Assembly (NCBI RefSeq): GCF_022809715.1
Contig: NZ_CP094460.1
Span: 1,922,001 to 1,986,000, forward strand
Direction of reading: 5' to 3'
DNA: 64,000 nt
Source of the DNA: Burkholderia pyrrocinia
GTDB taxonomy: Bacteria > Pseudomonadota > Gammaproteobacteria > Burkholderiales > Burkholderiaceae
Part shown: positions 1-64,000 of the stretch, piece by piece
Position numbering within the stretch: position 1 is the stretch's first letter
How the letters are laid out: every line of letters begins with the position of its first letter
Notes under the pieces: generated by a model
What the model was told of the DNA's origin: nothing
The model's database searches: none
Seen by the model: the letters and a program-made list of their open reading frames with translations, nothing else
Position numbers and translations under genes: made by a program

Positions 1-814
1 ACGCCCGTGTCGACTCCCATCGATTCGAGCAGGAACACGAGATCCTCGGTGACGATGTTGCCGGTCGCGCCCGGCGCATACGGGCAGCCGCCAAGGCCGC
101 CCTGGCTCGCGTCGATCGTCGTCACGCCCGCATCGAGCGCCGCGACGACGTTCGCAAGCCCCTGCCCGCGCGTGTTGTGGAAATGCGCGCCGCCCGCCTT
201 GTCGCCGACTTCGCGCCGCAGGCGAGCAAACAGCCGGCGCACCTGCGCCGGGTTCGCATAACCGCTCGTATCGGACAACCCGATTTCGTCGACGCCGCAC
301 TCGGCCATCGCGACGGCCATCGCGATCGTCTCGTCGTCGCTGACGGCGCCCGCGATCGTGCAGCCGAACGCGACCGACACGCCCGCCTCGATCTGCACCG
401 ACGGAAACCGCGCATCGCGCAGCGCGACGATCGCGCGCACCTCGTCGATCATCTGCGCGGGCGTCTTGCGGATGTTCGCCAGCGAATGCGCTTCCGTCAC
501 CGATACCGGCAGCGTCAGCTTGTGCACGCCCGCGTCGAATGCGCCCTCGGCGCCGCGCAGGTTCGGCGCGAGCGCGGCGACGTGCAGCCCGGGAATCGCC
601 AGCGCGTGCGCGACGACTTCGCGCACATCGGCCATCTGCGGCAACAGCCTGGCCGGCACGAACGACCCCACCTCGATCTCGCGCAGGCCGGCCGCGGCCA
701 GCGCGGTGATCCAGCGCAGCTTGCCGGCCGTCGGCATCACGGTCCTGATGCTCTGCAGGCCATCGCGCGGCCCGACCTCGCTGACCAGCACCTTCGGATA
801 TTCGGAAACGCTCA
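1..814 (-). CDS. Hydroxymethylglutaryl-CoA lyase family protein, C-terminus cut by the window edge
   Basis: The reverse-strand frame is open from ATG at 814 to the left edge (about 271 residues, no stop). The product starts MSVSEYPKVLVSEVGPRDGL; the GPRDGLQ motif holds the first metal/substrate residues of the DRE-TIM lyase family. Downstream are HFHNTRGQG, with the metal-binding HxH pair, and GGLGGCPYAPGATGN, with the catalytic cysteine loop of HMG-CoA lyases. The family cleaves 3-hydroxy-3-methylglutaryl-CoA to acetyl-CoA and acetoacetate; relatives act on other 3-hydroxyacyl-CoAs, so the substrate is uncertain. It is divergent from the IclR gene at 988 and shares an operator region with it. 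An upstream CAT at 825-827 is out of frame, so 814 is the best start. Confidence 0.88.
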
Positions 815-829
815 TTCGATACCTCATCG

Positions 830-864
830 TTCTATCTGAAAGAATCTAGTTCTGTTTGATAGAA
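830..864. promoter_or_regulatory. Two palindromic operator-like sites between divergent lyase and IclR genes
   Basis: TTCT-N7-AGAA occurs at 830-844 and again at 850-864, two helical turns apart. The second site extends to a perfect AGTTCT-N7-AGAACT (848-866). A third copy lies at 934-948 in the IclR promoter. The two sites fall just upstream of the lyase ATG (814), where a bound regulator would block or activate its promoter. IclR proteins bind such inverted repeats, so the adjacent IclR gene is the likely binder; that part is inference. Confidence 0.7.
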
Positions 865-928
865 CTTTAGGTGCGTGCCGAATGGGCTGTAAGCGGGGTA
901 TACCCGCAAAATTGCGATTTTCTGGAAC

Positions 929-957
929 TTGAATTCTGTCAGGCAGAACGATATAGT
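929..957 (+). promoter_or_regulatory. Predicted promoter of the IclR gene with an operator in its spacer
   Basis: TTGAAT (929-934) and TATAGT (952-957) are separated by exactly 17 bases, a good sigma-70 match. The spacer is occupied by the third TTCT-N7-AGAA palindrome (934-948), so a bound dimer would exclude RNA polymerase. This is the classic layout of an autorepressed regulator. Transcription would start near 964, giving a leader of about 24 bases before the GTG at 988. Confidence 0.65.
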
Positions 958-987
958 CGACCGACCATCATCCGAAGGAAGCAGGCA

Positions 988-1806
988 GTGCCTACGACTC
1001 AAGCAGATCACGCCGGCGACGGGACCGATTCGTCGGCCGAGGAAGCCTCCAGCGGCGTCGCCGTGCTCGACCGCGCGTTCGCGATCCTCCGTGCATTCGG
1101 ACCGACCGACGACCGGCTGTCGCTCGCCGAACTGTCGCGCCGCACCGGGCTGTACAAGAGCACGATCCTGCGTCTGCTCGCCGCGCTCGAACATGGCGGC
1201 TTCATGCGCAAGCTCGACGACGGCCAGTACGCGATCGGACACGAGCCGCTGCGGCTCGCCGCGCTGTACCAGCGCTCGTTCCGGGTCGGCCCGGTGGTCG
1301 AGCCGCTGCTCGAGACGCTGAGCCGCGAACTCGGGGAAACGGCGTCGTTCTATGTGCGCCAGGGCGACATGCGTTCGGTGCTCTACCGCGTCGAGCCCGC
1401 ACGCGCGGTGCGCGTGTCGATTCGCGTCGGCGAGGAGTTTCCGGTTGGCCAGGGCGCGTCCGGGAAGGTGCTGCTGGCGTTCACCGACACGCAGGACGCA
1501 CGCTGGAACGACGTGCGCGAACGACTGTGGGCCGCGTCGTACGGCGAGCGCGACCCCGAGACGGCGTCGGCGTCCGCGCCCGTGTTCGATGCTGCCGGCG
1601 CATGCGTCGGCGCGCTGACCGTGTCGGGCCCGAAATCGCGGCTCGCCGCCGCGCCCGCGATGGCGGCGGCGCTCGCGATGCTGCTGCCGCTCGCGCAGAA
1701 GGCGACCGTCGCACTCGGCGGCGCGGGCGCACGCTACGACGCGGCCGCCGTGCGCGACAGCCTCGCGCGGCTCGCGTCGGCAGCGGACGACGCCGCGGGG
1801 GCCTAG
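988..1806 (+). CDS. IclR family transcriptional regulator
   Basis: About 272 residues. An N-terminal winged HTH (GVAVLDRAFAILRAF, then LSLAELSRRTGLYKSTILRLLAAL) is followed by the IclR effector-binding domain, including VGQGASGKVLLAF and a C-terminal GALTVSGPKSRL segment. The frame is open from an ATG at 871, but that would translate through the predicted promoter and operator. GTG at 988 follows AAGGAA at a proper distance and puts the start just before the conserved region. It probably controls the divergent HMG-CoA-lyase-type gene and itself through the three TTCT-N7-AGAA sites. The effector is unknown; a CoA-pathway intermediate or its parent acid is plausible. Confidence 0.9.
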   Translation: MPTTQADHAGDGTDSSAEEASSGVAVLDRAFAILRAFGPTDDRLSLAELSRRTGLYKSTILRLLAALEHGGFMRKLDDGQYAIGHEPLRLAALYQRSFRVGPVVEPLLETLSRELGETASFYVRQGDMRSVLYRVEPARAVRVSIRVGEEFPVGQGASGKVLLAFTDTQDARWNDVRERLWAASYGERDPETASASAPVFDAAGACVGALTVSGPKSRLAAAPAMAAALAMLLPLAQKATVALGGAGARYDAAAVRDSLARLASAADDAAGA

Positions 1807-1949
1807 TCGGCCGCGCGCGCGTCCGGAAGCGCGACAGCGCAAACGGCGGCCGCGTGCGACACTGGCCGCCGATGCACGCATCGCACGCCGCCCGTGTGCG
1901 CACCATGCTTGCAACCGTCAACCGGCCATGCACAAGAGGGGCATCCGCC

Positions 1950-2588
1950 ATGAACGCCGCGCGCACCGCCACCTGGTATTTCGATTTCGTTTCGCCGTTC
2001 GCCTACCTGCAGCAGGAACAGTTCGACCGGTTGCCGCCCGCCGCGGCGTTCGAGCCGCGGCCGATCGTGCTCGGCGCGCTGCTCGCGCACTGGGGCCAGA
2101 AAGCGCCGGCGGAGATTGCGGCGAAACGCGTCTTCACCTATCGCCACGCGCAATATCGCGCGGACAAGCTCGGCATCCCGTTCCGGATGCCGCCGGCCCA
2201 CCCGTTCAACCCGATCAAGCCGCTGCGCCTCGCGATCGCGATGGGCAGTTCGCTCGATGCAATCCGGCGGATCTTCCGGCATATCTGGCGCGACGGTCAT
2301 GACGTGTCGACGCCGGAAGGCTTCGCCGCTCTGTGCGAAGCCGTCGGTTTTCCCGAGGGCGTAACGGCCGTCGAAGCGCAGCCGGTGAAGGACGCGCTGC
2401 GCGCGAACACCGATCGTGCGATCGCGCACGGCGTATTCGGCGTGCCGACTTTCGAACTCGACGGTGACCTGTTCTGGGGCGAGGATGCGACCGACATGTT
2501 CGCCGACTGCGCTACGTCGCGCGCGTGGCTCGACTCGCCCGAGGTGCGCCGCATCAGCGCGCTGCCCGAAGGAATCCGGCGCGGCTGA
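1950..2588 (+). CDS. 2-hydroxychromene-2-carboxylate isomerase family protein (DsbA-like fold)
   Basis: 212 residues. The N-terminus WYFDFVSPFAYLQQEQF is the kappa-class glutathione transferase / HCCA isomerase signature, with the serine of FVSPF in the glutathione-activating position. The C-terminal GVFGVPTFELDGDLFWGED is the cis-proline segment of the DsbA-like fold. Family members isomerise 2-hydroxychromene-2-carboxylate in naphthalene breakdown, but many are general glutathione-dependent isomerases and no aromatic pathway genes lie beside this one. The long frame begins at 1527 inside the IclR gene; ATG 1950 is where homology starts. Confidence 0.85.
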   Translation: MNAARTATWYFDFVSPFAYLQQEQFDRLPPAAAFEPRPIVLGALLAHWGQKAPAEIAAKRVFTYRHAQYRADKLGIPFRMPPAHPFNPIKPLRLAIAMGSSLDAIRRIFRHIWRDGHDVSTPEGFAALCEAVGFPEGVTAVEAQPVKDALRANTDRAIAHGVFGVPTFELDGDLFWGEDATDMFADCATSRAWLDSPEVRRISALPEGIRRG

Positions 2589-2692
2589 CGGCGCGGCCCG
2601 CGCCGCCCAAGGTCAGACTTCGCGCCCTTCGACGAGCCCCGGCACGGCCTCGCGCATCATCGCGAGGCCGCACGGGCGCATCGCGCAGCCAA

Positions 2693-2729
2693 GGCAGGCC
2701 CACAGGGCTTGCCCGCCTTTTCTTTTTAT
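2693..2729 (+). terminator. Rho-independent terminator after the isomerase gene
   Basis: GGCAGGCCC (2693-2701) and GGGCTTGCC (2705-2713) form a nine-pair stem with one G-U pair and a three-base loop. A T-rich tract follows. It lies about 105 bases after the isomerase stop codon. Confidence 0.65.
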
Positions 2730-3097
2730 TTTCGACCGGCGCATGCATCGTGCTGCGTGGCCTGACAGATTCGCACAGGGCATCACCCGCATTCGTTCTT
2801 CCGGCGCAAGGTCCGCACCGGCCTGCAGAATTGTCCAGTTCAACAAATTATTTTTCCGGCGATCGCGCGCATCGACGCACAAACTTCGGACGATTCGACC
2901 GTGCCCCCGCCGCTCGGCACTCCGCCATCCGGCCCCACCGCGCAGCCCCGTTTTATCAGGGGATTCCCGGTATTTTTTTGCATTTTCTTCGAAATAACGG
3001 GTGACATACTTGCCCCCCGTTGCGCTCCGGTACGAGCGCGCTTCCAGATCCTGCCGGCCGCACGTCATGCACTGCGCGCCCGCCGGGGTCACAGAAC
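2730..3097. other. Intergenic stretch before the PAP2 gene
   Basis: No convincing gene was seen. It has AT-rich patches around 2840-2860 and 2965-3005 that could hold the promoter of the following PAP2 gene, but no promoter matches clearly enough to name. The overlapping reverse-strand frame (2613-3092) has no recognisable domain. Confidence 0.5.
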
Positions 3098-3790
3098 ATG
3101 AACAATTTCGACACCACGATCCAGATCTTCCTCACCCACGTGACGTTCGGCCCGCTGATGAATCACGCGATCCGCGTAATCGCCGGCCTGTACACGTTCA
3201 AGGGCTTCGTGCTCATTCCCGTGCTGTGCTGGTTGTGGTTCCAGCCGGGCCCGAACCGCGAGCGGCAACGCGAACTGGTTATCGCGACGGTCGCGAGCGG
3301 GCTCATCGCGCTCGCGATCGGCCGGCTGCTCGCGCAGGTGCTGCCGTTCCGCGTGCGGCCGATCTACAACCCCGACCTGCACCTGCACTTCCCGTCCGCC
3401 GAACTGCGCGCGGCGACGCTGCAGGCGTGGAGTTCGTTTCCGAGCGATCACGCGATGCTGTGGATGGCGATCGCGACCGGCATCTTCATCATCGCGCGCC
3501 GCGCCGGCGTGTTCGCGCTGCTGTATTCCGTCGTGTTCATCTGCGTGCCGCGCGCCTATCTCGGCTTTCACTACCCGACCGACCTGATCGCGGGCGCCGC
3601 GATCGGCATCGCGATCGCGTGGCTGCTGACGCGCGACGCGATCCGGTCGCGCTTCGCGCCGCAGGTGCTGGAGATGATCCGGCGCTTCCCCGCGCCGGCC
3701 TATACGCTCGCGTTCCTGCTGTGCTTCGAGTTGATCACGCAGTTCGACGAACTGCTGACGCTCGCGCAGTCGGCCACGCACACGATGTGA
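3098..3790 (+). CDS. PAP2-superfamily membrane phosphatase
   Basis: 230 residues with several hydrophobic segments, so an inner-membrane protein. It carries PAP2 motif 2 as FPSDH (residues 114-118) and motif 3 as R152-x5-H158-x3-D162 (PRAYLGFHYPTD). Motif 1 keeps RVRP (85-88), but the usual lysine is a glutamine (Q80). The family dephosphorylates undecaprenyl pyrophosphate, phosphatidic acid or similar lipid phosphates on the periplasmic side. The C-terminal region has an extra hydrophobic segment and an acidic tail. ATG 3098 begins the first hydrophobic helix region; the longer frame from 3020 adds an unlikely Arg/Pro-rich leader. No operon partner. Confidence 0.85.
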   Translation: MNNFDTTIQIFLTHVTFGPLMNHAIRVIAGLYTFKGFVLIPVLCWLWFQPGPNRERQRELVIATVASGLIALAIGRLLAQVLPFRVRPIYNPDLHLHFPSAELRAATLQAWSSFPSDHAMLWMAIATGIFIIARRAGVFALLYSVVFICVPRAYLGFHYPTDLIAGAAIGIAIAWLLTRDAIRSRFAPQVLEMIRRFPAPAYTLAFLLCFELITQFDELLTLAQSATHTM

Positions 3791-3890
3791 CGGGCGGGCG
3801 CCGCGATGCTGCCGCTGCTTTCTTTCCGTCGCCCCGGCACGCGCTGCCGGCCATGCGCGACTGCTGCGCGCCGAGCGACGGCCGCGCCAA

Positions 3891-4550
3891 TCAATCTCGA
3901 TCGGGCGCGCCGAGCGGAAAGAACGAGCGAAACGGCCGCGCCTCGTCGACCGCTCTCGCGAACGACGGCCGCGCAAGCAGACGCTTCCGATACGCGATCA
4001 CGTTCGCGAACGACGGATCGATCCGGTGCGTCCAGTCCGCGTAGAACAGGAACGGTGCCGCGCCGCAATCGGCGACGCTGAAGCGGTCGCCGGCCGCCCA
4101 TTCGCGATCGGCCATCTTCTGGTCCAGCCACGCATATGACGTTTCAAGCATCGCGCGCGCATCGGCGACACCCCGTGCATCGCGCTCGGCCTCCGGCCGC
4201 AGCGCGTCGTGCACGACCTTCTGCTGCGGCGTCGATACGTAGTTGTCGAAGAAGCGATCCATCATCCGCACCTCGAGCGCCGCGTGCGGATCGTCGGGCA
4301 GCAGGCGCACGGGGCCCGGATGGTTCAGGCCGAGATACTCGATGATGATCGACGCCTCGACCACGGTGCGGCCCGCATCGACCAGCACCGGAAAACGCTT
4401 CAGCGGCCACAGCGCGGTCAGCTCCTGCATCGGCTTCGGATCGTCGTGCGCGAGCACGCGATATTCGAACGGCGTGCCGTTCTCGTACAGCGCGGTCAGC
4501 ACTTTCTGGCAGTAGGACGAAAACGGATGGGCGTAAAGCGTCGGCATCAT
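3891..4550 (-). CDS. Glutathione S-transferase family protein
   Basis: 219 residues. The thioredoxin-fold N-terminus (YAHPFSSYCQKVLTALYENG) places serines at positions 11-12 for thiol activation. FPVLVDAGRTVVEASIIIEYL follows, the cis-Pro and glutathione gamma-glutamyl binding region with the Glu-Ala/Ser pair. The alpha-helical C-terminal domain includes a GDRFSVADCGAAPFLFY segment, the usual N-capping box. It presumably conjugates or reduces electrophiles using glutathione in the cytoplasm. It points the same way as the persulfide dioxygenase gene upstream of it, whose enzyme family uses glutathione persulfide, so a functional link is possible but unproven. Confidence 0.9.
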   Translation of the reverse strand: MMPTLYAHPFSSYCQKVLTALYENGTPFEYRVLAHDDPKPMQELTALWPLKRFPVLVDAGRTVVEASIIIEYLGLNHPGPVRLLPDDPHAALEVRMMDRFFDNYVSTPQQKVVHDALRPEAERDARGVADARAMLETSYAWLDQKMADREWAAGDRFSVADCGAAPFLFYADWTHRIDPSFANVIAYRKRLLARPSFARAVDEARPFRSFFPLGAPDRD

Positions 4551-4676
4551 CGTGCGGCCTCTCAGGGTATCGGCGCCGCGGCATGCGGCGCCACATGATC
4601 TCGGATACCTTGACGACGAACGGCGACCGGCCGTTTCGACATCGGTCCGGAATTTTTTTTGCGCGGCCTCGACGCG

Positions 4677-5747
4677 CTACGACCGGCCGTCCATCACGAC
4701 GCGCCCTTCGGCGCGCCAGCGCAGCATCCCGCCGCCGAGATTCGCGACCGTGTCGAAGCCGGCTTTCTGCAGGATCACGTTCGCCTGCGCGGATCGCCCG
4801 CCGGCCCGGCACACGGTCACGACCGGCCGGTCGCGCGCGATCTCGCCGGTGCGTGCGGCCAGTTCGCCGAGCGGAATCGGCATCGCGCCGGGCAGGTGGC
4901 CGAGCGGGCCGGTGAATTCGTCCGGTTCGCGCACGTCGACGACCTGCACCGCCGGCAGATGATCCTCGAGCCATTGCGGATCGATTTCCCAGAAGCCGGC
5001 GAACGTATAGACGAGCGGCGCCCAGTCGGGCGATGCCTGCGCAGCGGGTGCGTTCGCGGCGACGCCGCACTGCAGGTTCGCCGGCACCGCGACGTCGATC
5101 TGGCGCGGGTGCGCAAGCCCGAGGTTGCGCATGTAGCCGGCGAAATCGTCTTCGCTGAGATCGCCGCCGAGGCGCGGATTGAAGCGCCGCTCCTCGCCGA
5201 CGCTCGTCACCGTGAGCCCGCGATAGTCGTGCGCCGGATACAGCAGGCACGCGGCCGGCAACGTGAAGAGCCGGCCGTGCACCGCGCGATACAGCGCGCG
5301 CGGGTCGCCCTGCTGGAAGTCGGTGCGGCCCGTGCCGCGGATCAGCAGGCAGTCGCCGGTGAACGCCATCGATTCGTCGTCGAGCACGAGGCTGATGCAG
5401 CCGTTCGTGTGGCCGGGCGTCGCGCGTACGGTCAGGTAGCGCGAGCCGAATGCGCAGCGGTCGCCGTCGTTCAGGTAGCGGTCGGCACCCTGCGCGCCGC
5501 TCGCGGCCGAGATCGCGATCGCGCTGCCCGTGCGCTGCTTCAGCAGCCATGCGCCCGTCACGTGATCGGCATGCACGTGCGTGTCGACGGTCGCGACGAG
5601 CCGCAATCCGAGCTCGTCGAGCAGCGCCGCGTCGCGGCGCACCTGCTCGAATACAGGGTCGATCAGCAGCGCTTCGCGCGACGCGCTGTCGGCGAGCAGA
5701 TACGTGTATGTCGACGATTGCGGGTCGAAAAGTTGCCGGAAGATCAT
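4677..5747 (-). CDS. Persulfide dioxygenase-rhodanese fusion protein
   Basis: 356 residues. The N-terminal metallo-beta-lactamase fold has HVHADH (57-62). The predicted iron triad H57, H113 (PGHTNG) and D132 (TGDCL) matches the ETHE1 spacing, and PAHDYRG (H173) follows. The C-terminal rhodanese domain (about 255-356) has the active-site loop CRAGGRS with C313. The fusion oxidises glutathione persulfide to sulfite and transfers sulfane sulfur to make thiosulfate, detoxifying sulfide. Fusions of this kind are known in Burkholderiaceae. ATG 5747 is chosen because the protein family begins MIFRQLF; the frame extends upstream to 5972 with Arg-rich sequence. No sqr or sulfide-sensing regulator gene is adjacent. 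Confidence 0.9.
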   Translation of the reverse strand: MIFRQLFDPQSSTYTYLLADSASREALLIDPVFEQVRRDAALLDELGLRLVATVDTHVHADHVTGAWLLKQRTGSAIAISAASGAQGADRYLNDGDRCAFGSRYLTVRATPGHTNGCISLVLDDESMAFTGDCLLIRGTGRTDFQQGDPRALYRAVHGRLFTLPAACLLYPAHDYRGLTVTSVGEERRFNPRLGGDLSEDDFAGYMRNLGLAHPRQIDVAVPANLQCGVAANAPAAQASPDWAPLVYTFAGFWEIDPQWLEDHLPAVQVVDVREPDEFTGPLGHLPGAMPIPLGELAARTGEIARDRPVVTVCRAGGRSAQANVILQKAGFDTVANLGGGMLRWRAEGRVVMDGRS

Positions 5748-6160
5748 CGCGAAGTTGCTCCGTCGCCTGTTCAGGTTGGTGTTGTGCGGCCCACGTGCCG
5801 TGGGTCGTCGACGCGCGGGCAAGTGGATGCGAGTGCCGCCCCGTCCGTATGCCTGCCGCGCCGCATGACCCGAAAGTTCGCGGCTGCGTCTGCTACGCAT
5901 CGTCGTCCGGCACCGGCGTCGGCATGAGGGCATCGACGCCGGACAACCGGCATCGCACCTGCCGCGTTTCACACATCCATATAGCGTAGATCAAAATGCA
6001 CGCGCCGCCGGCATCCCATACGCGGCAACCGATTCCGACGACGAATGGCGCGCGGCGGGACGATTCGCCGCGTCCGGATGGCGGCGCGCACTGCCTTACA
6101 CTACGGCCTGTTCTCGTCCCCGTTCCACTCCAGACGCTACACGCAACGCAGCGGTAGCCA
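5748..6160. other. Intergenic stretch at the left border of the T6SS island
   Basis: No gene is supported here. The left part is ordinary GC-rich sequence upstream of the persulfide dioxygenase gene and should hold its promoter. Composition shifts to visibly lower GC at about 6.1 kb, marking the probable left edge of the island. No direct repeat or tRNA was seen at the junction. Confidence 0.45.
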
Positions 6161-6451
6161 ATGGCGCATCAGAGACGCGAGGTTCCCAATCAGCGGAATC
6201 TCGGCTCGAATAGCACGAAAAAGGCCCGCTCTGAATTGCGCGAAGCGTGGAGCTCGGCCAATTTCAAGAAAAATCGGACGCTGACGCTAGAGCAGCGGTT
6301 TGTGCTGGAAGTAGTCCATGTGCGCCGAACAATGCGGCTCATGGAAAAAATGGACTGCGCCGCCGAACTGGAACTGAAGAAGAACGGCCCCCCTGACTTG
6401 TTCGCACTCGACCAGCTTCGTCGCACGATCGACGGCACTCGCTTCGATTGA
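6161..6451 (+). CDS. Small hypothetical protein at the start of the T6SS island
   Basis: 96 residues, Lys/Arg-rich and predicted mostly helical, with stretches such as LTLEQRFVLEVVHVRRTMRLMEKM. No recognised family. It lies 91 bases upstream of the PAAR gene on the same strand and shares the lower GC of the island, which argues for a real gene travelling with the cassette. No strong ribosome-binding site is visible before ATG 6161. It may be unrelated to secretion. Confidence 0.5.
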   Translation: MAHQRREVPNQRNLGSNSTKKARSELREAWSSANFKKNRTLTLEQRFVLEVVHVRRTMRLMEKMDCAAELELKKNGPPDLFALDQLRRTIDGTRFD

Positions 6452-6542
6452 CAATAGTTGACTGACTGCGAGATCGCCAACGACCGGTCTCTCTCCCCGG
6501 AAATGGTAAATTCATACGAAAACCACACCTACGAGAGAACAT

Positions 6543-6959
6543 ATGGCCCGAGCCATGATCTGCGTCGGCGACACGACGACGCATGGTGGCCGCGTGCTGG
6601 AGGGCACCGCGACCGCAACCATTGACGGGAAACCCATTGCCGGTGTCGGGCACAAGGTACTTTGCCCGCAGTGCAAGGGGGGTTTTCCGATCCTACCCGC
6701 CACAGGGCGGAGATACCCGCACACCTTTGATGGACGAGAAACCGCCATTGAGGGTATGAAAACCGCGTGCGGAGCGACGTTGATCGCATCGCAGTCGACC
6801 GCGACGCTCGACGACGTCGGAGCTGGCGAAGCAACGACAGGCGGCGCAGTTTCGGCTGTCCCAGCTACTGCAGCGGCACTTGCCCCCTCGCCCACGCTCT
6901 GCCTCGAATGCCTGAAAACTGCGGCCGAGAATGCCGCGACGATGATCGCGCGCGGGTAG
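6543..6959 (+). CDS. PAAR-domain T6SS spike-tip protein
   Basis: 138 residues. The N-terminal 90 residues form a PAAR domain: MARAMICVGDTTTHGGRV, the turn IDGKPIAGVGHKVLCPQC, then GRRYPHTFDGRETAIEGMKTACGATLIAS. The Cys/His residues fit the zinc site at the cone tip. A short Ala/Thr-rich tail ends in a CLECLK stretch. PAAR proteins cap the VgrG trimer and carry effectors into target cells. Here the domain is separate from the toxin and opens a cassette of chaperone, co-chaperone, toxin and immunity genes. The DUF4123 gene follows after three bases, so the genes are co-transcribed. Confidence 0.92.
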   Translation: MARAMICVGDTTTHGGRVLEGTATATIDGKPIAGVGHKVLCPQCKGGFPILPATGRRYPHTFDGRETAIEGMKTACGATLIASQSTATLDDVGAGEATTGGAVSAVPATAAALAPSPTLCLECLKTAAENAATMIARG

Positions 6960-6962
6960 CAC

Positions 6963-7466
6963 ATGACCGGAAATTCGATCGAAGCATTCTTCCTCAAGCG
7001 GCAACAGCAGTTGACCATGCAAGTGCACCTGTATGCGCTTGTCGACGGCCTTCTTTACGCCAACGCGGCCAACGGTTCATCCCCGCAACGATCACAGTCG
7101 GCCGCCGCCCTGTTCGACAACACTCCCGACTCGTCGCTGGCCGATGCCGGACCGTGGCTAGTCGACTACGAGCTCGCATCCGGCAATACCCGCCGCACGC
7201 TTTCTGCGATGGCCAACAGTTCCCCGGGCGTGTCCTGGCTAATCAGCGCATTTCCGATTGAATCGCTCGCCGACGAGCTGCGCAACCGCCTCGACGTACG
7301 CTTGCCGGACGGGCGCACTGCCCTGCTCCGCTTCTACGATGCCCGCATCATGGCCGACGTCGCGTCGCTGATGGAATTCACGCAGCGCATGCAGTTTTTC
7401 GTGCCGACGTTCAACTGGCTCGTCGAAGTGAATGGAAAACTAAGGGGAGTACACCCGCATGCTTGA
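6963..7466 (+). CDS. DUF4123 T6SS effector chaperone (adaptor)
   Basis: 167 residues with the DUF4123 pattern: VHLYALVDGLLYANA near the N-terminus, GPWLVDYEL in the middle and a LRFYDARIMADVASLMEF segment toward the end. DUF4123 proteins (Tap/TEC type) bind a specific effector and load it onto VgrG or PAAR. Its position directly after PAAR and before the toxin matches the known order PAAR - tecT - co-tecT - tseT - tsiT in Pseudomonas aeruginosa. It overlaps the next gene by eight bases, indicating translational coupling. Confidence 0.88.
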   Translation: MTGNSIEAFFLKRQQQLTMQVHLYALVDGLLYANAANGSSPQRSQSAAALFDNTPDSSLADAGPWLVDYELASGNTRRTLSAMANSSPGVSWLISAFPIESLADELRNRLDVRLPDGRTALLRFYDARIMADVASLMEFTQRMQFFVPTFNWLVEVNGKLRGVHPHA

Positions 7467-7938
7467 ACTGACAAGCGAACAGATCGCCGGCCTTGCCGAG
7501 ATCGATGCGCGCGGATATGTCGAACGCACCCGGCAGGATCTCGTCATAGCGGACCCGAAACTAGCCGACGACAGCACGCTGCCTGCGCGCCTCTGGAATG
7601 CATACGTCGAGGCTCGCCGGCTCGGTATCCAGTCCGACGAGAACATCGCGGTGTTTCTTCGAATCGAGGCATACGCACCGAAGTTTTACGAGAAACCTGC
7701 GACGCGCGCATGGATAACGCGCCCCGGCCGATCGGCCGACGAACGCTTTCACGATTACCTTCGCGTCATCAAGTGGCGCATCGAACATCCGGAATACAAC
7801 GGGGGATCTCGAAATGGCGGGATTGGTAGTACCGATAATCGAAGCAGCGGCAGTGGAGCTTGGACCAGTATTGGCGCGAGCTGGCGTCGCCTTATTGGGC
7901 GGGGCGGCAGTGGCGGGAACTGGGAGTCTGTCGGGTGA
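7459..7938 (+). CDS. Probable T6SS co-chaperone
   Basis: 159 residues. The first ~115 residues look like a helical domain (EQIAGLAEIDARGYVERTRQ, then RHDYLRVIKW-like sequence). The last ~42 residues are Gly/Ser-rich low complexity and overlap the toxin gene by 125 bases in another frame. The function rests on position: in the P. aeruginosa TseT system a small co-chaperone gene sits between the DUF4123 chaperone and the toxin. Sequence alone does not place it in a named family. The large overlap suggests either tight coupling or that the natural end was earlier and the tail is an extension. Confidence 0.72.
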   Translation: MLELTSEQIAGLAEIDARGYVERTRQDLVIADPKLADDSTLPARLWNAYVEARRLGIQSDENIAVFLRIEAYAPKFYEKPATRAWITRPGRSADERFHDYLRVIKWRIEHPEYNGGSRNGGIGSTDNRSSGSGAWTSIGASWRRLIGRGGSGGNWESVG

Positions 7939-8401
7939 TACCCCAAAGGACGAAAGCAAGGCAAAACCGGACGTACGGGCGATTCCGCGCACGGGCGAGA
8001 GCTGCAAGAAGTGCCCACCTGAGGCGGGGAGCATGCAGCGCCGCAACTGGAGCATGAGTGACAACTCCCGAGAATATCAAGGCCGAATTACGGGGTTCCC
8101 CTATAGCGTTGAAGAGGCCTGGAGCATGGAGTGGGTCTGGCAGCGCGACTTCGACGGCTTTCGACCGGAAAGCTGTTTGTTGATAGAAGCGAAGGGAAAG
8201 TACGATCAGTTCTTGAAGAAGGACGATGTACCGTACACCAAGACCTTTGATGACATGGAGGAGCAGGCTGGAGCTCAGGCCGCGGTTGTAGACGATCATC
8301 CTCCTGCAAGGTTGAAATGGTATTTTCAGACGGAGCGGACTTGGAACTACATGAGAACGCCGCTTGCCCGTCTTCGCGTCGAATCAGAATGGGTGCCCTG
8401 A
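7814..8401 (+). CDS. T6SS effector with Tox-REase-5 nuclease domain (TseT-like)
   Basis: 195 residues. An N-terminal Ala/Gly/Val-rich hydrophobic stretch (1-38) resembles the chaperone-bound segment of T6SS cargo. After a linker the Tox-REase-5 domain begins at REYQGRITG (about 86). The restriction-endonuclease-fold catalytic set is DFDGF (D112, D114) and LIEAKGKYD (E125, K127). Such effectors degrade DNA in rival cells. The toxin is short and carries no PAAR of its own, which explains the separate PAAR and chaperone genes upstream. Start ATG 7814 lies inside the previous gene; no Shine-Dalgarno sequence is required if translation is coupled. Confidence 0.88.
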   Translation: MAGLVVPIIEAAAVELGPVLARAGVALLGGAAVAGTGSLSGDTPKDESKAKPDVRAIPRTGESCKKCPPEAGSMQRRNWSMSDNSREYQGRITGFPYSVEEAWSMEWVWQRDFDGFRPESCLLIEAKGKYDQFLKKDDVPYTKTFDDMEEQAGAQAAVVDDHPPARLKWYFQTERTWNYMRTPLARLRVESEWVP

Positions 8402-8406
8402 CAAAA

Positions 8407-9141
8407 ATGGAAATAGTTACGCAATTTCGTAGCCCTGCCGATTTCGCCCAGCCTGGCGATTTTGCGGCTCATCTTGTCCGTCTATGGCCGGTGGTTGAGG
8501 CCATGTCACGCGAGGACGAACGTTTAGGGCAGTGGTGGCTGAAGGCGGATACCGAGGAAGAAGCCCGTCTGTATCCCATGTATGAAGCGCCCGGCATACC
8601 TTCGACAGCCGTTTTGGCAGTCTTGGCGCAACGGTACGAAAAAAAGATGGACCTTCCTAAAGTATTTGGCTTCTGGAATGGTCAGATGGACGCGGCCAAC
8701 AGCGCGAGGTTGAAGTTAGGCATCGATGCGAAGAGGCGGCCCAGCGAGGTAGAAATTGGGCTACCGGCACAGAGCGCAGTCTCGGCGGACGAGCACAGCT
8801 ATGAGGGGGCGGCCAAGATAGTGGCCGCGATCGTCTCGGTTTATGACCCGATGTACGTCTCTGTTTCACCACGAGAGTATTTTCCCCGGCAGGTGTTTGA
8901 TGACAAGCCTGGCGTTGGCTGGATGCTATATCTCCCGAAGCTCCTCACGGCTCAGCAAGTCCCGGAAGCACGCGAATTGATTCCAGTTCCCGAAGCCGGT
9001 CGGAAGCAGACCGGGACGATCATTGTGAGCGTCCCAGATGCCGTTTTTTCAGTGGACAACTCCGAACACGTCGACATTGCAAACCGTATCGAGATTCGGC
9101 TCGTCGACCAGGACCTTCTGCCCGCGTTCGCTGATCTGTAA
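8407..9141 (+). CDS. Immunity protein for the Tox-REase-5 effector (Imm52-like)
   Basis: About 244 residues from ATG 8407. The alternative ATG 8389 overlaps the toxin's end, and the frame is open from 8317. No signal peptide, consistent with a cytoplasmic neutraliser of a nuclease. Features include GQWWLKADTEEEARLYPMY and a KPGVGWMLYLPKLL segment, as in immunity proteins paired with Tox-REase-5 (Imm52 family, assigned from recall of the family pattern). It is the last gene of the cassette and is followed at once by a strong terminator hairpin. Low GC like the toxin. Confidence 0.8.
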   Translation: MEIVTQFRSPADFAQPGDFAAHLVRLWPVVEAMSREDERLGQWWLKADTEEEARLYPMYEAPGIPSTAVLAVLAQRYEKKMDLPKVFGFWNGQMDAANSARLKLGIDAKRRPSEVEIGLPAQSAVSADEHSYEGAAKIVAAIVSVYDPMYVSVSPREYFPRQVFDDKPGVGWMLYLPKLLTAQQVPEARELIPVPEAGRKQTGTIIVSVPDAVFSVDNSEHVDIANRIEIRLVDQDLLPAFADL

Positions 9142-9144
9142 GCA

Positions 9145-9176
9145 CGATGCCGGCGCGGGAGTCCGCGCTGGCATCG
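9145..9176 (+). terminator. Strong hairpin terminating the T6SS cassette
   Basis: CGATGCC-G-GCGCGG (9145-9158) pairs with CCGCGC-T-GGCATCG (9163-9176) through a GAGT loop: 13 Watson-Crick pairs plus one G-U pair. It begins four bases after the immunity gene stop. The T-run is weak (TCGGTT). Confidence 0.7.
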
Positions 9177-9179
9177 TCG

Positions 9180-9323
9180 GTTAGGACAGCCTCAAGCTAC
9201 GACATGGTTCTCCGGTATGCGCACCTTGCGCCCGACCATCTGGCACGACATGCCGAATCGGTCACAGTTTGGTCCCAAGGTATGACCGATTTCCATGCCA
9301 CACTGGATCGCCAAGCGTCATGA
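9180..9323 (+). pseudogene. C-terminal remnant of a phage-type tyrosine recombinase (integrase)
   Basis: The frame through ATG 9204 reads ASSYDMVLRYAHLAPDHLA and continues to a TGA at 9321-9323. MVxRYAHLxPxHL is the hallmark C-terminal segment of tyrosine recombinases, with the catalytic tyrosine in RYAHL. Only about 45 residues remain; the catalytic Arg/His boxes upstream are missing and replaced by the T6SS cassette terminator. This is the scar of an integrative element, and it coincides with the right border of the lower-GC island. Confidence 0.78.
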
Positions 9324-9395
9324 TCGGCCGCAACGCCATGACTAGCAGGAGTTCATCGTTTTGAGCATCACAATCCGTCTCTGCCCATCTGATAC

Positions 9396-10304
9396 ATGTC
9401 GCTGACGATCGATCCGAAGCAGGCCGCCGCGCTGCTGGCCGTCGCCGACACGGGCAGCTTCGAGCAGGCGGCCGTGCGCCTGCACGTGACCGCCTCCGCC
9501 GTCACGCAGCGGGTCCGCGCGCTGGAGGCGAGCCTCGGCACGCCGCTCGTGCTGCGCACGCGGCCGTGCCGCCCGACGGTGGCCGGGCAGCGCGTGCTGC
9601 AGCACCTGCGCCGCGTCGCGCTGCTGCAGGCCGACCTGCAAAGCACGCTCGCGACCGAGCGCGAATCGCCGATCTCCGTGACGATCGCGCTGAATTCCGA
9701 CAGCCTCGGCACGTGGTTCCTGCCCGCGCTGACTTCCGTGCTCGCGGGCGAGCGGATCCTGTTCGAGCTGATCGTCGAGGATCAGGACCACACGTTCGCG
9801 CTGCTCGAAAGCGGAATGGCGGTCGGCTGCGTGACGACCGAGCCGAAGCCGATGCGCGGCTGCATCGCGACGCCGCTCGGCACGATGCGCTACCGGCTGC
9901 TCGCGGCCGCCGCGTTCGCGGCGCGCTGGTTTCCGCGCGGGCTGAACCGCACGAGCGCACGCAACGCGCCCGTCGTCGCGTATTCGCGGCGCGACACGCT
10001 GCAGTCGTCGTTCCTGAAGGAGAAGTTCGGGTTGCCGGAAGGTGCATACCCGTGCCATTACGTGCCGGGCACCCATTCGCACTTCGCGGCGGTGCGGCAC
10101 GGGCTCGGCTACGCGATGGTGCCGGAGCCGCTGATCGGCACCGCGCCGCTCGACGCGCAGGGGCTCGTCGATCTTGCGCCCGCGCATCCGACCGACGTCA
10201 CGCTGTACTGGCACGCGTGGACCGTGCAGTCGCCGACGATGGCGTCGCTGTCCGCGCGGGTGGTCGAAGCGGCGCGCCGGTTGCTCGCGCCGCTGCAGAA
10301 ATGA
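9396..10304 (+). CDS. argP: LysR family regulator, ArgP/IciA type
   Basis: 302 residues. The N-terminal HTH (AALLAVADTGSFEQAAVRLHVTASAVTQRVRALEASLG) is followed by TPLVLRTRPCRPTVAGQRVLQHLRRVALLQAD, which closely follows the ArgP pattern (LVRT-x-PxRPT-x-GQ). ArgP senses lysine/arginine and usually activates a divergent exporter gene (argO/lysE). No exporter is divergent here; the upstream neighbour is the integrase remnant. It ends 32 bases from the threonine aldolase gene, which converges on it. Naming rests on the diagnostic N-terminal region. Confidence 0.85.
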   Translation: MSLTIDPKQAAALLAVADTGSFEQAAVRLHVTASAVTQRVRALEASLGTPLVLRTRPCRPTVAGQRVLQHLRRVALLQADLQSTLATERESPISVTIALNSDSLGTWFLPALTSVLAGERILFELIVEDQDHTFALLESGMAVGCVTTEPKPMRGCIATPLGTMRYRLLAAAAFAARWFPRGLNRTSARNAPVVAYSRRDTLQSSFLKEKFGLPEGAYPCHYVPGTHSHFAAVRHGLGYAMVPEPLIGTAPLDAQGLVDLAPAHPTDVTLYWHAWTVQSPTMASLSARVVEAARRLLAPLQK

Positions 10305-10336
10305 CATGAGCCGGTGACGGGCCCGGCTCGCGGCGG

Positions 10337-11350
10337 TTACGCGCGCCGCTGCGAGAAATACGCACCGACCGCGCCGACGAACGTATCGATGTCCGCGCGC
10401 GACACATCACAGTGGGTAACGAAGCGCGACGCGTACAGCATCTGCGTGAGAATCCCGCGCTCCTTGAGCCACGCCTCGAGCGGCGCGCAATCGGCTTCGG
10501 GAAATTGCGCGAACACCATGTTCGTCGCGTGCGACAGCACCTTCACGGATTCGATGCGCGCGAGGCCTGCCGCGAGATGCGCGGCGTTCGCATGATCGTC
10601 CGCGAGCCGCTCGACGTTGTGGTCGAGCGCATACAGGCACGCCGCCGCGAGAATGCCCGACTGCCGCATCCCGCCGCCGAGCACCTTGCGCCAGCGCTGC
10701 GCGCGCTCGATCAGCGCACGGTTGCCGACCAGCACCGAGCCGACCGGTGCGGCGAGCCCTTTCGAGAAGCAGATCGATACGGTATCGAACGGTGCACACA
10801 GCTCGGCGATCGGGCGCCCCGACGCGACGGCCGCGTTGCATACGCGCGCGCCGTCGAGGTGCGTGGACAGCCCGCGGCTGCGCGCGAACGCGACGGCTTC
10901 CTGCGCATAGCCTTCCGGCAAGACCTGGCCGCCGATCGTGTTCTCGAGCGCGAGCAAACGCGTGCGGGCAAAGTGATTGTCGATCGGCTTGATCGCCGCG
11001 GCGATCTTCGCGAGCGGCAGCGTGCCGTCCGGCGCGTTCTCGATCGGCTGCGGCTGGATGCTGCCCAGCACGGCCGCGCCGCCGCCTTCGTACTTGTAGG
11101 TGTGCGCGAGCTGGCCGACGATGTACTCGTCGCCGCGCTCGCAATGGGACATCAGCGCGGCCAGGTTGCTCTGCGTGCCGCTCGGGAAGAACAGGCCGGC
11201 CTCCTTGCCGGTCCGCTCGGCCACGGCCGCCTGCAGGCGCAGCACGGTCGGGTCGTCGCCCCATACGTCGTCGCCGACTTCGGCGGCAGTCATCGCGGCC
11301 AGCATTGCCTGGCTCGGACGTGTCACGGTATCGCTGCGTAAATCGATCAT
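10337..11350 (-). CDS. ltaE: Low-specificity L-threonine aldolase
   Basis: 337 residues, full length for the family. It starts MIDLRSDTVTRPSQAMLAAM, the canonical LtaE opening, and has GVW-type DDPTV and FFPSGTQSNLAAL segments. The PLP site is in ICFSKGLAAPVGS, with the Schiff-base lysine in SKGL. HLDGARVCNA carries the cofactor-binding Asp. The enzyme cleaves L-threonine and L-allo-threonine to glycine and acetaldehyde in the cytoplasm. It converges on argP; a short GAGCCGG/CCGGCTC hairpin (10308-10329) between them may terminate both. Confidence 0.93.
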   Translation of the reverse strand: MIDLRSDTVTRPSQAMLAAMTAAEVGDDVWGDDPTVLRLQAAVAERTGKEAGLFFPSGTQSNLAALMSHCERGDEYIVGQLAHTYKYEGGGAAVLGSIQPQPIENAPDGTLPLAKIAAAIKPIDNHFARTRLLALENTIGGQVLPEGYAQEAVAFARSRGLSTHLDGARVCNAAVASGRPIAELCAPFDTVSICFSKGLAAPVGSVLVGNRALIERAQRWRKVLGGGMRQSGILAAACLYALDHNVERLADDHANAAHLAAGLARIESVKVLSHATNMVFAQFPEADCAPLEAWLKERGILTQMLYASRFVTHCDVSRADIDTFVGAVGAYFSQRRA

Positions 11351-11660
11351 CTTCGTGCCCTGAGTGAACGCGGACCGGAACCGATGCGCCCGGCCCTGCC
11401 GAAACGAGACTCAGAGTGTACGCAATTCACGCAGCGCGTGCCGACGGTCGAGCCGCGGCCCCCACCTGCCACGCCCCTCCCGCGCGTCACCCGCGTTACA
11501 CGCTAACGCGTCGAAACGGATCGGCCGCGCACGGCGGCACGCCGGGGGTTCCGCACGGTACGGGCGTGCGGATCGAACCGTTCCGATGACGCGACGCGCC
11601 ATATTGCCGCACGTGCGTCAGACCGCCACGCCGCGGCCGCACGCGCCGCGAACGGCCTTC

Positions 11661-11674
11661 TTGATACGAATCAA
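11661..11674. promoter_or_regulatory. Perfect FNR/ANR box upstream of the CIO operon
   Basis: TTGATACGAATCAA is an exact TTGAT-N4-ATCAA dyad, the consensus for FNR/ANR oxygen sensors. It is centred about 167 bases upstream of the cioA start. If it activates from -41.5, transcription would begin near 11709, leaving a leader of about 126 bases. The rest of 11351-11834 (about 480 bases) holds no gene I can support. The long upstream extension of the cioA frame is Arg/Pro-rich and not protein-like. Confidence 0.75.
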
Positions 11675-11834
11675 CGATTTATCCCGGAATCGCGCGCGGC
11701 AGGCTGGACATCTGCGACGAGTTGGCGCATTTCGCGGTGCAACATCGCGGCACATACTCCAGCCAACCCCGCCGCCTGTCGGCCGGGGTCCGCCGGCACC
11801 CGCCGGCGGGTATCGTCAGCTTCGGTCATCTGGT

Positions 11835-13247
11835 ATGGACACCGCACTTTCGGCCCTCGATCTGGCCCGCCTGCAATTCGCGTTCACCGTCTCCTTTCAC
11901 ATCGTCTTTCCGGCGCTGAGCATCGGCCTTGCCAGCTTCATCGCCGTGCTCGAATATCGCTGGCTCAAGACCGGCAAGCAGTACTACAAGACCCTCTGTC
12001 TGTTCTGGTCGAAGATCTTCGCGGTCGCGTTCGGGATGGGCGTCGTCTCCGGCGTCGTGATGAGCTACCAGTTCGGCACCAACTGGTCGGGCTTCTCGAG
12101 CTTCGCCGGCGCCGTCACCGGCCCGCTGCTGATGTACGAGGTGATGACCGCGTTCTTCCTCGAGGCCGGCTTCCTCGGCATCATGCTGTTCGGCTGGAAC
12201 CGCGTGAGCCCGCGCGCGCACTTCGGCGCGACGCTGATGGTCGCGATCGGCACGCTGATCTCGACGTTCTGGATCCTCGCGTCGAACAGCTGGATGCAGA
12301 CGCCGCAGGGCTTCGAGATCGTCGACGGCCGCGTCGTGCCGACCGACTGGTTCGCGATCATCTTCAACCCGTCGTTCCCGTACCGCCTGTTCCACATGGC
12401 GATCGCCGCGTTCATCGTCGCCGCGCTGGTCGTGGCCGCGACGGGTGCATGGCACCTGCTGAAGGGCCGCCGCGACAGGGGCGTGAAGAAGATGTTCTCG
12501 ATGGCGCTGTGGTTGCTGCTCGTACTCGCGCCGCTGCAGGCCTTGATCGGCGACCAGCACGGCATCAACACGCTGAAGCACCAGCCCGCGAAGATCGCCG
12601 CGATCGAAGGGCTGTGGGAAACCGAGAAGGGCGGCACGCCGCTCAACCTGTTCGGCATTCCGGACATGAAGGCGGAAACGACCCGCTACGCGGTGAAGGT
12701 GCCGCACCTCGGCAGCCTGATCCTCACGCACAGCTGGGACGGCGAGATTCGCGGGCTGAAGGAATTCCCGCCTGAGGACCGCCCGAACTCGACCGTCGTG
12801 TTCTGGAGCTTCCGGATCATGGTCGGCCTCGGCTTTGCGATGATCGGCCTCGCCGCGCTCGCGTGGCTGCTGCGCCGCCGCGGCCGCCTGTATGAATCGA
12901 AGTGGTTCCAGCGCTTCGCGCTCGTGATGGGCCCGACCGGCTTCGTGTCGCTGCTCGCGGGCTGGGTGACGACCGAAGCGGGCCGCCAGCCGTGGGTCGT
13001 GTATGGCGTGATGCGCACCGCGCAGGCCGTGTCGCCGCTGTCGGTGCAGCAGGTCAGCCTGTCGATGATGACGTTCGTGATCGTGTACTTCCTCGTGTTC
13101 GGCACCGGCGTGTACTACATGCTGAAGCTGATGAAGGCCGGCCCCGCGCTGCCCGACGCGAAGCACGACGACACGCCCGACACGCGCCCCGATCACACCG
13201 CGCGCCGCCCGATGTCGGCCGTCGACGAGTTGATCGAGACCGTCTGA
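11835..13247 (+). CDS. cioA: Cyanide-insensitive bd-type ubiquinol oxidase subunit I
   Basis: 470 residues with about nine membrane helices. H22 (SFHIVF) and H187 (RLFHMA) match the haem b595 and b558 ligands of CydA, and the YEVMTAFFLEAG pair E102/E110 matches the proton-channel glutamates. The protein is shorter than E. coli CydA (522) because it has the short Q-loop, the mark of the CIO subfamily. It oxidises ubiquinol and reduces oxygen at the inner membrane, and tolerates cyanide. ATG 11835 begins MDTALSALDLARLQFAF, a standard CioA start. It is first in the operon with cioB and a DUF2474 gene. Confidence 0.93.
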   Translation: MDTALSALDLARLQFAFTVSFHIVFPALSIGLASFIAVLEYRWLKTGKQYYKTLCLFWSKIFAVAFGMGVVSGVVMSYQFGTNWSGFSSFAGAVTGPLLMYEVMTAFFLEAGFLGIMLFGWNRVSPRAHFGATLMVAIGTLISTFWILASNSWMQTPQGFEIVDGRVVPTDWFAIIFNPSFPYRLFHMAIAAFIVAALVVAATGAWHLLKGRRDRGVKKMFSMALWLLLVLAPLQALIGDQHGINTLKHQPAKIAAIEGLWETEKGGTPLNLFGIPDMKAETTRYAVKVPHLGSLILTHSWDGEIRGLKEFPPEDRPNSTVVFWSFRIMVGLGFAMIGLAALAWLLRRRGRLYESKWFQRFALVMGPTGFVSLLAGWVTTEAGRQPWVVYGVMRTAQAVSPLSVQQVSLSMMTFVIVYFLVFGTGVYYMLKLMKAGPALPDAKHDDTPDTRPDHTARRPMSAVDELIETV

Positions 13248-13276
13248 GCCCACCCCATCCGCAAACGAGAAAACCT

Positions 13277-14284
13277 ATGGACGTCACCGTAATCTGGGCC
13301 GCGATCATCGCATTGGGGCTCTTCATGTACGTCGTGCTCGACGGCTTCGACCTCGGCATCGGCATCGTCTTCCCGTTCTTCCCGGACGAGAAGGAACGCG
13401 ACCTGATGATGAACACGGTCGCGCCCGTGTGGGACGGCAACGAGACCTGGCTCGTGCTCGGCGGCGCCGGGCTGTTCGCGGTGTTCCCGATCGTCTATTC
13501 GACCGTGCTGTCGGCGCTGTACCTGCCGCTGATCTTCATGCTGGTCTGCCTGATCTTCCGCGGCGTGTCGTTCGAGATCCGCGCGAAGGCGCGACGCACC
13601 AAGCAACTGTGGGATCTCGCATTCATCGGCGGCTCGGCCGGCGCGACGTTCTTCCAGGGGATCGCGCTCGGCGCGTTCCTGCAGGGCATCGCCGTGAAGG
13701 ACGGCGTGTTCGCGGGCGACGCGTTCGACTGGCTCACGCCGTTCAGCCTGCTGACGGGCCTCGGCCTGATCGTGACCTATGCGCTGCTCGGCTGCTGCTG
13801 GCTCGTCGCGAAGACCGAAGGCGACCTGCAGCGCCGGCTGCATCGCGTGGTGTGGCCGCTGACCGTCGTGCTGCTCGGCTTCATCGCTGTCGTCAGCCTG
13901 TGGACGCCGCTGCAGGATCCGGCCATCGCGCAGCGCTGGTTCGATACGGGGCTGTTCTGGCGCCTGCTGCCGGTGCCGTTCCTGGTCGCCGGGTGCGCAG
14001 TGTGGATGCGGCGCGCGGTGCGCGACCGGCACGACATGACGCCGTTCGTGCTCGCGCTGGCGCTCGTGCTGCTCGGCTATGTCGGCCTGCTCGTCACGCT
14101 GTTCCCGTATGCGATTCCGCAGACGATGACGATCTGGGAAGCGGCGGCGCCGCGTTCCAGCCAGACCTTCACGCTGGTCGGCGCAGCGGTTATTCTCCCG
14201 ATCATCATCGCCTATACGACGATGGGTTATTGGGTATTCCGAGGCAAGGTGCGCCATGAAGACCAGCATTACTACCACCACTGA
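13277..14284 (+). CDS. cioB: Cyanide-insensitive bd-type ubiquinol oxidase subunit II
   Basis: 335 residues with about eight membrane helices. It opens MDVTVIWAAIIALGLFMYVVLDGFDLGIG, the CydB/CioB signature. NTVAPVWDGNETWLVLGGAGLFAVFP follows, with the conserved WDGNE motif. It dimerises with CioA and carries no haem of its own. The gene starts 29 bases after cioA behind AACGAGAAAACCT, so co-transcription is near certain. The C-terminus (KVRHEDQHYYHH) overlaps the start of the small third gene by 29 bases. Confidence 0.93.
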   Translation: MDVTVIWAAIIALGLFMYVVLDGFDLGIGIVFPFFPDEKERDLMMNTVAPVWDGNETWLVLGGAGLFAVFPIVYSTVLSALYLPLIFMLVCLIFRGVSFEIRAKARRTKQLWDLAFIGGSAGATFFQGIALGAFLQGIAVKDGVFAGDAFDWLTPFSLLTGLGLIVTYALLGCCWLVAKTEGDLQRRLHRVVWPLTVVLLGFIAVVSLWTPLQDPAIAQRWFDTGLFWRLLPVPFLVAGCAVWMRRAVRDRHDMTPFVLALALVLLGYVGLLVTLFPYAIPQTMTIWEAAAPRSSQTFTLVGAAVILPIIIAYTTMGYWVFRGKVRHEDQHYYHH

Positions 14285-14435
14285 TTCCGCCGATCGCCCG
14301 CCCGAGGCGCCCCGGCCGCGGATGCGCGGCTGGATGTGGTTCGTCGTGCTGTGGGCGGGCGGCGTGGTCGGCGCCGTCACGCTCGGTTATGCGTTCAAGA
14401 TCTTCATGAACCTGACGCTGTTTGCGGTGAAGTGA
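14256..14435 (+). CDS. DUF2474 small membrane subunit of the CIO oxidase
   Basis: 59 residues: a polar N-terminus, then one transmembrane helix (WMWFVVLWAGGVVGAVTLGY) and a short tail. DUF2474 peptides regularly follow cioAB in proteobacteria and are thought to be the counterpart of CydX, the single-helix subunit that stabilises the oxidase. It overlaps the cioB 3' end by 29 bases in another frame, so translation is probably coupled. No terminator with a T-run follows; a 14-bp GCCACGCGCGTGGC palindrome lies at 14462-14475. Confidence 0.8.
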   Translation: MKTSITTTTDSADRPPEAPRPRMRGWMWFVVLWAGGVVGAVTLGYAFKIFMNLTLFAVK

Positions 14436-14539
14436 AGTCAGGGTGCCGGCCGGGCGATCGCGCCACGCGCGTGGCCCGGGCGCGGCGCGCATCGATCGCC
14501 CGATGGATACGCGCTGCGCGGCCGCTTCCTCCGAGTGCG

Positions 14540-14827
14540 TTATTGAGGCGCCCGCCGCACGACGCCGAGCTTCAATCCCAGCATGCCGAATATGCGGTTC
14601 ATCGTCTGAACCGTCCCGTCGCTGCGGCCCTGCTCGATATCCTGAATCGTCTTCGTCGACACGCCGACGAGCTTCGCCATCTCCGCGCTCGTCAGCCGCA
14701 TCGTCTGCTTCAGATGGCGCACCGATTCGCGCAGCGACCAGTCGGGATGCGCGAGAACGTCCTCGATCGCTTGCCGCCGCAGCGCAAGCTGTTCGGGAAG
14801 CGACATTGCGTTATAGCGTTTGTCCAT
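14540..14827 (-). CDS. XRE-family helix-turn-helix regulator
   Basis: 95 residues from ATG 14827, preceded by GGGAGG at a good distance; the frame extends to 14974 without a ribosome-binding site. The HTH is MRLTSAEMAKLVGVSTKTIQDIEQGRS, a Cro/C1-type domain, preceded by a helical LRRQAIEDVLAHPDWSLRESVRHLK segment. It resembles stand-alone XRE regulators and some antitoxins, but no toxin gene adjoins it. The palindrome GTAGATATCTAC upstream is a candidate autoregulatory site. Confidence 0.82.
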   Translation of the reverse strand: MDKRYNAMSLPEQLALRRQAIEDVLAHPDWSLRESVRHLKQTMRLTSAEMAKLVGVSTKTIQDIEQGRSDGTVQTMNRIFGMLGLKLGVVRRAPQ

Positions 14828-14907
14828 CGTGTCGCCTCCCGTCCGTTGAACACAATCATTCCAGCAGAAATCTATACAAATTGCGCACACGGCTGCGCGC
14901 AAATTAT

Positions 14908-14919
14908 GTAGATATCTAC
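14908..14919. promoter_or_regulatory. Palindromic operator candidate upstream of the XRE gene
   Basis: GTAGATATCTAC is a perfect 12-bp palindrome 81 bases before the XRE start, inside an AT-rich patch. A related imperfect copy (around AGAAATCTATAC) lies nearer the gene at about 14862-14875. XRE proteins typically bind such short dyads to repress themselves. Confidence 0.5.
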
Positions 14920-14981
14920 CGAAACAGGAATCCTTGACGTTGCACCTGGCGGGAAGAAACGCCCGGAATTGCAACTCCGAC

Positions 14982-15176
14982 TTACCGCCGCTCGCGCAGC
15001 GCCGCCTCGATCTTTTGATCGGTCTTGTACTGGCTCAGCGCATATACCGACCAGATCGCGGCCGGCAGCCAGCCGACGATCGTGAGTTGCAGGATCAGGC
15101 AGATCACACCGGCGATCGGGCGGCCGATCGTGAAAAACTGGAACCACGGCAGCAGCAGGGCAAGCAGAAGGCGCAT
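14982..15176 (-). CDS. YqaE/Pmp3-family small membrane protein
   Basis: 64 residues with two hydrophobic helices (LLLALLLPWFQFF and GVICLILQLTIVGWLPAAIWSVYAL) and a charged C-terminus (KTDQKIEAALRERR). The layout LPWxxFFxxGRPxxGxICLILQxTxxGWxPAxIWAxYAL is that of Pmp3 proteolipids. These are linked to membrane potential and stress tolerance in the inner membrane. The ATG follows GGAGGA-like sequence. It stands alone between the XRE gene and the porin. Confidence 0.85.
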   Translation of the reverse strand: MRLLLALLLPWFQFFTIGRPIAGVICLILQLTIVGWLPAAIWSVYALSQYKTDQKIEAALRERR

Positions 15177-15284
15177 CGGGAATCCTCTGGAGGCGTCGTT
15201 GAAAGTTCATGCGCTGCCAATATGGCGGGTTGCTCCCCTCATTTCAAGTCCGGGCCCGGCATGCTCCGGGTGATCGACCGGACG

Positions 15285-15312
15285 AAAAAAAGCCCTCGCA
15301 ACATGCGAGGGC
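15285..15312 (-). terminator. Rho-independent terminator of the porin gene
   Basis: GCCCTCGCA (15292-15300) and TGCGAGGGC (15304-15312) form a perfect nine-pair stem with a three-base loop. In the reverse direction seven T residues (A-run 15285-15291) follow at once. It sits 34 bases past the porin stop. Confidence 0.9.
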
Positions 15313-15346
15313 CAATCGAATTCGCCGGAGTGCGATCGTGCGACGA

Positions 15347-16546
15347 TCAGAACGTATGCCGCATACCAACCCGCACGAGCGTCTGCGTGTTGCCCGCTGA
15401 CGAGATGCCGTTGCCGACGTCGCCGACCGACGCCGTCGCGGCGACGACATTGCCGTACGGGTCGAGCGTCTTGCCGCTCGCCTTCTGGTAGCCGACGAGA
15501 CCGTAGAGCGCGGTCCGCTTCGACAGGTAGTAGTACGACGCCAGGTTCAACTGGTGATACTTCGGCGCGGCTTCACCGCCGACCGAGCTGCCGCGCGTGA
15601 AGTCGTAGCCGGCCGCGACGCGCAGCGCCGGCGACACCTGCCACGACGCCGTGCCGCCGACCGAGTTGTAGGTCGCGTTGCCCCGGAACGTCGAGAACGC
15701 GCCCGCCCGATACTGCGTGTTGCTGTACGACAGGCCGAGCGTCACCGCGCCGATCTGGTAGGTCGACGCGGCCGCGACGATCTGCATGCTCTTCGACGAC
15801 GCAAAACCCTCGTTGATCGACGACCCGAACGTGCCGTCGTACGAGCCGGTCCATGCGCCGCCGTTCGCGCCGAATGCGTTGGTCGCATACAGGTAGGCCG
15901 CACCGATCGCGAACGGCCCGTTCACGTACTGGCCGCCGACGCTCCACGTATTCTGGTTCTTCGCGCTGCCTGCCTGGTTGCCGAAGCCGTACAGCCCGCC
16001 GAACGTGAAGCCGCCGAACGACGGGCTCACGTACTTGACCGAATTGTTCTCGCGCGACTGGTTGTCGATGTTGTCGAGATCGCCCGGATGCGCACCCATG
16101 CCGGTCAGGAACGAACCCGGCCCGATCGAGCCGACGAAATCGACGATCGGATCGTACTGGCGGCCCATCGTCAACGTACCGTAGCGCGTGCTCGACAGCC
16201 CCATCCACGCCTGGCGGCCGAACATCCGCCCGCCCTGGCCGAGCTGCCCGGTGCCGATGTTGAAGCCGCTCTCGAGCTGGAAGACGGCCGCGAGCCCGTC
16301 GCCGAGATCTTCCTTGCCCTTCAGCCCCCAGCGGCTGCCGGACCACGTGCCGCTCGCGAAGCTGTAGCTCGACGCGCCGCGATACGCGACCGGCGAACCG
16401 AGCGACCCCTTGCTCGTCGCGACGCGCTGGTTGCTCGTGTACCCCAAACCCGCGTCGACGATCCCGTAGAGCGCGACGGTGCCTTGCGCATGCGCCGCCG
16501 TGCAGAGGCCGCCGGCAACGCAAAGCGCAAAAGTGATCTTCTTCAT
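15347..16546 (-). CDS. Gram-negative OmpC-type general porin
   Basis: 399 residues. A signal peptide (MKKITFALCVAGGLCTAAHAQ, cleavage after AHA) precedes a mature start QGTVALYGIVDAGLGYTSN, typical of Burkholderia porins. Internal features are the WGLKGKEDLGDGLAAVFQLE strand pair and GRQAWMGLSSTRYGTLTMGRQ, leading to the constriction loop. The protein ends in the C-terminal Phe (RVGMRHTF) needed for BamA-dependent insertion. It forms trimeric 16-strand channels in the outer membrane. Its own terminator follows, so it is monocistronic. The leader is AT-rich (16550-16575), probably including its promoter. Confidence 0.92.
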   Translation of the reverse strand: MKKITFALCVAGGLCTAAHAQGTVALYGIVDAGLGYTSNQRVATSKGSLGSPVAYRGASSYSFASGTWSGSRWGLKGKEDLGDGLAAVFQLESGFNIGTGQLGQGGRMFGRQAWMGLSSTRYGTLTMGRQYDPIVDFVGSIGPGSFLTGMGAHPGDLDNIDNQSRENNSVKYVSPSFGGFTFGGLYGFGNQAGSAKNQNTWSVGGQYVNGPFAIGAAYLYATNAFGANGGAWTGSYDGTFGSSINEGFASSKSMQIVAAASTYQIGAVTLGLSYSNTQYRAGAFSTFRGNATYNSVGGTASWQVSPALRVAAGYDFTRGSSVGGEAAPKYHQLNLASYYYLSKRTALYGLVGYQKASGKTLDPYGNVVAATASVGDVGNGISSAGNTQTLVRVGMRHTF

Positions 16547-16614
16547 GTAGAGGATTCCTATTTATTAAATCGATACCACCCGAAACGATGCATCCGGTTA
16601 CCCGGAATGCCGGC

Positions 16615-17181
16615 CTACGCCGAACCGGACAGCCACTGCGCGACCCGCGCGACGAGCAGGTCCGCTTCGTCGAAGTTCTCGACGCCCGCCACCTGCGGCG
16701 CGTCGCAAATCGTGAACACCAGCTTGCCCCATTGCAGCCCGAGCGCGATCTCGGACAACGTGCCGAGCCCGCCGCCGACCGCGATCAGGCACAGCGACGC
16801 GCGAGCGATCAGCGCGTTGCGCGTGATGCCGAGCCCGGTGGGCAGCGCGACGGTCAGATACGGATTCGCGTGCTGCGCATCGTCCTCGGGCAGCAGCCCG
16901 ATCGCACAGCCGCCTGCCGCATGCGCACCGCGCGCGGCCGCCTCCATCACGCCCTGCTTGCCGCCGCCGACGATCGCGACGCCCGCCGCCGCGAGCCCGT
17001 GCGCGATTCGCTCGGCGATGGCAAGCTGGGCGTCCGTCGCATCGCGCGGGCCGATCACGCCGACCGGCATCCGGTGCCGGGTCGCGCCGCGCTGCCGTTG
17101 CGCGAGTTGCTCCAGCGCGTCGCGCGCCTGGTTCGACCATTCAATGATGTCGTTGCCGTGCAAGTCCTTCCCCCAATGCAA
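16615..17181 (-). CDS. LOG-like Rossmann-fold protein (TIGR00725 family)
   Basis: 188 residues from ATG 17181, or about 151 from ATG 17070 (MPVGVIGPRDATD), where family members usually begin. It has a glycine-rich nucleotide loop (VAIVGGGKQGVMEAAARGA) and the GGGLGTLSEIALGLQWGK motif of the lysine-decarboxylase-like/LOG superfamily. LOG enzymes release cytokinin nucleobases or act as nucleotide 5'-monophosphate hydrolases; the TIGR00725 branch has no firm role. The 17181 start overlaps the upstream permease gene by 41 bases, which suggests it is the last gene of the ABC operon. Confidence 0.78.
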   Translation of the reverse strand: MHWGKDLHGNDIIEWSNQARDALEQLAQRQRGATRHRMPVGVIGPRDATDAQLAIAERIAHGLAAAGVAIVGGGKQGVMEAAARGAHAAGGCAIGLLPEDDAQHANPYLTVALPTGLGITRNALIARASLCLIAVGGGLGTLSEIALGLQWGKLVFTICDAPQVAGVENFDEADLLVARVAQWLSGSA

Positions 17182-17971
17182 GAACGCAGGTGCAGAGCGC
17201 CGTCAGCACGATCGACAGCACGGCGGCCTGCGAGAAATCGGTCTGTCCGTCGGACAGCTTCAGGTACATCAGCAGCGGCAGGATGTTGATCTGCGTGCCG
17301 GCCAGCGCGAGCGCCGTGCCGTACGTGCCGAGCGCGATCGCACTGACGAGGCACCACGCCGACGCGATCGACGGCCACAGCTCGCGCCACGCGACGTCGA
17401 ACCACGCGCGCCACGGCCGTGCGCCGAGCGTCAGCGCCGCCTCGAGTGGCCGCCGGTCGAGATTCGCGAGCGCCGGGTAGAGGATCAGCGCGACCCGCGG
17501 GATCAGGTAGTACGCGTACGCGAACGCGAGCCCCGGCATCGTGTAGATCGCGCCGCCGACCACGGTCGGATCCGCGCCGAGCGACGCCAGCAGCGTCGTC
17601 ACGAAACCGGCGCGGCCGAACACGAGGATGAAGCCGTATGCGATCACGAGGCCGGAGAACGCCAGCGGCACGCCGAGCAGCGCGAGCGACCAGCGGCGGC
17701 GCGCCGGCGACTGCCCGGCCAGCACGAACGCGACCGGCACGCCGACCGCGACGGACAGCGTGCCGGCGCCGATCGCGAGCGCCAGCGAACGCACGATGGC
17801 GTCGGCGACGAGCGGATCGCCGAATACCGCGGCAAACGCACGACCGCCGCCGTCGAACGCGGCGCCGACGAGCGCGGCGAGCGGCAGCGCGAAGCACACC
17901 GCGAACAGCCCGGCCGCCGGCACCGCGCCGTAGCGGCGCAGGACGCCGCGCTGCATGGACGAGACCCGCAT
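17141..17971 (-). CDS. ABC transporter permease (second permease of the operon)
   Basis: 276 residues with six predicted helices. The EAA loop is LEAALTLGARPWRAWFDVAWRELWP, the contact site for the ATPase. It begins MRVSSMQRG at ATG 17971, ten bases after the binding-protein stop, with AAGGGGA as ribosome-binding site; the longer frame from 18166 overlaps the binding-protein gene and is rejected. It pairs with the permease at 20146-20997 to form the inner-membrane channel of an importer in the iron/polyamine/phosphonate class. Confidence 0.88.
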   Translation of the reverse strand: MRVSSMQRGVLRRYGAVPAAGLFAVCFALPLAALVGAAFDGGGRAFAAVFGDPLVADAIVRSLALAIGAGTLSVAVGVPVAFVLAGQSPARRRWSLALLGVPLAFSGLVIAYGFILVFGRAGFVTTLLASLGADPTVVGGAIYTMPGLAFAYAYYLIPRVALILYPALANLDRRPLEAALTLGARPWRAWFDVAWRELWPSIASAWCLVSAIALGTYGTALALAGTQINILPLLMYLKLSDGQTDFSQAAVLSIVLTALCTCVLALGEGLARQRHH

Positions 17972-17981
17972 CCCGTTCCCC

Positions 17982-19070
17982 TTACTTGCCGAGCGTGGCC
18001 TGCGACCAGAGCTGGTCGACCTCGGCCTTGCGCGTCGCGGCCTTCGCGACATCGAGCGGACGCACCTGCGGCGCGTTCGGCAGCTTCGCGGCAACCTCCT
18101 GCGCGACCGGCGTGCCGGGCACGGCCGGGCGCACGTAGCCCTGCGCGAACAGCGCCTGGCCGACATCGCTCATCACGAGGTTGAGCCACAACTGCGCGGC
18201 GGCCGGGTTCGGGCCGTTCTTCACCAGACTCATCGCGTACGGCGCCGATACGCTGCCGTCCTGCGGAATCACGACGTCGGCCGCGTCGCCCATGCCGTCC
18301 GTGTACTTCGCCTTGAGCCCGTCGTTCTCGTAGCCGATCAGGATCGGAATCTCGCCCTTGACGAACTTCGCGTACGGCGTCGTCCCCTCGACGCGCAGCA
18401 CGTTGCCCGCCTGCTTCAGCTTGCCGAAGAAATCCGCGCCCGGCTTCGGGTTGTCGACGCTGCCGCCGTTCGCATAGGCGGCGGCGAACACGGCGACCTG
18501 CCCCTGCCCGGTCGAGCGCGGGTCGAGATAGACGACCGCATTGCGATATTCGGGCTTCAGCAGGTCGGACCAGCGCAGCGGCACGTTCTTCACGAGCTTC
18601 CGGTTGACGAGCAACGCGATGTTCAGCGAGTGCACGGCGAACCAGCGGCCGTCGGCTGCGCGGAACACCGGCGGCAGCTTGTCGAAATTGACCGGCTTGA
18701 ACGGCGCGACGACGTCCTTGGCCGTCGCATCGAGCGCCGACGCCGCGAAGTAATACGCGGTGTCGGCCTGCGGACGACGTCGCGACTTGTCGAGCGCGAC
18801 GACCGTTGCCGCCGAGCCGATGTCGTTGTACGTGATCTCGACCTTCGGGTAGCGCTTGCGGAATTCGGCGAACAGCGATTTCCAGTTCGCCCATTCCGGG
18901 CCCGTATCGAACGACACGACGAGCCCTTCGTCGGCGGCCTTCTCGTACAACGCTTCCTCGCCGGGATACAGCGGCGCGGCATGGGCCAGCGCCGGCGCGA
19001 GGGTCGCGAACGCGCAGAGCGCCAGCAGGCGGCGGCGCGTCGCAATAAGGAAGTGGCGGCGTGCAGACAT
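17982..19070 (-). CDS. ABC transporter periplasmic substrate-binding protein
   Basis: 362 residues from ATG 19070, behind GGAG; the frame opens at 19106. A long Arg-rich signal peptide (SARRHFLIATRRRLLALCAFATLAPALAHA in outline) is followed by EALYEKAADEGLVVSFDTG. The mature protein has the family-1/6 binding-protein layout of Fe3+, putrescine or 2-aminoethylphosphonate binders, e.g. VYLDPRSTGQGQVAVFAAAYANGG and PILIGYENDG. The ligand cannot be read from sequence. It lies between the ATPase and the second permease in one operon. Confidence 0.88.
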   Translation of the reverse strand: MSARRHFLIATRRRLLALCAFATLAPALAHAAPLYPGEEALYEKAADEGLVVSFDTGPEWANWKSLFAEFRKRYPKVEITYNDIGSAATVVALDKSRRRPQADTAYYFAASALDATAKDVVAPFKPVNFDKLPPVFRAADGRWFAVHSLNIALLVNRKLVKNVPLRWSDLLKPEYRNAVVYLDPRSTGQGQVAVFAAAYANGGSVDNPKPGADFFGKLKQAGNVLRVEGTTPYAKFVKGEIPILIGYENDGLKAKYTDGMGDAADVVIPQDGSVSAPYAMSLVKNGPNPAAAQLWLNLVMSDVGQALFAQGYVRPAVPGTPVAQEVAAKLPNAPQVRPLDVAKAATRKAEVDQLWSQATLGK

Positions 19071-19106
19071 CGTGATTCTCCGTTGAATGAATAGGGTCGC
19101 CCGCAC

Positions 19107-20138
19107 TTACGCGGCGGGCAGCACGAGCAGGTGGCGCGGCTCGATCGACACGCAGCGCGCCGGAAGCTCGCGCCCTTCGCCGAGCAGCGCGTCGCTCGCG
19201 CCGGCCGGCACGAAGTCGAAGCGCTGCGTCGCGCCGAAATAGCGCACCTCGCCGACCCGGCCGTCGATGCGGTTCGCGACGTGTTCGGGCGGATCGGGCT
19301 GCAGGTGTTCCGGCCGGACCAGCACGTCGACCGTGTCGCCCGGCCGGTGCGCGCCCGTATCCGCGCACAGCGTGGCGAACCGCACGTCGACCGCGCCGTG
19401 CGCGAGCACGCGGCCGCGCAGCAGCGTCGAATGGCCGACGAAGCGGGCGACCTGCGCGGTCGCCGGACGCTCGTACAGGTCGCGCGGGGTGCCGGCCTGC
19501 AACATGCGTCCGCCGTCGACGATCGCCACGCGATCGGCCATGCTGAGCGCCTCGTCCTGGTCGTGCGTGACGAGCAGCGTCGTCGCGCCGCACGCGCGCT
19601 GCAGCGCGCGGATCTCGTCGCGCAACTGGTGGCGAATGCCGGCATCAAGCGCCGCGAGCGGCTCGTCGAGCAGCAGCAGCTTCGGTTCGATCACGAGCGC
19701 GCGGGCCAGCGCGACGCGCTGCTGCTGGCCGCCGGACAGCAGCGCCGTACTGCGGTCGGCCTGCGCCGCGAGGCCGACGCGTTCGAGCATCTCGAGCGCG
19801 CGGCGGCGGCGCAGTGCCGCCGTCATGCCGCGCATCTTCAGGCCATAGCCGACGTTGTCGACGACCGACAGGTTCGGAAACAGCGCGTAGTGCTGGAACA
19901 CCATCCCGATCTCGCGCTGCCACACCGGCACGCCGGCCATGTCGCGGCCGACGATCGCGATGCGTCCGCGGTAGCCGTCGAGCAGCCCGGCGGCGAGGCG
20001 CAGCAGCGTCGATTTGCCGGAGCCGCTGCGGCCCATCACGGCGAGCAGTTCGCCCTGGGCCGCGGACAACGTGACCGCGTCGACGCCGTGACGGGCGCCC
20101 GGATACTGAAAGCTGACGTTTTCGAAATCGAGACTCAT
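19107..20138 (-). CDS. ABC transporter ATP-binding protein
   Basis: 343 residues. Walker A is MGRSGSGKST, the signature LSGGQQQR, Walker B LLLLDEPLAALD, and the switch histidine is in LLVTHDQDEALSMADR. A C-terminal TOBE-like domain (about 240-340) is typical of the PotA/FbpC/PhnT group. It energises uptake with the two permeases. The ATPase starts seven bases after the first permease's stop. Its operon order is permease, ATPase, binding protein, permease, LOG-like protein. Confidence 0.93.
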   Translation of the reverse strand: MSLDFENVSFQYPGARHGVDAVTLSAAQGELLAVMGRSGSGKSTLLRLAAGLLDGYRGRIAIVGRDMAGVPVWQREIGMVFQHYALFPNLSVVDNVGYGLKMRGMTAALRRRRALEMLERVGLAAQADRSTALLSGGQQQRVALARALVIEPKLLLLDEPLAALDAGIRHQLRDEIRALQRACGATTLLVTHDQDEALSMADRVAIVDGGRMLQAGTPRDLYERPATAQVARFVGHSTLLRGRVLAHGAVDVRFATLCADTGAHRPGDTVDVLVRPEHLQPDPPEHVANRIDGRVGEVRYFGATQRFDFVPAGASDALLGEGRELPARCVSIEPRHLLVLPAA

Positions 20139-20145
20139 GACGGTT

Positions 20146-20997
20146 TCACTTCAGGCGTTGCACGGTGAAGACGGAGGCGAGCGTCGCGAGCACGGCGAGG
20201 ACGAGCAGCACGACGGTCGCCGCACAGGCCATCCCCGACGCGCCGTAGAACGCCTGCAGCAGCACGATCGGATAGTTGCGATAGCGGAAACCCGCGATCA
20301 GGTTCGAGATCTGGAATTCGCCGATCGACAGCGCGGCGACCATCACGAGGCCGGAAAACAGGCTGTGCCGCAGGTTCGGCACCACGATCGTGAAGAACTG
20401 GCGCAGCGGCGTCGCGCCGAGCGTCGCCGCACACGCCTCGAGATGGGCGAGCCCCAGGTGGCGCAGGTCGCTCAGTAGCGTCTGCAGCAAGTACGGAAGC
20501 GTCAGCACCGCGTGCGCGGCGATCATCAGCGGCAGCGTGCCGAGCCACGGCAGCGCATCGCCGCTGAAGATCGCGATATAGCCGAACCCGAGCGTCAGCG
20601 CCGGCACCGCGATCGGCATCAGCATCACGACGCGCGCCGCGAAGCCGCGGCCGGCCAGTGCGCGGTGATGCAGCGCATACGCGAGCGGCAGCGCCAGCAC
20701 GGCATTGATCGCACAGCAGGCGAGCGCAACGACGAGGCTCACGCCGAATGCGCGGGTAAAGCTGCGGTTCGCGGCCAGATCCGCAAACCAGTGCGACGTG
20801 ATGCCGGACGGCAGCAGCGTGTTCGTCCACGACTGGCCGACCGAGCCGATCAGCAGCAGCGCGATCGGCAACGCGAGGTACAGCGCGAAGGCCGCGACGA
20901 ATGCCTGCAGCAGCAGGCGTCCCGCCAACGCGCGCGGCCGTTTGTTACGACGAATCGGAATAGCTTCGGCAAGGGCCGGAGCGGATGGCGGATGCAT
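20146..20997 (-). CDS. ABC transporter permease (first gene of the operon)
   Basis: 283 residues with six hydrophobic helices and the EAA loop LEACAATLGATPLRQFFTIVVPNL. The N-terminal cytoplasmic stretch is basic (PIRRNKRPRA). It is the promoter-proximal gene of the importer operon, and the divergent LysR gene begins 162 bases away. That arrangement suggests the LysR protein controls the operon. Confidence 0.9.
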   Translation of the reverse strand: MHPPSAPALAEAIPIRRNKRPRALAGRLLLQAFVAAFALYLALPIALLLIGSVGQSWTNTLLPSGITSHWFADLAANRSFTRAFGVSLVVALACCAINAVLALPLAYALHHRALAGRGFAARVVMLMPIAVPALTLGFGYIAIFSGDALPWLGTLPLMIAAHAVLTLPYLLQTLLSDLRHLGLAHLEACAATLGATPLRQFFTIVVPNLRHSLFSGLVMVAALSIGEFQISNLIAGFRYRNYPIVLLQAFYGASGMACAATVVLLVLAVLATLASVFTVQRLK

Positions 20998-21159
20998 GGC
21001 GAAACTCGCTGGCGGATACGGAACGGGTCACGCAACGCCCGCCGGACAGGGCCGACATGCATTGTCGTGACGGACGCAGTGTGCGGATCCGACATGGCAT
21101 CGTCATGAAAAAAACGTACAACGCCCGCATCGATCTGTGCGCGCAAGGAATAGTTCGCC

Positions 21160-22056
21160 GTGAAGCACCTGTTTCCCAACATCGCGGAGCTGCACGCGTT
21201 CGCGAGTTCCGTGAAGTACCTGAATTTCTCGTATGCGGCCCGCGAGCTCGGCCTGACGCCGAGCGCGGTCAGCCGGCAGATCGCGAATCTCGAGGCGCTG
21301 TTCGGCGTCAAGCTGTTCGTGCGCGAGGGGCGCAATCTCACGCTCACGCGGGCCGGGCAGGTCTATCACGCGCGCGTGATCGGCCCGCTGCGCGAGATCG
21401 GCAACGCGTCGATCGAATTGCTGAGCGCGCGCGAGAACAGCGATCTGCTGACGATCGCGAGCGTGCCGACCTTCACGACGAAGTGGCTGGTGCCGCGGCT
21501 CGCGCGCTTCCTGGCCGTCGCGCCGGGTGTCACGCTGAGTTTTCGCCGCCATCTGGCCCACGGCGACGTGTTTCCGTTCGGACTCGACGCGGCGATCCGC
21601 TATGGCGACGGCGCATGGGAAGGCGTGCGCTGCGATTACCTGGACGGCCGGACGTTCGTGCCGGTCTGTTCCCGTGAATTCGCGGCGCGGCATGCGCTGC
21701 GCACGCCGGCCGACGCGGCATCCGCGCCGCGGCTGGTGCACGAGCAGGCGGAGATCGCGTGGTCGATGTGGGCGGAGCGCCATCGCGCGGCCCACATGAA
21801 CGCGCTGTCAGGGCCGCGCTTCGAACAGTATTCGGTGCTGATCCAGGCCGCGCAGGCCGGGCTCGGGCTCGCGCTCGTGCCGCGCTTCCTGATCGTCGAC
21901 ACGCTCGCAACCGGCGCGCTCGTCGAACCGTTCGACGCCCCCGTCGACGTCGACGCGCAAGGGCACTACCTGTGCTACGCGCCGGAGCGCCTGGAGACGA
22001 GCGCTGCGTTGCGGCGCTTCAGGGAATGGATGCTCGACGAATGCGCGAACGAATGA
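21160..22056 (+). CDS. LysR family regulator, GcvA-like, divergent from the ABC operon
   Basis: 298 residues. The N-terminal HTH is ELHAFASSVKYLNFSYAARELGLTPSAVSRQIANLEALFG. The effector domain has the GcvA-type LLTIASVPTFTTKWLVPRLARF and FPFGLDAAIRYGDGAWEGV stretches. Divergent LysR genes usually regulate the neighbouring operon with a ligand of the pathway, so the likely target is the importer at 16.6-21.0 kb. The 21.0-21.16 kb intergenic region would hold the T-N11-A sites. The gene ends exactly where the 48-bp repeat block begins. Confidence 0.9.
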   Translation: MKHLFPNIAELHAFASSVKYLNFSYAARELGLTPSAVSRQIANLEALFGVKLFVREGRNLTLTRAGQVYHARVIGPLREIGNASIELLSARENSDLLTIASVPTFTTKWLVPRLARFLAVAPGVTLSFRRHLAHGDVFPFGLDAAIRYGDGAWEGVRCDYLDGRTFVPVCSREFAARHALRTPADAASAPRLVHEQAEIAWSMWAERHRAAHMNALSGPRFEQYSVLIQAAQAGLGLALVPRFLIVDTLATGALVEPFDAPVDVDAQGHYLCYAPERLETSAALRRFREWMLDECANE

Positions 22057-22240
22057 GCCCGGGCGGCGTAGCCGGACAGGCTCGGGCGGCATGGGACCGG
22101 GCAAGCCCGCGCGGCATGGCCGGACAGGCTCGGACGGCATGGGACCGGGCAAGCCCGGGCGGCATGGCCGGACAGGCTCAGGCGGCTGGAGCCGGGCAAG
22201 CCCAGGCGGCAGTCCCGGCAGTCCCGGCAGGCTCGGGCGG
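22057..22240. repeat. 48-bp tandem repeat block (about 3.8 copies), hairpin-forming
   Basis: Units start at 22057, 22105 and 22153 (48, 48 and 47 bases) with a degenerate fourth from 22200. Each opens GCCCGGGCGGCATGGCCGG or a close variant, then GACAGGCTCGGGCGGCATGG, and ends ACCGGGCAA. GCCC-GGGC and GCTCGGGC within each unit can pair, giving stacked stem-loops. The block fills the gap between the convergent LysR and phosphatase genes and probably acts as a bidirectional terminator. Confidence 0.85.
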
Positions 22241-22282
22241 CACGGCGGCGCCGGAAGCGCAGCGCCACGCCGCCCGTCACGC

Positions 22283-23962
22283 TCAACGCCCGATACCGAG
22301 CCCCGGCAGCACGCGCGTGTTCTCGGCCACGACCGCATGCAGCAGGCGCGGATCGGCGCCGAGCAGCTCGAGGATCGTCGGCGCGACCTGCTTCGTGCCG
22401 ACCAGATCGTTCACGGTGCGCGCGCGATGGATGCCCGGGTACGACACGAGCAGGCCGAGGTGGCTGTCGTCCGGCGCGTTGCCGCCGTGCTCCTCGTCCT
22501 TCTTCGTGCTCGACGTATAGATCACGCCCGGATTCGGCTGGACGATGATGTCCGGCGTACGGCCGTTGGCCGGATCACCGAAGCGGTCGGCGAGCGCCGC
22601 GCCGTACAGGATGTAGGCCTGCGAGCCGTCCGCGCAGATCCCCGGCGCGTTGCAGCCGAGGTTCGCCTTCAGCGTCTGCACGACGGCCGTGCGCTGGCTG
22701 CGGTCGCGCAGCCAGATCAGGCCGACGTCGTCGGTCTGCACGAAGCCCGTGCCGACCAGGCCCGACCCGTCGTTCAGGTTGCCCGTCGACGTGTTGTTCT
22801 GGCCGAAGTTGCCGTTCGGGTCGAGGTAGTTGTTCGCTTCGAGCAGCTTCGTCAGCGTGTCGCCGTTCTTCACGAGCTTCGTGCGGTCGGTCGGCGACTG
22901 GCCGTGCTTCGCCGTGACGATCACGGCCGTCGACGTGTACAGGTTGGCCTGCTTCAGCGCCGCGACGACATGGCCGATCGAGTTGTCGACATACGTGATC
23001 GCATTCGCGACCTGACCGTTCGGCGTGAAATCCGCATCGAGATACCCGCCGCCCTTCGCGACCGGCGACTTCTGCGCGACGCTCAGCGTCTGGAAGTTGG
23101 CGCCGAACAGCGTCGGCACCGGCGCGCTCTTGGTGCCCGTCGAATCGCGGCCTTCGATCTGGTTGATCAGCGCCTGCACGTGCAGGTTGTCGAAGCGCGC
23201 GGTGTGCGAGTAGACGTCCGTGTACGCGGTGTTCGTCGCCGGGTCGATCGAGTTGATCTCGGTGCGCATCAGATCGTCGACGCCGGTGCCTGACGGGCCG
23301 TTCAGCCAGTCGTAGCCCCACGCGTGCTTGTCGGCCCACGCGGTGTGCGCATTCGGCACGCCGGCCTTCACGGCCTCGAACACCGTGTTGGTCTTCAGGT
23401 AGTTGTGCGGATAGACCGGCACGCACTGGCCGCCCACGCGCGCATGCGGGATCGCCTGCGGGTTGAACGCGCCGCCGCCGTCGAGGTGCACGAGCTTGCC
23501 GCCGTTGATCGCGTCGATGCCGGTCGTTTCGTCGAACACGACGTTCCAGCCCTGCTTGCCCGAGCACGTCGTGTCGCTCGGCGCATACAGGTTGCGGTCG
23601 TACGACACGTCGTAGAACAGGCCGGCCGTCTTCGGCGAGCCGCCCGTCACGAGCGCCGCGAGGCCCGGGAACGAATCAGACAGGCCGGGCGTGTACGCAT
23701 TCGTGTACGTCACGCCGCTCTTGGCGAGCACCGCGATGTTCGGACACGTGTTCGCGCCGATACAGCGCGCGAGATCCTGCTCGTGCAGGCCGTCGACGCT
23801 GATCAGCAGCACGTGCTTCACGACGCGGCGCGCGTGGCCGTCGTTCCCGCCCTGACTGTCGCCGTCCTGCTGCGCCGCGTACGCGCCCATGCTTGCGAGC
23901 GCCAGCGCGCCCGCCACCATCGCGGCCATCTTCCGCTGCTTACCGAAGAACGAAATCATCAC
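22283..23962 (-). CDS. Secreted alkaline-phosphatase-superfamily protein (nucleotide pyrophosphatase/phosphodiesterase type)
   Basis: 559 residues with a signal peptide (about 1-30, ending GAYAAQ). The catalytic domain begins VVKHVLLISVDGLHEQDL, where Asp of SVDG is a metal ligand. YTPGLSDSFPGLAALVTGG supplies the nucleophile region, and VTAKHGQSPTD and HGGNAPDDSHLGLLVS supply further metal-binding His/Asp. Members hydrolyse phosphodiesters or phosphomonoesters in the periplasm or outside. The family nucleophile is usually Thr; here Ser/Thr in the TPGLSDS stretch is the candidate. It is monocistronic, ending against the 48-bp repeats. Confidence 0.85.
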   Translation of the reverse strand: MMISFFGKQRKMAAMVAGALALASMGAYAAQQDGDSQGGNDGHARRVVKHVLLISVDGLHEQDLARCIGANTCPNIAVLAKSGVTYTNAYTPGLSDSFPGLAALVTGGSPKTAGLFYDVSYDRNLYAPSDTTCSGKQGWNVVFDETTGIDAINGGKLVHLDGGGAFNPQAIPHARVGGQCVPVYPHNYLKTNTVFEAVKAGVPNAHTAWADKHAWGYDWLNGPSGTGVDDLMRTEINSIDPATNTAYTDVYSHTARFDNLHVQALINQIEGRDSTGTKSAPVPTLFGANFQTLSVAQKSPVAKGGGYLDADFTPNGQVANAITYVDNSIGHVVAALKQANLYTSTAVIVTAKHGQSPTDRTKLVKNGDTLTKLLEANNYLDPNGNFGQNNTSTGNLNDGSGLVGTGFVQTDDVGLIWLRDRSQRTAVVQTLKANLGCNAPGICADGSQAYILYGAALADRFGDPANGRTPDIIVQPNPGVIYTSSTKKDEEHGGNAPDDSHLGLLVSYPGIHRARTVNDLVGTKQVAPTILELLGADPRLLHAVVAENTRVLPGLGIGR

Positions 23963-24202
23963 CCCACCTCGTCGATTGATGTTGAACTGCGTGACTTGCC
24001 ATCAGGCGCGCAAAATATCGCCGGATCGTGCGGCGGTCGGATGAAGCGGGGCTTTCTGTTCTCTGTCAAACGTAACCAAACGCAAGTGACATGAAGCGGT
24101 CGCAATGCGGTTGCGCGTCGCGCAACGCAGGTCCGCTCCGTGCGCCGGCGTGCGCGGCCGGATTTTTTTTCGGCTTGGCCCGCGACTATTGGCGTGTGAT
24201 AA

Positions 24203-24214
24203 AGGGTTTTCCCT
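24203..24214. promoter_or_regulatory. AGGGTTTTCCCT palindromic motif
   Basis: AGGG-TTTT-CCCT lies 17 bases before the ATG of the 73-residue protein. The same 12-mer occurs twice more in this window, 30 bases apart, upstream of the 51-residue gene at 34.6 kb. Its recurrence before two small genes points to a shared regulator, which I cannot name. Confidence 0.5.
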
Positions 24215-24230
24215 GACCCGGAGCACGACT

Positions 24231-24452
24231 ATGTCGACCCTGGAAGCTCTCCGGTTCGTGCTGGACGATGCACGCACCCCCGAAATCATTCGCCATCACG
24301 TCGTCGACGCGCTGCAGTACGCGCTGCGCAACTACGGACAGGTATTTACCGCGAAGGAAGTCGAATGGCTGACGCAGTGGGACGACGCGCGTCTGCCGCT
24401 GGCCGCGAGGAAGGAACTGGACAAGCGCGAACCGGCGATCGTCGCGCGCTGA
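24231..24452 (+). CDS. Small conserved-looking hypothetical protein
   Basis: 73 residues, acidic and helical (LEALRFVLDDARTPEIIRHHVVDALQYAL, then VFTAKEVEWLTQWDDARLPLAARKELDKRE). CGGAG precedes the ATG by eight bases. No known domain. It shares the AGGGTTTTCCCT element with the small gene at 34.6 kb. Its stop codon overlaps the A-run that serves as the T-tract of the DUF748 terminator on the other strand. Confidence 0.72.
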   Translation: MSTLEALRFVLDDARTPEIIRHHVVDALQYALRNYGQVFTAKEVEWLTQWDDARLPLAARKELDKREPAIVAR

Positions 24453-24491
24453 AAAAAAGCCGCCGCGCCCGGCTGGTGCGGACGCGGCGGC
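24452..24491 (-). terminator. Rho-independent terminator of the DUF748 gene
   Basis: GCCGCCGCG (24459-24467) pairs with CGCGGCGGC (24483-24491). Read in reverse, a run of seven T residues (24452-24458) follows. It lies 18 bases past the DUF748 stop, and the hairpin may also stop the converging small gene. Confidence 0.85.
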
Positions 24492-24509
24492 AGCGGATGA
24501 AGCGACGGC

Positions 24510-27500
24510 TTACTGGAGCCCGAAGTCGACGCGGGTCGTCGCGCCCTTGTCCTCGATGCCCTTCGCATCGAGCTTCGGTGCGACGACGAACACGCGGCTC
24601 GAATCGATCTTTCCTTCGAGGTACTGGCGCACGGCCTGCGCGCGCTGCTGCGCGAGCGCACGCAGCGCGTTGTCGTCGGCCGGTGCGTGATCGGCCAGCG
24701 CCTGCTTCATGTCCGCATCGGGCAGCGTCTTCTGCAGGCCGACCAGGTTGCGCGGCTTCTTGAAGTCGGCGGCCTTGTACGCACGCGTCAGGTATTTGGA
24801 ATATTCGGCCGGCTCGACCTTCACCGACATCGGATCGATGCTCTCGCCCTGGCCGACCACGTCCTTCAGCTTCTGCTGGCGCACCAGCCGGTCGACATAC
24901 GCGTCGCGCAGCCCCGGCGTGTCCTTCGCCGGATCGACGCGGCCGATCAGGTCGAGACGGATCGACGGCTTCTCGGTCAGCATCTTCACGACGGTGTCGA
25001 GCTTCTGCTGCTGCGCATCGGTCAGCGCGTACGTGCCCGGCGCGAACTCGACGTAGCCGAGATCCTCGCCGCTGCCGCCGAACGCATTCGCGAGCAGCGT
25101 GAACGGCGACGTGACGGCCTTCGCGATCAGGTTCAGCACCGCGTGCCAGATCAGCCCGCCGATGCTGAACTCCGGATTCGACAGCGAACCCGACACCGGC
25201 AGGTTCACGTCGATCTGGCCGCGCGTGTTCTTCAGCAGCGAGATCGCGAGCTTCACCGGCAGCTTCGTCGCCGTGTCGTTTTCGACGTGGTCGCCGAACG
25301 TGAGCTGGTCGATGAAGATGTGGTTGTTCGCCGTCAACTGGTCGTTCGCGAGCTGGTAGTGCAGGTCGACGTTGAGCTTGCCCTTCGTGATCGGATAGCC
25401 GGCGTACTTCGCCGAATACGGCGTCAGGTTGGTCAGCTCGATGTCGTGCGCGGTCGCCGTGAGGTCGAGCGCGGGTTTCTCGATCAGCGGGTTCACCGAG
25501 CCCTTGATCGAGATCGGTCCGTTGCCCGCCAGGTTCGCGGCGACATCGACCGGCGCGGACGTCGTCGAATCCGTGCCGAACGCGCCGACCGTGCCCTTGA
25601 TCGCGATCAGGTTCGCCGTGTAGTTCGGCTTGATGAAGTTGTCGGTGTACGTGACGCGGCCGTTCTGCAGCAACAGTTCGCCGAAATGCATCCGCACCGG
25701 GTGCTGCGGCGGCTGTGCGGCCTTCACGACCGCCGGCGCGGACGCGGCCGATGCAGCCGAGGCTGCCTGCGCGACGGCCGGCGCCGACGCGGCCTGCGGC
25801 GACAGCGGCACCGGCTCGCCCTTGCTTGCGTCGCGCGTCAGCGACTGCGCGGGGCCCGACTCCTTCGCGACGACGTCCTTCAGGTTCAGGCGCCCCTGCG
25901 CATCGAGCAGCACGCGGCCGTAGAAGTTCGAGAACGTCACGCGCGCGGCGTCGACGTCGGTGCCCTTCTCATCGTAGTTCGCCTTCAGGTTCGACAGCGC
26001 GAGCGAGCGCCAGCCCGCGAACGGGTCGGACGTCGCCTTGTCGAGCATCCGCACGTCGACGAGCGCGACGTCGCCGCGATAGGTGGCGCGCGGCGTGTCC
26101 TTCACCTGCGCGAACGTCAGGTTGCCCTTCGCGTTGAGCAGCGCGCTCGCAATCGTCGCGTTCAGCACGCTGCCGAAATACGGCTCGAACGCAGCCGCGT
26201 CGAGGCGGTTGCCGTCGATCTTCAGGCCGAGCTTCAGCGGCTGCGCGGTCACGTCGCCCGCGACGTTCAGCGAGCCCTTGCGGTTCAGCGTCGCCTTCAA
26301 TTGCACCGGCAGCGGCTTGGTCAGGTCGTCGCTCAACTTCTGCACCGACAGTTCCAGCGGCTTGATCGCCAGCTTCACCGGGCGCGGCGTCGACAGGTCG
26401 GTGAAGTTCGCGGACGAATCCTTCACGTTCAGCGCGTCGATCCGGTAGTGCCACGACGGCGCGGCGGCCTCGGCCTTGCGCGCGACCGTGCGCTTCGGCA
26501 CCGATGCCTGCGCGGGTTCGGCCAGCGCCGCGAGATCGATCTTGCCGTCCTTCAGGCGCTGCACGTCGAGCGCGAGCCCGCTCGCGTCGACGCTCGCGAT
26601 CTCCGCGGTGCGCGCGGCGACGTCGACCTTCGTGATCTTCGCGCTCGCGTCGGGCAGCACGATCGCCGGCGCCTTCGCGTCGGGCGTCGCGACCTTCAGC
26701 GATTTCAGGCTCACCGTGCTGTCGGCGACCTGCGCGGCGAGCGGCGTCTTGCCCCAGTCGGCCTGTGCGTTGACGGTCGCGCCGAGCGTGCCGTCGAGCA
26801 CGCGCGCGCGCGTCGCCTCGCCGAGGTACGGCTGCAGCGCCGGTAGCGCGAGCGCGGCGACCGTCAGCTTCGTGCCGGCCTGCTGCGCCGCGAGATTGAA
26901 GGCGCCTTCGGCCGTCACGTCGCCGCCGCGCGACAGCGACGTCGACAACGTGTACTTCGCGGGCGTCTTGCCCTGCAGCGAGAAACCGTCGAGCGTCGCG
27001 GCGAGCTTCGTCAGCGACAGCGCGGTCGGCGTCGCCGGCACGCGGTCGTCGACGTTGACCGTGCCGCCGTCGATCGCGAAATGACGGATCGTCAGGTCGA
27101 GCGGCGGCGGCTCCTTCGCGGCAGCGGCGGCGGCGGTTTCGGCCTTCGCGCCGCTGGCTGCTGCTGCGGCGGTTTCGGCCTTCGCACTGCTGGCTGCCGC
27201 GGCGGCGATTCCGGAAGCGGCTGCGGCCCCCGACGCCGCCGGCTTGCCGGCTTCGGCCTTCGGTGCGGCGCCCGGTTGCGCGGCGAGCTTCTCGACGTTC
27301 AGCACGCCCTGCTTGTCGCGCGACAGGTCGACCACCGGCTGGTCGATCCGGATCTCGTCGAAGTGCATCGCATTGCGCAGCGGCTCGAGGCTGGCCGCCG
27401 CGACGTGCACGCCGCGCGCGGCGAACAGCGGTGCGGACGCGTGGTCCGTCACCTTTGCGTCGTTCAGGTCGACGGTGCCCGATACACGCAGCGCGGGCTT

Positions 27501-28337
27501 CTCGCCGCTCATCACGAAATTGACCGTGAGGTTGCTGCTCAGCAGGCCGCTCGTCACGGCCACCGGCAGCTTCGCCGGCACGTACGAGATCAGCTTCGGC
27601 ACGTCGAGACGGTCGAACTTCAGCGCGATCTCCGACTCGCGCGACTGCGCGAACGGCTTGGTCCTCCCGTCGATCGCGATCGGGCTGCCGTCGAAACGCA
27701 TGCGCAGCTTCGGCTCGACGAAGATATCGGTCTTCGACGCCAGCGTCGCGATATACGGAATGCCGAGCATCCAGTTGTCGACGACGTGCTTTTCGTTCAG
27801 CAGGCGATCGTCGAAATCGATCCGGCCGTCGTTCACCTGGATGTTCGACACCGAGAACTGCGTCGGCTTGCTTTCAGGTTTGGACGGCGTCGAGAACTTC
27901 TCGATCAGGTCGGTGAAATTGAAGCGCTGCGCGTCGTAGCGGACGATGTGAAAGCGCGGCGAATCGACGCGGATTTCGTTGACGATCGGCGCGCCGCGGA
28001 ACAGCGACGACCACGACGGCCTCACGACGAGCTTGCCGATGTCGATGAAGTCGCCCTGGCCGCCGCGCTCGCCGAGGCGGATGCCGTCGGCTTCGAGATT
28101 CAGCGTGTACGGGTTCAGCGCGATGCGCTGGATCGTGGCCGGCCGGTCGAGCTGCTTGCTCAGTTGCTGTTCGGCGACATGGCGAATCAGCGGCGGTGCC
28201 GCGAAGAACCCCAGCAGTCCGAATAAAACGAGGAAGATCAGTACGCCGATGCCGATACGTCGGGTCCGGCGCGAGCGTGCAACGCCGCCGAGGGCATGGA
28301 GGGTCGAGGATACGGTTTCTTTGTCTGCGCTTGCCAT
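24510..28337 (-). CDS. Giant DUF748 (AsmA-like) envelope protein
   Basis: 1275 residues. A single N-terminal anchor (GIGVLIFLVLFGLLGFFA, about 32-49) is followed by repeated AsmA/DUF748 beta-rich blocks (e.g. LDRPATIQRIALNPYTLNLEADGI). Near residues 360-415 is an Ala-rich linker with repeated KAETAAAAA units. The C-terminus (about 1120-1275) has a YALTDAQQQKLDTVVKMLTEKPSIRLDLIGR segment like an OmpA-type region. AsmA-like proteins are thought to bridge the periplasm and move phospholipids or assist outer-membrane assembly. Monocistronic, with its own terminator. Confidence 0.88.
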   Translation of the reverse strand: MASADKETVSSTLHALGGVARSRRTRRIGIGVLIFLVLFGLLGFFAAPPLIRHVAEQQLSKQLDRPATIQRIALNPYTLNLEADGIRLGERGGQGDFIDIGKLVVRPSWSSLFRGAPIVNEIRVDSPRFHIVRYDAQRFNFTDLIEKFSTPSKPESKPTQFSVSNIQVNDGRIDFDDRLLNEKHVVDNWMLGIPYIATLASKTDIFVEPKLRMRFDGSPIAIDGRTKPFAQSRESEIALKFDRLDVPKLISYVPAKLPVAVTSGLLSSNLTVNFVMSGEKPALRVSGTVDLNDAKVTDHASAPLFAARGVHVAAASLEPLRNAMHFDEIRIDQPVVDLSRDKQGVLNVEKLAAQPGAAPKAEAGKPAASGAAAASGIAAAAASSAKAETAAAAASGAKAETAAAAAAKEPPPLDLTIRHFAIDGGTVNVDDRVPATPTALSLTKLAATLDGFSLQGKTPAKYTLSTSLSRGGDVTAEGAFNLAAQQAGTKLTVAALALPALQPYLGEATRARVLDGTLGATVNAQADWGKTPLAAQVADSTVSLKSLKVATPDAKAPAIVLPDASAKITKVDVAARTAEIASVDASGLALDVQRLKDGKIDLAALAEPAQASVPKRTVARKAEAAAPSWHYRIDALNVKDSSANFTDLSTPRPVKLAIKPLELSVQKLSDDLTKPLPVQLKATLNRKGSLNVAGDVTAQPLKLGLKIDGNRLDAAAFEPYFGSVLNATIASALLNAKGNLTFAQVKDTPRATYRGDVALVDVRMLDKATSDPFAGWRSLALSNLKANYDEKGTDVDAARVTFSNFYGRVLLDAQGRLNLKDVVAKESGPAQSLTRDASKGEPVPLSPQAASAPAVAQAASAASAASAPAVVKAAQPPQHPVRMHFGELLLQNGRVTYTDNFIKPNYTANLIAIKGTVGAFGTDSTTSAPVDVAANLAGNGPISIKGSVNPLIEKPALDLTATAHDIELTNLTPYSAKYAGYPITKGKLNVDLHYQLANDQLTANNHIFIDQLTFGDHVENDTATKLPVKLAISLLKNTRGQIDVNLPVSGSLSNPEFSIGGLIWHAVLNLIAKAVTSPFTLLANAFGGSGEDLGYVEFAPGTYALTDAQQQKLDTVVKMLTEKPSIRLDLIGRVDPAKDTPGLRDAYVDRLVRQQKLKDVVGQGESIDPMSVKVEPAEYSKYLTRAYKAADFKKPRNLVGLQKTLPDADMKQALADHAPADDNALRALAQQRAQAVRQYLEGKIDSSRVFVVAPKLDAKGIEDKGATTRVDFGLQ

Positions 28338-28488
28338 GCTTGAATATCTCGGGAATGGATGCCGGGCCGCACCGGAAAACCGGGCGGCCGCGCACGCTAT
28401 CCCGAAAGTATAGGCTCAGGAGGTAACGGTACGGAGGTCGGGCGCCGCCGCCGCGCCCGCGGGTCGGGCAACGGCGCCGGTCATCCGT

Positions 28489-29925
28489 TCATTTCCGGAC
28501 GACGACGGGCGGCATCCACGAGCCGTCGCTCGCCTGCGCCTTCGGCGCGTACAGGCGCAACGCGAGCGCGAAATCGGTGCGCGGCGCCGGCAGCCAGTTG
28601 CCCGCATCCGCACCGCCCGGCGACGCCGACACGACGATGTCGATCGAGCCGTCGTGGTTACGGCGCAGCCGGTCGCGATCGCCGAGCGAGCGGCGCGCCG
28701 CGCCGAGGTCGGGCAGCGCGCCGTTCGTCGTGTAGGGCGTGAGCGTCCAGAACGCGCGCGCCGGCGGCAGCGCGCCCGGCGCGAAATGCAGCACGTAGCG
28801 GTTCGCGCCGTTCAGCGCATGGCCGTCGCTGTCCACGCGGACGACCGCGAGCGTTTCGTCGTCGCGCGTCGCGGCGCCGAACTGCGTGTAGGCCGCGTAC
28901 GCGCGCAGCGCGTAATCCTGGCCGTACTTGCCGGCCGTGTCGCCGATCCAGCTCCAGCCGTTCGCGTTCAGCAGGTTCGACGGCGGCGTCGCGAGCCGCG
29001 CGCGCGCCTCGGCGACACCCGCCGTCGCGGCCGCGAGGCGGTCGCCCGTCCACAGCACCGGGTAGCCGGCCGACACGCCGATGTCGCCGAGCAATTCCTG
29101 CGCGTGCGCGTCGTCGGCCGGCGGCGGGTTGTCCTGCAGCGCCTGCGCGAAGCGCGCGAAGAACGCCTTCGGGTCGAGCGCGGCCACCTGCTCGGCCGGC
29201 GTGCCGCCGCCCACCGCCTCGGACGGCGCGCTGCCCGCATGGACCGCGACCGACGCGCCGCGCGCGGCGCCCGTGTAAACGGACAGCGGCACCACGCGGA
29301 TCGCACGCTGCAGCTTCTTCACGTTCGTGAGATCGCGCCCGCCGCTCGTCTGCAGCCGCACTTCGAGCCACGCATTGCCCGACGGCACGTCGACGCGCTG
29401 CACGCCCTTCGGCAGCGTGCCCTGCCAGTCCTTCGCGGCAAAGGCAATCGTTTGCGATCGCGCGCCGCCGCGGGCACCGCGTGCCGGCACGCTCGACGAC
29501 GACCACAGCACGTTCGTCCACATGTCGAGCGCGCGCGCGTCCCGGTAGCGGCCGCGCGTGTCGGGCAGCGTGACGAGCACGGGTTCGGCGGCGACGTCGA
29601 GCCAGCCGGTCGAGTCGAGCGTGTCGACGCCCGGCAGCGGCGGATTGACCGCGCCGACCGGCGGCAGCGCCTGCGCGTGGCGCAGCGTGTTGAGCGGCGC
29701 CTGCCCCGGTTGCGCGCCGTCGCCGCCCGTCGCCGCTTCCTTCGCGACGTCCATCAGCACGAGCGGATACGCATAGATATAGGAGTCGGCGACTTCCGCA
29801 CGCATCCAGCCGGTTTTCCGCTGGATCGCATCGGGTTGCGATGCGCATCCCGCAAGCAACGCCGCCATGGCCAGCGACGCGCACGCGCGCCGCAGAGAAA
29901 CTGATTCTCGTTGGTTTTCAATCAT
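28489..29925 (-). CDS. DUF1254/DUF1214-domain lipoprotein
   Basis: 478 residues. A lipobox LLAGC (cysteine near residue 27) indicates a lipid-anchored export product. The N-terminal half has the DUF1254 pattern (DSYIYAYPLVLMDVAKEAATGG, DTLDSTGWLDVAAEPVLVTLPDTRGRY). The C-terminal quarter is DUF1214 (FAPGALPPARAFWTLTPY, SLGDRDRLRRNHDGSIDIVVS). Function is unsettled; such proteins are often described as porphyrin- or VirJ-associated without firm evidence. It lies upstream of, and in line with, the DUF748 gene, separated by about 150 bases. Confidence 0.85.
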   Translation of the reverse strand: MIENQRESVSLRRACASLAMAALLAGCASQPDAIQRKTGWMRAEVADSYIYAYPLVLMDVAKEAATGGDGAQPGQAPLNTLRHAQALPPVGAVNPPLPGVDTLDSTGWLDVAAEPVLVTLPDTRGRYRDARALDMWTNVLWSSSSVPARGARGGARSQTIAFAAKDWQGTLPKGVQRVDVPSGNAWLEVRLQTSGGRDLTNVKKLQRAIRVVPLSVYTGAARGASVAVHAGSAPSEAVGGGTPAEQVAALDPKAFFARFAQALQDNPPPADDAHAQELLGDIGVSAGYPVLWTGDRLAAATAGVAEARARLATPPSNLLNANGWSWIGDTAGKYGQDYALRAYAAYTQFGAATRDDETLAVVRVDSDGHALNGANRYVLHFAPGALPPARAFWTLTPYTTNGALPDLGAARRSLGDRDRLRRNHDGSIDIVVSASPGGADAGNWLPAPRTDFALALRLYAPKAQASDGSWMPPVVVRK

Positions 29926-30220
29926 CGATTACTGGCCGAATATCGTTCTTTTCAGTCGACGCCTTGTTCGACTCGCGAACGGCGAAAACAAGGCACGTCA
30001 GCTTGCCCGCATGACCGTCTCGCTACGGTGGGCGCTGGTATCAGGCCGGTATCATAGCGCCTAAGGACATCCCCCAATATGCCGAATAGAGGACGGAACG
30101 GTAATCGCACTGTCGACGAATTCGAAACATTTCGCGCAATTCGCCAAAAAAATGGATTATCGAAGCGACGCCGACACGTGCTGGAACGATCCCGAGGCAG
30201 AGAGGCCCGCGGTTCGGATT
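29926..30220. other. Intergenic stretch before the hic locus
   Basis: Lower GC than its surroundings, suggesting acquired DNA. It should contain the promoter of the DUF1254 gene at its left end. Short open frames occur on the + strand (for example from ATG 30079, about 47 codons), but none has a recognisable domain or a ribosome-binding site, so none is called. Confidence 0.4.
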
Positions 30221-30221
30221 G

Positions 30222-30251
30222 ACGGATGGTGTCATTATTGACACCATCCGT
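30222..30251. promoter_or_regulatory. Perfect 13-bp inverted repeat upstream of the hic locus
   Basis: ACGGATGGTGTCA (30222-30234) and TGACACCATCCGT (30239-30251) flank a TTAT spacer with no mismatch. It ends where the toxin remnant begins. HicB-type antitoxins repress their operon through such dyads, so this is the likely operator. A stand-alone hairpin function is the alternative. Confidence 0.68.
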
Positions 30252-30445
30252 TACGGCAAGCGAATGGAAGATCCTCGAGCAAATGAGGCGCGAGCCCGCC
30301 AATCCGGTTCAAGCCATGCCACCTCAAGACACCGTGGCAAGGCGATCCACGACTGAATATCCAGAATGATCGCGGGAAAGCAAAGGCGTATCGGGTGCGG
30401 CAGGTTCTCGACGCGATCGATCGACTGAAGGAACAGAAATCATGA
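30250..30445 (+). pseudogene. Decayed HicA-type toxin gene
   Basis: Three frames together reproduce a HicA-like toxin. Frame 1 from 30259 gives SEWKILEQMRREP, frame 3 from 30300 gives QSGSSHAT, and frame 2 from 30326 gives KTPWQGDPRLNIQND, then RGKAKAYRVRQVLDAIDRLKEQKS with a stop at 30443-30445. Around 20 codons of the usual middle are missing between the first two parts. A single lost T near 30324 explains the second frameshift. The TGA overlaps the hicB start as ATGA, the normal toxin-antitoxin coupling. Confidence 0.78.
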
Positions 30446-30765
30446 CCCAAGACCACTTTACGTACCGCGTAACGTGGTCCCCGGAGGACGGGGAGCATGT
30501 CGGCCTCTGCGCGGAGTTCCCGTCTCTTTCATGGCTCGACGAAACGCCGGAAGGCGCGCTGGCCGGCATTCGCCGGCTCGTCGCCAATGTCGTGCGCGAC
30601 ATGGCCGCGAACGGAGAGAAGGTGCCCGAGCCGATCGCCGATCGAACCTACAGCGGTGAATTCAAAGTTCGCATCCCTCCGCAGGCGCACCGCGCGCTGG
30701 TGATCCAGGCCGCCGAACAAGGCGTCAGCCTGAATCGTCTCGCTAGCGCCAAGCTCTGCGCCTGA
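30442..30765 (+). CDS. hicB: HicB family antitoxin
   Basis: 107 residues. The N-terminal HicB fold (HFTYRVTWSPEDGEHVGLCAEFPSLSWLDETPEGALAGI) is followed by a C-terminal ribbon-helix-helix (FKVRIPPQAHRALVIQAAEQGVSLNRLASAKL) that would bind DNA. HicB neutralises an RNase toxin HicA and represses the operon. The reading frame is intact while the toxin gene before it is broken, leaving an orphan antitoxin. Its start overlaps the toxin stop. A good terminator follows. Confidence 0.88.
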   Translation: MTQDHFTYRVTWSPEDGEHVGLCAEFPSLSWLDETPEGALAGIRRLVANVVRDMAANGEKVPEPIADRTYSGEFKVRIPPQAHRALVIQAAEQGVSLNRLASAKLCA

Positions 30766-30792
30766 TCGCGCAATCGAGCGCAAATGCATGAC

Positions 30793-30830
30793 CGCCCGGC
30801 TGCCCGTCTGGAAGCCGGGCGTTGGCTTTT
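30793..30830 (+). terminator. Rho-independent terminator after hicB
   Basis: CGCCCGGCT (30793-30801) pairs with AGCCGGGCG (30813-30821), followed by TTGGCTTTT. It starts 28 bases past the hicB stop. Confidence 0.8.
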
Positions 30831-30871
30831 CCGGGCCGTAACAACCGGTGCGCATCGAAAGCGTCGCCCCC

Positions 30872-30902
30872 TTGACCTTCCCATCATGGGAATGTTGATA
30901 CT
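30872..30902 (+). promoter_or_regulatory. CueR/MerR-type copper-responsive promoter of copA
   Basis: A -35 element TTGACC (30872-30877) and a -10-like GATACT (30897-30902) are separated by a long 19-base spacer, the hallmark of MerR-family promoters. The spacer carries ACCTTCCCA / TGGGAATGT (30875-30883 / 30887-30895), a near-perfect dyad of the CueR box type. CueR with Cu+ would twist it into an active form. No cueR gene lies in the window. Confidence 0.78.
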
Positions 30903-30944
30903 GGGATCATTCGCGGCACGAACCGCGCTTTTGGGGAATCCAAC

Positions 30945-33773
30945 ATGACTGAACCACTTGCCTCCGCAGCGCTGCAAACCATCGAACTGAGCGTCGACGG
31001 CATGCATTGCGGCGGCTGCACGGGCCGCGTGCAGCGCGCGCTGGCCGCCGTGCCGGGCGTCGTCGATGCGGCGGTCGATCTCGACGCGCATACGGCGACG
31101 GTGACCGCGCAGGAATCGGTCGAACCCGGCCGGCTCGTCGACGCGGTCGGTGAAGCCGGCTACCGCGCGGCCGTGCGTGAAGCGGCGGTCGAAGCCGTCG
31201 CGACCGCGCCTGCGGCGCATGGGCTGCGCGCCGAAACGCCGCCCGTTTCGGCGGCAGCGCTTCCTGCGGCTGCGGCCGCGATCGAACTCGAAATCGACGG
31301 GATGACCTGCGCGTCGTGCGTGTCGCGCGTCGAAAAGGCACTGGCGAAGGTGCCGGGTGTCACGCGGGCGTCGGTCAACCTGGCGACCGAACACGCCACG
31401 GTCGATGCCGCGGCCGACGTTTCCGCCGCGCGGCTCGTCGAAGCCGTAAAACAGGCCGGCTATGGCGCGACGCCGGCCGCCGGCGCCGCCGCCATCGCCG
31501 TCCGGCCGGCAGAATCCGCCGCCTCCACCGATCTCGAACTCGACATCGGCGGCATGACCTGCGCATCCTGCGCCGGCCGCGTCGAAAAGGCGCTGGCCGC
31601 CGTGCCGGGCGTCGCGCGCGCATCGGTCAACCTTGCAACCGAGCGCGCGTCGGTGCACGGCGCCGGCGCACTCGACGCCGCCACGCTGATCGCGGCGGTC
31701 ACGACGGCCGGCTACCGCGCATCGCTCGCCGCCGCGCCGTCGGCCGATGCAACGCCCGGCGCAGACGCTCAATCGGCCAGCCCCGCGCAGAATCCCGACG
31801 CCCGCAAGCGCCGCGAAGCGGTTCGCGAACGCAACCTCGTGATCTGGTCGGCCGTGCTGAGCGCGCCGCTCGTCGCGCCGATGCTCGTCGCGCCGTTCGG
31901 CATCGACCTGATGCTGCCCGGCTGGCTCCAGCTCGTGCTCGCGTCGATCGTGCAGTTCGGCTTCGGCGCGCGCTTCTACCGCGCGGCCTGGCATGCGGTG
32001 AAGGCGCGCGCCGGCAACATGGACCTGCTCGTCGCGCTCGGCACGTCGGCCGCGTACGGGCTGAGCCTGTGGATGCTGCTGCGCGATCCCGCGCATCCCG
32101 GCCACCTGTATTTCGAAGCGTCGGCCGTCATCGTCACGCTCGTGCGCTTCGGCAAATGGCTCGAATCGCGCGCGAAGCGCCAGACCACCGAGGCGATCCG
32201 CGCACTGAACGCGCTGCGTCCCGACCGTGCGCGCGTCGTCGAGCACGGTGTCGAACGCGACGTGCCGCTGGCGCAGGTGCGCGTCGGCACGAACGTCAGT
32301 ATCCGCCCCGGCGAACGCGTGCCGGTCGACGGCCGGATCGTGTCGGGCCGCTCGCATATCGACGAATCGCTGATCACCGGCGAAAGCCTGCCCGTGCCGA
32401 AGGACGACGGCGACGCCGTCACGGCCGGCTCGATCAACGGCGAAGGCGCGCTCGTCGTCGAAACCACCGCGATCGGCGCGGAGACGACACTCGCGCGCAT
32501 CATCCGCCTCGTCGAATCCGCGCAGGCCGAGAAGGCGCCGATCCAGCGGCTCGTCGATCGCGTCAGCGAAGTGTTCGTACCGGCAATCCTCGGTATCGCG
32601 CTGCTGACGCTGGTCGGCTGGCTGATCGCCGGCGCCGGGACGGAAACCGCGATCCTCAACGCGGTCGCGGTGCTCGTCATCGCGTGCCCGTGCGCGCTCG
32701 GCCTCGCGACGCCCGCCGCGATCATGGCCGGCACGGGCGTCGCGGCCCGGCACGGCGTGCTGATCAAGGACGCGCAGGCGCTCGAGCTCGCGCAGCGCGC
32801 CACCGTGATCGCGTTCGACAAGACCGGCACGCTGACCGAAGGCAAGCCGTCCGTGACGGCGTTCGAAGCCGTCGGCATGCCGCGCGACGAAGCGCTCGCG
32901 CTCGCGGCGGCGGTGCAGCGCCAGAGCGACCATCCGCTCGCTCGCGCCGTGGTCGCCGCGCACGATGCGGACGTGGGCTCGCACGGTGCTGCAGCGCCGT
33001 CGGCCGTCGCAGCCGATGCGCGCGCGGTGGCCGGACGCGGCGTGGAAGCGCGTGTCGGCGGGCAGTTGCTCGCGCTCGGCAGCACGCGCTGGCGCGACGA
33101 GCTCGGCCTGGCAGTGCCGCCGGCGCTCGACGCTCGCGCGGCCGAGCTCGAACGCACGGGCAACACGATCTCGTGGCTGATGCGCACCGATGCACCGCGC
33201 GCACTGCTCGCGCTGATCGCGTTCGGCGACACCGTGAAGCCGGGCGCCCGCGCCGCGATCGCGGCGCTGTCGGCGCGAGGCGTCGCGAGCGTGCTCGTGA
33301 CGGGCGACAACCGCGGCAGCGCGGCGGCCGTCGCGGCGGCGCTCGGCATCGGCGAAGTACATGCGCAGGTGCTGCCCGACGACAAGGCGCGCGTCGTCGC
33401 CGAACTGAAGCGCACGCACGGCGGGATCGTCGCGATGGTCGGCGACGGGATCAACGATGCGCCCGCGCTCGCCGCGGCCGATGTCGGCATCGCGATGGCG
33501 ACCGGCACGGACGTCGCGATGCACACGGCCGGCATCACGCTGATGCGCGGCGATCCGGCGCTCGTCGCCGACGCGATCGACATCTCCAAACGCACGTACC
33601 GGAAGATCCAGCAGAACCTGTTCTGGGCGTTCGTCTACAACCTGGTCGGCGTGCCGCTCGCGGCGCTCGGCTTGCTGAACCCCGTGATCGCGGGCGCGGC
33701 GATGGCGTTTTCCAGCGTCAGCGTCGTGACCAACGCACTGCTGCTGCGGAGATGGAAAGGGCGGGCGCGCTGA
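30945..33773 (+). CDS. copA: Copper-exporting P1B-type ATPase with three heavy-metal-associated domains
   Basis: 942 residues. Three N-terminal HMA domains bind Cu+: the first has CGGC (C22, C25), the second and third CASC (C122/C125, C206/C209). Then come the P-type core with the membrane CPC (581-583), phosphorylation loop DKTGT (D625), the HP motif (H663-P664) and GDGIND (833-838). It exports Cu+ from cytoplasm to periplasm. Most CopA have one or two HMA domains, so three makes this protein long. The CueR-type promoter 40 bases upstream predicts copper induction. No partner copper genes adjoin it. Confidence 0.94.
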
Positions 33774-33798
33774 GGCGTGCTGGTGAACTAGCCGAATG

Positions 33799-33872
33799 GG
33801 CGTTTGGCGTTTGGCGTTTGGCGTTTGGCGTTCGGCGTTCGGCGTTCGGTGTTCGGCGTTCGGCGTTCGGCG
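33799..33872. repeat. Heptamer repeat (GGCGTTY), ten full copies
   Basis: Four GGCGTTT units (33799-33826) are followed by six GGCGTTC-type units (one GGTGTTC) to 33868, then a partial unit. It lies between copA and the convergent acetyltransferase gene and codes for nothing supported. Copy number could vary between strains by slippage. Confidence 0.92.
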
Positions 33873-33963
33873 AACAGAAAGGATCGGGAGGGTGGTTTGC
33901 GTCGGCCGTCAGCGGTGTGTGTGGAATCGGTCGCACGTGACGACGCAGCGCGGGCCAGCGGAT

Positions 33964-34443
33964 TCAGCCCGGGATAACCGGCTTGATCAATGTCGTCGTG
34001 ATCGGCGCGAAGCCGCACGCACGATACAACGCGCGGGCCGCCGTGTTGTGATTGAACACCGACAGCCCGATCTCGGTGATGCCGTACCGGCGCGCCTCGG
34101 CATCGAGCGCATCGAGCGCGCGCGTGGCCCAGCCCTGGCGGCGCCGGGACGGGACGATGTCGAGATCGTAGATGAACAGCGTTCGGTTCGGCCCTTCGGG
34201 CACGATCGCGTACCAGAGGTCGCCCACCGCGTCGCCGGTGGCGCCGTCGATGAGCATGACGAGTGTCTGGCCGGATGTCCGCAGGCCGTCCGGCAGCAGC
34301 GTGTCGAAACAGGCGCGCGCACGATCGGCCGCGTCTTCGACAGCATTTTGTCCGGATGAAACGAGATCGCGCGCGTAGCCGTCGATGGCTCGCGTGCGGT
34401 ACGCGTGGAATTCGCCGGCCGTCATCGGCCGCATCTGCAGCAT
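33964..34443 (-). CDS. GNAT family N-acetyltransferase
   Basis: 159 residues. Motif A, the acetyl-CoA pyrophosphate loop, is LDIVPSRRRQGWATRALDALDAEA. LSVFNHNTAARALYRACGF is motif B, with the Asn-x-x-Ala and Tyr positions of the family. The N-terminus MLQMRPMTAGEFHAYRTRAIDGYARD resembles GNATs of unknown substrate. It would acetylate a small molecule or protein N-terminus in the cytoplasm. No operon partner. The neighbouring heptamer array lies past its 3' end. Confidence 0.88.
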   Translation of the reverse strand: MLQMRPMTAGEFHAYRTRAIDGYARDLVSSGQNAVEDAADRARACFDTLLPDGLRTSGQTLVMLIDGATGDAVGDLWYAIVPEGPNRTLFIYDLDIVPSRRRQGWATRALDALDAEARRYGITEIGLSVFNHNTAARALYRACGFAPITTTLIKPVIPG

Positions 34444-34552
34444 GGCCCGGTCGCCGTGAAGGGAATCAGACTTCCAGTGTAGCGGGACCGTCGCGCCGGC
34501 GCGCGATGCGGCGGCGGAAAGCGGGCAGGCAGGTACGGCAGGCGCCGCGCTG

Positions 34553-34584
34553 AATCAGCGAATCAGCGAATCAGCGAATCAGCG
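34553..34584. repeat. Four tandem AATCAGCG octamers
   Basis: AATCAGCG is repeated perfectly at 34553, 34561, 34569 and 34577. The last copy covers the stop codon of the 51-residue gene on the reverse strand, so contraction or expansion could move that gene's terminal codons. Confidence 0.9.
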
Positions 34585-34734
34585 ACGATACAGGACGATC
34601 GGCACGAGATGCGCACGGCGCACGCGCTCGGCTTCGACATGACGTGCAGCGTACGAGTATTCGGCGTCGAGCGGCAGGTGCGGCGATACGAACAGGTCGT
34701 CGATCTTTTGCAGCAGGGCAAGGATGAAGCTCAT
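34579..34734 (-). CDS. Small hypothetical protein (51 residues)
   Basis: Reverse-strand ATG at 34734, TGA at 34579-34581. The product begins MSFILALLQKIDDLFVSPHL and ends RVRRAHLVPIVLYRR: an N-terminal amphipathic helix and a basic tail. AGGAG precedes the ATG. Two copies of AGGGTTTTCCCT lie in its promoter region. It is not assigned to any family, but the good ribosome-binding site and promoter motif support a real gene. Confidence 0.68.
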   Translation of the reverse strand: MSFILALLQKIDDLFVSPHLPLDAEYSYAARHVEAERVRRAHLVPIVLYRR

Positions 34735-34758
34735 GTGAGACTCCTGACGGTTGTGTCT

Positions 34759-34800
34759 AGGGTTTTCCCTTAGATGGACTCCATTCTAAGGGTTTTCCCT
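34759..34800. promoter_or_regulatory. Pair of AGGGTTTTCCCT motifs upstream of the 51-residue gene
   Basis: The palindromic 12-mer occurs at 34759-34770 and 34789-34800, exactly 30 bases apart (about three helical turns), with CTA/TTAG flanks. The same element precedes the small gene at 24.2 kb. A dimeric regulator bound side by side is a simple reading. Confidence 0.55.
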
Positions 34801-34909
34801 GAACTCTGCCAGTACACCGCATCAGTTTGCCGCACGCGCGCCGCCACCGATCGCAGGCGCGGAACGGCGATCCTTGCCCCGTCGGGCTTCCAGGATAGGG
34901 TCGGAACGA

Positions 34910-36337
34910 TCAGCGCGTGCGGCGGGCACGCTTCGCGACGGCCGCGTCGCGGTTCGCATTGCGCTGAAGCCGGTCGACCTGCGACAGGAGCGCTTCGTGG
35001 TGCTCCTCGAGCGTCAACAACGTCGCCTGCTGCGTCGACAGATCGGCCGCCAGGCGATCGATCCGCTGCTGCTTGGCGGCCGCGTCCTGCTTCAGGTGCG
35101 CGATCTGCCGCGTTTGCAGCATCAGCGCGACGAGCCCCGCCAGCACGACGACGGCCAGCGCCAGCAACAGGCGGTTGACGCGGCGCATCTCGCGATCGGC
35201 CGCGCGCGTCAAACCGTCCATGTCGGCCTGCAACGCGGCGAGCCGGTCGGTCAGCGGACGCAGGTGCGTGTCAGGATCGAAGGCCGGCGCTGCCGGCTGC
35301 GTGCGTTCCGACGACGGCTTCGTCACGAAGGACGCGGCCGAAGCGACAGGCTGCGTGACCGGCAACGGCGAGGCGTGGGTCGGGGCAGCGTCACGGATGT
35401 TCGCGGGGGTCGCGGGGGTCGCCGGCTCGACCGGTTGCGCCGGCGTCTGCGGCTCGACTGTCGAAGCGGCGTCCGGCGCCGGGTTCGATCCGGTCGCGTC
35501 CGGCGCCTTGTCGACGCTCGTCGCAACCGGCGCGGATTGCACCGGCGTCGCGTCGCTTGCGCCGGCAGCCGCCCGGCGTTTGCCGCCCGACGACGAGCGG
35601 CGCTCCTTCACTGCGTCACCGGAAGATCGCCCTTCGCGGGATTTGACGGCCGCGACGCCGGCCGCCGCTTCGACAGCAGCTTTCGCGCCTTCGCCATCAG
35701 TCGCTTGCCGATCGGCCGTCTTTGCCGCGGCGACATCTGCCGCTTGTAGCCCGGTTGCCGTCACTGTGGCGCCATCGGCCACAGACAAATCGGCCGCCTT
35801 CGTTGCAACGCCATCGGCCGCATGCACATCGGCTGCCTTCGTTGCAACGCCATCGGCCGCAGGCACATCGTCGACCTTCATCGCAACGCCATCAGCCGCA
35901 GTCACACCGTCCGCTTTCACAGTAGCGCCACCTTCTGGCGCCGAAACACCGCCGGTCGCCACCGCGACTTCCGGCTTCACCGCGCCGTCAGCTTCCGCAT
36001 GTCCCGCCGCACTCGCAGCCTCCGGCGCGCTGAACCCGTCCAGCGAGGCCTGCCGCCCGGCGGCCGCATCGTCCGCGACACCGGCCGCCGCTTCGGCTTC
36101 CGCAGCCGCTTCGTCGCGCGCCGTGACCGGCACCCGCTCGCCCGGCTCGAGCACCGGATCGCCGAACAGGTCGAGCGTCAGTTCGTCCCGCGGCGCATCG
36201 CCGGCCGGCGCGCTGCCGGGCCGCGACGTCGCCCTCGCGGACGTGCTGCCCGCGGCAGCCGCCGAGCGCTGGCGGGAACGGGCCGACGAACGATTGGAAC
36301 GGGAACGGGAGCGAGGCGTGGAAACGGATTCGGTCAT
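34910..36337 (-). CDS. Hypothetical single-pass membrane protein with alanine-rich repeats
   Basis: 475 residues. N-terminus is Ser/Arg-rich. The central third holds degenerate 13-residue repeats (V-x-AADGVATKAAD type, about six copies; 39-base period at 35.7-35.95 kb). Further on is Pro/Ala-rich sequence, then a helix LLLALAVVVLAGLVALMLQT (about 393-412) and a C-terminal coiled coil (KQDAAAKQQRIDRLAADL onward) ending in Arg-rich sequence. No catalytic motif. It resembles filament-like or septum-associated coiled-coil proteins only in general layout. Monocistronic. Confidence 0.72.
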   Translation of the reverse strand: MTESVSTPRSRSRSNRSSARSRQRSAAAAGSTSARATSRPGSAPAGDAPRDELTLDLFGDPVLEPGERVPVTARDEAAAEAEAAAGVADDAAAGRQASLDGFSAPEAASAAGHAEADGAVKPEVAVATGGVSAPEGGATVKADGVTAADGVAMKVDDVPAADGVATKAADVHAADGVATKAADLSVADGATVTATGLQAADVAAAKTADRQATDGEGAKAAVEAAAGVAAVKSREGRSSGDAVKERRSSSGGKRRAAAGASDATPVQSAPVATSVDKAPDATGSNPAPDAASTVEPQTPAQPVEPATPATPANIRDAAPTHASPLPVTQPVASAASFVTKPSSERTQPAAPAFDPDTHLRPLTDRLAALQADMDGLTRAADREMRRVNRLLLALAVVVLAGLVALMLQTRQIAHLKQDAAAKQQRIDRLAADLSTQQATLLTLEEHHEALLSQVDRLQRNANRDAAVAKRARRTR

Positions 36338-36429
36338 GGAGATCGGATAGCGGGCCCCGCGAGCGCGGAACCGGAAGTCGAACGGAATCGGTGGCCGGCC
36401 ATTGTCGCACGCCCCGCAACCGATTCAGC

Positions 36430-37128
36430 CTATTCGTCGCCCGACAACCCGTTCCCTTCCTCGAAACGCGTGACGCCCCGCAACGCGCGCAGCTTGTCGC
36501 AGATCGCCCGGTATTCGAGCTCCGACACCCGCGCGAGCGCGATGCGCACCTCGTCGTGCTCGCCCGTGTCGTCGGCGCGCTGCACGATGAACTGCTTCAC
36601 GCGCGCGCTGTCGGGGCCGAGCGCCGCGTGCAGCGAATCGAACGTCAGCGCGCCGCTCACCACCGTCAGCGCAAGCTGGCGCCGCTGGCGCACCGTGAAA
36701 TAGCGCCGCTCCAGCGGCTTGATGCCGGCCAGGATGATCAGGATGATGATCGTCGCCGAAATCGACGCGACGTAGAGGCCGCCGCCCACCGCGAGGCCGA
36801 TCGCGGCGACCGACCACAGGCTCGCGGCCGTCGTCAGCCCGCGCACGATCTCGCCGCGCAGCAGGATCGAGCCCGCGCCGAGGAAGCCGATACCCGACAC
36901 GACCTGCGCGGCGATCCGCGACGGATCGAGCACGATGTGCTCGCTGCTGCCGAGCACGTCGGCGAAACCGAACGCCGACACGATCATGATCAGCGTCGAG
37001 CCGACGCACACGAGCATGTGCGTGCGCAGGCCGGCCGCCCACGACAGGCGCTCGCGCTCGAAGCCGATGACGCTGCCGAGCGCCGCCGCGAGAACGAGCC
37101 GCATCACGAGTTCCAGGTTGCTGAGCAT
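36430..37128 (-). CDS. MgtC/SapB family membrane protein
   Basis: 232 residues with five hydrophobic helices in the first 145. The family core is LRLVLAAALGSVIGFERE-like (LVMRLVLAAALGSVIGFERER) and GIGFLGAGSILLRGEIVRGLTTAASLWSVAAIGLA, with the conserved charged residues of MgtC. A cytoplasmic C-terminal domain follows (about 150-232). MgtC-family proteins modulate ATP synthase or magnesium adaptation. It is followed downstream by the repeat protein gene and is preceded by divergent AGE-family gene, so the 37.13-37.24 kb gap holds both promoters. Confidence 0.9.
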   Translation of the reverse strand: MLSNLELVMRLVLAAALGSVIGFERERLSWAAGLRTHMLVCVGSTLIMIVSAFGFADVLGSSEHIVLDPSRIAAQVVSGIGFLGAGSILLRGEIVRGLTTAASLWSVAAIGLAVGGGLYVASISATIIILIILAGIKPLERRYFTVRQRRQLALTVVSGALTFDSLHAALGPDSARVKQFIVQRADDTGEHDEVRIALARVSELEYRAICDKLRALRGVTRFEEGNGLSGDE

Positions 37129-37240
37129 CCGATTTATCTCCTTTTTCTGGTGCCGGCCGCGCGGAATGTTTTATCCTTGGCCCCGGCCGCGCCGATCCGG
37201 GCCGCGCCGACACGTTTCGAACCAAGCGCTCAACCCCGTC

Positions 37241-38350
37241 ATGTCCGTTTCCGACTCCGCTTCCGCCCAGGCCGCCCAGCTGCGCCACCATTTCGCGCAC
37301 GTCGTCTTGCCGATCTGGCGGGGTTCAGGGTTCGACCACACGTTGCGGCTGCCGTTCGAGGCCGTCGATCCGGCCACCCACGCGCCGCTGCCCGTCACCC
37401 GTTATCGCGCAATGGCCTGCGCGCGGCAACTGTTCGTGTTCGCGCAGGCCGGCGACACGGCACACGCGGCCACGCTGTTCGACGCGCTGTGCAGCCGCTT
37501 CCGCGACGCGCGCCACGGCGGCTGGATCTACAGCGTCGACGCACAGGGCGCGCCGCTCGATACCACCAAGGATCTCTATACGCATGCGTTCATCGTGTTC
37601 GCGTGCGCCGCATGGCATGCGGCGTCGGGCGACGCCGCCGCGCGCGCGGTGGCCGAAGAAACCGCCGCGCTGATCCAGGACCGCTTCGCGCCGTGCCACG
37701 GCGACGCGCTGCTCGATGCGGCGCGCCACGCCGATTTCTCGTCATCCGGCAGCGGCGCGCTGCAGAATCCGCTGATGCACCTGACCGAAGCGTGGCTCGC
37801 GGCCGCCGACGCCTTCGGCGACGCGGCGTTCGACGACGCGCTCGCACGCACCGCGCAGGCCGTCGAGCGCACGTTCGTCGACGTGACAACCGGCTGCGTG
37901 GCCGAGCTGCCGCTCGGGGCGGCCGACAACCGTTTCGAGCCCGGCCATCAATTCGAGTGGTTCTATCTGGTCGATGCGGCCGGCGCACGGCTCGCGCAGA
38001 CCGGGCTCCCCGACGCGCTGTCGCGCGCGTTCACGTTCGCGGAGCAATACGGCGTCGATGCGCAGACGGGCGGCGTCTGCGCGGCGCTCGACGCGCAAGG
38101 CGCGTGCATCGACGGCACGCAGCGGATCTGGGCGCAGACCGAGTACCTGCGCGCGCTCGCGACGCACGGCGGCACGCCGGCCTCCGCGCCGCTCGCGCAG
38201 CAGATCGAGCGCTTCGCCGCGCGCTTCCTGCATCCGCGCGGCTGGTTCGAGTGCAAGACGGCGGACGGGCAGGTGTCGCGCGCCGACATGCCGTCGACGA
38301 CGCCCTACCATCTCGCGACCGCCTACGCGGCGCTGCCGGCCGGTTCGTAA
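37241..38350 (+). CDS. AGE family epimerase/isomerase (N-acylglucosamine 2-epimerase fold)
   Basis: 369 residues, alpha/alpha-barrel. Family landmarks are [52 protein letters not shown] and [16 protein letters not shown], where His residues of HLTEA and GHQFEW are the catalytic candidates. [12 protein letters not shown] and [16 protein letters not shown] close the barrel. Members epimerise or isomerise mannose, glucosamine or related sugars. Start ATG 37241 is preceded by weak ribosome-binding sequence. It converges on and overlaps the chemoreceptor gene by 28 bases at the 3' end. Confidence 0.86.
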
Positions 38351-39951
38351 CCCGCGTCGGCAAACGACGGCGCCGCGCGTTCGCCACGTGCGGCGCGTTC
38401 GCCGCGCACATCGCCGAGTTCGAACACCGACACCGCCTGCATCAGGTGCGCGGTCTGGTCGTTCAGCGACGCAGCCGCCGCCGCGACTTGCTCCACCAGC
38501 GCCGCGTTCTGCTGCGTCAGCTGATCCATCTGCGTGACGGCCTGGTTCACCTGCTCGATCCCGACGCTCTGCTCGACCGACGCGGCCGTGATCTCGGACA
38601 TCGTCTGCACGACGCGCGTGATCGATGCCGACACCGTCCGCATCGCATCGCCGGCGCGCTCGACGAGTTCCGCGCCGCCGTTGATCTGCGCGACCGAATC
38701 CTCGATCAGCACCTTGATCTCCTTCGCCGATTGCGCGCTGCGCTGCGCGAGCGAGCGCACTTCGCCCGCGACGACCGCGAAGCCGCGCCCCTGTTCGCCG
38801 GCCCGCGCGGCCTCGACCGCGGCGTTCAGCGCGAGGATGTTGGTCTGGAATGCGATGCCGTCGATCACCGAGATGATCTCCGCGATCCGCCCCGAACTCT
38901 GCGCGATGCCGCGCATCCGGTCGATCACGCTGTCGACCACGCCGCCGCCGTGACTCGTCGCTTCGAGCGCCGCGTCGGCCAGCGCGCTGGCCGCGCGTGC
39001 GCTGTCGGTGTTCTGCCGGACGGTCGCGGTCAATTCCTCCATGCTCGCGGCCGTTTCCTCGAGCGATGCGGCCTGCGTGCCCGTGCGCGCCGACAGGTCG
39101 GCGTTGCCGCCCGCGATCTCGCCCGCGCCGAGGTGGATCGCATCGGACGCGTGGCGCACCGTGCGCACGGTGCCCGCGATGCTCGTCTGCATCGCGGCGA
39201 GGCCGCGCAGCATCCGGTCGATCTCGAATACGCCGCCCGCCCGCACGGCTTCGTCCAGCCGGCCCTGCGCGATCCGCTCGAAATGGCGGCCCGCTTCATC
39301 CAGCGGCGCGACGACCGCGCGCCGCGCGGCTGCGTAGATCGCCGCGCTCGCCGCGAGCATCGCCACCAGCAGCGCGATGCCGACCGACTTGAACCAGAGT
39401 ATGCCGCCGTCGATCGTGTCGAGCGCCGTGCGGCTCGATGCGCTGCCGTATTCGGCGAAGCGATGCAGTTCGGCGATGTAGGCATCCTGGATGCCTTGCG
39501 TCGGCTGGTCGAGGAAGGCCTGGATGTTGTCGGCGTCGAGGAACTGCACGAGTTCGCCAAGCGCGCCGCGCAGCGCGCGATAGCGCTCCGCGAGCGCCGC
39601 GACGCGCGTGCGGTTCGTGTCGTCGACCGGCTGCGCGGCCGTCAGCGCGGCGAACGCCTTGTCCGCGTCGGCAAGCGAAGCGCCGGCATGGCGGATGATG
39701 TCCTCCGGCTTCGGGCCGCCGCGCACCATCCGCGTGCCGGCGCGCGACAGGTTGATGCGCGCGTCGAGCAGGTGCTCGGTCGCCTGGTTGGCCGCGTTGA
39801 CCTGCGCGATCGCGACGTTCGACAGATCGTCGACGCCGCTGCGCGTCGACGCGAGCGCCCGGAAGCCGAGCGCTTCGATCGCGAACAGGAAGAGGCAAAA
39901 CACGGTCAACACGCCGAGCAGACCCGACGCGAGCTTGATTTTTCCGAACAT
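38323..39951 (-). CDS. Methyl-accepting chemotaxis protein
   Basis: 542 residues from ATG 39951. Two helices (about 7-28 and 186-208) bracket a periplasmic four-helix Tar/Tsr-type sensor. A HAMP region follows, then the signalling tip [20 protein letters not shown] with [20 protein letters not shown]. Methylation helices have the usual Glu/Gln pairs. The protein directs CheA/CheW. The sigma-28 promoter at 39995-40021 fixes the start: a start at 39984 would leave almost no leader. The C-terminal tail after [10 protein letters not shown] is extended and Glu/Arg/Ala-rich. Confidence 0.93.
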
Positions 39952-39994
39952 GGGGAGATTCCTGGAGAGCGGACGATGAGGCAATGCCCCGGCA

Positions 39995-40021
39995 TTAGCG
40001 GCATTTCTTCGTCGGACTTTA
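39995..40021 (-). promoter_or_regulatory. Sigma-28 (FliA) promoter of the chemoreceptor gene
   Basis: Read on the reverse strand: TAAA (40018-40021), exactly 15 bases, then GCCGCTAA (39995-40002). This matches TAAA-N15-GCCGATAA at all but one position. Transcription would start near 39988, about 37 bases before the ATG. Motility-regulated control is implied. The remainder of 39952-40256 has no gene. Confidence 0.8.
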
Positions 40022-40256
40022 GGAGCGGGTACTCAGGTGCGGCCGGCGAGGTGCGGCCAGCAACGCGGGCCAGTGACGCGCTTCGCTCGCGCATTCCCGT
40101 CGAATCGCCCGCAAACAAGAACATCTCCTGCATTCGACGCAATAATCGCGTCACATCGCGCCGGCAATTGCAGGAATCGCGGACGAATTTCCTTGCTTAT
40201 CCTCAGCCCCCTTCCTAGAGTTCAGCGCAAGCGGGCACTCATTTCGAGGGAAGGCG

Positions 40257-40700
40257 ATGACCGACATCACGGACCACGCGCGCGGCGCATTGCGTGCGCA
40301 ACCGTTCAGCATGCTGCTGGGCACGGAGCTGATGCATATCGGCGACAACGAGGTGTCGCTGTGCCTGCACGTGCGCGACGAGCTGCGGCAGCAGCACGGT
40401 TTCGTGCACGGCGGCGTCATCAGCTATCTCGCCGACAACGCGCTGACGTTCGCCGGCGCGCTCGTGCTCGGCCCGCGCGTGATCACGGCCGAATACAAGA
40501 TCAACTACCTGCGGCCGGCCGTGAACGGCACGCTCGTCGCCCGCGCGAAGCTCGTCTACGCGGGCCGGCACCAGGCAACCTGCCAGTGTCATGTGTTCGT
40601 CATCGACGGCGATCACGAGCGGCTCGTCGCGATCGCGCAAGGCACGATCAACCGCGTCGGCGACGGCAAGATGCCGGATACGCCTGAAGAAACGGCCTGA
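40257..40700 (+). CDS. PaaI-type hotdog-fold thioesterase
   Basis: 147 residues. The hotdog signature is QQHGFVHGGVISYLADNALTFAGAL, where HGGxxxxxAD carries the catalytic acid/nucleophile pair of the PaaI family. RVITAEYKINYLRPAVNGTLVARAKLVYAGRHQATCQC is the conserved strand set, and VAIAQGTINRV ends the fold. The enzyme hydrolyses acyl-CoAs, usually aryl- or medium-chain. AGGGAAGGCG precedes the ATG. It lies beside the CoA-transferase and catabolic genes but on its own. Confidence 0.9.
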   Translation: MTDITDHARGALRAQPFSMLLGTELMHIGDNEVSLCLHVRDELRQQHGFVHGGVISYLADNALTFAGALVLGPRVITAEYKINYLRPAVNGTLVARAKLVYAGRHQATCQCHVFVIDGDHERLVAIAQGTINRVGDGKMPDTPEETA

Positions 40701-40767
40701 TGAAACCGCCTGAACACGGCCCGAGCGGTCGGCATCCGATACCGCGCAACGGCGCGCCTCCGCGCCG

Positions 40768-41820
40768 CTAACCCGCGTCGTCTGCCGTCAGCGGCAGAAA
40801 CCGCGGCGCCACGCGCGCCCGCACGTTGCCGTTCTCGTCGGTCCGATAGATCCCGCGCGCCGCGTTGTGCGGATGCCGCGCCGCGTCGGCCACGCTCAAT
40901 ACCGGCGCGAAACACGCGTCGGTGCCTTCGAGCAGCGCGCGCCAGTGCGCGGACGGCTGCTGCGCAAACACGTCGGCGAAACGCGCCTTCAGCGCGGGCC
41001 AGCGCGCGCGGTCGTACTGCGACGCCGGATCGACGTCGGTCAGCCCGAGCCGTTCGACCAGCAGCGCATAGAACGGCGGCTCGAGCGCGCCGATCGTCAC
41101 GCATTCGCCGTCCGCGCAGCGATACACGTCGTAGAACGGCGCGTCATGAAAGAGGCTCGGCTGCGCGCCGTCGAGCTGCCCGTTCGCACGCGCCCACAGC
41201 GCGAGCGAACCGAGCATCGACACGATGTCGACGATCGCGCCGTCGACCACGCGCCCCGGCCCGCCGCCGCGCACGTCGAACAGCGCGCAGACGATCCCGA
41301 ACGCGAGCCCGAGCGCGCCGCCCGCATCGCCGACGACGGTCGGCGGCAGGCCCGGCCTACCGTCGTTCGGTGCCGATAGCGACAGCAGCCCCGTCAGCGC
41401 GACATAGTTCAGGTCGTGCCCGGCCGCGGCCGCGAGCGGGCCGTGCTGGCCCCAGCCGGTCATCCGCCCGTACACGAGCTTCGGGTTGCGGCGTGCGCAA
41501 TCTTCGGGCCCGAGGCCGAGCCGCTCCATCACGCCGGGCCGCAGCCCCTCGATCAGCGCATCGGCCTGCGCGATCAGTTCGAGCGCGGCGTCGCGGCCGG
41601 CCGCCGCCTTCAAATCGAGCTCGACGATCGCCTTGCCTTCGCGCAGCAGGTCGCCGTCGCGGCCCCGCAGCGCGTCCGGCGCGCTCGTGCGGCCGGATGG
41701 GCGCGCGATCAGCGTGATCCGCGCACCCATCCCGGCGAGCATCCAGCCCGCGAGCGGGCCGGGGCCGAGACCTTCGAATTCGACGATATGGATGCCGGCA
41801 AGCGGCGCGTTCAATGGCAT
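40768..41820 (-). CDS. CaiB/BaiF family CoA-transferase (racemase-like branch)
   Basis: 350 residues. N-terminus LAGIHIVEFEGLGPGPLAGWMLAGMGARITLIARPSG matches alpha-methylacyl-CoA racemases, followed by GRMTGWGQHGPLAAAAGHDLNYVALTGLL. In that branch His and Asp of the AAGHDLNY stretch are the catalytic acid/base. Thus it may racemise 2-methylacyl-CoA rather than transfer CoA. ATG 41820 follows GAGGT; the frame extends to 41856. Divergent from nothing nearby and convergent with the thioesterase gene, it likely belongs to the acyl-CoA module. Confidence 0.85.
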   Translation of the reverse strand: MPLNAPLAGIHIVEFEGLGPGPLAGWMLAGMGARITLIARPSGRTSAPDALRGRDGDLLREGKAIVELDLKAAAGRDAALELIAQADALIEGLRPGVMERLGLGPEDCARRNPKLVYGRMTGWGQHGPLAAAAGHDLNYVALTGLLSLSAPNDGRPGLPPTVVGDAGGALGLAFGIVCALFDVRGGGPGRVVDGAIVDIVSMLGSLALWARANGQLDGAQPSLFHDAPFYDVYRCADGECVTIGALEPPFYALLVERLGLTDVDPASQYDRARWPALKARFADVFAQQPSAHWRALLEGTDACFAPVLSVADAARHPHNAARGIYRTDENGNVRARVAPRFLPLTADDAG

Positions 41821-42031
41821 TGCGACCTCGCTGAAATGCAACCGGGACAGGGGCAAGGAAACGCATCGATTCTATGCGAATGCGTGCGACGGGCGCGGCA
41901 CGAACGATGACCGGGCCGATACACGGGACCGACGTCCCGGCCGCATCGCCATCGCGCGCCCTCGATCGCCGTCAGGCACCGGCACGCGCCCGATGCCGGC
42001 AAGGCCCGGCGCGCGAGCAGGCCTCGCGCGG

Positions 42032-42796
42032 CTAGCCGGCCGCCTCGTCGGCGCGCTCGGCCAGCGCTTCCCGCATCGCCCGCACGATCGCGTCGCGATG
42101 CGCGTCGATCCGCTCGACAGGCCCGGCCACGCCCATCGCCAGCGGCAGACCGTTCCAGCCGTCCGCGATCACCATCGAGACCATCGCGGCGCCCTGCGTC
42201 ACCGTATGCGCCGAATATGAATAGCCGTTCCGGCGCGTCTGCTCGACCTTGTCCAGCACGATGTCCTCGTCGATCGTCCTGCCCGACTTCCCGAACCGCC
42301 GGATGCTGCGCGCCACGAGCCGGCGGATCGTGCTGTCCGGCTGGATGCTCAGCAGCGCCCAGCCGAGGCTCGACATGCAGATCTCGCGGCGCGTGCCGAT
42401 CGGCGCATAGAACTGGATCGGAATCCTATGGGAACCCGCGACCGCGTCGATGTACTGCACGTACAGATCGCTCTGCACCGCGATCACGACCGCCTCGTGC
42501 GTGCGGGCCGCCAGTCGCATCGCGACGGCGTGCCAGTGTCGCCGGCTGCCTGCCGCCGAATCGACGAGCGCTTCGCCGAGATTGACGAGCCGCGCGGTGG
42601 GCGCATAGGCATGCGTCGCGTCGTCGTACGCGAGATAGCCGAGCGCCTTCATGCTGGTCAGCAGCGCCGCCGCGCTCGACCCCGGATAGCCGCAGCGCGT
42701 GGCGATCTCGCGCACGCTCAGCGGCCGCTGCAATGTGCTGAAGAGTTCCAGCACCTCGAACACGCGCGCCGCGCTCTTGACCACGTTTCCGCTCAT
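42032..42796 (-). CDS. IclR family regulator of the acyl-CoA module
   Basis: 254 residues from ATG 42796, behind GGAGAGGCGGG; a weaker ATG 42811 adds five residues. HTH VVKSAARVFEVLELFSTLQRPLSVREIATRCGYPGSSAAALLTSM, then the effector domain with RLAARTHEAVVIAVQSDLYVQYIDAVAG. It is divergent from the enoyl-CoA hydratase gene at 42932 and the 16-bp palindrome between them is the likely operator. It should control the genes from 42.9 kb to about 50.7 kb. Confidence 0.9.
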   Translation of the reverse strand: MSGNVVKSAARVFEVLELFSTLQRPLSVREIATRCGYPGSSAAALLTSMKALGYLAYDDATHAYAPTARLVNLGEALVDSAAGSRRHWHAVAMRLAARTHEAVVIAVQSDLYVQYIDAVAGSHRIPIQFYAPIGTRREICMSSLGWALLSIQPDSTIRRLVARSIRRFGKSGRTIDEDIVLDKVEQTRRNGYSYSAHTVTQGAAMVSMVIADGWNGLPLAMGVAGPVERIDAHRDAIVRAMREALAERADEAAG

Positions 42797-42828
42797 CCCG
42801 CCTCTCCGCACGCAACCGGGACGGGGCC

Positions 42829-42844
42829 TTCCACATATGTGGAA
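42829..42844. promoter_or_regulatory. Perfect 16-bp palindromic operator of the IclR regulator
   Basis: TTCCACATATGTGGAA is an uninterrupted palindrome between the divergent IclR gene (start 42796) and the enoyl-CoA hydratase gene (42932). It starts 33 bases from the regulator. The partial copy GGAATGGAATTTCC lies next to it. It is the probable site for IclR binding. Confidence 0.72.
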
Positions 42845-42931
42845 TGGAATTTCCCGCCGCCAACCGTCGTGACGATACTAGGCTTCGACCCGCGGCGTGA
42901 AGTCCCGCGGCACAGAACTCACGGAGACACC

Positions 42932-43714
42932 ATGGCAGCCTTTCTGATCCGCGAACGGCAGGGACCGATCCTGACCGTCACGATGAACCGTCCCGAAACC
43001 CGCAACGCCATTTCGGACACCGATGCGATCGACGCGCTGACCGAATGCTGCGACGACGCGAACCGCGACGAATCGATCCGCGTGCTGATCCTGACCGGCG
43101 CCGGCGCGGCGTTTTCGTCGGGCGGCAACGTGAAGACGATGCGCGCGTTCATCGAATCGGACCCGCACGATCTCGCGGCGATCCGGACGAGCTATCGCCG
43201 CGGCATACAGCGCGTGGCGCACGCGTTCCAGCAGCTCGAAGTGCCGGCCATCGCGGCGGTCAACGGCCCGGCCATCGGCGCCGGCACCGATCTCGCATGC
43301 ATGTGCGACATCCGCATTGCCGCCGACAGCGCACGCTTCGCCGAGAGCTTCATCACGCTCGGCCTCGTGCCGGGCGACGGCGGCGCGTGGTTCCTGCCGC
43401 AGATCGTCGGCGCCGCCGTCGCCGCGGAAATGTCGTTCACGGGCGACGCGCTGGACGCACAGGCGGCGCTGCGCTGCGGGCTCGTGTCGCGCGTCGTTCC
43501 CGACGGCGACCTCCTCGCGCACGCGCACGAACTGGCCGGCCGCATCGCCCGCCACTCGGGCACCGCGTTGCGCCTGACCAAGCGGCTGCTGCGCGAAGGC
43601 CGGCACGCGAGCCTCGACACGCTGCTCGACCTGTCGGCCTCGTACCAGGCGTTCGCGCACGCCACACCCGAACATCGCGCGGCGGTGAACGCGCTGTTCG
43701 CCGCGCGCGGCTGA
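42932..43714 (+). CDS. Enoyl-CoA hydratase/isomerase family protein
   Basis: 260 residues. Crotonase-fold: MNRPETRNAISDTDAI, oxyanion loop AGAAFSSGGNVKTM, second loop PAIAAVNGPAIGAGTDLACMCDIRIAADSARF, then VPGDGGAWFLPQIVGAAVAAEMSFTGDALDA. In the ESFITLGLVPGDGG stretch, Glu in the FAESF and the following Gly/Asp are the residues positioned for catalysis. It hydrates trans-2-enoyl-CoA or isomerises it. GGAGACACC precedes the ATG. First gene of the operon with the CoA-transferase, a second hydratase, porin, MFS carrier and dehydrogenase. Confidence 0.9.
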   Translation: MAAFLIRERQGPILTVTMNRPETRNAISDTDAIDALTECCDDANRDESIRVLILTGAGAAFSSGGNVKTMRAFIESDPHDLAAIRTSYRRGIQRVAHAFQQLEVPAIAAVNGPAIGAGTDLACMCDIRIAADSARFAESFITLGLVPGDGGAWFLPQIVGAAVAAEMSFTGDALDAQAALRCGLVSRVVPDGDLLAHAHELAGRIARHSGTALRLTKRLLREGRHASLDTLLDLSASYQAFAHATPEHRAAVNALFAARG

Positions 43715-43796
43715 ACCGGCGGCGCGTCGAACGCCGTGCGGCCGGCGCGTGCCGGCATGCCGGACCATCGAATCCCACATCGAAGGAAACATCGTC

Positions 43797-45017
43797 ATGA
43801 CCAGCAACAACGAAGGCGCGCTCGCGGGAGTGCGCGTGGTGGACCTGAGCCGCGTTTATGCGGGGCCGTTCTGCGCGCAGACGCTCGCGGACCACGGCGC
43901 GGACGTCATCAAGATCGAACCGCCGCAAGGCGACGAGACGCGCGACTGGGGGCCCGCGATGCCGGGCGGCATCTCCAGCTACTACTGGGGGCTCAACCGC
44001 AACAAGCGCAATCTCGCGCTCGACCTGTCGCATCCCGACGGACGCGACGTGCTGTTCCGCCTGCTCGAGACGGCCGACGTGCTGGTCGACAACTTCAAGC
44101 AGGGCACGCTCGAACGCTGGGGCATCGGATACGAGGACTGCCTGCGCGAACGCTTCCCGCGCCTCGTGCATTGTTCGATCTCCGGATACGGCACCGACGG
44201 CCCGCTCGCGCGGTTTCCGGGCTACGACGCCGTCGCGCAAGGGCTGGCCGGCTTCATGTCGATCAACGGCGAACCGGGCGGCATGCCGCTCAAGGTGCCG
44301 TTTCCGGTCGTCGATTTCGCGGCCGGCCTGAGCGCCGTGTCGAGCATCCTGCTCGCGCTGGTCGAACGGACGCGCTCCGGTCTCGGGCAGCACGTCGACA
44401 TCGACCTGTTCAGCACCGCACTGTCGATGCTGCACCCGGTCAGCACGAGCTGGATGGCAACCGGTGACGTTCCCGTCGCGACCGGCAACGTGTATGGCGC
44501 GATCGCACCGTACGGCGTCTATCCGTGCAAGGACAAGCCGGTGGCGACGGGCGCCGGCAACAACCGCACGTTCGCGCGGCTCGTCGAAGCGCTCGGCGTG
44601 CCCGAGCTTGCGCGCGATCCGCGGTTCGCGACCAACGCGCAGCGCGTCGCGCATCGCGACGCGCTCGATACGCTGCTCGGGCAACTGACCGCCGAACTGA
44701 GCGCCGACGACGTCGTCGAACGGCTGCTGCACGCGGGCGTCGCGACGGGGCCGGTCAACACCGTGGCCGATGCATTCGGTCATCCGCAGGCGGCGCGCAA
44801 CGCGATGTTCGTCAATACCGATGCGTACACCGGCGCGGGCATCCCGGCCAAACTCTCCCGCACACCCGGATCGATACGCCGGCCGCCCCGGCCGTTCGCC
44901 GCCGACACCGACGCCGTGCTCGATGCGTTCGGCATCGACGCGGCCCGTCGGGATGCGTTGCGGCAGGCGGGCGTGCTCCACGACACGCGCGCAACCGCGA
45001 CCGGGAGCACGTCATGA
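43797..45017 (+). CDS. CaiB/BaiF family CoA-transferase (formyl-CoA transferase type)
   Basis: 406 residues. The N-terminal region LAGVRVVDLSRVYAGPFCAQTLADHGADVIKIEPPQGDETRDWGP and NRNKRNLALDLSHPDGRDVLFRLLETADVLVDNFKQGTL are class III CoA-transferase hallmarks; Asp in this family forms the aspartyl-CoA intermediate. Ends DAFGIDAARRDALRQAGVL. It activates a carboxylic acid by CoA transfer, or hands CoA between acids. AGGAAAC precedes the ATG. The stop overlaps the next gene as ATGA. Confidence 0.92.
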   Translation: MTSNNEGALAGVRVVDLSRVYAGPFCAQTLADHGADVIKIEPPQGDETRDWGPAMPGGISSYYWGLNRNKRNLALDLSHPDGRDVLFRLLETADVLVDNFKQGTLERWGIGYEDCLRERFPRLVHCSISGYGTDGPLARFPGYDAVAQGLAGFMSINGEPGGMPLKVPFPVVDFAAGLSAVSSILLALVERTRSGLGQHVDIDLFSTALSMLHPVSTSWMATGDVPVATGNVYGAIAPYGVYPCKDKPVATGAGNNRTFARLVEALGVPELARDPRFATNAQRVAHRDALDTLLGQLTAELSADDVVERLLHAGVATGPVNTVADAFGHPQAARNAMFVNTDAYTGAGIPAKLSRTPGSIRRPPRPFAADTDAVLDAFGIDAARRDALRQAGVLHDTRATATGSTS

Positions 45018-45814
45018 CCACGTCGAGCACGTTTTCTTCGCTGACGGACAACGACGCCCCGTCGATCCTGCGCAACGACGACGACGGCATCGCATGGTTG
45101 ACGATCCATCGCCCGCACGTCGCCAACGCATTGTCCGCCGAAGCGATCCGGCGCCTGTGCGACGAACTGGTCACGCTCGACGACAACCCGGCGATTCGCG
45201 TCATCGTCATCCGCGGTGCCGGCGAACGCGCCTTCAGCGCGGGCATCGATCTCGGCGATCCCGAGATGCGCGGGATGCGGCCGATGCGCGGGCTCGCACG
45301 CAACGTGCACGAGCTGATCCTGGAGCTGCGCAAGCCGACCATCGCGGCCATCAACGGCTTCGCCGTCGGCGGCGGCTTTGAAATCGCGCTCGCCTGCGAT
45401 CTGCGGATCGCCGCCGATCACGCGTATTTCGCGCTGCCCGAAGCGCGGGTCGGCATGGGCGCGAACTTCGCGAGCGTGCTGCTGCCGCGCATGCTGCCGC
45501 GCGCCGTCGCGATGGAGCTGCTGTTCACGGGCCGCCGCTTCGACGCGGACGAAGCGCAGCGCGCCGGGTTGCTGAACCGCGTCGTACCCGGCGCCGCGCT
45601 CGACGACACGGTGCGCGAACTGGCGCTGACGATCGCCGCGAACGCGCCGCTCACGATCCGCCGCATCAAGGAAACCGCGACACGCAGCCAGGGCTTGCCG
45701 GTTGCCGCGGCGCTGCGGCTGGACGTCGGCCCCGACGTCTATGCGAGCGAGGACCGGATCGAAGGCGCCCGCGCGTTTCTCGAGAAGCGCAAGCCGGTAT
45801 TCAAGGGCCGCTGA
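45014..45814 (+). CDS. Enoyl-CoA hydratase/isomerase family protein (second copy)
   Basis: 266 residues. Crotonase core: HRPHVANALSAEAIRRL, GAGERAFSAGIDLGD, then RKPTIAAINGFAVGGGFEIALACDLRIAADHAYFALPEARVGMGANFASVLLPRMLP. Glu in the FALPEARVG segment is at the catalytic position. The ATG overlaps the CoA-transferase stop by four bases, so translation is coupled. Two crotonases in one operon suggest successive steps, one hydrating and one isomerising or hydrolysing the same acyl chain. Confidence 0.92.
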   Translation: MTTSSTFSSLTDNDAPSILRNDDDGIAWLTIHRPHVANALSAEAIRRLCDELVTLDDNPAIRVIVIRGAGERAFSAGIDLGDPEMRGMRPMRGLARNVHELILELRKPTIAAINGFAVGGGFEIALACDLRIAADHAYFALPEARVGMGANFASVLLPRMLPRAVAMELLFTGRRFDADEAQRAGLLNRVVPGAALDDTVRELALTIAANAPLTIRRIKETATRSQGLPVAAALRLDVGPDVYASEDRIEGARAFLEKRKPVFKGR

Positions 45815-45904
45815 GCCCGACGCGGCACAACGGGCGACACGACGCGCGCAACCGCTCCCAGAACGCGGGCGCGCCAAAAAAAAACATGGAACGGAGACAC
45901 CTTC

Positions 45905-46957
45905 ATGCAACGGAAAGCATTCCTGGTCGGCGCGTGCGTGCTTTGCGCGTCGCCGGCGCAAGCGTCGTCGGTCACGCTGTACGGGATCGTCGACAGCTAC
46001 GTCGAATTCGATCGCATCGGCAGCCTGTCGAGCGTGCGGCAGAGCGGCGGCGGATCGGCGACCAGCCGCATCGGGCTGACGGGCGTCGAGGATCTCGGCG
46101 GCGGCACGTCGACGAAGTTCGTGCTGGAAAGCGGCTTCTCGCCTGCCGACGGATCGTTCCAGGGCGGCACGCTGTTCTACCGGCAGGCATACGTGTCGCT
46201 GCAGAGCACCCGCTACGGCGACCTCCGGCTCGGCCGGCAATACACGCCTGCGTTCTACGTCGTGTACGACGGCGATCCGTTCGGACTCAACGAGCGAATG
46301 TCGCCGCTCGCGCTGCTCGCGACGTCGACGGACACGATCACGAGCAACACGACGCCGCCGATTCCGCGCTTCAACCAGGCGGCGTCGTATCTCGGCCCCG
46401 ACTGGAACGGCCTGCGCGTGATGGCCACGTACGGCTTTCCGACGCCGAACGCGCTGTCCACGCAGGCCGGACGCAACTATGGCGCCGGGCTTCAGTACCG
46501 GATCGGCGGGCTCTATCTCGGCGCGGGCTTCCAGGGCGACGTGTCGGCCGGCAACCTGTCGCCCGTCGTCTACCCGTCGACGACCCGCCATTACGTGTTC
46601 GCGGCCAACTACGCATTCGCGCGCGTCAAGCTGTACGCCGCGTTTCTCCATGGCGTCAGCACGGCGCCGAACCTGCCCGCGTTCTCGACCGCGAGCGTCG
46701 GCGCATCGATCAACGTCGGCGCGCTCGATCGCGTGCTCGTGTCGGTCGTGCGCCGCGACGTGAAAGGCTCGGCGAACGACGCGACCGCGCTCGGCGTCGG
46801 GTACGACCATCCGCTGTCGAAGCGGACTTCGCTCTACGCGCGCTATCTCTACCTGAAGAACGGCGGCAACGCACGCAACACGGTCGTCGCCGGCCTGCAG
46901 CCGCAACCGGGCGGCACCGAGCAGGTGTTCGCGCTCGGCATCGTTCACCGCTTCTGA
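45905..46957 (+). CDS. Gram-negative porin, likely substrate-linked
   Basis: 350 residues. Signal peptide MQRKAFLVGACVLCASPAQA, mature start SSVTLYGIVDSYVEFDRIG. Porin strands include SRIGLTGVEDLGGGTSTKFVLESGF and RYGDLRLGRQYTPAFYVVYDGDPF, ending LGIVHRF with the C-terminal Phe. It lies inside the acyl-CoA operon, so it probably admits the catabolised acid across the outer membrane. CGGAGACACC before ATG 45905 is the same ribosome-binding sequence as the first hydratase gene. Confidence 0.92.
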   Translation: MQRKAFLVGACVLCASPAQASSVTLYGIVDSYVEFDRIGSLSSVRQSGGGSATSRIGLTGVEDLGGGTSTKFVLESGFSPADGSFQGGTLFYRQAYVSLQSTRYGDLRLGRQYTPAFYVVYDGDPFGLNERMSPLALLATSTDTITSNTTPPIPRFNQAASYLGPDWNGLRVMATYGFPTPNALSTQAGRNYGAGLQYRIGGLYLGAGFQGDVSAGNLSPVVYPSTTRHYVFAANYAFARVKLYAAFLHGVSTAPNLPAFSTASVGASINVGALDRVLVSVVRRDVKGSANDATALGVGYDHPLSKRTSLYARYLYLKNGGNARNTVVAGLQPQPGGTEQVFALGIVHRF

Positions 46958-46967
46958 CGGAGTGCCC

Positions 46968-48290
46968 ATGACCCAGACCCTTTCCACCCACCCGACCGCC
47001 GTCGAAGATGGCGCGACGCGGGCGCTCTACCGCCGGATCTCGCGCCGGCTGCTGCCGTTCCTGATCCTCTGCTACACGCTGTCGTTCATCGACCGGATCA
47101 ACATCGGCTTCGCGCACGCGCAGATGGCCGCCGAACTGCACTTCTCCGACGCCGTCTACGGGCTCGGCGCGGGCATCTTCTTCATCGGCTACATGGCATT
47201 CGAGATTCCGAGCAACGCGTTGCTCGTGCGGATCGGCGCGCGCAGGACGATCGCACGAATCATGGTGCTGTGGGGGCTCGGCTCGGCCGCGACGATGTTC
47301 GTCACGACGCCCGCGCAGTTCTATGCGTGCCGGTTCCTGCTGGGCGTGTTCGAGGCCGGCTTCTTCCCCGGCATCCTGTTCTATCTCGGCGCGTGGTATC
47401 CGCCGAAGCAGCGCGCGAAGGCGTTCGCGCTCTTCATGACGGCGCTGTACCTCGCGGGGCTCATCGCCGGGCCCGTGTCGGGCGCGATCCTCACGTTCTT
47501 CGACGGCGCAGCCGGCCTGAGCGGCTGGCAATGGCTGTTCCTCGTGGAAGGGCTGCCGAGCAGCGCGATCGGCATCGTCGCGCTGCGGTTTCTCGACGAC
47601 CGGCCGGACGACGCACGCTGGCTGTCGGATGCCGACAAGGCCGCACTGCGCGCCGCACACGCGCATGCCGAAGCCGGCACGCCGGATGCGGACACGGCGC
47701 GGCCGCTGCTCGCGCACCGCGATTTCTGGCTGCTGTGCGCGGCCAATTTTGCGATCGCGGCCGCCGGCTACGCGCTCGTGTTCTGGATGCCCGTGATCCT
47801 GCATCGCGGCGGCCTGCATGGCGCGATGCAGATCGGGCTGCTGTCCACGCTGCCCTACCTGTGCGGCATCGTCGGCATGCTCGGAATGGGCTGGCGCACC
47901 GAGCGCCGGCGCGAATGGCGCGGGCACGGCGCGGTCGCGATGCTCGCCTGCGCGGCGGCACTCGCCGGGCTGGCGAGCGTCGACGGCACGCCGCACCTGA
48001 TGATCGCGCTCTGCATCGCGGTCGCCGCGCACGCTGCGGCGCTGCCCGCGTTCTGGGTGCTGCCGGGGCTCGCGCTGCCCAAGCGCTCGATGGCGGTCGC
48101 GATCGCGGCGATCACGATGTCCGGCGCGATCGGCGGGTTCGCGAGCCCGTTCCTGATGGGCGTGCTCAACACGGTCACCGGGTCGATGCGCGGCGGACTC
48201 TATTTCAACGCGGCGCTGCTCGCGGCCGGCTGCGTGGCGCTGCTCGGCACGCTGCGCGCGCGGGCGGCGCCGCTTCCAGCCGCGCGCTGA
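46968..48290 (+). CDS. MFS transporter (anion:cation symporter family)
   Basis: 440 residues with 12 predicted helices. LPFLILCYTLSFIDRINIGFAHAQMAAELHFSDAVYGLGAGIFFIGYMAFEIPSN is the ACS-family opening (organic anion/H+ or Na+ symport, e.g. tartrate, 4-hydroxyphenylacetate, phthalate carriers). RIGARRTIARIMVLWGLGSA is the loop 2-3 motif. It sits ten bases behind the porin and presumably imports the same acid through the inner membrane. GTG 46962 (two codons upstream) is possible; ATG 46968 has the better-placed GGAG. Confidence 0.92.
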   Translation: MTQTLSTHPTAVEDGATRALYRRISRRLLPFLILCYTLSFIDRINIGFAHAQMAAELHFSDAVYGLGAGIFFIGYMAFEIPSNALLVRIGARRTIARIMVLWGLGSAATMFVTTPAQFYACRFLLGVFEAGFFPGILFYLGAWYPPKQRAKAFALFMTALYLAGLIAGPVSGAILTFFDGAAGLSGWQWLFLVEGLPSSAIGIVALRFLDDRPDDARWLSDADKAALRAAHAHAEAGTPDADTARPLLAHRDFWLLCAANFAIAAAGYALVFWMPVILHRGGLHGAMQIGLLSTLPYLCGIVGMLGMGWRTERRREWRGHGAVAMLACAAALAGLASVDGTPHLMIALCIAVAAHAAALPAFWVLPGLALPKRSMAVAIAAITMSGAIGGFASPFLMGVLNTVTGSMRGGLYFNAALLAAGCVALLGTLRARAAPLPAAR

Positions 48291-48327
48291 CCGCGCCGGT
48301 TTCCTTCACTCACTCATTGATCCGCAC

Positions 48328-49482
48328 ATGAACTTCGAACTCGAACTCGAACACCGGATGATCAAGGACCTCGTCGCGCGCTTCGTGAACGACGAGCTGA
48401 TTCCGCTCGAAACGGCCGTGATGGCGCGCGAGGCGGACGGCCAGCGCTTCGTGCTGCTCGCCGACGAGCGCGCGCGGCTCGACGAACGCTCGCGGCAGCT
48501 CGGCCTGTGGGGGCTCGATGCACCGCTCGACGCCGGCGGCTCGGACCTGTCGGCAGTCGCGATGGTCGGCGTGAACGAAGCGATCGGCACGACCGTGACG
48601 CCGTACGTGCTGCCGCCCGATTCACCGAACCTGAGGATGCTGTGCGACGCGGCCGACGACGCGCAGCGCGCCCGCTATCTCGACCCTTATGCGCGCGGCG
48701 TCACGCGCTCCGCGATGGCCATCTCCGAACCAGGTGCCGGCTCGGACCCGAGCACGCTGTCGACGACTGCCGAGCGCGACGGCGACGGCTGGGTGCTGAA
48801 CGGGCGCAAGATCTGGATCAGCCACGCGAGCGAAGCCGACTGGACGATCGTGATGGCGCTGACGGACCGCAGCAAGGGCAAGCGCGGCGGCATCTCGGCC
48901 TTCATCGTCGAGCGCGATACGCCGGGCTTCATCATCGAGCGCCGGATTCCGATGATCGGCGGGCTGTCCACCTACGAGATCGTGCTGGAAAACTGCCGCC
49001 TTCCCGCCACGCAACTGCTCGGCCGCGAAGGCGAAGGCTTCGTGCCGATGCAGGGGCGGCTGTCGAACCGGCGGCTGGAGATGGCGGCCTGGTGCATCGG
49101 CCGCGCCGAGCGCGCGGTCGCGCTGCTGTGCGAATACGCGAAGCAGCGCACGACGTTCGGCGTGCTGCTCGCGGAGCGCCAGGCCGTCCAGTGGTGGGTG
49201 GCCGATGCGCTGACCCGCATCCACGCGTGCCGCCTGATGACCTATGAAGCGGCCGCACGGGTGGATGCAGGGCAGGATGCGCGCACGCAGATCTCGATGG
49301 TCAAGGTGTTCGCGACCGAAATGGCGTGGACCGTCATCGATCACGCGATGCAGACGCTCGGCGCGATGGGCATGACGAAGGAACTGCCGTTGCAGCAGAT
49401 GGCGAGCGAAGCGCGGCTGATGCGCATCTTCGAGGGCCCGAGCGAGGTGCACCGCTGGGTCGTTGCACGCAGCGTGCTGTAG
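48328..49482 (+). CDS. Acyl-CoA dehydrogenase family protein
   Basis: 384 residues. FAD/substrate regions: RSAMAISEPGAGSDPSTLSTTAERDGDGWVLNGRKIWISHASEADW, MQGRLSNRRLEMAAWCIGRAERAVALLCEYAKQRTTFGVLL and ITHAMQTLGAMG-like DHAMQTLGAMGMTKELPLQQMASEARLMRIFEGPSEVHR. The catalytic base is uncertain by inspection: the usual C-terminal Glu is within EGPSEVHR. Oxidises acyl-CoA to 2-enoyl-CoA, feeding the two hydratases. It starts 37 bases after the MFS gene in the same direction and likely belongs to the same operon. Confidence 0.9.
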   Translation: MNFELELEHRMIKDLVARFVNDELIPLETAVMAREADGQRFVLLADERARLDERSRQLGLWGLDAPLDAGGSDLSAVAMVGVNEAIGTTVTPYVLPPDSPNLRMLCDAADDAQRARYLDPYARGVTRSAMAISEPGAGSDPSTLSTTAERDGDGWVLNGRKIWISHASEADWTIVMALTDRSKGKRGGISAFIVERDTPGFIIERRIPMIGGLSTYEIVLENCRLPATQLLGREGEGFVPMQGRLSNRRLEMAAWCIGRAERAVALLCEYAKQRTTFGVLLAERQAVQWWVADALTRIHACRLMTYEAAARVDAGQDARTQISMVKVFATEMAWTVIDHAMQTLGAMGMTKELPLQQMASEARLMRIFEGPSEVHRWVVARSVL

Positions 49483-49737
49483 GCATCCGCGCCGCGCGGG
49501 CCGCGCACGACGCATCACGACGACGATGTCGCGCCGGTCGGCGCCACCGCGGGAACTTGCTCGTCGGCGGCAATGTCAGCCCACTGTCGTGCCGCACATC
49601 ACATGCATCCGGCGGCACCGCCCGCCTGCTGCGGCCTGCCGGAAGGACATGATCGCGGCGGCATGCCGGCCCCCGAGCCCCGCTGCGGCGACGCCGGTTC
49701 GTCCGTTATCGCCGCCACCCAATCACGGAGCAACCGC

Positions 49738-50676
49738 TTGGACACCCTGCATCTCGTCGATCCCGAAATCCGCCCGCTGCTCGACGTGTGGCCGACCGTC
49801 ACGCTCAGCGCCGACAACCTCGCGCAGGCGCGCGAGCGCGTGCTGCCGCTACCGCCGCCCGACTCGGCCGGCAGCACGCTCGAGCGCCGCGCCGTGCCCG
49901 GCCCCGCCGGCGCGCCGGACGTCCCGCTCCACATCTACACGCCCGACGACGCCGCGCGACCGCTCCCGGCGATCGTCCACATGCACGGCGGCGGCTACGT
50001 GCGCGGCGCGGCGAAGGACCTGGAGGCCATTCATCGCCAGGCAGTCAAACAGCTCGGCTGCGTGCTGATCTCGATCGACTACCGTCTCGCGCCGGAAACG
50101 GTGTTCCCCGGCGCGATCGAGGATTGCTACGCGGGCCTCGCGTGGACCTTCCGCCATGCCGAAACGCTCGGCATCGACCCGGCACGCATCGGCGTGACGG
50201 GCGAAAGCGCAGGCGGCGGGCTCGCCGCCGCGCTGGCGCTGCTGGCGCGCGACCGCGGCGAATACCTGCTCGCGTTCCAGCACCTGATCTACCCGATGCT
50301 CGACGACCGCACCTGTACGCGTATGCCGCATCCGCATGCCGGCGAGTTCGTCTGGCACGCGGCCAACAACCGGTTCGGCTGGACGTCGCTGCTCGGCCAC
50401 GCGCCGGGCCTCGACGGCGTGTCGCCATATGCCGCCGCCGCGCGCGCGGAAAAGCTCGACGGCCTGCCGCCGACGTTCCTGTCGATCGGCTCGCTCGACC
50501 TGTTCCTCGAAGAAAACCTCGACTATGCGCGGCGGCTGCTCCGCGCCGGCGTGCCGACCGAACTGCACGTGCTCCCCGGCGGCGTGCACGGTTTCGACAT
50601 CGTGCCCGACGCGCGACTCTCCGAAACGGCACGCCGCCTCAGCCACGACGCGCTGCGCCGCTTCCTGCACGGCTAG
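49738..50676 (+). CDS. Alpha/beta hydrolase (hormone-sensitive-lipase type esterase)
   Basis: 312 residues. The HSL family set: HMHGGGYVRGA oxyanion loop, nucleophile Ser in GVTGESAGGGLAAALAL, acid Asp in LSIGSLDLFLEE, His in LPGGVHGFDIV. The frame is open from ATG 49573, but a TTG at 49738 follows GGAG by eight bases and gives the usual N-terminus (DTLHLVDPEIRPLLDVWP). Likely releases an acid or alcohol from an ester, supplying the pathway. It is 255 bases downstream of the dehydrogenase, so may be separately transcribed. Confidence 0.85.
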   Translation: MDTLHLVDPEIRPLLDVWPTVTLSADNLAQARERVLPLPPPDSAGSTLERRAVPGPAGAPDVPLHIYTPDDAARPLPAIVHMHGGGYVRGAAKDLEAIHRQAVKQLGCVLISIDYRLAPETVFPGAIEDCYAGLAWTFRHAETLGIDPARIGVTGESAGGGLAAALALLARDRGEYLLAFQHLIYPMLDDRTCTRMPHPHAGEFVWHAANNRFGWTSLLGHAPGLDGVSPYAAAARAEKLDGLPPTFLSIGSLDLFLEENLDYARRLLRAGVPTELHVLPGGVHGFDIVPDARLSETARRLSHDALRRFLHG

Positions 50677-50686
50677 CCGAAACGAC

Positions 50687-50708
50687 GCGGGCGGCCGCAG
50701 CCGCCCGC
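50687..50708. terminator. Bidirectional hairpin between the esterase and prpF
   Basis: GCGGGCGGC (50687-50695) and GCCGCCCGC (50700-50708) form a perfect nine-pair stem with a CGCA loop, followed by ATTTCC. It separates the convergent hydrolase and prpF genes and can stop both directions; T-tracts are short. Confidence 0.65.
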
Positions 50709-50734
50709 ATTTCCACCGATACAACCGGCAACGA

Positions 50735-51928
50735 TCAGAACGCGTCGCCCGGCACCCGCACCCAGCCTTCCATCAGCACGCGCGCGCTGCGGCTCATGAT
50801 CGCCTTCGTGACGGTCCACTCGCCGTTCTCCTGCTGCTGCGCTTCCGCGCCGACGCGCAGCGTGCCCGACGGATGCCCGAAGCGCACCGCGTTGCGTTCG
50901 CCGCCGCCCGCCGCCAGATTCACGAGCGTGCCGGGGATCGCCGCGGCCGTGCCGATCGCGACCGCCGCCGTGCCCATCATCGCGTGATGCAGCTTGCCCA
51001 TCGACATCGCGCGCACCAGCAGGTCGACGTCGCCCGCGTTCACGCGCTTGCCGCTCGATGCGACGTAGTCGGCGGGCTTCGCGACGAACGCGATCTTCGG
51101 CGTGTGCTGCCGCGTCGCGATTTCGTCGAGCGTATCGATCAGGCCCATGCGCAGCGCGCCGTGCGCGCGGATCGTCTCGAACTTCTCGAGCGCCTTCGCA
51201 TCGCCGTTGATCGCGTCCTGCAGCTCGGTGCCCGTATAGCCGATCGCCTCCGCCTCGACGAAGATCGTCGGGATCCCCGCATTGATCATCGTCGCCTTCA
51301 GCGTGCCGACGCCCGGCACCGCGAGATCGTCGACGAGGTTGCCGGTCGGGAACATCGACCCGCCCGCCCCCTCTTCCTCGGCGGCCGGATCCATGAATTC
51401 GAGCTGCACTTCGGCGGCCGGGAACGTGACGCCGTCCAGCTCGAAGTCGCCCGTCTCCTGCACCGCGCCGTTCGTGACCGGCACGTGCGCGACGATCGTC
51501 TTGCCGATGTTCGCCTGCCAGATCCGCACGGTCGCGATGCCGTCGCGCGGCACGCGCGCGGGATCGACGAGCCCGCCGCTGATCGCGAACGGGCCGACCG
51601 CCGCCGACAGGTTGCCGCAGTTGCCGGTCCAGTCGACGAACGCCTTGTCGATCGCGACCTGCCCGAACAGGTAGTCGACGTCGTGGCCGGGGCGCGTGCT
51701 CTTCGACACGATCACCGTCTTGCTGGTGGACGACGTCGCGCCGCCCATCCCGTCGATCTGCTTGCCGTACGGATCGGGGCTGCCGATCACGCGCAGCAGC
51801 AGCGCGTCGCGCGCGGCGCCAGGCGCCTGCGCCGCGTCGGGCAGGTCCTGCAGCCGGAAGAACACGCCCTTGCTGGTGCCGCCGCGGATATAGGTCGCGG
51901 GAATCCTGATTTGAGGAATGTGAGCCAT
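50735..51928 (-). CDS. prpF: 2-methylaconitate cis-trans isomerase
   Basis: 397 residues. MAHIPQIRIPATYIRGGTSKGVFFRLQDLPD is the PrpF opening, with further features NLSAAVGPFAISGGLVDPA and GMGGATSSTSKTVIVSKS. PrpF isomerises the trans-2-methylaconitate made by AcnD to the cis isomer, so AcnD/PrpF replaces the single dehydratase PrpD. ATG 51928 is chosen at the family start; the frame extends to 52063 with Arg-rich sequence. It lies downstream of acnD, in the same orientation, separated by about 190 bases. Confidence 0.94.
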   Translation of the reverse strand: MAHIPQIRIPATYIRGGTSKGVFFRLQDLPDAAQAPGAARDALLLRVIGSPDPYGKQIDGMGGATSSTSKTVIVSKSTRPGHDVDYLFGQVAIDKAFVDWTGNCGNLSAAVGPFAISGGLVDPARVPRDGIATVRIWQANIGKTIVAHVPVTNGAVQETGDFELDGVTFPAAEVQLEFMDPAAEEEGAGGSMFPTGNLVDDLAVPGVGTLKATMINAGIPTIFVEAEAIGYTGTELQDAINGDAKALEKFETIRAHGALRMGLIDTLDEIATRQHTPKIAFVAKPADYVASSGKRVNAGDVDLLVRAMSMGKLHHAMMGTAAVAIGTAAAIPGTLVNLAAGGGERNAVRFGHPSGTLRVGAEAQQQENGEWTVTKAIMSRSARVLMEGWVRVPGDAF

Positions 51929-52122
51929 GTCCGTTTTATCCCAGGTCGGCCGGAACCGGCGCGTCGGCGCCGCTTCCCGCCCGATGCTTCGCATGCCGAA
52001 GCCATGCGCAGCAAACCGAATCGGGCCGGCCGCGCGACCGGCGCCCCTGCGCCGCCGCGACAACCGGCCCCTTCGTTCCGCGCGCCGCCACGGCGCGCGA
52101 AACCGCCTTTACCGCCTTCCCG

Positions 52123-54717
52123 TCACGCCGCCTGCGACGATTCGAGGAAGTCCTGCGCGAAGCGCTGCAGCACGCCGCCGGCTTCGTAGATCGACACTTC
52201 CTCGGCCGTATCGAGCCGGCACGTCATCGGCACCCCGACACGCTCGCCGTTCTTGCGGTGAATCACCAGCGTCAGGTCGGCGCGCGGCTTGCGCTCGCCG
52301 ATCACGTCGAAGGTCTCGGTGCCGTCGATGCCGAGCGTCGTCCGGTTCGTGCCGGGCTTGAACTCGAGCGGCAGCACGCCCATCCCGATCAGGTTGGTGC
52401 GGTGGATCCGCTCGAAGCCTTCGGCGGCGATCGCCTCGACGCCCGCGAGCCGCACGCCCTTCGCGGCCCAGTCGCGCGACGAGCCCTGGCCGTAGTCGGC
52501 GCCGGCGACGACGATCAGCGGCTGCTTGCGATTCATGTACGTCTCGATCGCTTCCCACATCCGCATGACCTTGCCTTCCGGCTCGACGCGCGCGAGCGAG
52601 CCCTTCTTCACCGCGCCGTCGACCACCGCCATCTCGTTGATCAGCGTCGGGTTCGCGAAGGTCGCGCGCTGTGCGGTCAGGTGGTCTCCCCGGTGCGTCG
52701 CGTACGAGTTGAAGTCTTCTTCGGGCAAGCCCATCTTCGCGAGGTATTCGCCGGCCGCGCTGTTCGCGAGGATCGCGTTCGACGGCGACAGGTGGTCGGT
52801 CGTGATGTTGTCGCCGAGCACCGCGAGCGGGCGCATGCCCTGCAGCGTGCGTTCGCCGGCCAGCGCGCCTTCCCAGTACGGCGGACGGCGGATGTACGTG
52901 CTCTGCGGCCGCCAGTCGTACAGCGGCGCCGCGCGCTCGCCCGCATCGGCGCTGCGCGCGAACATCGGCTCGTAGACCTTGCGGAACTGCTCGGGCTTCA
53001 CGCTCGACGCGACGATCGCATCGATCTCCTCGTCGGTCGGCCAGATGTCCTTCAGCGTGACCGGCTTGCCGTCCTGGTCGTGGCCGAGCACGTCCTTCTC
53101 GATGTCGAAGCGGATCGTGCCGGCGATCGCATACGCGACGACGAGCGGCGGCGACGCGAGGAACGCCTGCTTCGCATACGGATGGATGCGGCCGTCGAAG
53201 TTGCGGTTGCCGGACAGCACGGCCGTCGCGTACAGGTCGCGATCGACGATCTCCTGCTGGATCTTCGGGTCGAGCGCGCCCGACATCCCGTTGCAGGTCG
53301 TGCACGCGAACGCGACGATGCCGAAGCCGAGCTTCTCGAGTTCCGGCAGCAGGTTCGCTTCTTCCAGATACAGCTCGACCGCCTTCGAGCCCGGCGCGAG
53401 CGAGCTCTTCACCCACGGCTTGCGCACGAGGCCGCGCGCGTTCGCGTTGCGTGCGAGCAGCGCCGCGGCAATCACGTTGCGCGGGTTGCTGGTGTTCGTG
53501 CAGCTCGTGATCGCGGCGATGATCACCGCGCCGTCGGGCATCTCGCCCGCCTTCTCTTCCCACTGGCCGGCGATCCCGCGCGCGGCGAGGTCCGACGTCG
53601 GCAGCCGCTTGTGCGGGTTCGACGGGCCGGCCATGTTGCGCACGACGCTCGACAGGTCGAACGTCAGCGTGCGCTCGTATTGCGCGTTGTCCAGCGTATC
53701 GGCCCACAGGCCCGCCGCCTTCGCATAGGTCTCGACGAGTTTCACCTGCTCGTCGCTGCGGCCGGTGAGGCGCAGGTAGTCGGTCGTCTGGCCGTCGATG
53801 AAGAACATCGCGGCCGTCGCGCCGTATTCGGGCGCCATGTTCGAGATCGTCGCGCGATCGCCGAGCGTGAGGCTCGCGGCTCCCGCACCGCGGAATTCCA
53901 GGTACGCGCCGACCACCTTTTCCTTGCGCAGGAACTCGGTCAGCGCGAGCACGATGTCGGTCGCGGTGATGCCGGGCTGGCGCTTGCCGGTCAGCTCGAC
54001 GCCGACGATGTCGGGCAGGCGCATCCACGACGCGCGGCCAAGCATCACGTTCTCCGCTTCGAGACCGCCGACGCCGATCGCGATCACGCCGAGCGCGTCG
54101 ACGTGCGGCGTGTGGCTGTCGGTGCCGACGCAGGTGTCCGGATACGCGACGCCATCCTGCGCCTGGATCACCGGCGACATCTTCTCGAGGTTGATCTGGT
54201 GCATGATGCCGTTGCCCGGCGGGATCACGTCGACGTTCTCGAACGCCTTCTTCGTCCACTCGATGAAGTGGAAGCGATCCTCGTTGCGGCGATCCTCGAT
54301 CGCGCGGTTCTTCGCGAACGCGTCCGGATCGAAGCCGCCGCATTCGACGGCGAGCGAGTGGTCGACGATCAGCTGCACGGGCACGACCGGGTTCACCTTC
54401 GCCGGGTCGCCGCCGCCGTCCGCGATCGCGTCGCGCAGGCCGGCGAGATCGACGAGCGCCGTCTGCCCGAGGATGTCGTGGCACACGACGCGCGCCGGGA
54501 ACCACGGGAAGTCGCGCTCGCGCTTGCGCTCGATGATCTGCTTCAGCGAATCGGCGAGGATTGCCGGATCGCAGCGGCGCACGAGGTTTTCGGCGAGCAC
54601 GCGCGACGTGTACGGCAGCGTGTCGTAAGCGCCGGGCGCGATCGCTTCGACCGCGGCGCGCGCGTCGAAATAGTCCAGCGACGTGCCGGGCAGGGGTTTG
54701 CGGTTGGCGGTATTCAT
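52123..54717 (-). CDS. acnD: Fe-S-dependent 2-methylcitrate dehydratase AcnD
   Basis: 864 residues, aconitase A-type. Cluster cysteines are in TSCTNTSNPRNVIAAA and ACTTCNGMSG. The aconitase core includes DSHTPHVDALGVIAIGVGGLEAE, and the swivel domain has GADYGQGSSRDWAAKGVRLAGVEAI. Dehydrates 2-methylcitrate to 2-methyl-trans-aconitate, later isomerised by PrpF. It follows prpC after 65 bases and begins MNTANRKPLPG at 54717 (the frame opens at 55008). The stretch between prpC and acnD has a GGGG/CCCC-type stem (54750-54770). Confidence 0.94.
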   Translation of the reverse strand: MNTANRKPLPGTSLDYFDARAAVEAIAPGAYDTLPYTSRVLAENLVRRCDPAILADSLKQIIERKRERDFPWFPARVVCHDILGQTALVDLAGLRDAIADGGGDPAKVNPVVPVQLIVDHSLAVECGGFDPDAFAKNRAIEDRRNEDRFHFIEWTKKAFENVDVIPPGNGIMHQINLEKMSPVIQAQDGVAYPDTCVGTDSHTPHVDALGVIAIGVGGLEAENVMLGRASWMRLPDIVGVELTGKRQPGITATDIVLALTEFLRKEKVVGAYLEFRGAGAASLTLGDRATISNMAPEYGATAAMFFIDGQTTDYLRLTGRSDEQVKLVETYAKAAGLWADTLDNAQYERTLTFDLSSVVRNMAGPSNPHKRLPTSDLAARGIAGQWEEKAGEMPDGAVIIAAITSCTNTSNPRNVIAAALLARNANARGLVRKPWVKSSLAPGSKAVELYLEEANLLPELEKLGFGIVAFACTTCNGMSGALDPKIQQEIVDRDLYATAVLSGNRNFDGRIHPYAKQAFLASPPLVVAYAIAGTIRFDIEKDVLGHDQDGKPVTLKDIWPTDEEIDAIVASSVKPEQFRKVYEPMFARSADAGERAAPLYDWRPQSTYIRRPPYWEGALAGERTLQGMRPLAVLGDNITTDHLSPSNAILANSAAGEYLAKMGLPEEDFNSYATHRGDHLTAQRATFANPTLINEMAVVDGAVKKGSLARVEPEGKVMRMWEAIETYMNRKQPLIVVAGADYGQGSSRDWAAKGVRLAGVEAIAAEGFERIHRTNLIGMGVLPLEFKPGTNRTTLGIDGTETFDVIGERKPRADLTLVIHRKNGERVGVPMTCRLDTAEEVSIYEAGGVLQRFAQDFLESSQAA

Positions 54718-54782
54718 GATGTGGGGGAAAGCTGGGAATTCATGAGCGGGGGAAGCCGACCGGCCTCCCCTCGGGCGCCCGA

Positions 54783-55955
54783 TCAGCGCTTCTCGATCGG
54801 CACGAACTGCAGGTCTTCCGGGCCCGTGTAGTTCGCGCTCGGGCGGATGATCTTGTTGTCGATGCGCTGCTCGATGATGTGCGCGCTCCAGCCGGACGTG
54901 CGCGAGATCACGAACAGCGGCGTGAACATCGCGGTCGGCACGCCCATCATGTGATACGACACCGCGCTGAACCAGTCGAGGTTCGGGAACATCTTCTTCG
55001 CTTCCCACATCACCGATTCGAGGCGCTCGGCGATGTTGTACAGCTTCGTGTCGCCCGCTTCCTTCGACAGCTTGTGCGCGACGCCCTTGATCACCTTGTT
55101 GCGCGGATCGGAGATCGTGTAGACCGGGTGGCCGAAGCCGATCACGACTTCCTTGTTCTCGACGCGGCGGCGGATGTCCGCTTCGGCGTCGTCCGGCGAG
55201 CTGTAGCGGCTCTGGATTTCATAGGCGACTTCGTTTGCGCCGCCGTGCTTCGGCCCGCGCAGCGCGCCGATCGCGCCGGTGATCGCCGAGTAGATGTCCG
55301 AGCCCGTGCCCGCGATCACGCGGCCGGTGAACGTCGACGCGTTGAATTCGTGCTCCGCGTACAGGATCAGTGACGTGTGCATCGCCTCGACCCACGACTT
55401 CGACGGCGTCTTGCCGTGCAGCAGGTGCAGGAAGTGGCCGCCGATCGAATCGTCGTCGGTTTCCGTCTCGATGCGCTTGCCGTTGTGCGAGAAGTGATAC
55501 CAGTACAGCAGCATCGAGCCGAGCGACGCCATCAGGCGATCGGCGATGTCGCGCGCGCCCGGCAGGTTGTGATCGTCCTTCTCCGGCAGCACGGTGCCGA
55601 GCACCGACACGCCCGTGCGCATCACGTCCATCGGGTGCGCGGATGCCGGGATCTGCTCGAGCGCCGCCTTCAGCGCGCTCGGCAGGCCGCGCAGCGCGCG
55701 CAGCTTGGTCTTGTACGCAGCCAGTTCGGTCAGGTTAGGCAGCGTGCCGTGCACGAGCAGGTGCGCGATTTCCTCGAATTCGCACGACTCGGCCACATCG
55801 AGAATGTCGTAGCCGCGGTAGTGCAGGTCGTTGCCGGTCTTGCCGACCGTGCACAGCGCCGTGTTGCCGGCCGTCACGCCCGAGAGCGCCACCGACTTCT
55901 TCGGCTTGAATGCGCCTGCGGCGGCGGGTGCTGCTGCGTCTTTCGTCTCGCTCAT
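54783..55955 (-). CDS. prpC: 2-methylcitrate synthase
   Basis: 390 residues. Citrate-synthase fold: [71 protein letters not shown] and [14 protein letters not shown]. The His residues of the KHGGANE and GFGHPVY loops are active-site residues. Condenses propionyl-CoA with oxaloacetate. ATG 55955 (MSETKD) follows GGAG; the frame extends five codons to 55970. It lies after a 156-base spacer from prpB that holds two tandem hairpins. Confidence 0.94.
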
Positions 55956-55980
55956 GTTTCCGTTCTCCAATATGTATCGT

Positions 55981-56078
55981 GTCGACCGGACTTGGCGCTT
56001 CAGCGCTTAGTCCGGTCCCATGCAAAGCTGTCGACCGCACTTGGCGCTTTGGCGCCTGGTTCGGTCCCATGCAAAGCT
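55981..56078 (-). repeat. Two tandem 49-bp stem-loop repeats between prpB and prpC
   Basis: Two copies (55981-56029 and 56030-56078), each starting GTCGACCG and ending GGTCCCATGCAAAGCT. In copy 1 GACCGGAC (55984-55991) pairs with GTCCGGTC (56010-56017) with an inner GCGC-TTCA-GCGC hairpin. Copy 2 has the weaker pair CCGCAC/GTTCGG but keeps an inner GGCGC/GGCGCC stem. In the prp mRNA they would form two successive hairpins just before prpC. Confidence 0.82.
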
Positions 56079-56111
56079 TCCCGGGAACCATGCCCCGGCG
56101 CGCGGGCCGCG

Positions 56112-57005
56112 TTACTTCTTGCCCTGCGCGAACAGTTCGTCGAGCTTGCGCTCGTATTCGTGATAGCCGAGGAAGTCGTACAGCTCGGCGCGCGTCTGCA
56201 TCGTCGGCACGGCCGCCTTCTGCGTGCCGTCGCGGCGCAGCGTCTCGTAGAAGTTCAGCGCGGCCTTGTTCATCGCGCGATACGCGCCGCAGCAGTACAG
56301 CGCGATGTCGACGTTCGCCTCGCGCAGTTCGTCGAGCGTGAACAGCGGCGTCGAGCCGAACTCGGTCAGGTTCGCGAGGATCGGCACCTTCACGGCCGCC
56401 TTGAAACGGCGGTAGTCGTCGAGCGTCTTCATCGCTTCCGGAAAGATCATGTCGGCGCCGGCTTCGACGTACGCGACCGCGCGCTCGATCGCCGAATCGA
56501 TCCCTTCGGCAGCGGCCGCATCGGTACGCGCCATGATCACGAACTGGTCATCGGTGCGCGCGTCGACCGCGGCCTTGATGCGATCGACCATTTCGTCGGC
56601 CGGCACGACTTCCTTGCCCGGACGATGGCCGCAGCGCTTCTGGCCGACCTGGTCTTCCATGTGCACGGCAGCAACGCCGGCCTTGATGAACGAGCGGACC
56701 GTGCGCGCGATGTTGAATGCGCCGCCCCAGCCCGTATCGATGTCGACGAGCAGCGGCAGGTCGGTTGCGTTGGTGATCCGGTTCGCGTCGATCAGCACGT
56801 CTTCCATCGTGCTGATGCCGAGGTCGGGGATCCCGAGCGAGTTCGCGGCGACGCCGCCGCCCGACAGGTACACGGCCTTGAAGCCGACGGCCTGCGCCAT
56901 CTTGGCCGCGTACGCGGTGATCGCGCCGACCACCTGCAGCGGCTGCTCGGCCGCGACTGCCGCGCGGAATTTCGCGCCGGCGCTCTGAAGATGCGTGTTG
57001 CTCAT
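56112..57005 (-). CDS. prpB: 2-methylisocitrate lyase
   Basis: 297 residues. Isocitrate-lyase-superfamily barrel: [34 protein letters not shown] with the catalytic cysteine C125, and [39 protein letters not shown]. Cleaves 2-methylisocitrate to pyruvate and succinate, the last step of the cycle. ATG 57005 follows AGGAGG. First gene of the prpB-prpC-acnD-prpF operon, behind a sigma-54 promoter and divergent from its activator prpR. Confidence 0.95.
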
Positions 57006-57035
57006 GAACGGCCTCCTGAAGGAATGCCCGATAAC

Positions 57036-57051
57036 AGCAAGGACCGGGCCA
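57036..57051 (-). promoter_or_regulatory. Sigma-54 promoter of the prp operon
   Basis: Reverse-strand TGGCCCGGTCCTTGCT: the -24 GG (57049-57050) and -12 GC (57037-57038) are separated by the obligate ten bases, with TTGC at -12. A transcript starting near 57024 would reach the prpB ATG (57005) after about 19 bases, with AGGAGG in between. It fits activation by the divergent PrpR protein. Confidence 0.8.
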
Positions 57052-57130
57052 GCTCGCGAAACGTCGCTAACCCACTGATTCTTAAGCAACCGGCGCGGGC
57101 GATGCAGCGCCCGGCGATTTCAATTCGGCA

Positions 57131-57153
57131 ATTTCATGTTTCAAAAATGAAAT
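57131..57153. promoter_or_regulatory. Palindromic upstream activating site for PrpR
   Basis: ATTTCAT (57131-57137) and ATGAAAT (57147-57153) flank nine bases and face each other exactly. It is about 80 bases upstream of the sigma-54 promoter and 23 bases before the prpR start, where an enhancer-binding protein could act on the operon and repress itself. Confidence 0.65.
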
Positions 57154-57175
57154 CCCGCGCGCATAATCGACCGTC

Positions 57176-59158
57176 ATGGACCTCTCCTCGACCAAGCCCG
57201 TCGACCCGGCCGATCGCGCGGCGCGCCCGCGCATCTGGGCGATGGGCATCAGCCGCCTGCGCGACTTCTTTCGCGAGATCGCCGGCGAATTCGACGAACG
57301 CGCCGACGTGCGCATCGTGACGCGCGCGTATGAGGATGCGCTCAGCGCGATCGCCGAGGCCGGCGCCGCGCGGCCCGACGTGATCGTCGCGGCCGGCTCG
57401 AACGGCGCCTTCCTGAAGACGCGTGCGCAGGTGCCGGTCGTGGTCGTGTCGCCGACCGGCTTCGACGTGATGCAGGCGCTTGCGCGCGCCCGGCGCGACG
57501 CGTCGCGGATCGCGCTCGTCAGCGCCGGGGAAACGCCGCCCGAAGTGCGCCGCTTCGTCGCCGCGTACGGCCTCGACGTGCAGTTTGCGTCATATCAGTC
57601 CGCGCAGGAAGCGGAAGCCTGCGTGCACGACCTGCGCGACCGCGGCATCGAGACGATCGTCGGCCCCGGCCTCGTCACCGACCTCGCGGCCAGTGCCGGC
57701 ATGGGTGCGGTGTTCCTGTATTCGCATGCGTCGGTGCGCAAGGCCGTCGATACGGCGCTCGAAGTCGCGTATGCGACGCACGCCGAGGCATTCCGCCGCC
57801 AGCGGCTCGACAACCTGCTGCAGCACCTGCGCGACGGCGTGGTCGCGCTCGACGCGCGCGGCCGCGTCGAGGCGATCAACGAGCGGCTCGCGTCGGCGCT
57901 CGGGGTCGAACCCGCGGCGGCCGTCGGCCGAGCGCTCGTCGACCTGCGGCCCGAGCTGCGCACGCTGCGCGGCGAGGACGGCGACGCGCTCGCGACCGTG
58001 CGCGGCGTGCGCTACGTCGTGCATCGCGGGCCGCTCGTCGATCGCGGCGTCACGTCGGGCAGCGTGCTGACGTTCCAGGAATCGCGCGCGGTCGAACGGC
58101 TCGACCGTGCGCTGCGTTCGCAGCCGACCACCCAGCAGTTCGCGGCGCGCTATGCGCTCGACGACGTGATCGGCGCATCGGCGCCGATGGCGCGCGTGCG
58201 CGACCTCGTGCGCCGCTACGCGAAATCCGACGCGACCGTGCTCGTGCTCGGCGAAAGCGGCACCGGCAAGGAAATGATCGCGCAAAGCCTGCACGCGCTG
58301 TCCGCGCGGCGCAGCTACCCGTTCGTCGCGGTCAATTGCGGCGCGTTTCCGGAAGCGCTGCTCGAGAGCGAGCTGTTCGGCTATGAGGAAGGCGCGTTCA
58401 CCGGCGCGCGGCGCGGCGGCAAGACCGGCCTGTTCGAGGCCGCGCACCGCGGCACGCTGTTTCTCGACGAGATCGGCGAAATGCCGCCGTCGCTGCAGAG
58501 CCGGCTGCTGCGCGTGCTGCAGGAGCGCGAGGTGATCCGCCTCGGCTCGACCGAGCCGATCCGCATCGACGTGCGCGTGATCGCCGCGACGCATCGTCCG
58601 CTGCTCGCGGCCGTCGAGGCCGGCACGTTCCGCGCGGATCTCTATTACCGGCTCAACATCCTGAACGTCGGCCTGCCGCCGCTGCGCGAGCGCGCGGCCG
58701 ACATCCCCGCGCTCGCGGCGACGCTGCTCGTGCAGGCCGCGCGGCGCGAGCCGCGCCTCGCCGAACGCCTGCGCGACGCCGGCGATGCCGCGCGCGTGCT
58801 CGGCGCGACGCAGGCAACGCTGGCGCGCTACCGGTGGCCCGGCAACGTGCGCGAACTGCAGAACGTGATCGAGCGGATCGCGGTGGAACTCGCCGAGGAA
58901 GCCGATGAAAACGATCCGGCCGCCGCGTGCGCCGCGCTCGATCCCGACGCGCTGCAGGCGATCGCGCCCGAGCTGTTCGCGGCGCCGCCCGACGCCATCG
59001 ACACCGACGATGCGCAGACGCTGCACGCGCGCCGCCGCCGCGCGGAAGCCGACGAGATCCGCGCGGTGCTCGACGCGTGCGGCGGCGACCGCGACCGCGC
59101 ATGCGCGATGCTCGGCATCAGCAAGACGACGCTGTGGCGGAAGTTGTCGGCGAAATAA
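57176..59158 (+). CDS. prpR: Sigma-54-dependent transcriptional activator of propionate catabolism
   Basis: 660 residues. The N-terminal PrpR_N domain (about 15-190) binds 2-methylcitrate in relatives. A PAS-like region (about 200-310) follows, then the AAA+ domain with Walker A GESGTGKE (about 359-366), GAFTGA (about 406-411) that contacts sigma-54, and [22 protein letters not shown] (Walker B). The C-terminal Fis-type HTH ends [25 protein letters not shown]. Activates the divergent prpB promoter. It shares its upstream region with the palindromic site and starts 170 bases from prpB. Confidence 0.94.
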
Positions 59159-59206
59159 AAAGGTTCGGGTTCGGCGCGCTCGCAGGCGCATGCCAGAACG
59201 GGCTCG

Positions 59207-59827
59207 TCAGTCGGCCTTGTGGTAGTGGCGATACGCCTTCGCGCGATTGCCGCACGACGACATCGAGCACCAGCGGCGGCTGCCGTTCTTGCTGTCGTCG
59301 ATGAACAGCCACTGGCACGCGTCGTTCGCGCATCGCTTGACCTTCGCAAGCCGCGCGCCGCCGAGCAGGTCGATCGCCGACCACAGCACCGGGCTCAGCA
59401 GCCCCGCGAGCGTTGCTCCAGCATCCCCGATCCGCCACGCATAACCGCCGTCGACACGCGTCAGCGCGACGCGCGGCGACGCTTCAGCCAGGAAGCCGCC
59501 GAGCAGCGCAAGATCGTCGGCCTGCGGCTCGTGCCGCTCGGCCTGTGCATGAAAGAGCCGGTACAACGCCTCGCGCAACGCGAGCGCACGCGCGAGCATC
59601 GCCGGCTCGCCTTCCTCCACGCCGCGCACACAGCACCGGTCGGCCAGGCCGGCCGGCACGCCGGCCTGCTCGCGGCACCACGACAGCAGGTCGTCCATCG
59701 TTCCGAAGGTTTCCGTCGGCGCCTCGCTGCCACGCCAGTACAGCGTGTTCGCGAAATCGATGCTCAGGGTTTCGGGCGGCGCCGGAATCAGGCAGTCCAT
59801 CGTGACGGAAGGTTGCGTATCGCTCAT
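59207..59827 (-). CDS. CGNR zinc-finger (ABATE/DUF1470) protein
   Basis: 206 residues from ATG 59827; the frame opens at 59863 inside the palindromic promoter region. N-terminal ABATE stress-like domain (SIDFANTLYWRGSEAPTETFGTMDDLLSWC). C-terminal CGNR zinc finger: CANDACQWLFIDDSKNGSRRWCSMSSCGNRAKAYRHYHK with four cysteines. Such proteins are probable DNA-binding regulators. It is divergent from the VOC genes and could bind the nested palindromes between them. Confidence 0.85.
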   Translation of the reverse strand: MSDTQPSVTMDCLIPAPPETLSIDFANTLYWRGSEAPTETFGTMDDLLSWCREQAGVPAGLADRCCVRGVEEGEPAMLARALALREALYRLFHAQAERHEPQADDLALLGGFLAEASPRVALTRVDGGYAWRIGDAGATLAGLLSPVLWSAIDLLGGARLAKVKRCANDACQWLFIDDSKNGSRRWCSMSSCGNRAKAYRHYHKAD

Positions 59828-59841
59828 GGCGCCATCGTATC

Positions 59842-59902
59842 TAACCACCATGCCGGTTGACAAGCGTCCGGACGCTTTCTAACATAACCAGCATGGTGGT
59901 TA
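59842..59902. promoter_or_regulatory. Nested palindromes and promoter between CGNR gene and VOC genes
   Basis: TAACCACCATGC (59842-59853) and GCATGGTGGTTA (59891-59902) are perfect inverted 12-mers. Inside lies a 16-bp palindrome AAGCGTCCGGACGCTT (59862-59877). A + strand promoter fits: TTGACA (59857-59862), 17 bases, TAACAT (59880-59885), with most of the 16-mer in its spacer. Binding there would block it. The CGNR product is the obvious candidate regulator. Confidence 0.72.
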
Positions 59903-59952
59903 CGAAAAGGTTTGCTGCACTGACGCCCCCCCTTCAGTTCGAGGAGCCACAG

Positions 59953-60060
59953 ATGATCGATCGCCTTTCCTGCGGAGTTATCCACAACGACCGCAGCCGC
60001 GCGTTCTCCGACAGCACGCTCGGCGCGCTCCGCTACAAGCGGCTGGCATGGTGCTTGTAA
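59953..60060 (+). pseudogene. Truncated tandem copy of the VOC gene start
   Basis: A 35-codon frame, MIDRLSCGVIHNDRSRAF to LAWCL-stop, parallels the first 30 residues of the intact VOC protein (MIDHLSFGVAHIGRSRAF). The duplicated block covers 59909-60047 and repeats at 60063-60201, period 154 bases, including leader and ribosome-binding site. It ends in unrelated codons after TACAAGCGGCTG. Not a functional VOC domain, but may be translated as a small peptide. Confidence 0.82.
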
Positions 60061-60105
60061 GCGGGTTTGCTGCACTGACGTCCCTTCAGTTCAAGGAGCC
60101 AACAG

Positions 60106-60489
60106 ATGATCGATCACCTTTCCTTCGGCGTTGCCCACATCGGCCGCAGCCGCGCGTTCTACGACAGCACGCTCGGCGCGCTCGGCTACAAGCGGCTGTA
60201 CAGCGACGACGGATCCATCGGGTACGGCACGACCGAACCGGAGCTGTGGCTGCAGCACGCTGCCCGCCCCGTCGCCGCCGATCCCGAATCGGGGCTGCAC
60301 CTGTCGTTCAAGGCCGCTTCGCCCGTCGAGGTCGACGCGTTCTACCGCGCCGCGCTCGAGCACGGCGGCCAGGACAACGGCGGGCCCGGCAAGCGCGAAC
60401 ACTACGGCCCCGGCTACTACGCGGCGTTCGTCGTCGATCCCGACGGGTATCGGCTGGAAGCGCATTGCGAACTCGACAACGTCGTGTGA
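60106..60489 (+). CDS. VOC superfamily protein (glyoxalase/bleomycin-resistance fold)
   Basis: 127 residues. MIDHLSFGVAHIGRSRAFYDSTLGALGYKRL is the first beta-alpha-beta half, ending KREHYGPGYYAAFVVDPDGYRLEAHCE, with metal-ligand positions at His4 and Glu in EAHC. Small single-VOC proteins bind metals and detoxify or isomerise small ligands. AAGGAG precedes the ATG. Its upstream copy is truncated, so only this one is intact. A strong terminator follows. Confidence 0.88.
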   Translation: MIDHLSFGVAHIGRSRAFYDSTLGALGYKRLYSDDGSIGYGTTEPELWLQHAARPVAADPESGLHLSFKAASPVEVDAFYRAALEHGGQDNGGPGKREHYGPGYYAAFVVDPDGYRLEAHCELDNVV

Positions 60490-60520
60490 CCCGCCCGCGT
60501 ACACCGCGTACAAACGGCAA

Positions 60521-60553
60521 GGGCCCGATTCCGCATTGCGCGGAATCGGGCCC
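60521..60553 (+). terminator. Terminator hairpin after the VOC gene
   Basis: GGGCCCGATTCCGC (60521-60534) and GCGGAATCGGGCCC (60540-60553) are a perfect 14-pair stem around ATTGC, followed by TGGGCTTT. It sits 31 bases past the VOC stop. Confidence 0.82.
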
Positions 60554-60635
60554 TGGGCTTTGACACGCCAACGTCGGCGTCCGGTTTCCGGCGACCGCCT
60601 GCAGCGGTCGCTCGACGGGATCTCGGCTCGCGCGG

Positions 60636-61484
60636 TTACTGTGCGCCGCGCGTGTGCTGCAACTGCTCGCCGAGCCCTTCGATCCCCAGGCGCACCATCT
60701 GGCCGGCCTTCAGGAAGATCGGCGACGGCTTGATGCCCATGCCGACGCCCGGCGGCGTGCCGGTCGTGATCACGTCGCCCGGCTGCAGCGTCATGCAGCG
60801 CGACAGATAGGCAATCAACTGCGCGACGGTGAACACCATCGTGCGCGTGTTGCCGTTCTGATAACGGTGGCCGTCGACTTCGAGCCACAGGTCGAGACGC
60901 TGCGGATCGGGCACCTCGTCGCGCGTCACGAGCCACGGACCGATCGGGCCGAACGTGTCGAAGCCCTTGCCCTTGTCCCACTGGCCGCCGCGCTCGATCT
61001 GCCACTCGCGCTCGGACACGTCGTTGACGACGCAGTAGCCCGCGACGTAATCGAGCGCACTCGCTTCGTCGACGTCCTTGCACCGCGCGCCGATCACGAC
61101 GCCCAATTCGACTTCCCAGTCGGTCTTGACCGAACCCTTCGGGATGTCGATGCCGTCGTTCGGGCCGCAGATCGAACTCGTCCACTTGCCGAACACGACC
61201 GGTTCCTTCGGCACCGGCATGCCGGCTTCGGCCGCGTGATCGGCATAGTTCAGGCCGATGCCGATGAACTTGCCGACGTGCCCGACGCACGCGCCGATGC
61301 GCGGCTCGCCGGACACGAGCGGCAGCGTGGCCGGATCGATCGCGCGCAGCCGCGCGAGACCCGCGTCGGACAGCACATCGCCGGCAAGATCCGGCGCGTG
61401 CACAGACAGGTCGCGAATCCGGCCGTCCGCGTCGAGAATACCGGGCTTTTCCTGGCCGGACGGGCCATAGCGAAGCAGTTTCAT
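60636..61484 (-). CDS. Fumarylacetoacetate hydrolase (FAH) family protein
   Basis: 282 residues from ATG 61484 (frame opens at 61802). N-terminal lid MKLLRYGPSGQEKPGILDADGRIRDLS, then FAH fold: FIGIGLNYADHAAEAGMPVPKEPVVFGKWTSSICGPND, metal ligands in DWEVELGVVIG, and TGTPPGVGMGIKPSPIFLKAGQMVRLGIEGLGEQ. Similar enzymes are acylpyruvases, ureidoglycolate lyases or 2-keto-4-pentenoate hydratases; which cannot be told here. It faces the IclR gene at 62149 across a 664-base gap. Confidence 0.88.
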   Translation of the reverse strand: MKLLRYGPSGQEKPGILDADGRIRDLSVHAPDLAGDVLSDAGLARLRAIDPATLPLVSGEPRIGACVGHVGKFIGIGLNYADHAAEAGMPVPKEPVVFGKWTSSICGPNDGIDIPKGSVKTDWEVELGVVIGARCKDVDEASALDYVAGYCVVNDVSEREWQIERGGQWDKGKGFDTFGPIGPWLVTRDEVPDPQRLDLWLEVDGHRYQNGNTRTMVFTVAQLIAYLSRCMTLQPGDVITTGTPPGVGMGIKPSPIFLKAGQMVRLGIEGLGEQLQHTRGAQ

Positions 61485-62148
61485 CGTGGTCAACCTCTGT
61501 TGTCGAATGGGACAGGATACCGGCCGACGCGGCCATTCGCGGCCGCGCGCCGGACTGATTGTCGATCGTCGATTGCGCGCGTCGGCGCCGCATCCGGCCT
61601 GCCGTCGACGCGCGAGGGTCGCGCGGACGCAGCGATCGCGGCGCCGCACGAAAAGCACGGCGCGCATCGAACGGGCGGCCGCCGGTCTGCGCATCGGCGA
61701 CGACGGCCCGGCACCCGCGACGCGTGCCGGCCGATGCCGGCCGACTTCACGCGCGGCCGCACCGTCGCTGGCCCGCAAGCCTTTGTACCATCGGCCGCGC
61801 ACCGTGAAATGACGCGCGACGGATACCGACTATTGGTGCGCCTGCAGACACTGCGGCGCAACATCGGACGCGCCAACGCAAAGCGATCCGCCGCGCATGT
61901 CGCCGTTGCCTGCCATCGGCACATGAATACTGGCTATTCGGGGTGCCCCTGTCATCGGAAACGTTTGCCAATCCGTTCTTGTCAGGTAATGATCGGTAAA
62001 TGGACGCTGCATTGCACACTGTATGTTTATTGCTAAGCTCGTATAAATGGTTTTCATCGCCATACGCGGGGCCGACTTATGCGCGTGCAGAACCGGCCAG
62101 CGTGCGTCGCCAACCGATCGACGGTAATCCCCCAACCTCACACTAAAA
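61485..62148. other. Long intergenic stretch between the FAH-family and IclR genes
   Basis: No gene is supported. The left 350 bases are GC-rich with only Arg/Ala-rich chance frames. The right part (61920-62070) is AT-richer and should hold the IclR promoter and its operators; TATGTTTATTGCTAAGCTCG (62021-62040) is the most promoter-like patch but no exact match was found. Confidence 0.45.
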
Positions 62149-62970
62149 ATGCAAACAACCAACGACCTGCTTCCCGGCTGCGACGCACGGGAATCGATGG
62201 CCGCAAGCGACCGCTATCGCGCGCCCGCGCTCGACAAAGGCCTCGACATTCTCGAACTCCTGTCGGAGCAGAAGGAAGGACTCACCCGCACCGAAATCAC
62301 GAAGGAACTCGGCCGCAACGCGAGCGAAATCTACCGGATGCTCGAACGCCTCGTCGCACGCCGCTACGTGATGCGCTCGAGCGGCGGCGACCGCTACACG
62401 CTCAGCCTCAAGCTGTTTGCGCTCGCGCACCGGCATCCGCCGATGAACCGGCTGATCGCCGAGGCATTGCCGCCGATGCAGCGCTTCGCCGATGCCACCG
62501 AACAGTCGTGCCACCTGTCGGTCTACGATCGCGGCAACCTGCTCGTGATCGCGCAGGTCGACGGGCCCGGCCCGTGGGGCGTGTCGGTCCGGCTCGGCTC
62601 GCGCGTCGGGCTCGCCGATACGGCGTCGGGGCGCGTGATGCTGTCGTTCCAGGGCGCCGAGCAGCGCGCGCACATGCTGGCCGAGCATCGCAAGGTCAGG
62701 GGCGAAGCGCCGCTGAACGAGCAGGAACTCGCGCATGCGTGCCAGTCCATCCGGCAGTCCGGCTATCTGCGCCAGGACAGCCGCCAGGCGTACGGCGTGA
62801 CCGACCTGACCGCACCGATCCTCGGGCCGTCCGGCCATGCGATCGCGGTACTGACCTGCCCGTACATGCGCCGGATCGATGCGCACACGGCGCCGTCCGT
62901 CGACGTCGCCGTCGAAGGGCTGCGCGACACGGCCGCCCACCTGTCGATGGGCCGCATCGAGGCCTGCTGA
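62149..62970 (+). CDS. IclR family transcriptional regulator
   Basis: 273 residues; a second ATG at 62197 (MAASDRYRAPALDKGLDIL) is also possible and gives 257. HTH ALDKGLDILELLSEQKEGLTRTEITKELGRNASEIYRMLERL. Effector domain: EQSCHLSVYDRGNLLVIAQVDGPGPWGVSVRLGSRVGLADTASGRVMLSF, DLTAPILGPSGHAIAVLTCPYM. Orientation and position suggest control of the divergent FAH-family gene. No operator as clear as those of the other two IclR genes was found. Confidence 0.88.
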   Translation: MQTTNDLLPGCDARESMAASDRYRAPALDKGLDILELLSEQKEGLTRTEITKELGRNASEIYRMLERLVARRYVMRSSGGDRYTLSLKLFALAHRHPPMNRLIAEALPPMQRFADATEQSCHLSVYDRGNLLVIAQVDGPGPWGVSVRLGSRVGLADTASGRVMLSFQGAEQRAHMLAEHRKVRGEAPLNEQELAHACQSIRQSGYLRQDSRQAYGVTDLTAPILGPSGHAIAVLTCPYMRRIDAHTAPSVDVAVEGLRDTAAHLSMGRIEAC

Positions 62971-63150
62971 CGCGCGGGTTCAACGAAGCGCACGGGGCCG
63001 GCGCGGTTGCGCCTGCCCGGTCGCGCGCGACACCAGTGCAGTGCACGATCCACGGCGCCATATCGTGCGCTCACGGCGCTACGCTAGAATAGCGGCCCTC
63101 TCAAAAACTACGGCGGCCGGTTGTCGCGGCCGTCGTGTCCGATGGATGTC

Positions 63151-63693
63151 ATGGCCAAACTTCTGAACGATCAAGAATTCCAGCGTTTCTCCGAACTTCA
63201 GCAGAAGCAGGCAAGCTTCACGATCACGCCCGAGGAGGCGGACGAGCTGCGCGATATCGTCGCGCGCGCGCAGAAGAAGCGCGACGATCGTGCCGCCGCG
63301 ATGCAGGCGATCGAGAACTACATCGAGCAGTTCGACATCACGCCCGACGAGCTCTTCTCGCCCGAGCAGATCGGCGACGCGGCCCGCACTTACGGGCTCA
63401 TCACGGCGACCAAGAAGGAACGCACGCTGCCGCCGTCGATTACGTTCAACGGCAAGCCGTACCAGTGGACCAAGACGCTTCCGGACGACGTGCGCGGCGC
63501 GCTGTTCGAAGCATTCACGTCCGGCGAGTCGGTCAAGCGCTTCATCGCGATGCCGAAGGACACCGCGCGTTGCGCGCTGACGATCGCCCGCCTCGAGCGC
63601 GAAACCGGCGCCGTCTATGCCGATCCGCACCTCGAGGAACTCGCGATTTCGCGCGACCAGGTGAACGACGCGGCGTCGAAACTCGCTGCCTGA
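63151..63693 (+). CDS. Conserved hypothetical protein
   Basis: 180 residues from ATG 63151; ATG 63142 and a start at 63121 are possible. Helical charged N-terminus (LLNDQEFQRFSELQQKQASFTITPEEADELRDIVARAQKKRDDRAAAMQAIENYIEQF). The C-terminal half is mixed and carries KERTLPPSITFNGKPYQW and KTLPDDVRGALFEAFTSGESVKRFIAMPKDTA. The layout of helical oligomerisation part plus short basic C-terminal region recalls H-NS-like proteins, but the H-NS DNA-binding motif is absent. Function unknown. Confidence 0.72.
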   Translation: MAKLLNDQEFQRFSELQQKQASFTITPEEADELRDIVARAQKKRDDRAAAMQAIENYIEQFDITPDELFSPEQIGDAARTYGLITATKKERTLPPSITFNGKPYQWTKTLPDDVRGALFEAFTSGESVKRFIAMPKDTARCALTIARLERETGAVYADPHLEELAISRDQVNDAASKLAA

Positions 63694-63784
63694 ATCTGAT
63701 CGCGGGCACGGTTCATGCGTGCCCGCACCCGTATGTGACGCCGGCATTGGCCGGCGCCGCGCTCGCGGGTGCCGTGCATCCGCA

Positions 63785-64000
63785 CGCTCCCGAAAAGTCT
63801 CACCCTGGTGTCCTGCAAACGCTCACCAACACCTCCCGAAAAAGCTCACCCAAGGCTCCTGGAGACCCTCACCAAAGTCTCCCGAATGTCCTCACCGACA
63901 TCTCCCGCAGACCCTCACCAACGCGTCCCGGAAAGGCTCACCAGCGTCTCCCGCAGGTGCTCACCGGCCGTTCCCGGGAAGGCTCACCGAACGCCCCCGT
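63785..64000. repeat. Degenerate tandem array with exact 23-base period, cut by the right edge
   Basis: CTCACC begins at 63799, 63822, 63845, 63868, 63891, 63914, 63937, 63960 and 63983, always 23 bases apart. Each unit has a second block (TCCCG or close variant) about twelve bases after the first base. Positions between vary, so spacing is conserved more than sequence. A preceding TCCCG half-unit lies at 63788. Possible readings are transposase-binding terminal repeats of an IS21-type element just outside the window, or a protein-binding iteron array. Confidence 0.88.

Follow-up and report, generated by a model that had tools for sequence, protein, structure and literature searches.

What does a co-chaperone gene without a Pfam or NCBIfam family contribute to a T6SS cargo cassette of an otherwise familiar kind, and why does it run into the toxin gene behind it? 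The question arises in a 64,000-nt stretch of the Burkholderia pyrrocinia genome (the window, C2:1922001-1986000), where five genes on the forward (+) strand occupy 6543..9141. A PAAR tip protein (138 aa, 6543..6959; PF05488, 9e-21) is followed by a TecT-like DUF4123 protein, the N-terminal lobe of a predicted T6SS adaptor (167 aa, 6963..7466; PF13503, 8.9e-28, 97.3 bits against a cut-off of 25.8), the co-chaperone coT (159 aa, 7459..7938), a Tox-REase-5 nuclease (195 aa, 7814..8401; PF15648, 7.9e-26; PDB 7dym_A, 1.9e-10) and an Imm52 immunity protein (244 aa, 8407..9141; PF15579, 2e-9, 37.8 bits against a cut-off of 25; PDB 4rho_A, 5.1e-57). The initial annotation had described a complete five-gene cassette with its nuclease at 7814-8401, to be checked with PF15648, DUF4123, PAAR and PF15579 profiles. 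All five genes are indeed present and all four profiles matched above the Pfam cut-offs, coT being the exception. With the Tox-REase-5 match of the 7814-8401 protein, one of the outcomes that the annotation had named as refuting it did not materialise. The DUF4123 protein retrieved nothing from a PDB sequence search, and it aligned with the Tla1 model (245 residues) over residues 7-151 only, below the cut-off. The same five genes stand in the same order in the window and in 30 of 30 congeneric loci, so the arrangement is not a matter of chance.

Judged by domain content and order, which the initial annotation had read correctly, the cassette is of the TseT kind, already known as such. The order at the PAO1 locus, presumably PA3904-PA3908, is presumed to be the one found here. 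The P. aeruginosa system, PAAR4-TecT-co-TecT-TseT-TsiT, was described by Burkinshaw et al. 2018, according to papers that cite it; PAAR, DUF4123 chaperone, co-chaperone, nuclease and immunity protein are common to both systems, and both lie away from T6SS structural genes. Six Pseudomonas-type loci (five Pseudomonas and one Gammaproteobacterium MAG, with PAO1 outside the set) were compared directly. All six share the order, with the nearest Imm52 match in L126 about 0.9 kb past the toxin, and in all six the coT profile matched the gene at the same position (E 5e-10 to 4e-11). Their PAARs matched the Burkholderia PAAR profile weakly (E 3e-4 to 2e-5). Differences were found in coT, which has 153-161 residues in the long class to which the window belongs but 118-127 in the Pseudomonas-type loci and which overlaps the toxin gene only in the former, and in the toxin N-terminus, which is hydrophobic here and Pro-rich there. 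Antifungal TseN was rejected as a counterpart, since the portion of its source covered here concerns a different effector.

The toxin carries the motif FDG at residues 113-115 and EAK at 125-127, and D114, F116, E125 and K127 are invariant in all 38 aligned rows. No domain besides Tox-REase-5 was found, in a library that may not hold a MIX model. In the structural model, residues 1-61 have pLDDT below 50 except for residue 57, and the remainder is folded. With a best 19-residue mean of 1.76, the N-terminal hydrophobic segment makes a transmembrane reading of the toxin N-terminus borderline, and that reading was not adopted. Eag chaperones, which according to the part of PMC7773334 covered here serve effectors with N-terminal transmembrane segments, are comparable as chaperones for a hydrophobic effector N-terminus, but no Eag gene is among the five of the cassette and its hydrophobic segment is only borderline. 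The FDG/EAK motif and the Imm52 partner are shared with the polymorphic toxins of Zhang et al. 2012 (PMC3482391, in the sections covered). For the immunity gene, an open reading frame from 8317 had been given initially; such a start would lie inside the toxin gene, and we corrected it to 8407, because in all 30 related loci the start codon closest to the aligned start falls 2-12 nt past the toxin stop.

The surroundings point to acquisition. Among 30 LysR loci examined by blastn with the window flanks (the 30 best-matching loci of 60 genomes carrying the LysR gene), 23 were empty, 3 held such a cassette and 4 held other material. In empty congeners the upstream side (to 6118-6125) lies about 15-24 nt from the LysR side (from 9394-9395), and the inserted segment missing at these sites corresponds to 6126..9393, with no strand assigned. 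The GC content is 0.590 in 6543..9141 and 0.680 across the window; the horizontal gain that the initial annotation had drawn from lower GC is thus supported, more by the empty site than by GC. Its statement that T6SS genes are absent nearby also held, as none of the genome's 3 TssC, 3 Hcp and 12 VgrG matches lies inside the window. The term orphan payload fits the location, but the genome carries a second cassette of the same kind on another contig. The cassette is probably a horizontally acquired orphan T6SS cargo. Upstream, a small ORF (96 aa, 6161..6451, +) is retained near some relatives, with tblastn matches of 62-71% identity at 8 of the 30 loci; it belongs to no family, its sole Pfam match being sub-threshold. 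Promoter and terminator scans stayed at chance level, and phage records gave no match.

The coT protein begins with a helical core (about residues 1-112), continues with a linker and ends in a tail, some 41 residues long, whose codons lie within the toxin gene. Comparison with PDB sequences gave nothing credible (best E 0.81 with the single sequence and 0.067 with the profile), and the sole match in a class-wide coT search was the own genome (1 of 369). The core aligns with the C-lobe of Tap3, a two-lobed DUF4123 adaptor that partners Tke5 (PDB 9r8g). Such adaptors, Tap6 among them, share the DUF4123 N-lobe with the cassette but carry both lobes in one chain; here the 167-aa DUF4123 chain has no C-lobe, and the gene after it, overlapping it by 8 nt, supplies the C-lobe-like part. 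On the DUF4123 tree the split-lobe state needs three changes, at least two of them forced, so the split may have arisen more than once and may run in either direction. No description of co-TecT as an adaptor C-lobe, and no mention of its gene overlapping a toxin gene, was found in titles and abstract starts of the open PMC papers listed, and neither TecT nor co-TecT occurs in the Tap3 paper (PMC12909789).

The coT/toxin overlap (125 nt, 7814..7938, +) covers toxin residues 1 to about 41, with the toxin frame at +1 relative to coT. It is present in 31 of 31 loci (the window and the 30 congeneric loci) with a length of 104-125 nt. The coT tail within it carries W135, I138, W142, L145 and I146. 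On the tree the long coT state is nested and requires one change (support 80/93; 78% of bootstrap trees), and reading it as a gain of the overlap, not a loss, depends on the Pseudomonas rooting, with some branches long. The overlap is contained in the gene coordinates of the initial annotation but absent from its text, which also mentions neither the exchange junction described below nor the likeness of coT to an adaptor lobe.

Several other accounts of coT and its tail have to be weighed. That coT is an unrelated helical protein, resembling the Tap3 C-lobe through a common helical arrangement, is improbable: the matched protein is itself a DUF4123 adaptor, the matched region lies C-terminal to its DUF4123 lobe, the match stands 4.6 Z units over the next row, and an independent profile comparison of coT with the adaptor C-lobe gave 94.6% with controls at 0.3% or below. 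Still less probable is an overlap kept for an RNA reason, such as structure or translational coupling, and not for a peptide. The toxin start codon does lie inside coT in 31 of 31 loci, so toxin translation must initiate within coT; however, the RNA of 7780-7960 folds unremarkably (z -1.17), Rfam gave no family, and the sites under constraint, some 60-85 nt 3' of the toxin start, fit coT codons. Against a eukaryotic target for the toxin stand the Imm52 gene located behind it at every one of the 30 loci and excerpts of PMC10281587, which report TseT to be antibacterial, with prey lacking tseT-tsiT restricted and rescued by the immunity gene; we regard such a target as very improbable.

The account that competes most directly is that the cassette is TseT-like but its coT tail is a harmless run-on after stop loss, conserved only through the toxin frame. 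The toxin frame is strongly held, as four-fold coT sites differ in 0.127 of comparisons inside the overlap against 0.485 before it, and synonymous recoding of the toxin leaves the coT frame open in 65-89% of trials per locus. The tail is also less conserved than the coT core, and the overlap sites taken as a whole yield p 0.059, which is not significant. Against a run-on stand choices that are synonymous in the toxin frame and explained by the coT frame: each of the three conserved Leu columns uses TTA or TTG, and the T under W142 never changes. Four hydrophobic tail positions, moreover, arise together in at most 0.15% of recoding trials per locus but are observed in 34 of 40 loci, and the codon bias is absent from short-coT loci. 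Two further tests of the tail gave little: its Trp count, taken locus by locus, failed to reach significance in 30 of the 31, and its hydrophobic moment gave a weak signal. Selection in both frames is indicated, and we judge the run-on account unlikely. The sequences themselves show which genes are present and in what order, the overlap, the codon choices held for the coT frame, the exchange junction, the empty site and the resemblance of coT to an adaptor C-lobe; the tail itself is probably a flexible linker and short Trp/Arg-rich helix that would help to bind the toxin handle.

The furthest-reaching interpretation, that the chaperone and co-chaperone form a split two-lobed DUF4123 adaptor whose C-lobe evolved a new cargo-binding tail by overprinting the cargo start in one Burkholderiaceae clade, is offered tentatively, with somewhat less than even confidence. 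It includes the suggestion that loader tail and cargo handle, sharing DNA, stay matched while nuclease and immunity genes swap. We hold it at this level because the N-terminal loop of Tap3 makes most of the contacts, according to the part of PMC12909789 covered here, and because of the lower conservation of the coT tail. An exchange junction lies at 8000..8022 (+), at toxin residues ~62-70 (CKKCPPE), where identity to the second cassette of the genome drops from 91% to 59%; the window and L034 are 95-99% identical in the 200 nt after it. Aligned in this way, the N-terminal part of the toxin appears constant and the C-terminal part exchanged. The polymorphic toxins of PMC3482391, in the sections covered, also combine a constant N-terminal part with a swapped C-terminal part, but what stays constant here is a short handle together with an adaptor set.

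The cassette, we propose, probably arms a T6SS with a DNA- or RNA-cutting toxin. The DUF4123 protein and coT would associate to act jointly as one two-lobed Tap/Tec adaptor, grip the toxin handle (residues 1 to ~69) and pass it to the cassette's own PAAR, which would cap a VgrG spike belonging to a T6SS of this genome. After secretion, the restriction-endonuclease-fold domain would cut nucleic acid in the prey cytoplasm, and Imm52 would shield the owner and its kin. In the Burkholderiaceae clade, coT would have gained its tail by running on, in a different frame, into the toxin gene, and because both are encoded by one stretch of DNA, the tail would stay linked to the handle during downstream exchange. 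An orphan TseT-kind cassette with a toxin-loading split adaptor and a protective Imm52 is, as a whole, the explanation that we consider quite likely.

As a detached DUF4123 C-lobe, coT would allow a concrete model to be drawn up for the structure of a known chaperone complex, in which the co-chaperone had no Pfam or NCBIfam match and no credible PDB sequence relative. The overlap would be an example of a helper protein that acquired a segment from its own client's gene, with the event placed on a tree. There is also a practical side: in a B. glumae plasmid the annotated toxin start lies 240 nt late, and 80 residues are lost.

The 30 congeneric loci are 34 places less the window and 3 fragments. 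Among 56 named loci, 7 lack the coT-toxin pair and 4 have a partial coT only; L088, L094 and L119 (interrupted frames), a second coT copy in L111 and one in L112 were excluded, and L097, whose toxin runs off the end of its contig, was not used. Apparent repeats of records already taken account for 11 of 21 long-class loci, and 8 of 9 in a further nine-locus set were already among the earlier loci. The 40-locus codon set comprises the window, the 30 congeneric and 9 named loci, with L081, whose toxin is interrupted, used only as far as the break; in L053 the toxin start was shifted two codons, to ATG. Identity medians omit three near sisters (L034-L036) and eight far loci (L049, L054-L060), whose PAAR identity is likewise low, at just 34-63%.

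The five-gene content proposed for the cassette by the initial annotation was borne out, with Pfam matches for PAAR (window 6543-6959; PF05488, 9e-21), the DUF4123 protein (6963-7466; PF13503, 8.9e-28), the Tox-REase-5 nuclease, or toxin (7814-8401; PF15648, 7.9e-26), and the Imm52 immunity protein (8407-9141; PF15579, 2e-9, for a scanned sequence that began at 8317), and none for coT, the putative co-chaperone (7459-7938). The PF15648 match also confirmed the Tox-REase-5 identity of the 7814-8401 protein, a check that had been set beforehand. An immunity start at 8317 was rejected for 8407; in all 30 relatives the start nearest the aligned one lies 2-12 nt past the toxin stop. All matches added by an NCBIfam scan of the cassette proteins fell below cut-off, among them one between the DUF4123 protein and the Tla1 adaptor model (model residues 7-151 of 245). 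In PDB sequence searches the nuclease resembled the TseT chain of 7dym (1.9e-10), and the immunity protein matched 4rho, an 'uncharacterized' entry (5.1e-57), and, more weakly, the Imm52 chain of 7dym (4.7e-7). The Tox-REase-5 motif is given as Y, FDG, EAK, Y, Q, W, with Imm52 as partner (Zhang et al. 2012, PMC3482391); toxin residues D114, F116, E125 and K127 were invariant in 38 of 38 aligned rows. Directly 3' of the immunity gene, an inverted repeat was seen by eye at 9145-9176, which a terminator scan did not report.

TseT export via the H2-T6SS is reported to require PAAR4, a chaperone and a co-chaperone (PMC11925235), with VgrG4b or VgrG6 as partners of PAAR4 (PMC7376260), and prey without tseT-tsiT are described as restricted and rescued by the immunity gene (PMC10281587). 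By homology, the window cassette should load its toxin and export it through a T6SS of its own genome. The cassette type is already known; what appears to be new is the reading of the DUF4123 protein and coT as two lobes of one DUF4123 adaptor, split into two genes, and a putative coT tail overprinted on the toxin gene. This tail may help hold the handle, the N-terminal part of the toxin (residues 1 to ~69).

The coT and toxin genes overlap by 125 nt in the window and by 104-125 nt across 31 of 31 loci. In 21 named loci from Burkholderia, Paraburkholderia, Caballeronia, Trinickia and Robbsia, 11 of which are records already among the 31, the overlap is 107-125 nt and the toxin is always in the +1 frame. 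The RefSeq annotation of a Robbsia plasmid includes the overlap, 113 nt long; for B. glumae NZ_CP100255.1 (locus L167) the annotated toxin start is at 4495 of the locus, yet the frame is open from 4255. In 22 other copies, from Pseudomonas (where toxin starts are uncertain), Thiomonas, Rugamonas, Herbaspirillum and part of the Burkholderiaceae, coT stops after 114-127 residues, leaving an overlap of at most 7 nt or a gap. A tree of the coT core and toxin domain (25 long, 22 short) placed the long state as one change (support 80/93), recovered in 78% of bootstrap trees, with long branches flagged by the tree program. Given rooting on Pseudomonas, the overlap is, on this phylogeny, one gain.

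Both frames of the overlap carry signs of selection. Constraint on the toxin frame is seen at four-fold coT sites, which differ in 0.127 of comparisons within the overlap versus 0.485 before it. For the coT frame, all 40 loci encode W142 by TGG, and the toxin third base beneath it shows 0 changes on the tree (33 loci with a four-fold degenerate toxin codon there), against a mean of 9.25 and a minimum of 1 in 216 four-fold columns drawn from PAAR, DUF4123 and the coT core; this column is the lowest of 26 in the overlap and was spotted before the test was made. The conserved toxin leucines 20, 27 and 28, all in the overlap, are TTA/TTG in 39, 39 and 36 of 40 loci, and coT residues 138, 145 and 146 therefore stay hydrophobic. 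Elsewhere the TTA/TTG share is at most 18% in 20 conserved upstream-gene leucine columns, and 29% and 37% in two later toxin columns; a contrast of 3/3 versus 0/22 would arise by chance once in 2300, computed by hand assuming independent columns. Residues 138, 142, 145 and 146 are all hydrophobic in 34 of 40 loci, versus at most 0.15% of random synonymous recodings per locus. As a control, toxins paired with long coT use TTA/TTG in 150/257 leucine codons in the overlap versus 89/355 after it, and those paired with short coT show no such bias (25/93 early, 66/204 later). Three loci beyond the 40 (L186, L166 and L167) were consistent in 9/9 codons.

Other measures were less favorable. Selection on the tail is counted against by its conservation, below that of the core (63.8 vs 84.8), and by a hydrophobic moment test with p < 0.05 in only 11 of 40 loci. 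Taken together, the 26 four-fold overlap columns were not clearly slower than those of the upstream genes (p 0.059); they were slower than the remaining toxin (p 4e-9), although this is a fast-changing part subject to exchange.

Per 100 nt, the window cassette is 72-98% identical to the second cassette of its own genome over 6300-7999 and 38-72% over 8000-9199; to L034, from another genome, the values are 71-98% over 6500-7999 and 79-99% over 8000-9199. Median identities in 19 loci, omitting 3 sisters and 8 far loci, were 89.9 for PAAR, 82.0 for DUF4123, 84.8 for the coT core, 63.8 for its tail, 84.1 for toxin residues 1-69, 44.8 for 70-195 and 46.3 for immunity. Judged from these alignments, the constant part is the adaptor set plus the toxin handle, and the nuclease domain and immunity gene are exchanged together as a block. 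Among relatives, doubled toxin and Imm52 matches lie side by side in L080, L089, L101, L106, L111 and L112, additional Imm52 matches occur in L083, L104, L120 and L126, and toxin, coT, PAAR or immunity frames are interrupted in L081, L088, L094 and L119.

The genome (7.69 Mb, three contigs; the window is C2:1922001-1986000) has 3 TssC, 3 Hcp, 12 VgrG (one partial) and 14 PAAR matches. Of these the window holds only the cassette's own PAAR, in agreement with the earlier statement that no hcp or vgrG lies nearby. The second cassette lies at ~C1:1179936-1182530 on the minus strand; about 2.5 kb from it is the partial VgrG (C1:1176840-1177478, profile 74-303 of 305; in L033, C1:1175000-1187000). 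Toxin relatives were found in 25 of 65 congeneric genomes, own genome counted, and the coT profile matched in 58 of the family's 398 genomes, spread over 8 of 25 genera, in 11 of 72,556 plasmid records and in 0 of 50,697 phage records.

The lower GC that had been noted holds (0.590 in the cassette vs 0.680 in the window), and it declines along the cassette, with 0.645 for PAAR and 0.562 for the immunity gene. The adjoining LysR gene is present in 60 of 65 congeners, and among the 30 best-matching loci from these 60 genomes the site between window 6118-6125 and 9394-9395 is empty in 23, filled by a TseT-like cassette in 3 (own, G056, G053) and by other material in 4. Horizontal gain, with repeated loss as the alternative, is better supported by the empty site than by GC. 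The window's flanks are common to only 2 of 30 related cassettes (L036 and L050), and the cassettes therefore occupy many sites. At the same LysR site, L159 (G061:C104:174000-184000) has window 6497-6547 fused straight to 9203 onward at 7138-7188; the site in this congener (L133/L159) looks like the scar of a lost cassette. L160 (G044:C26:25000-36000) carries there, at 6800-7849, an ORF resembling a tyrosine-type integrase, as judged from the start of its translation, which suggests an insertion hot spot. A small ORF without family at window 6161-6451 is kept near 8 of 30 cassettes; its relative at L058:7626-7916 lies 3' of the cassette on the opposite strand.
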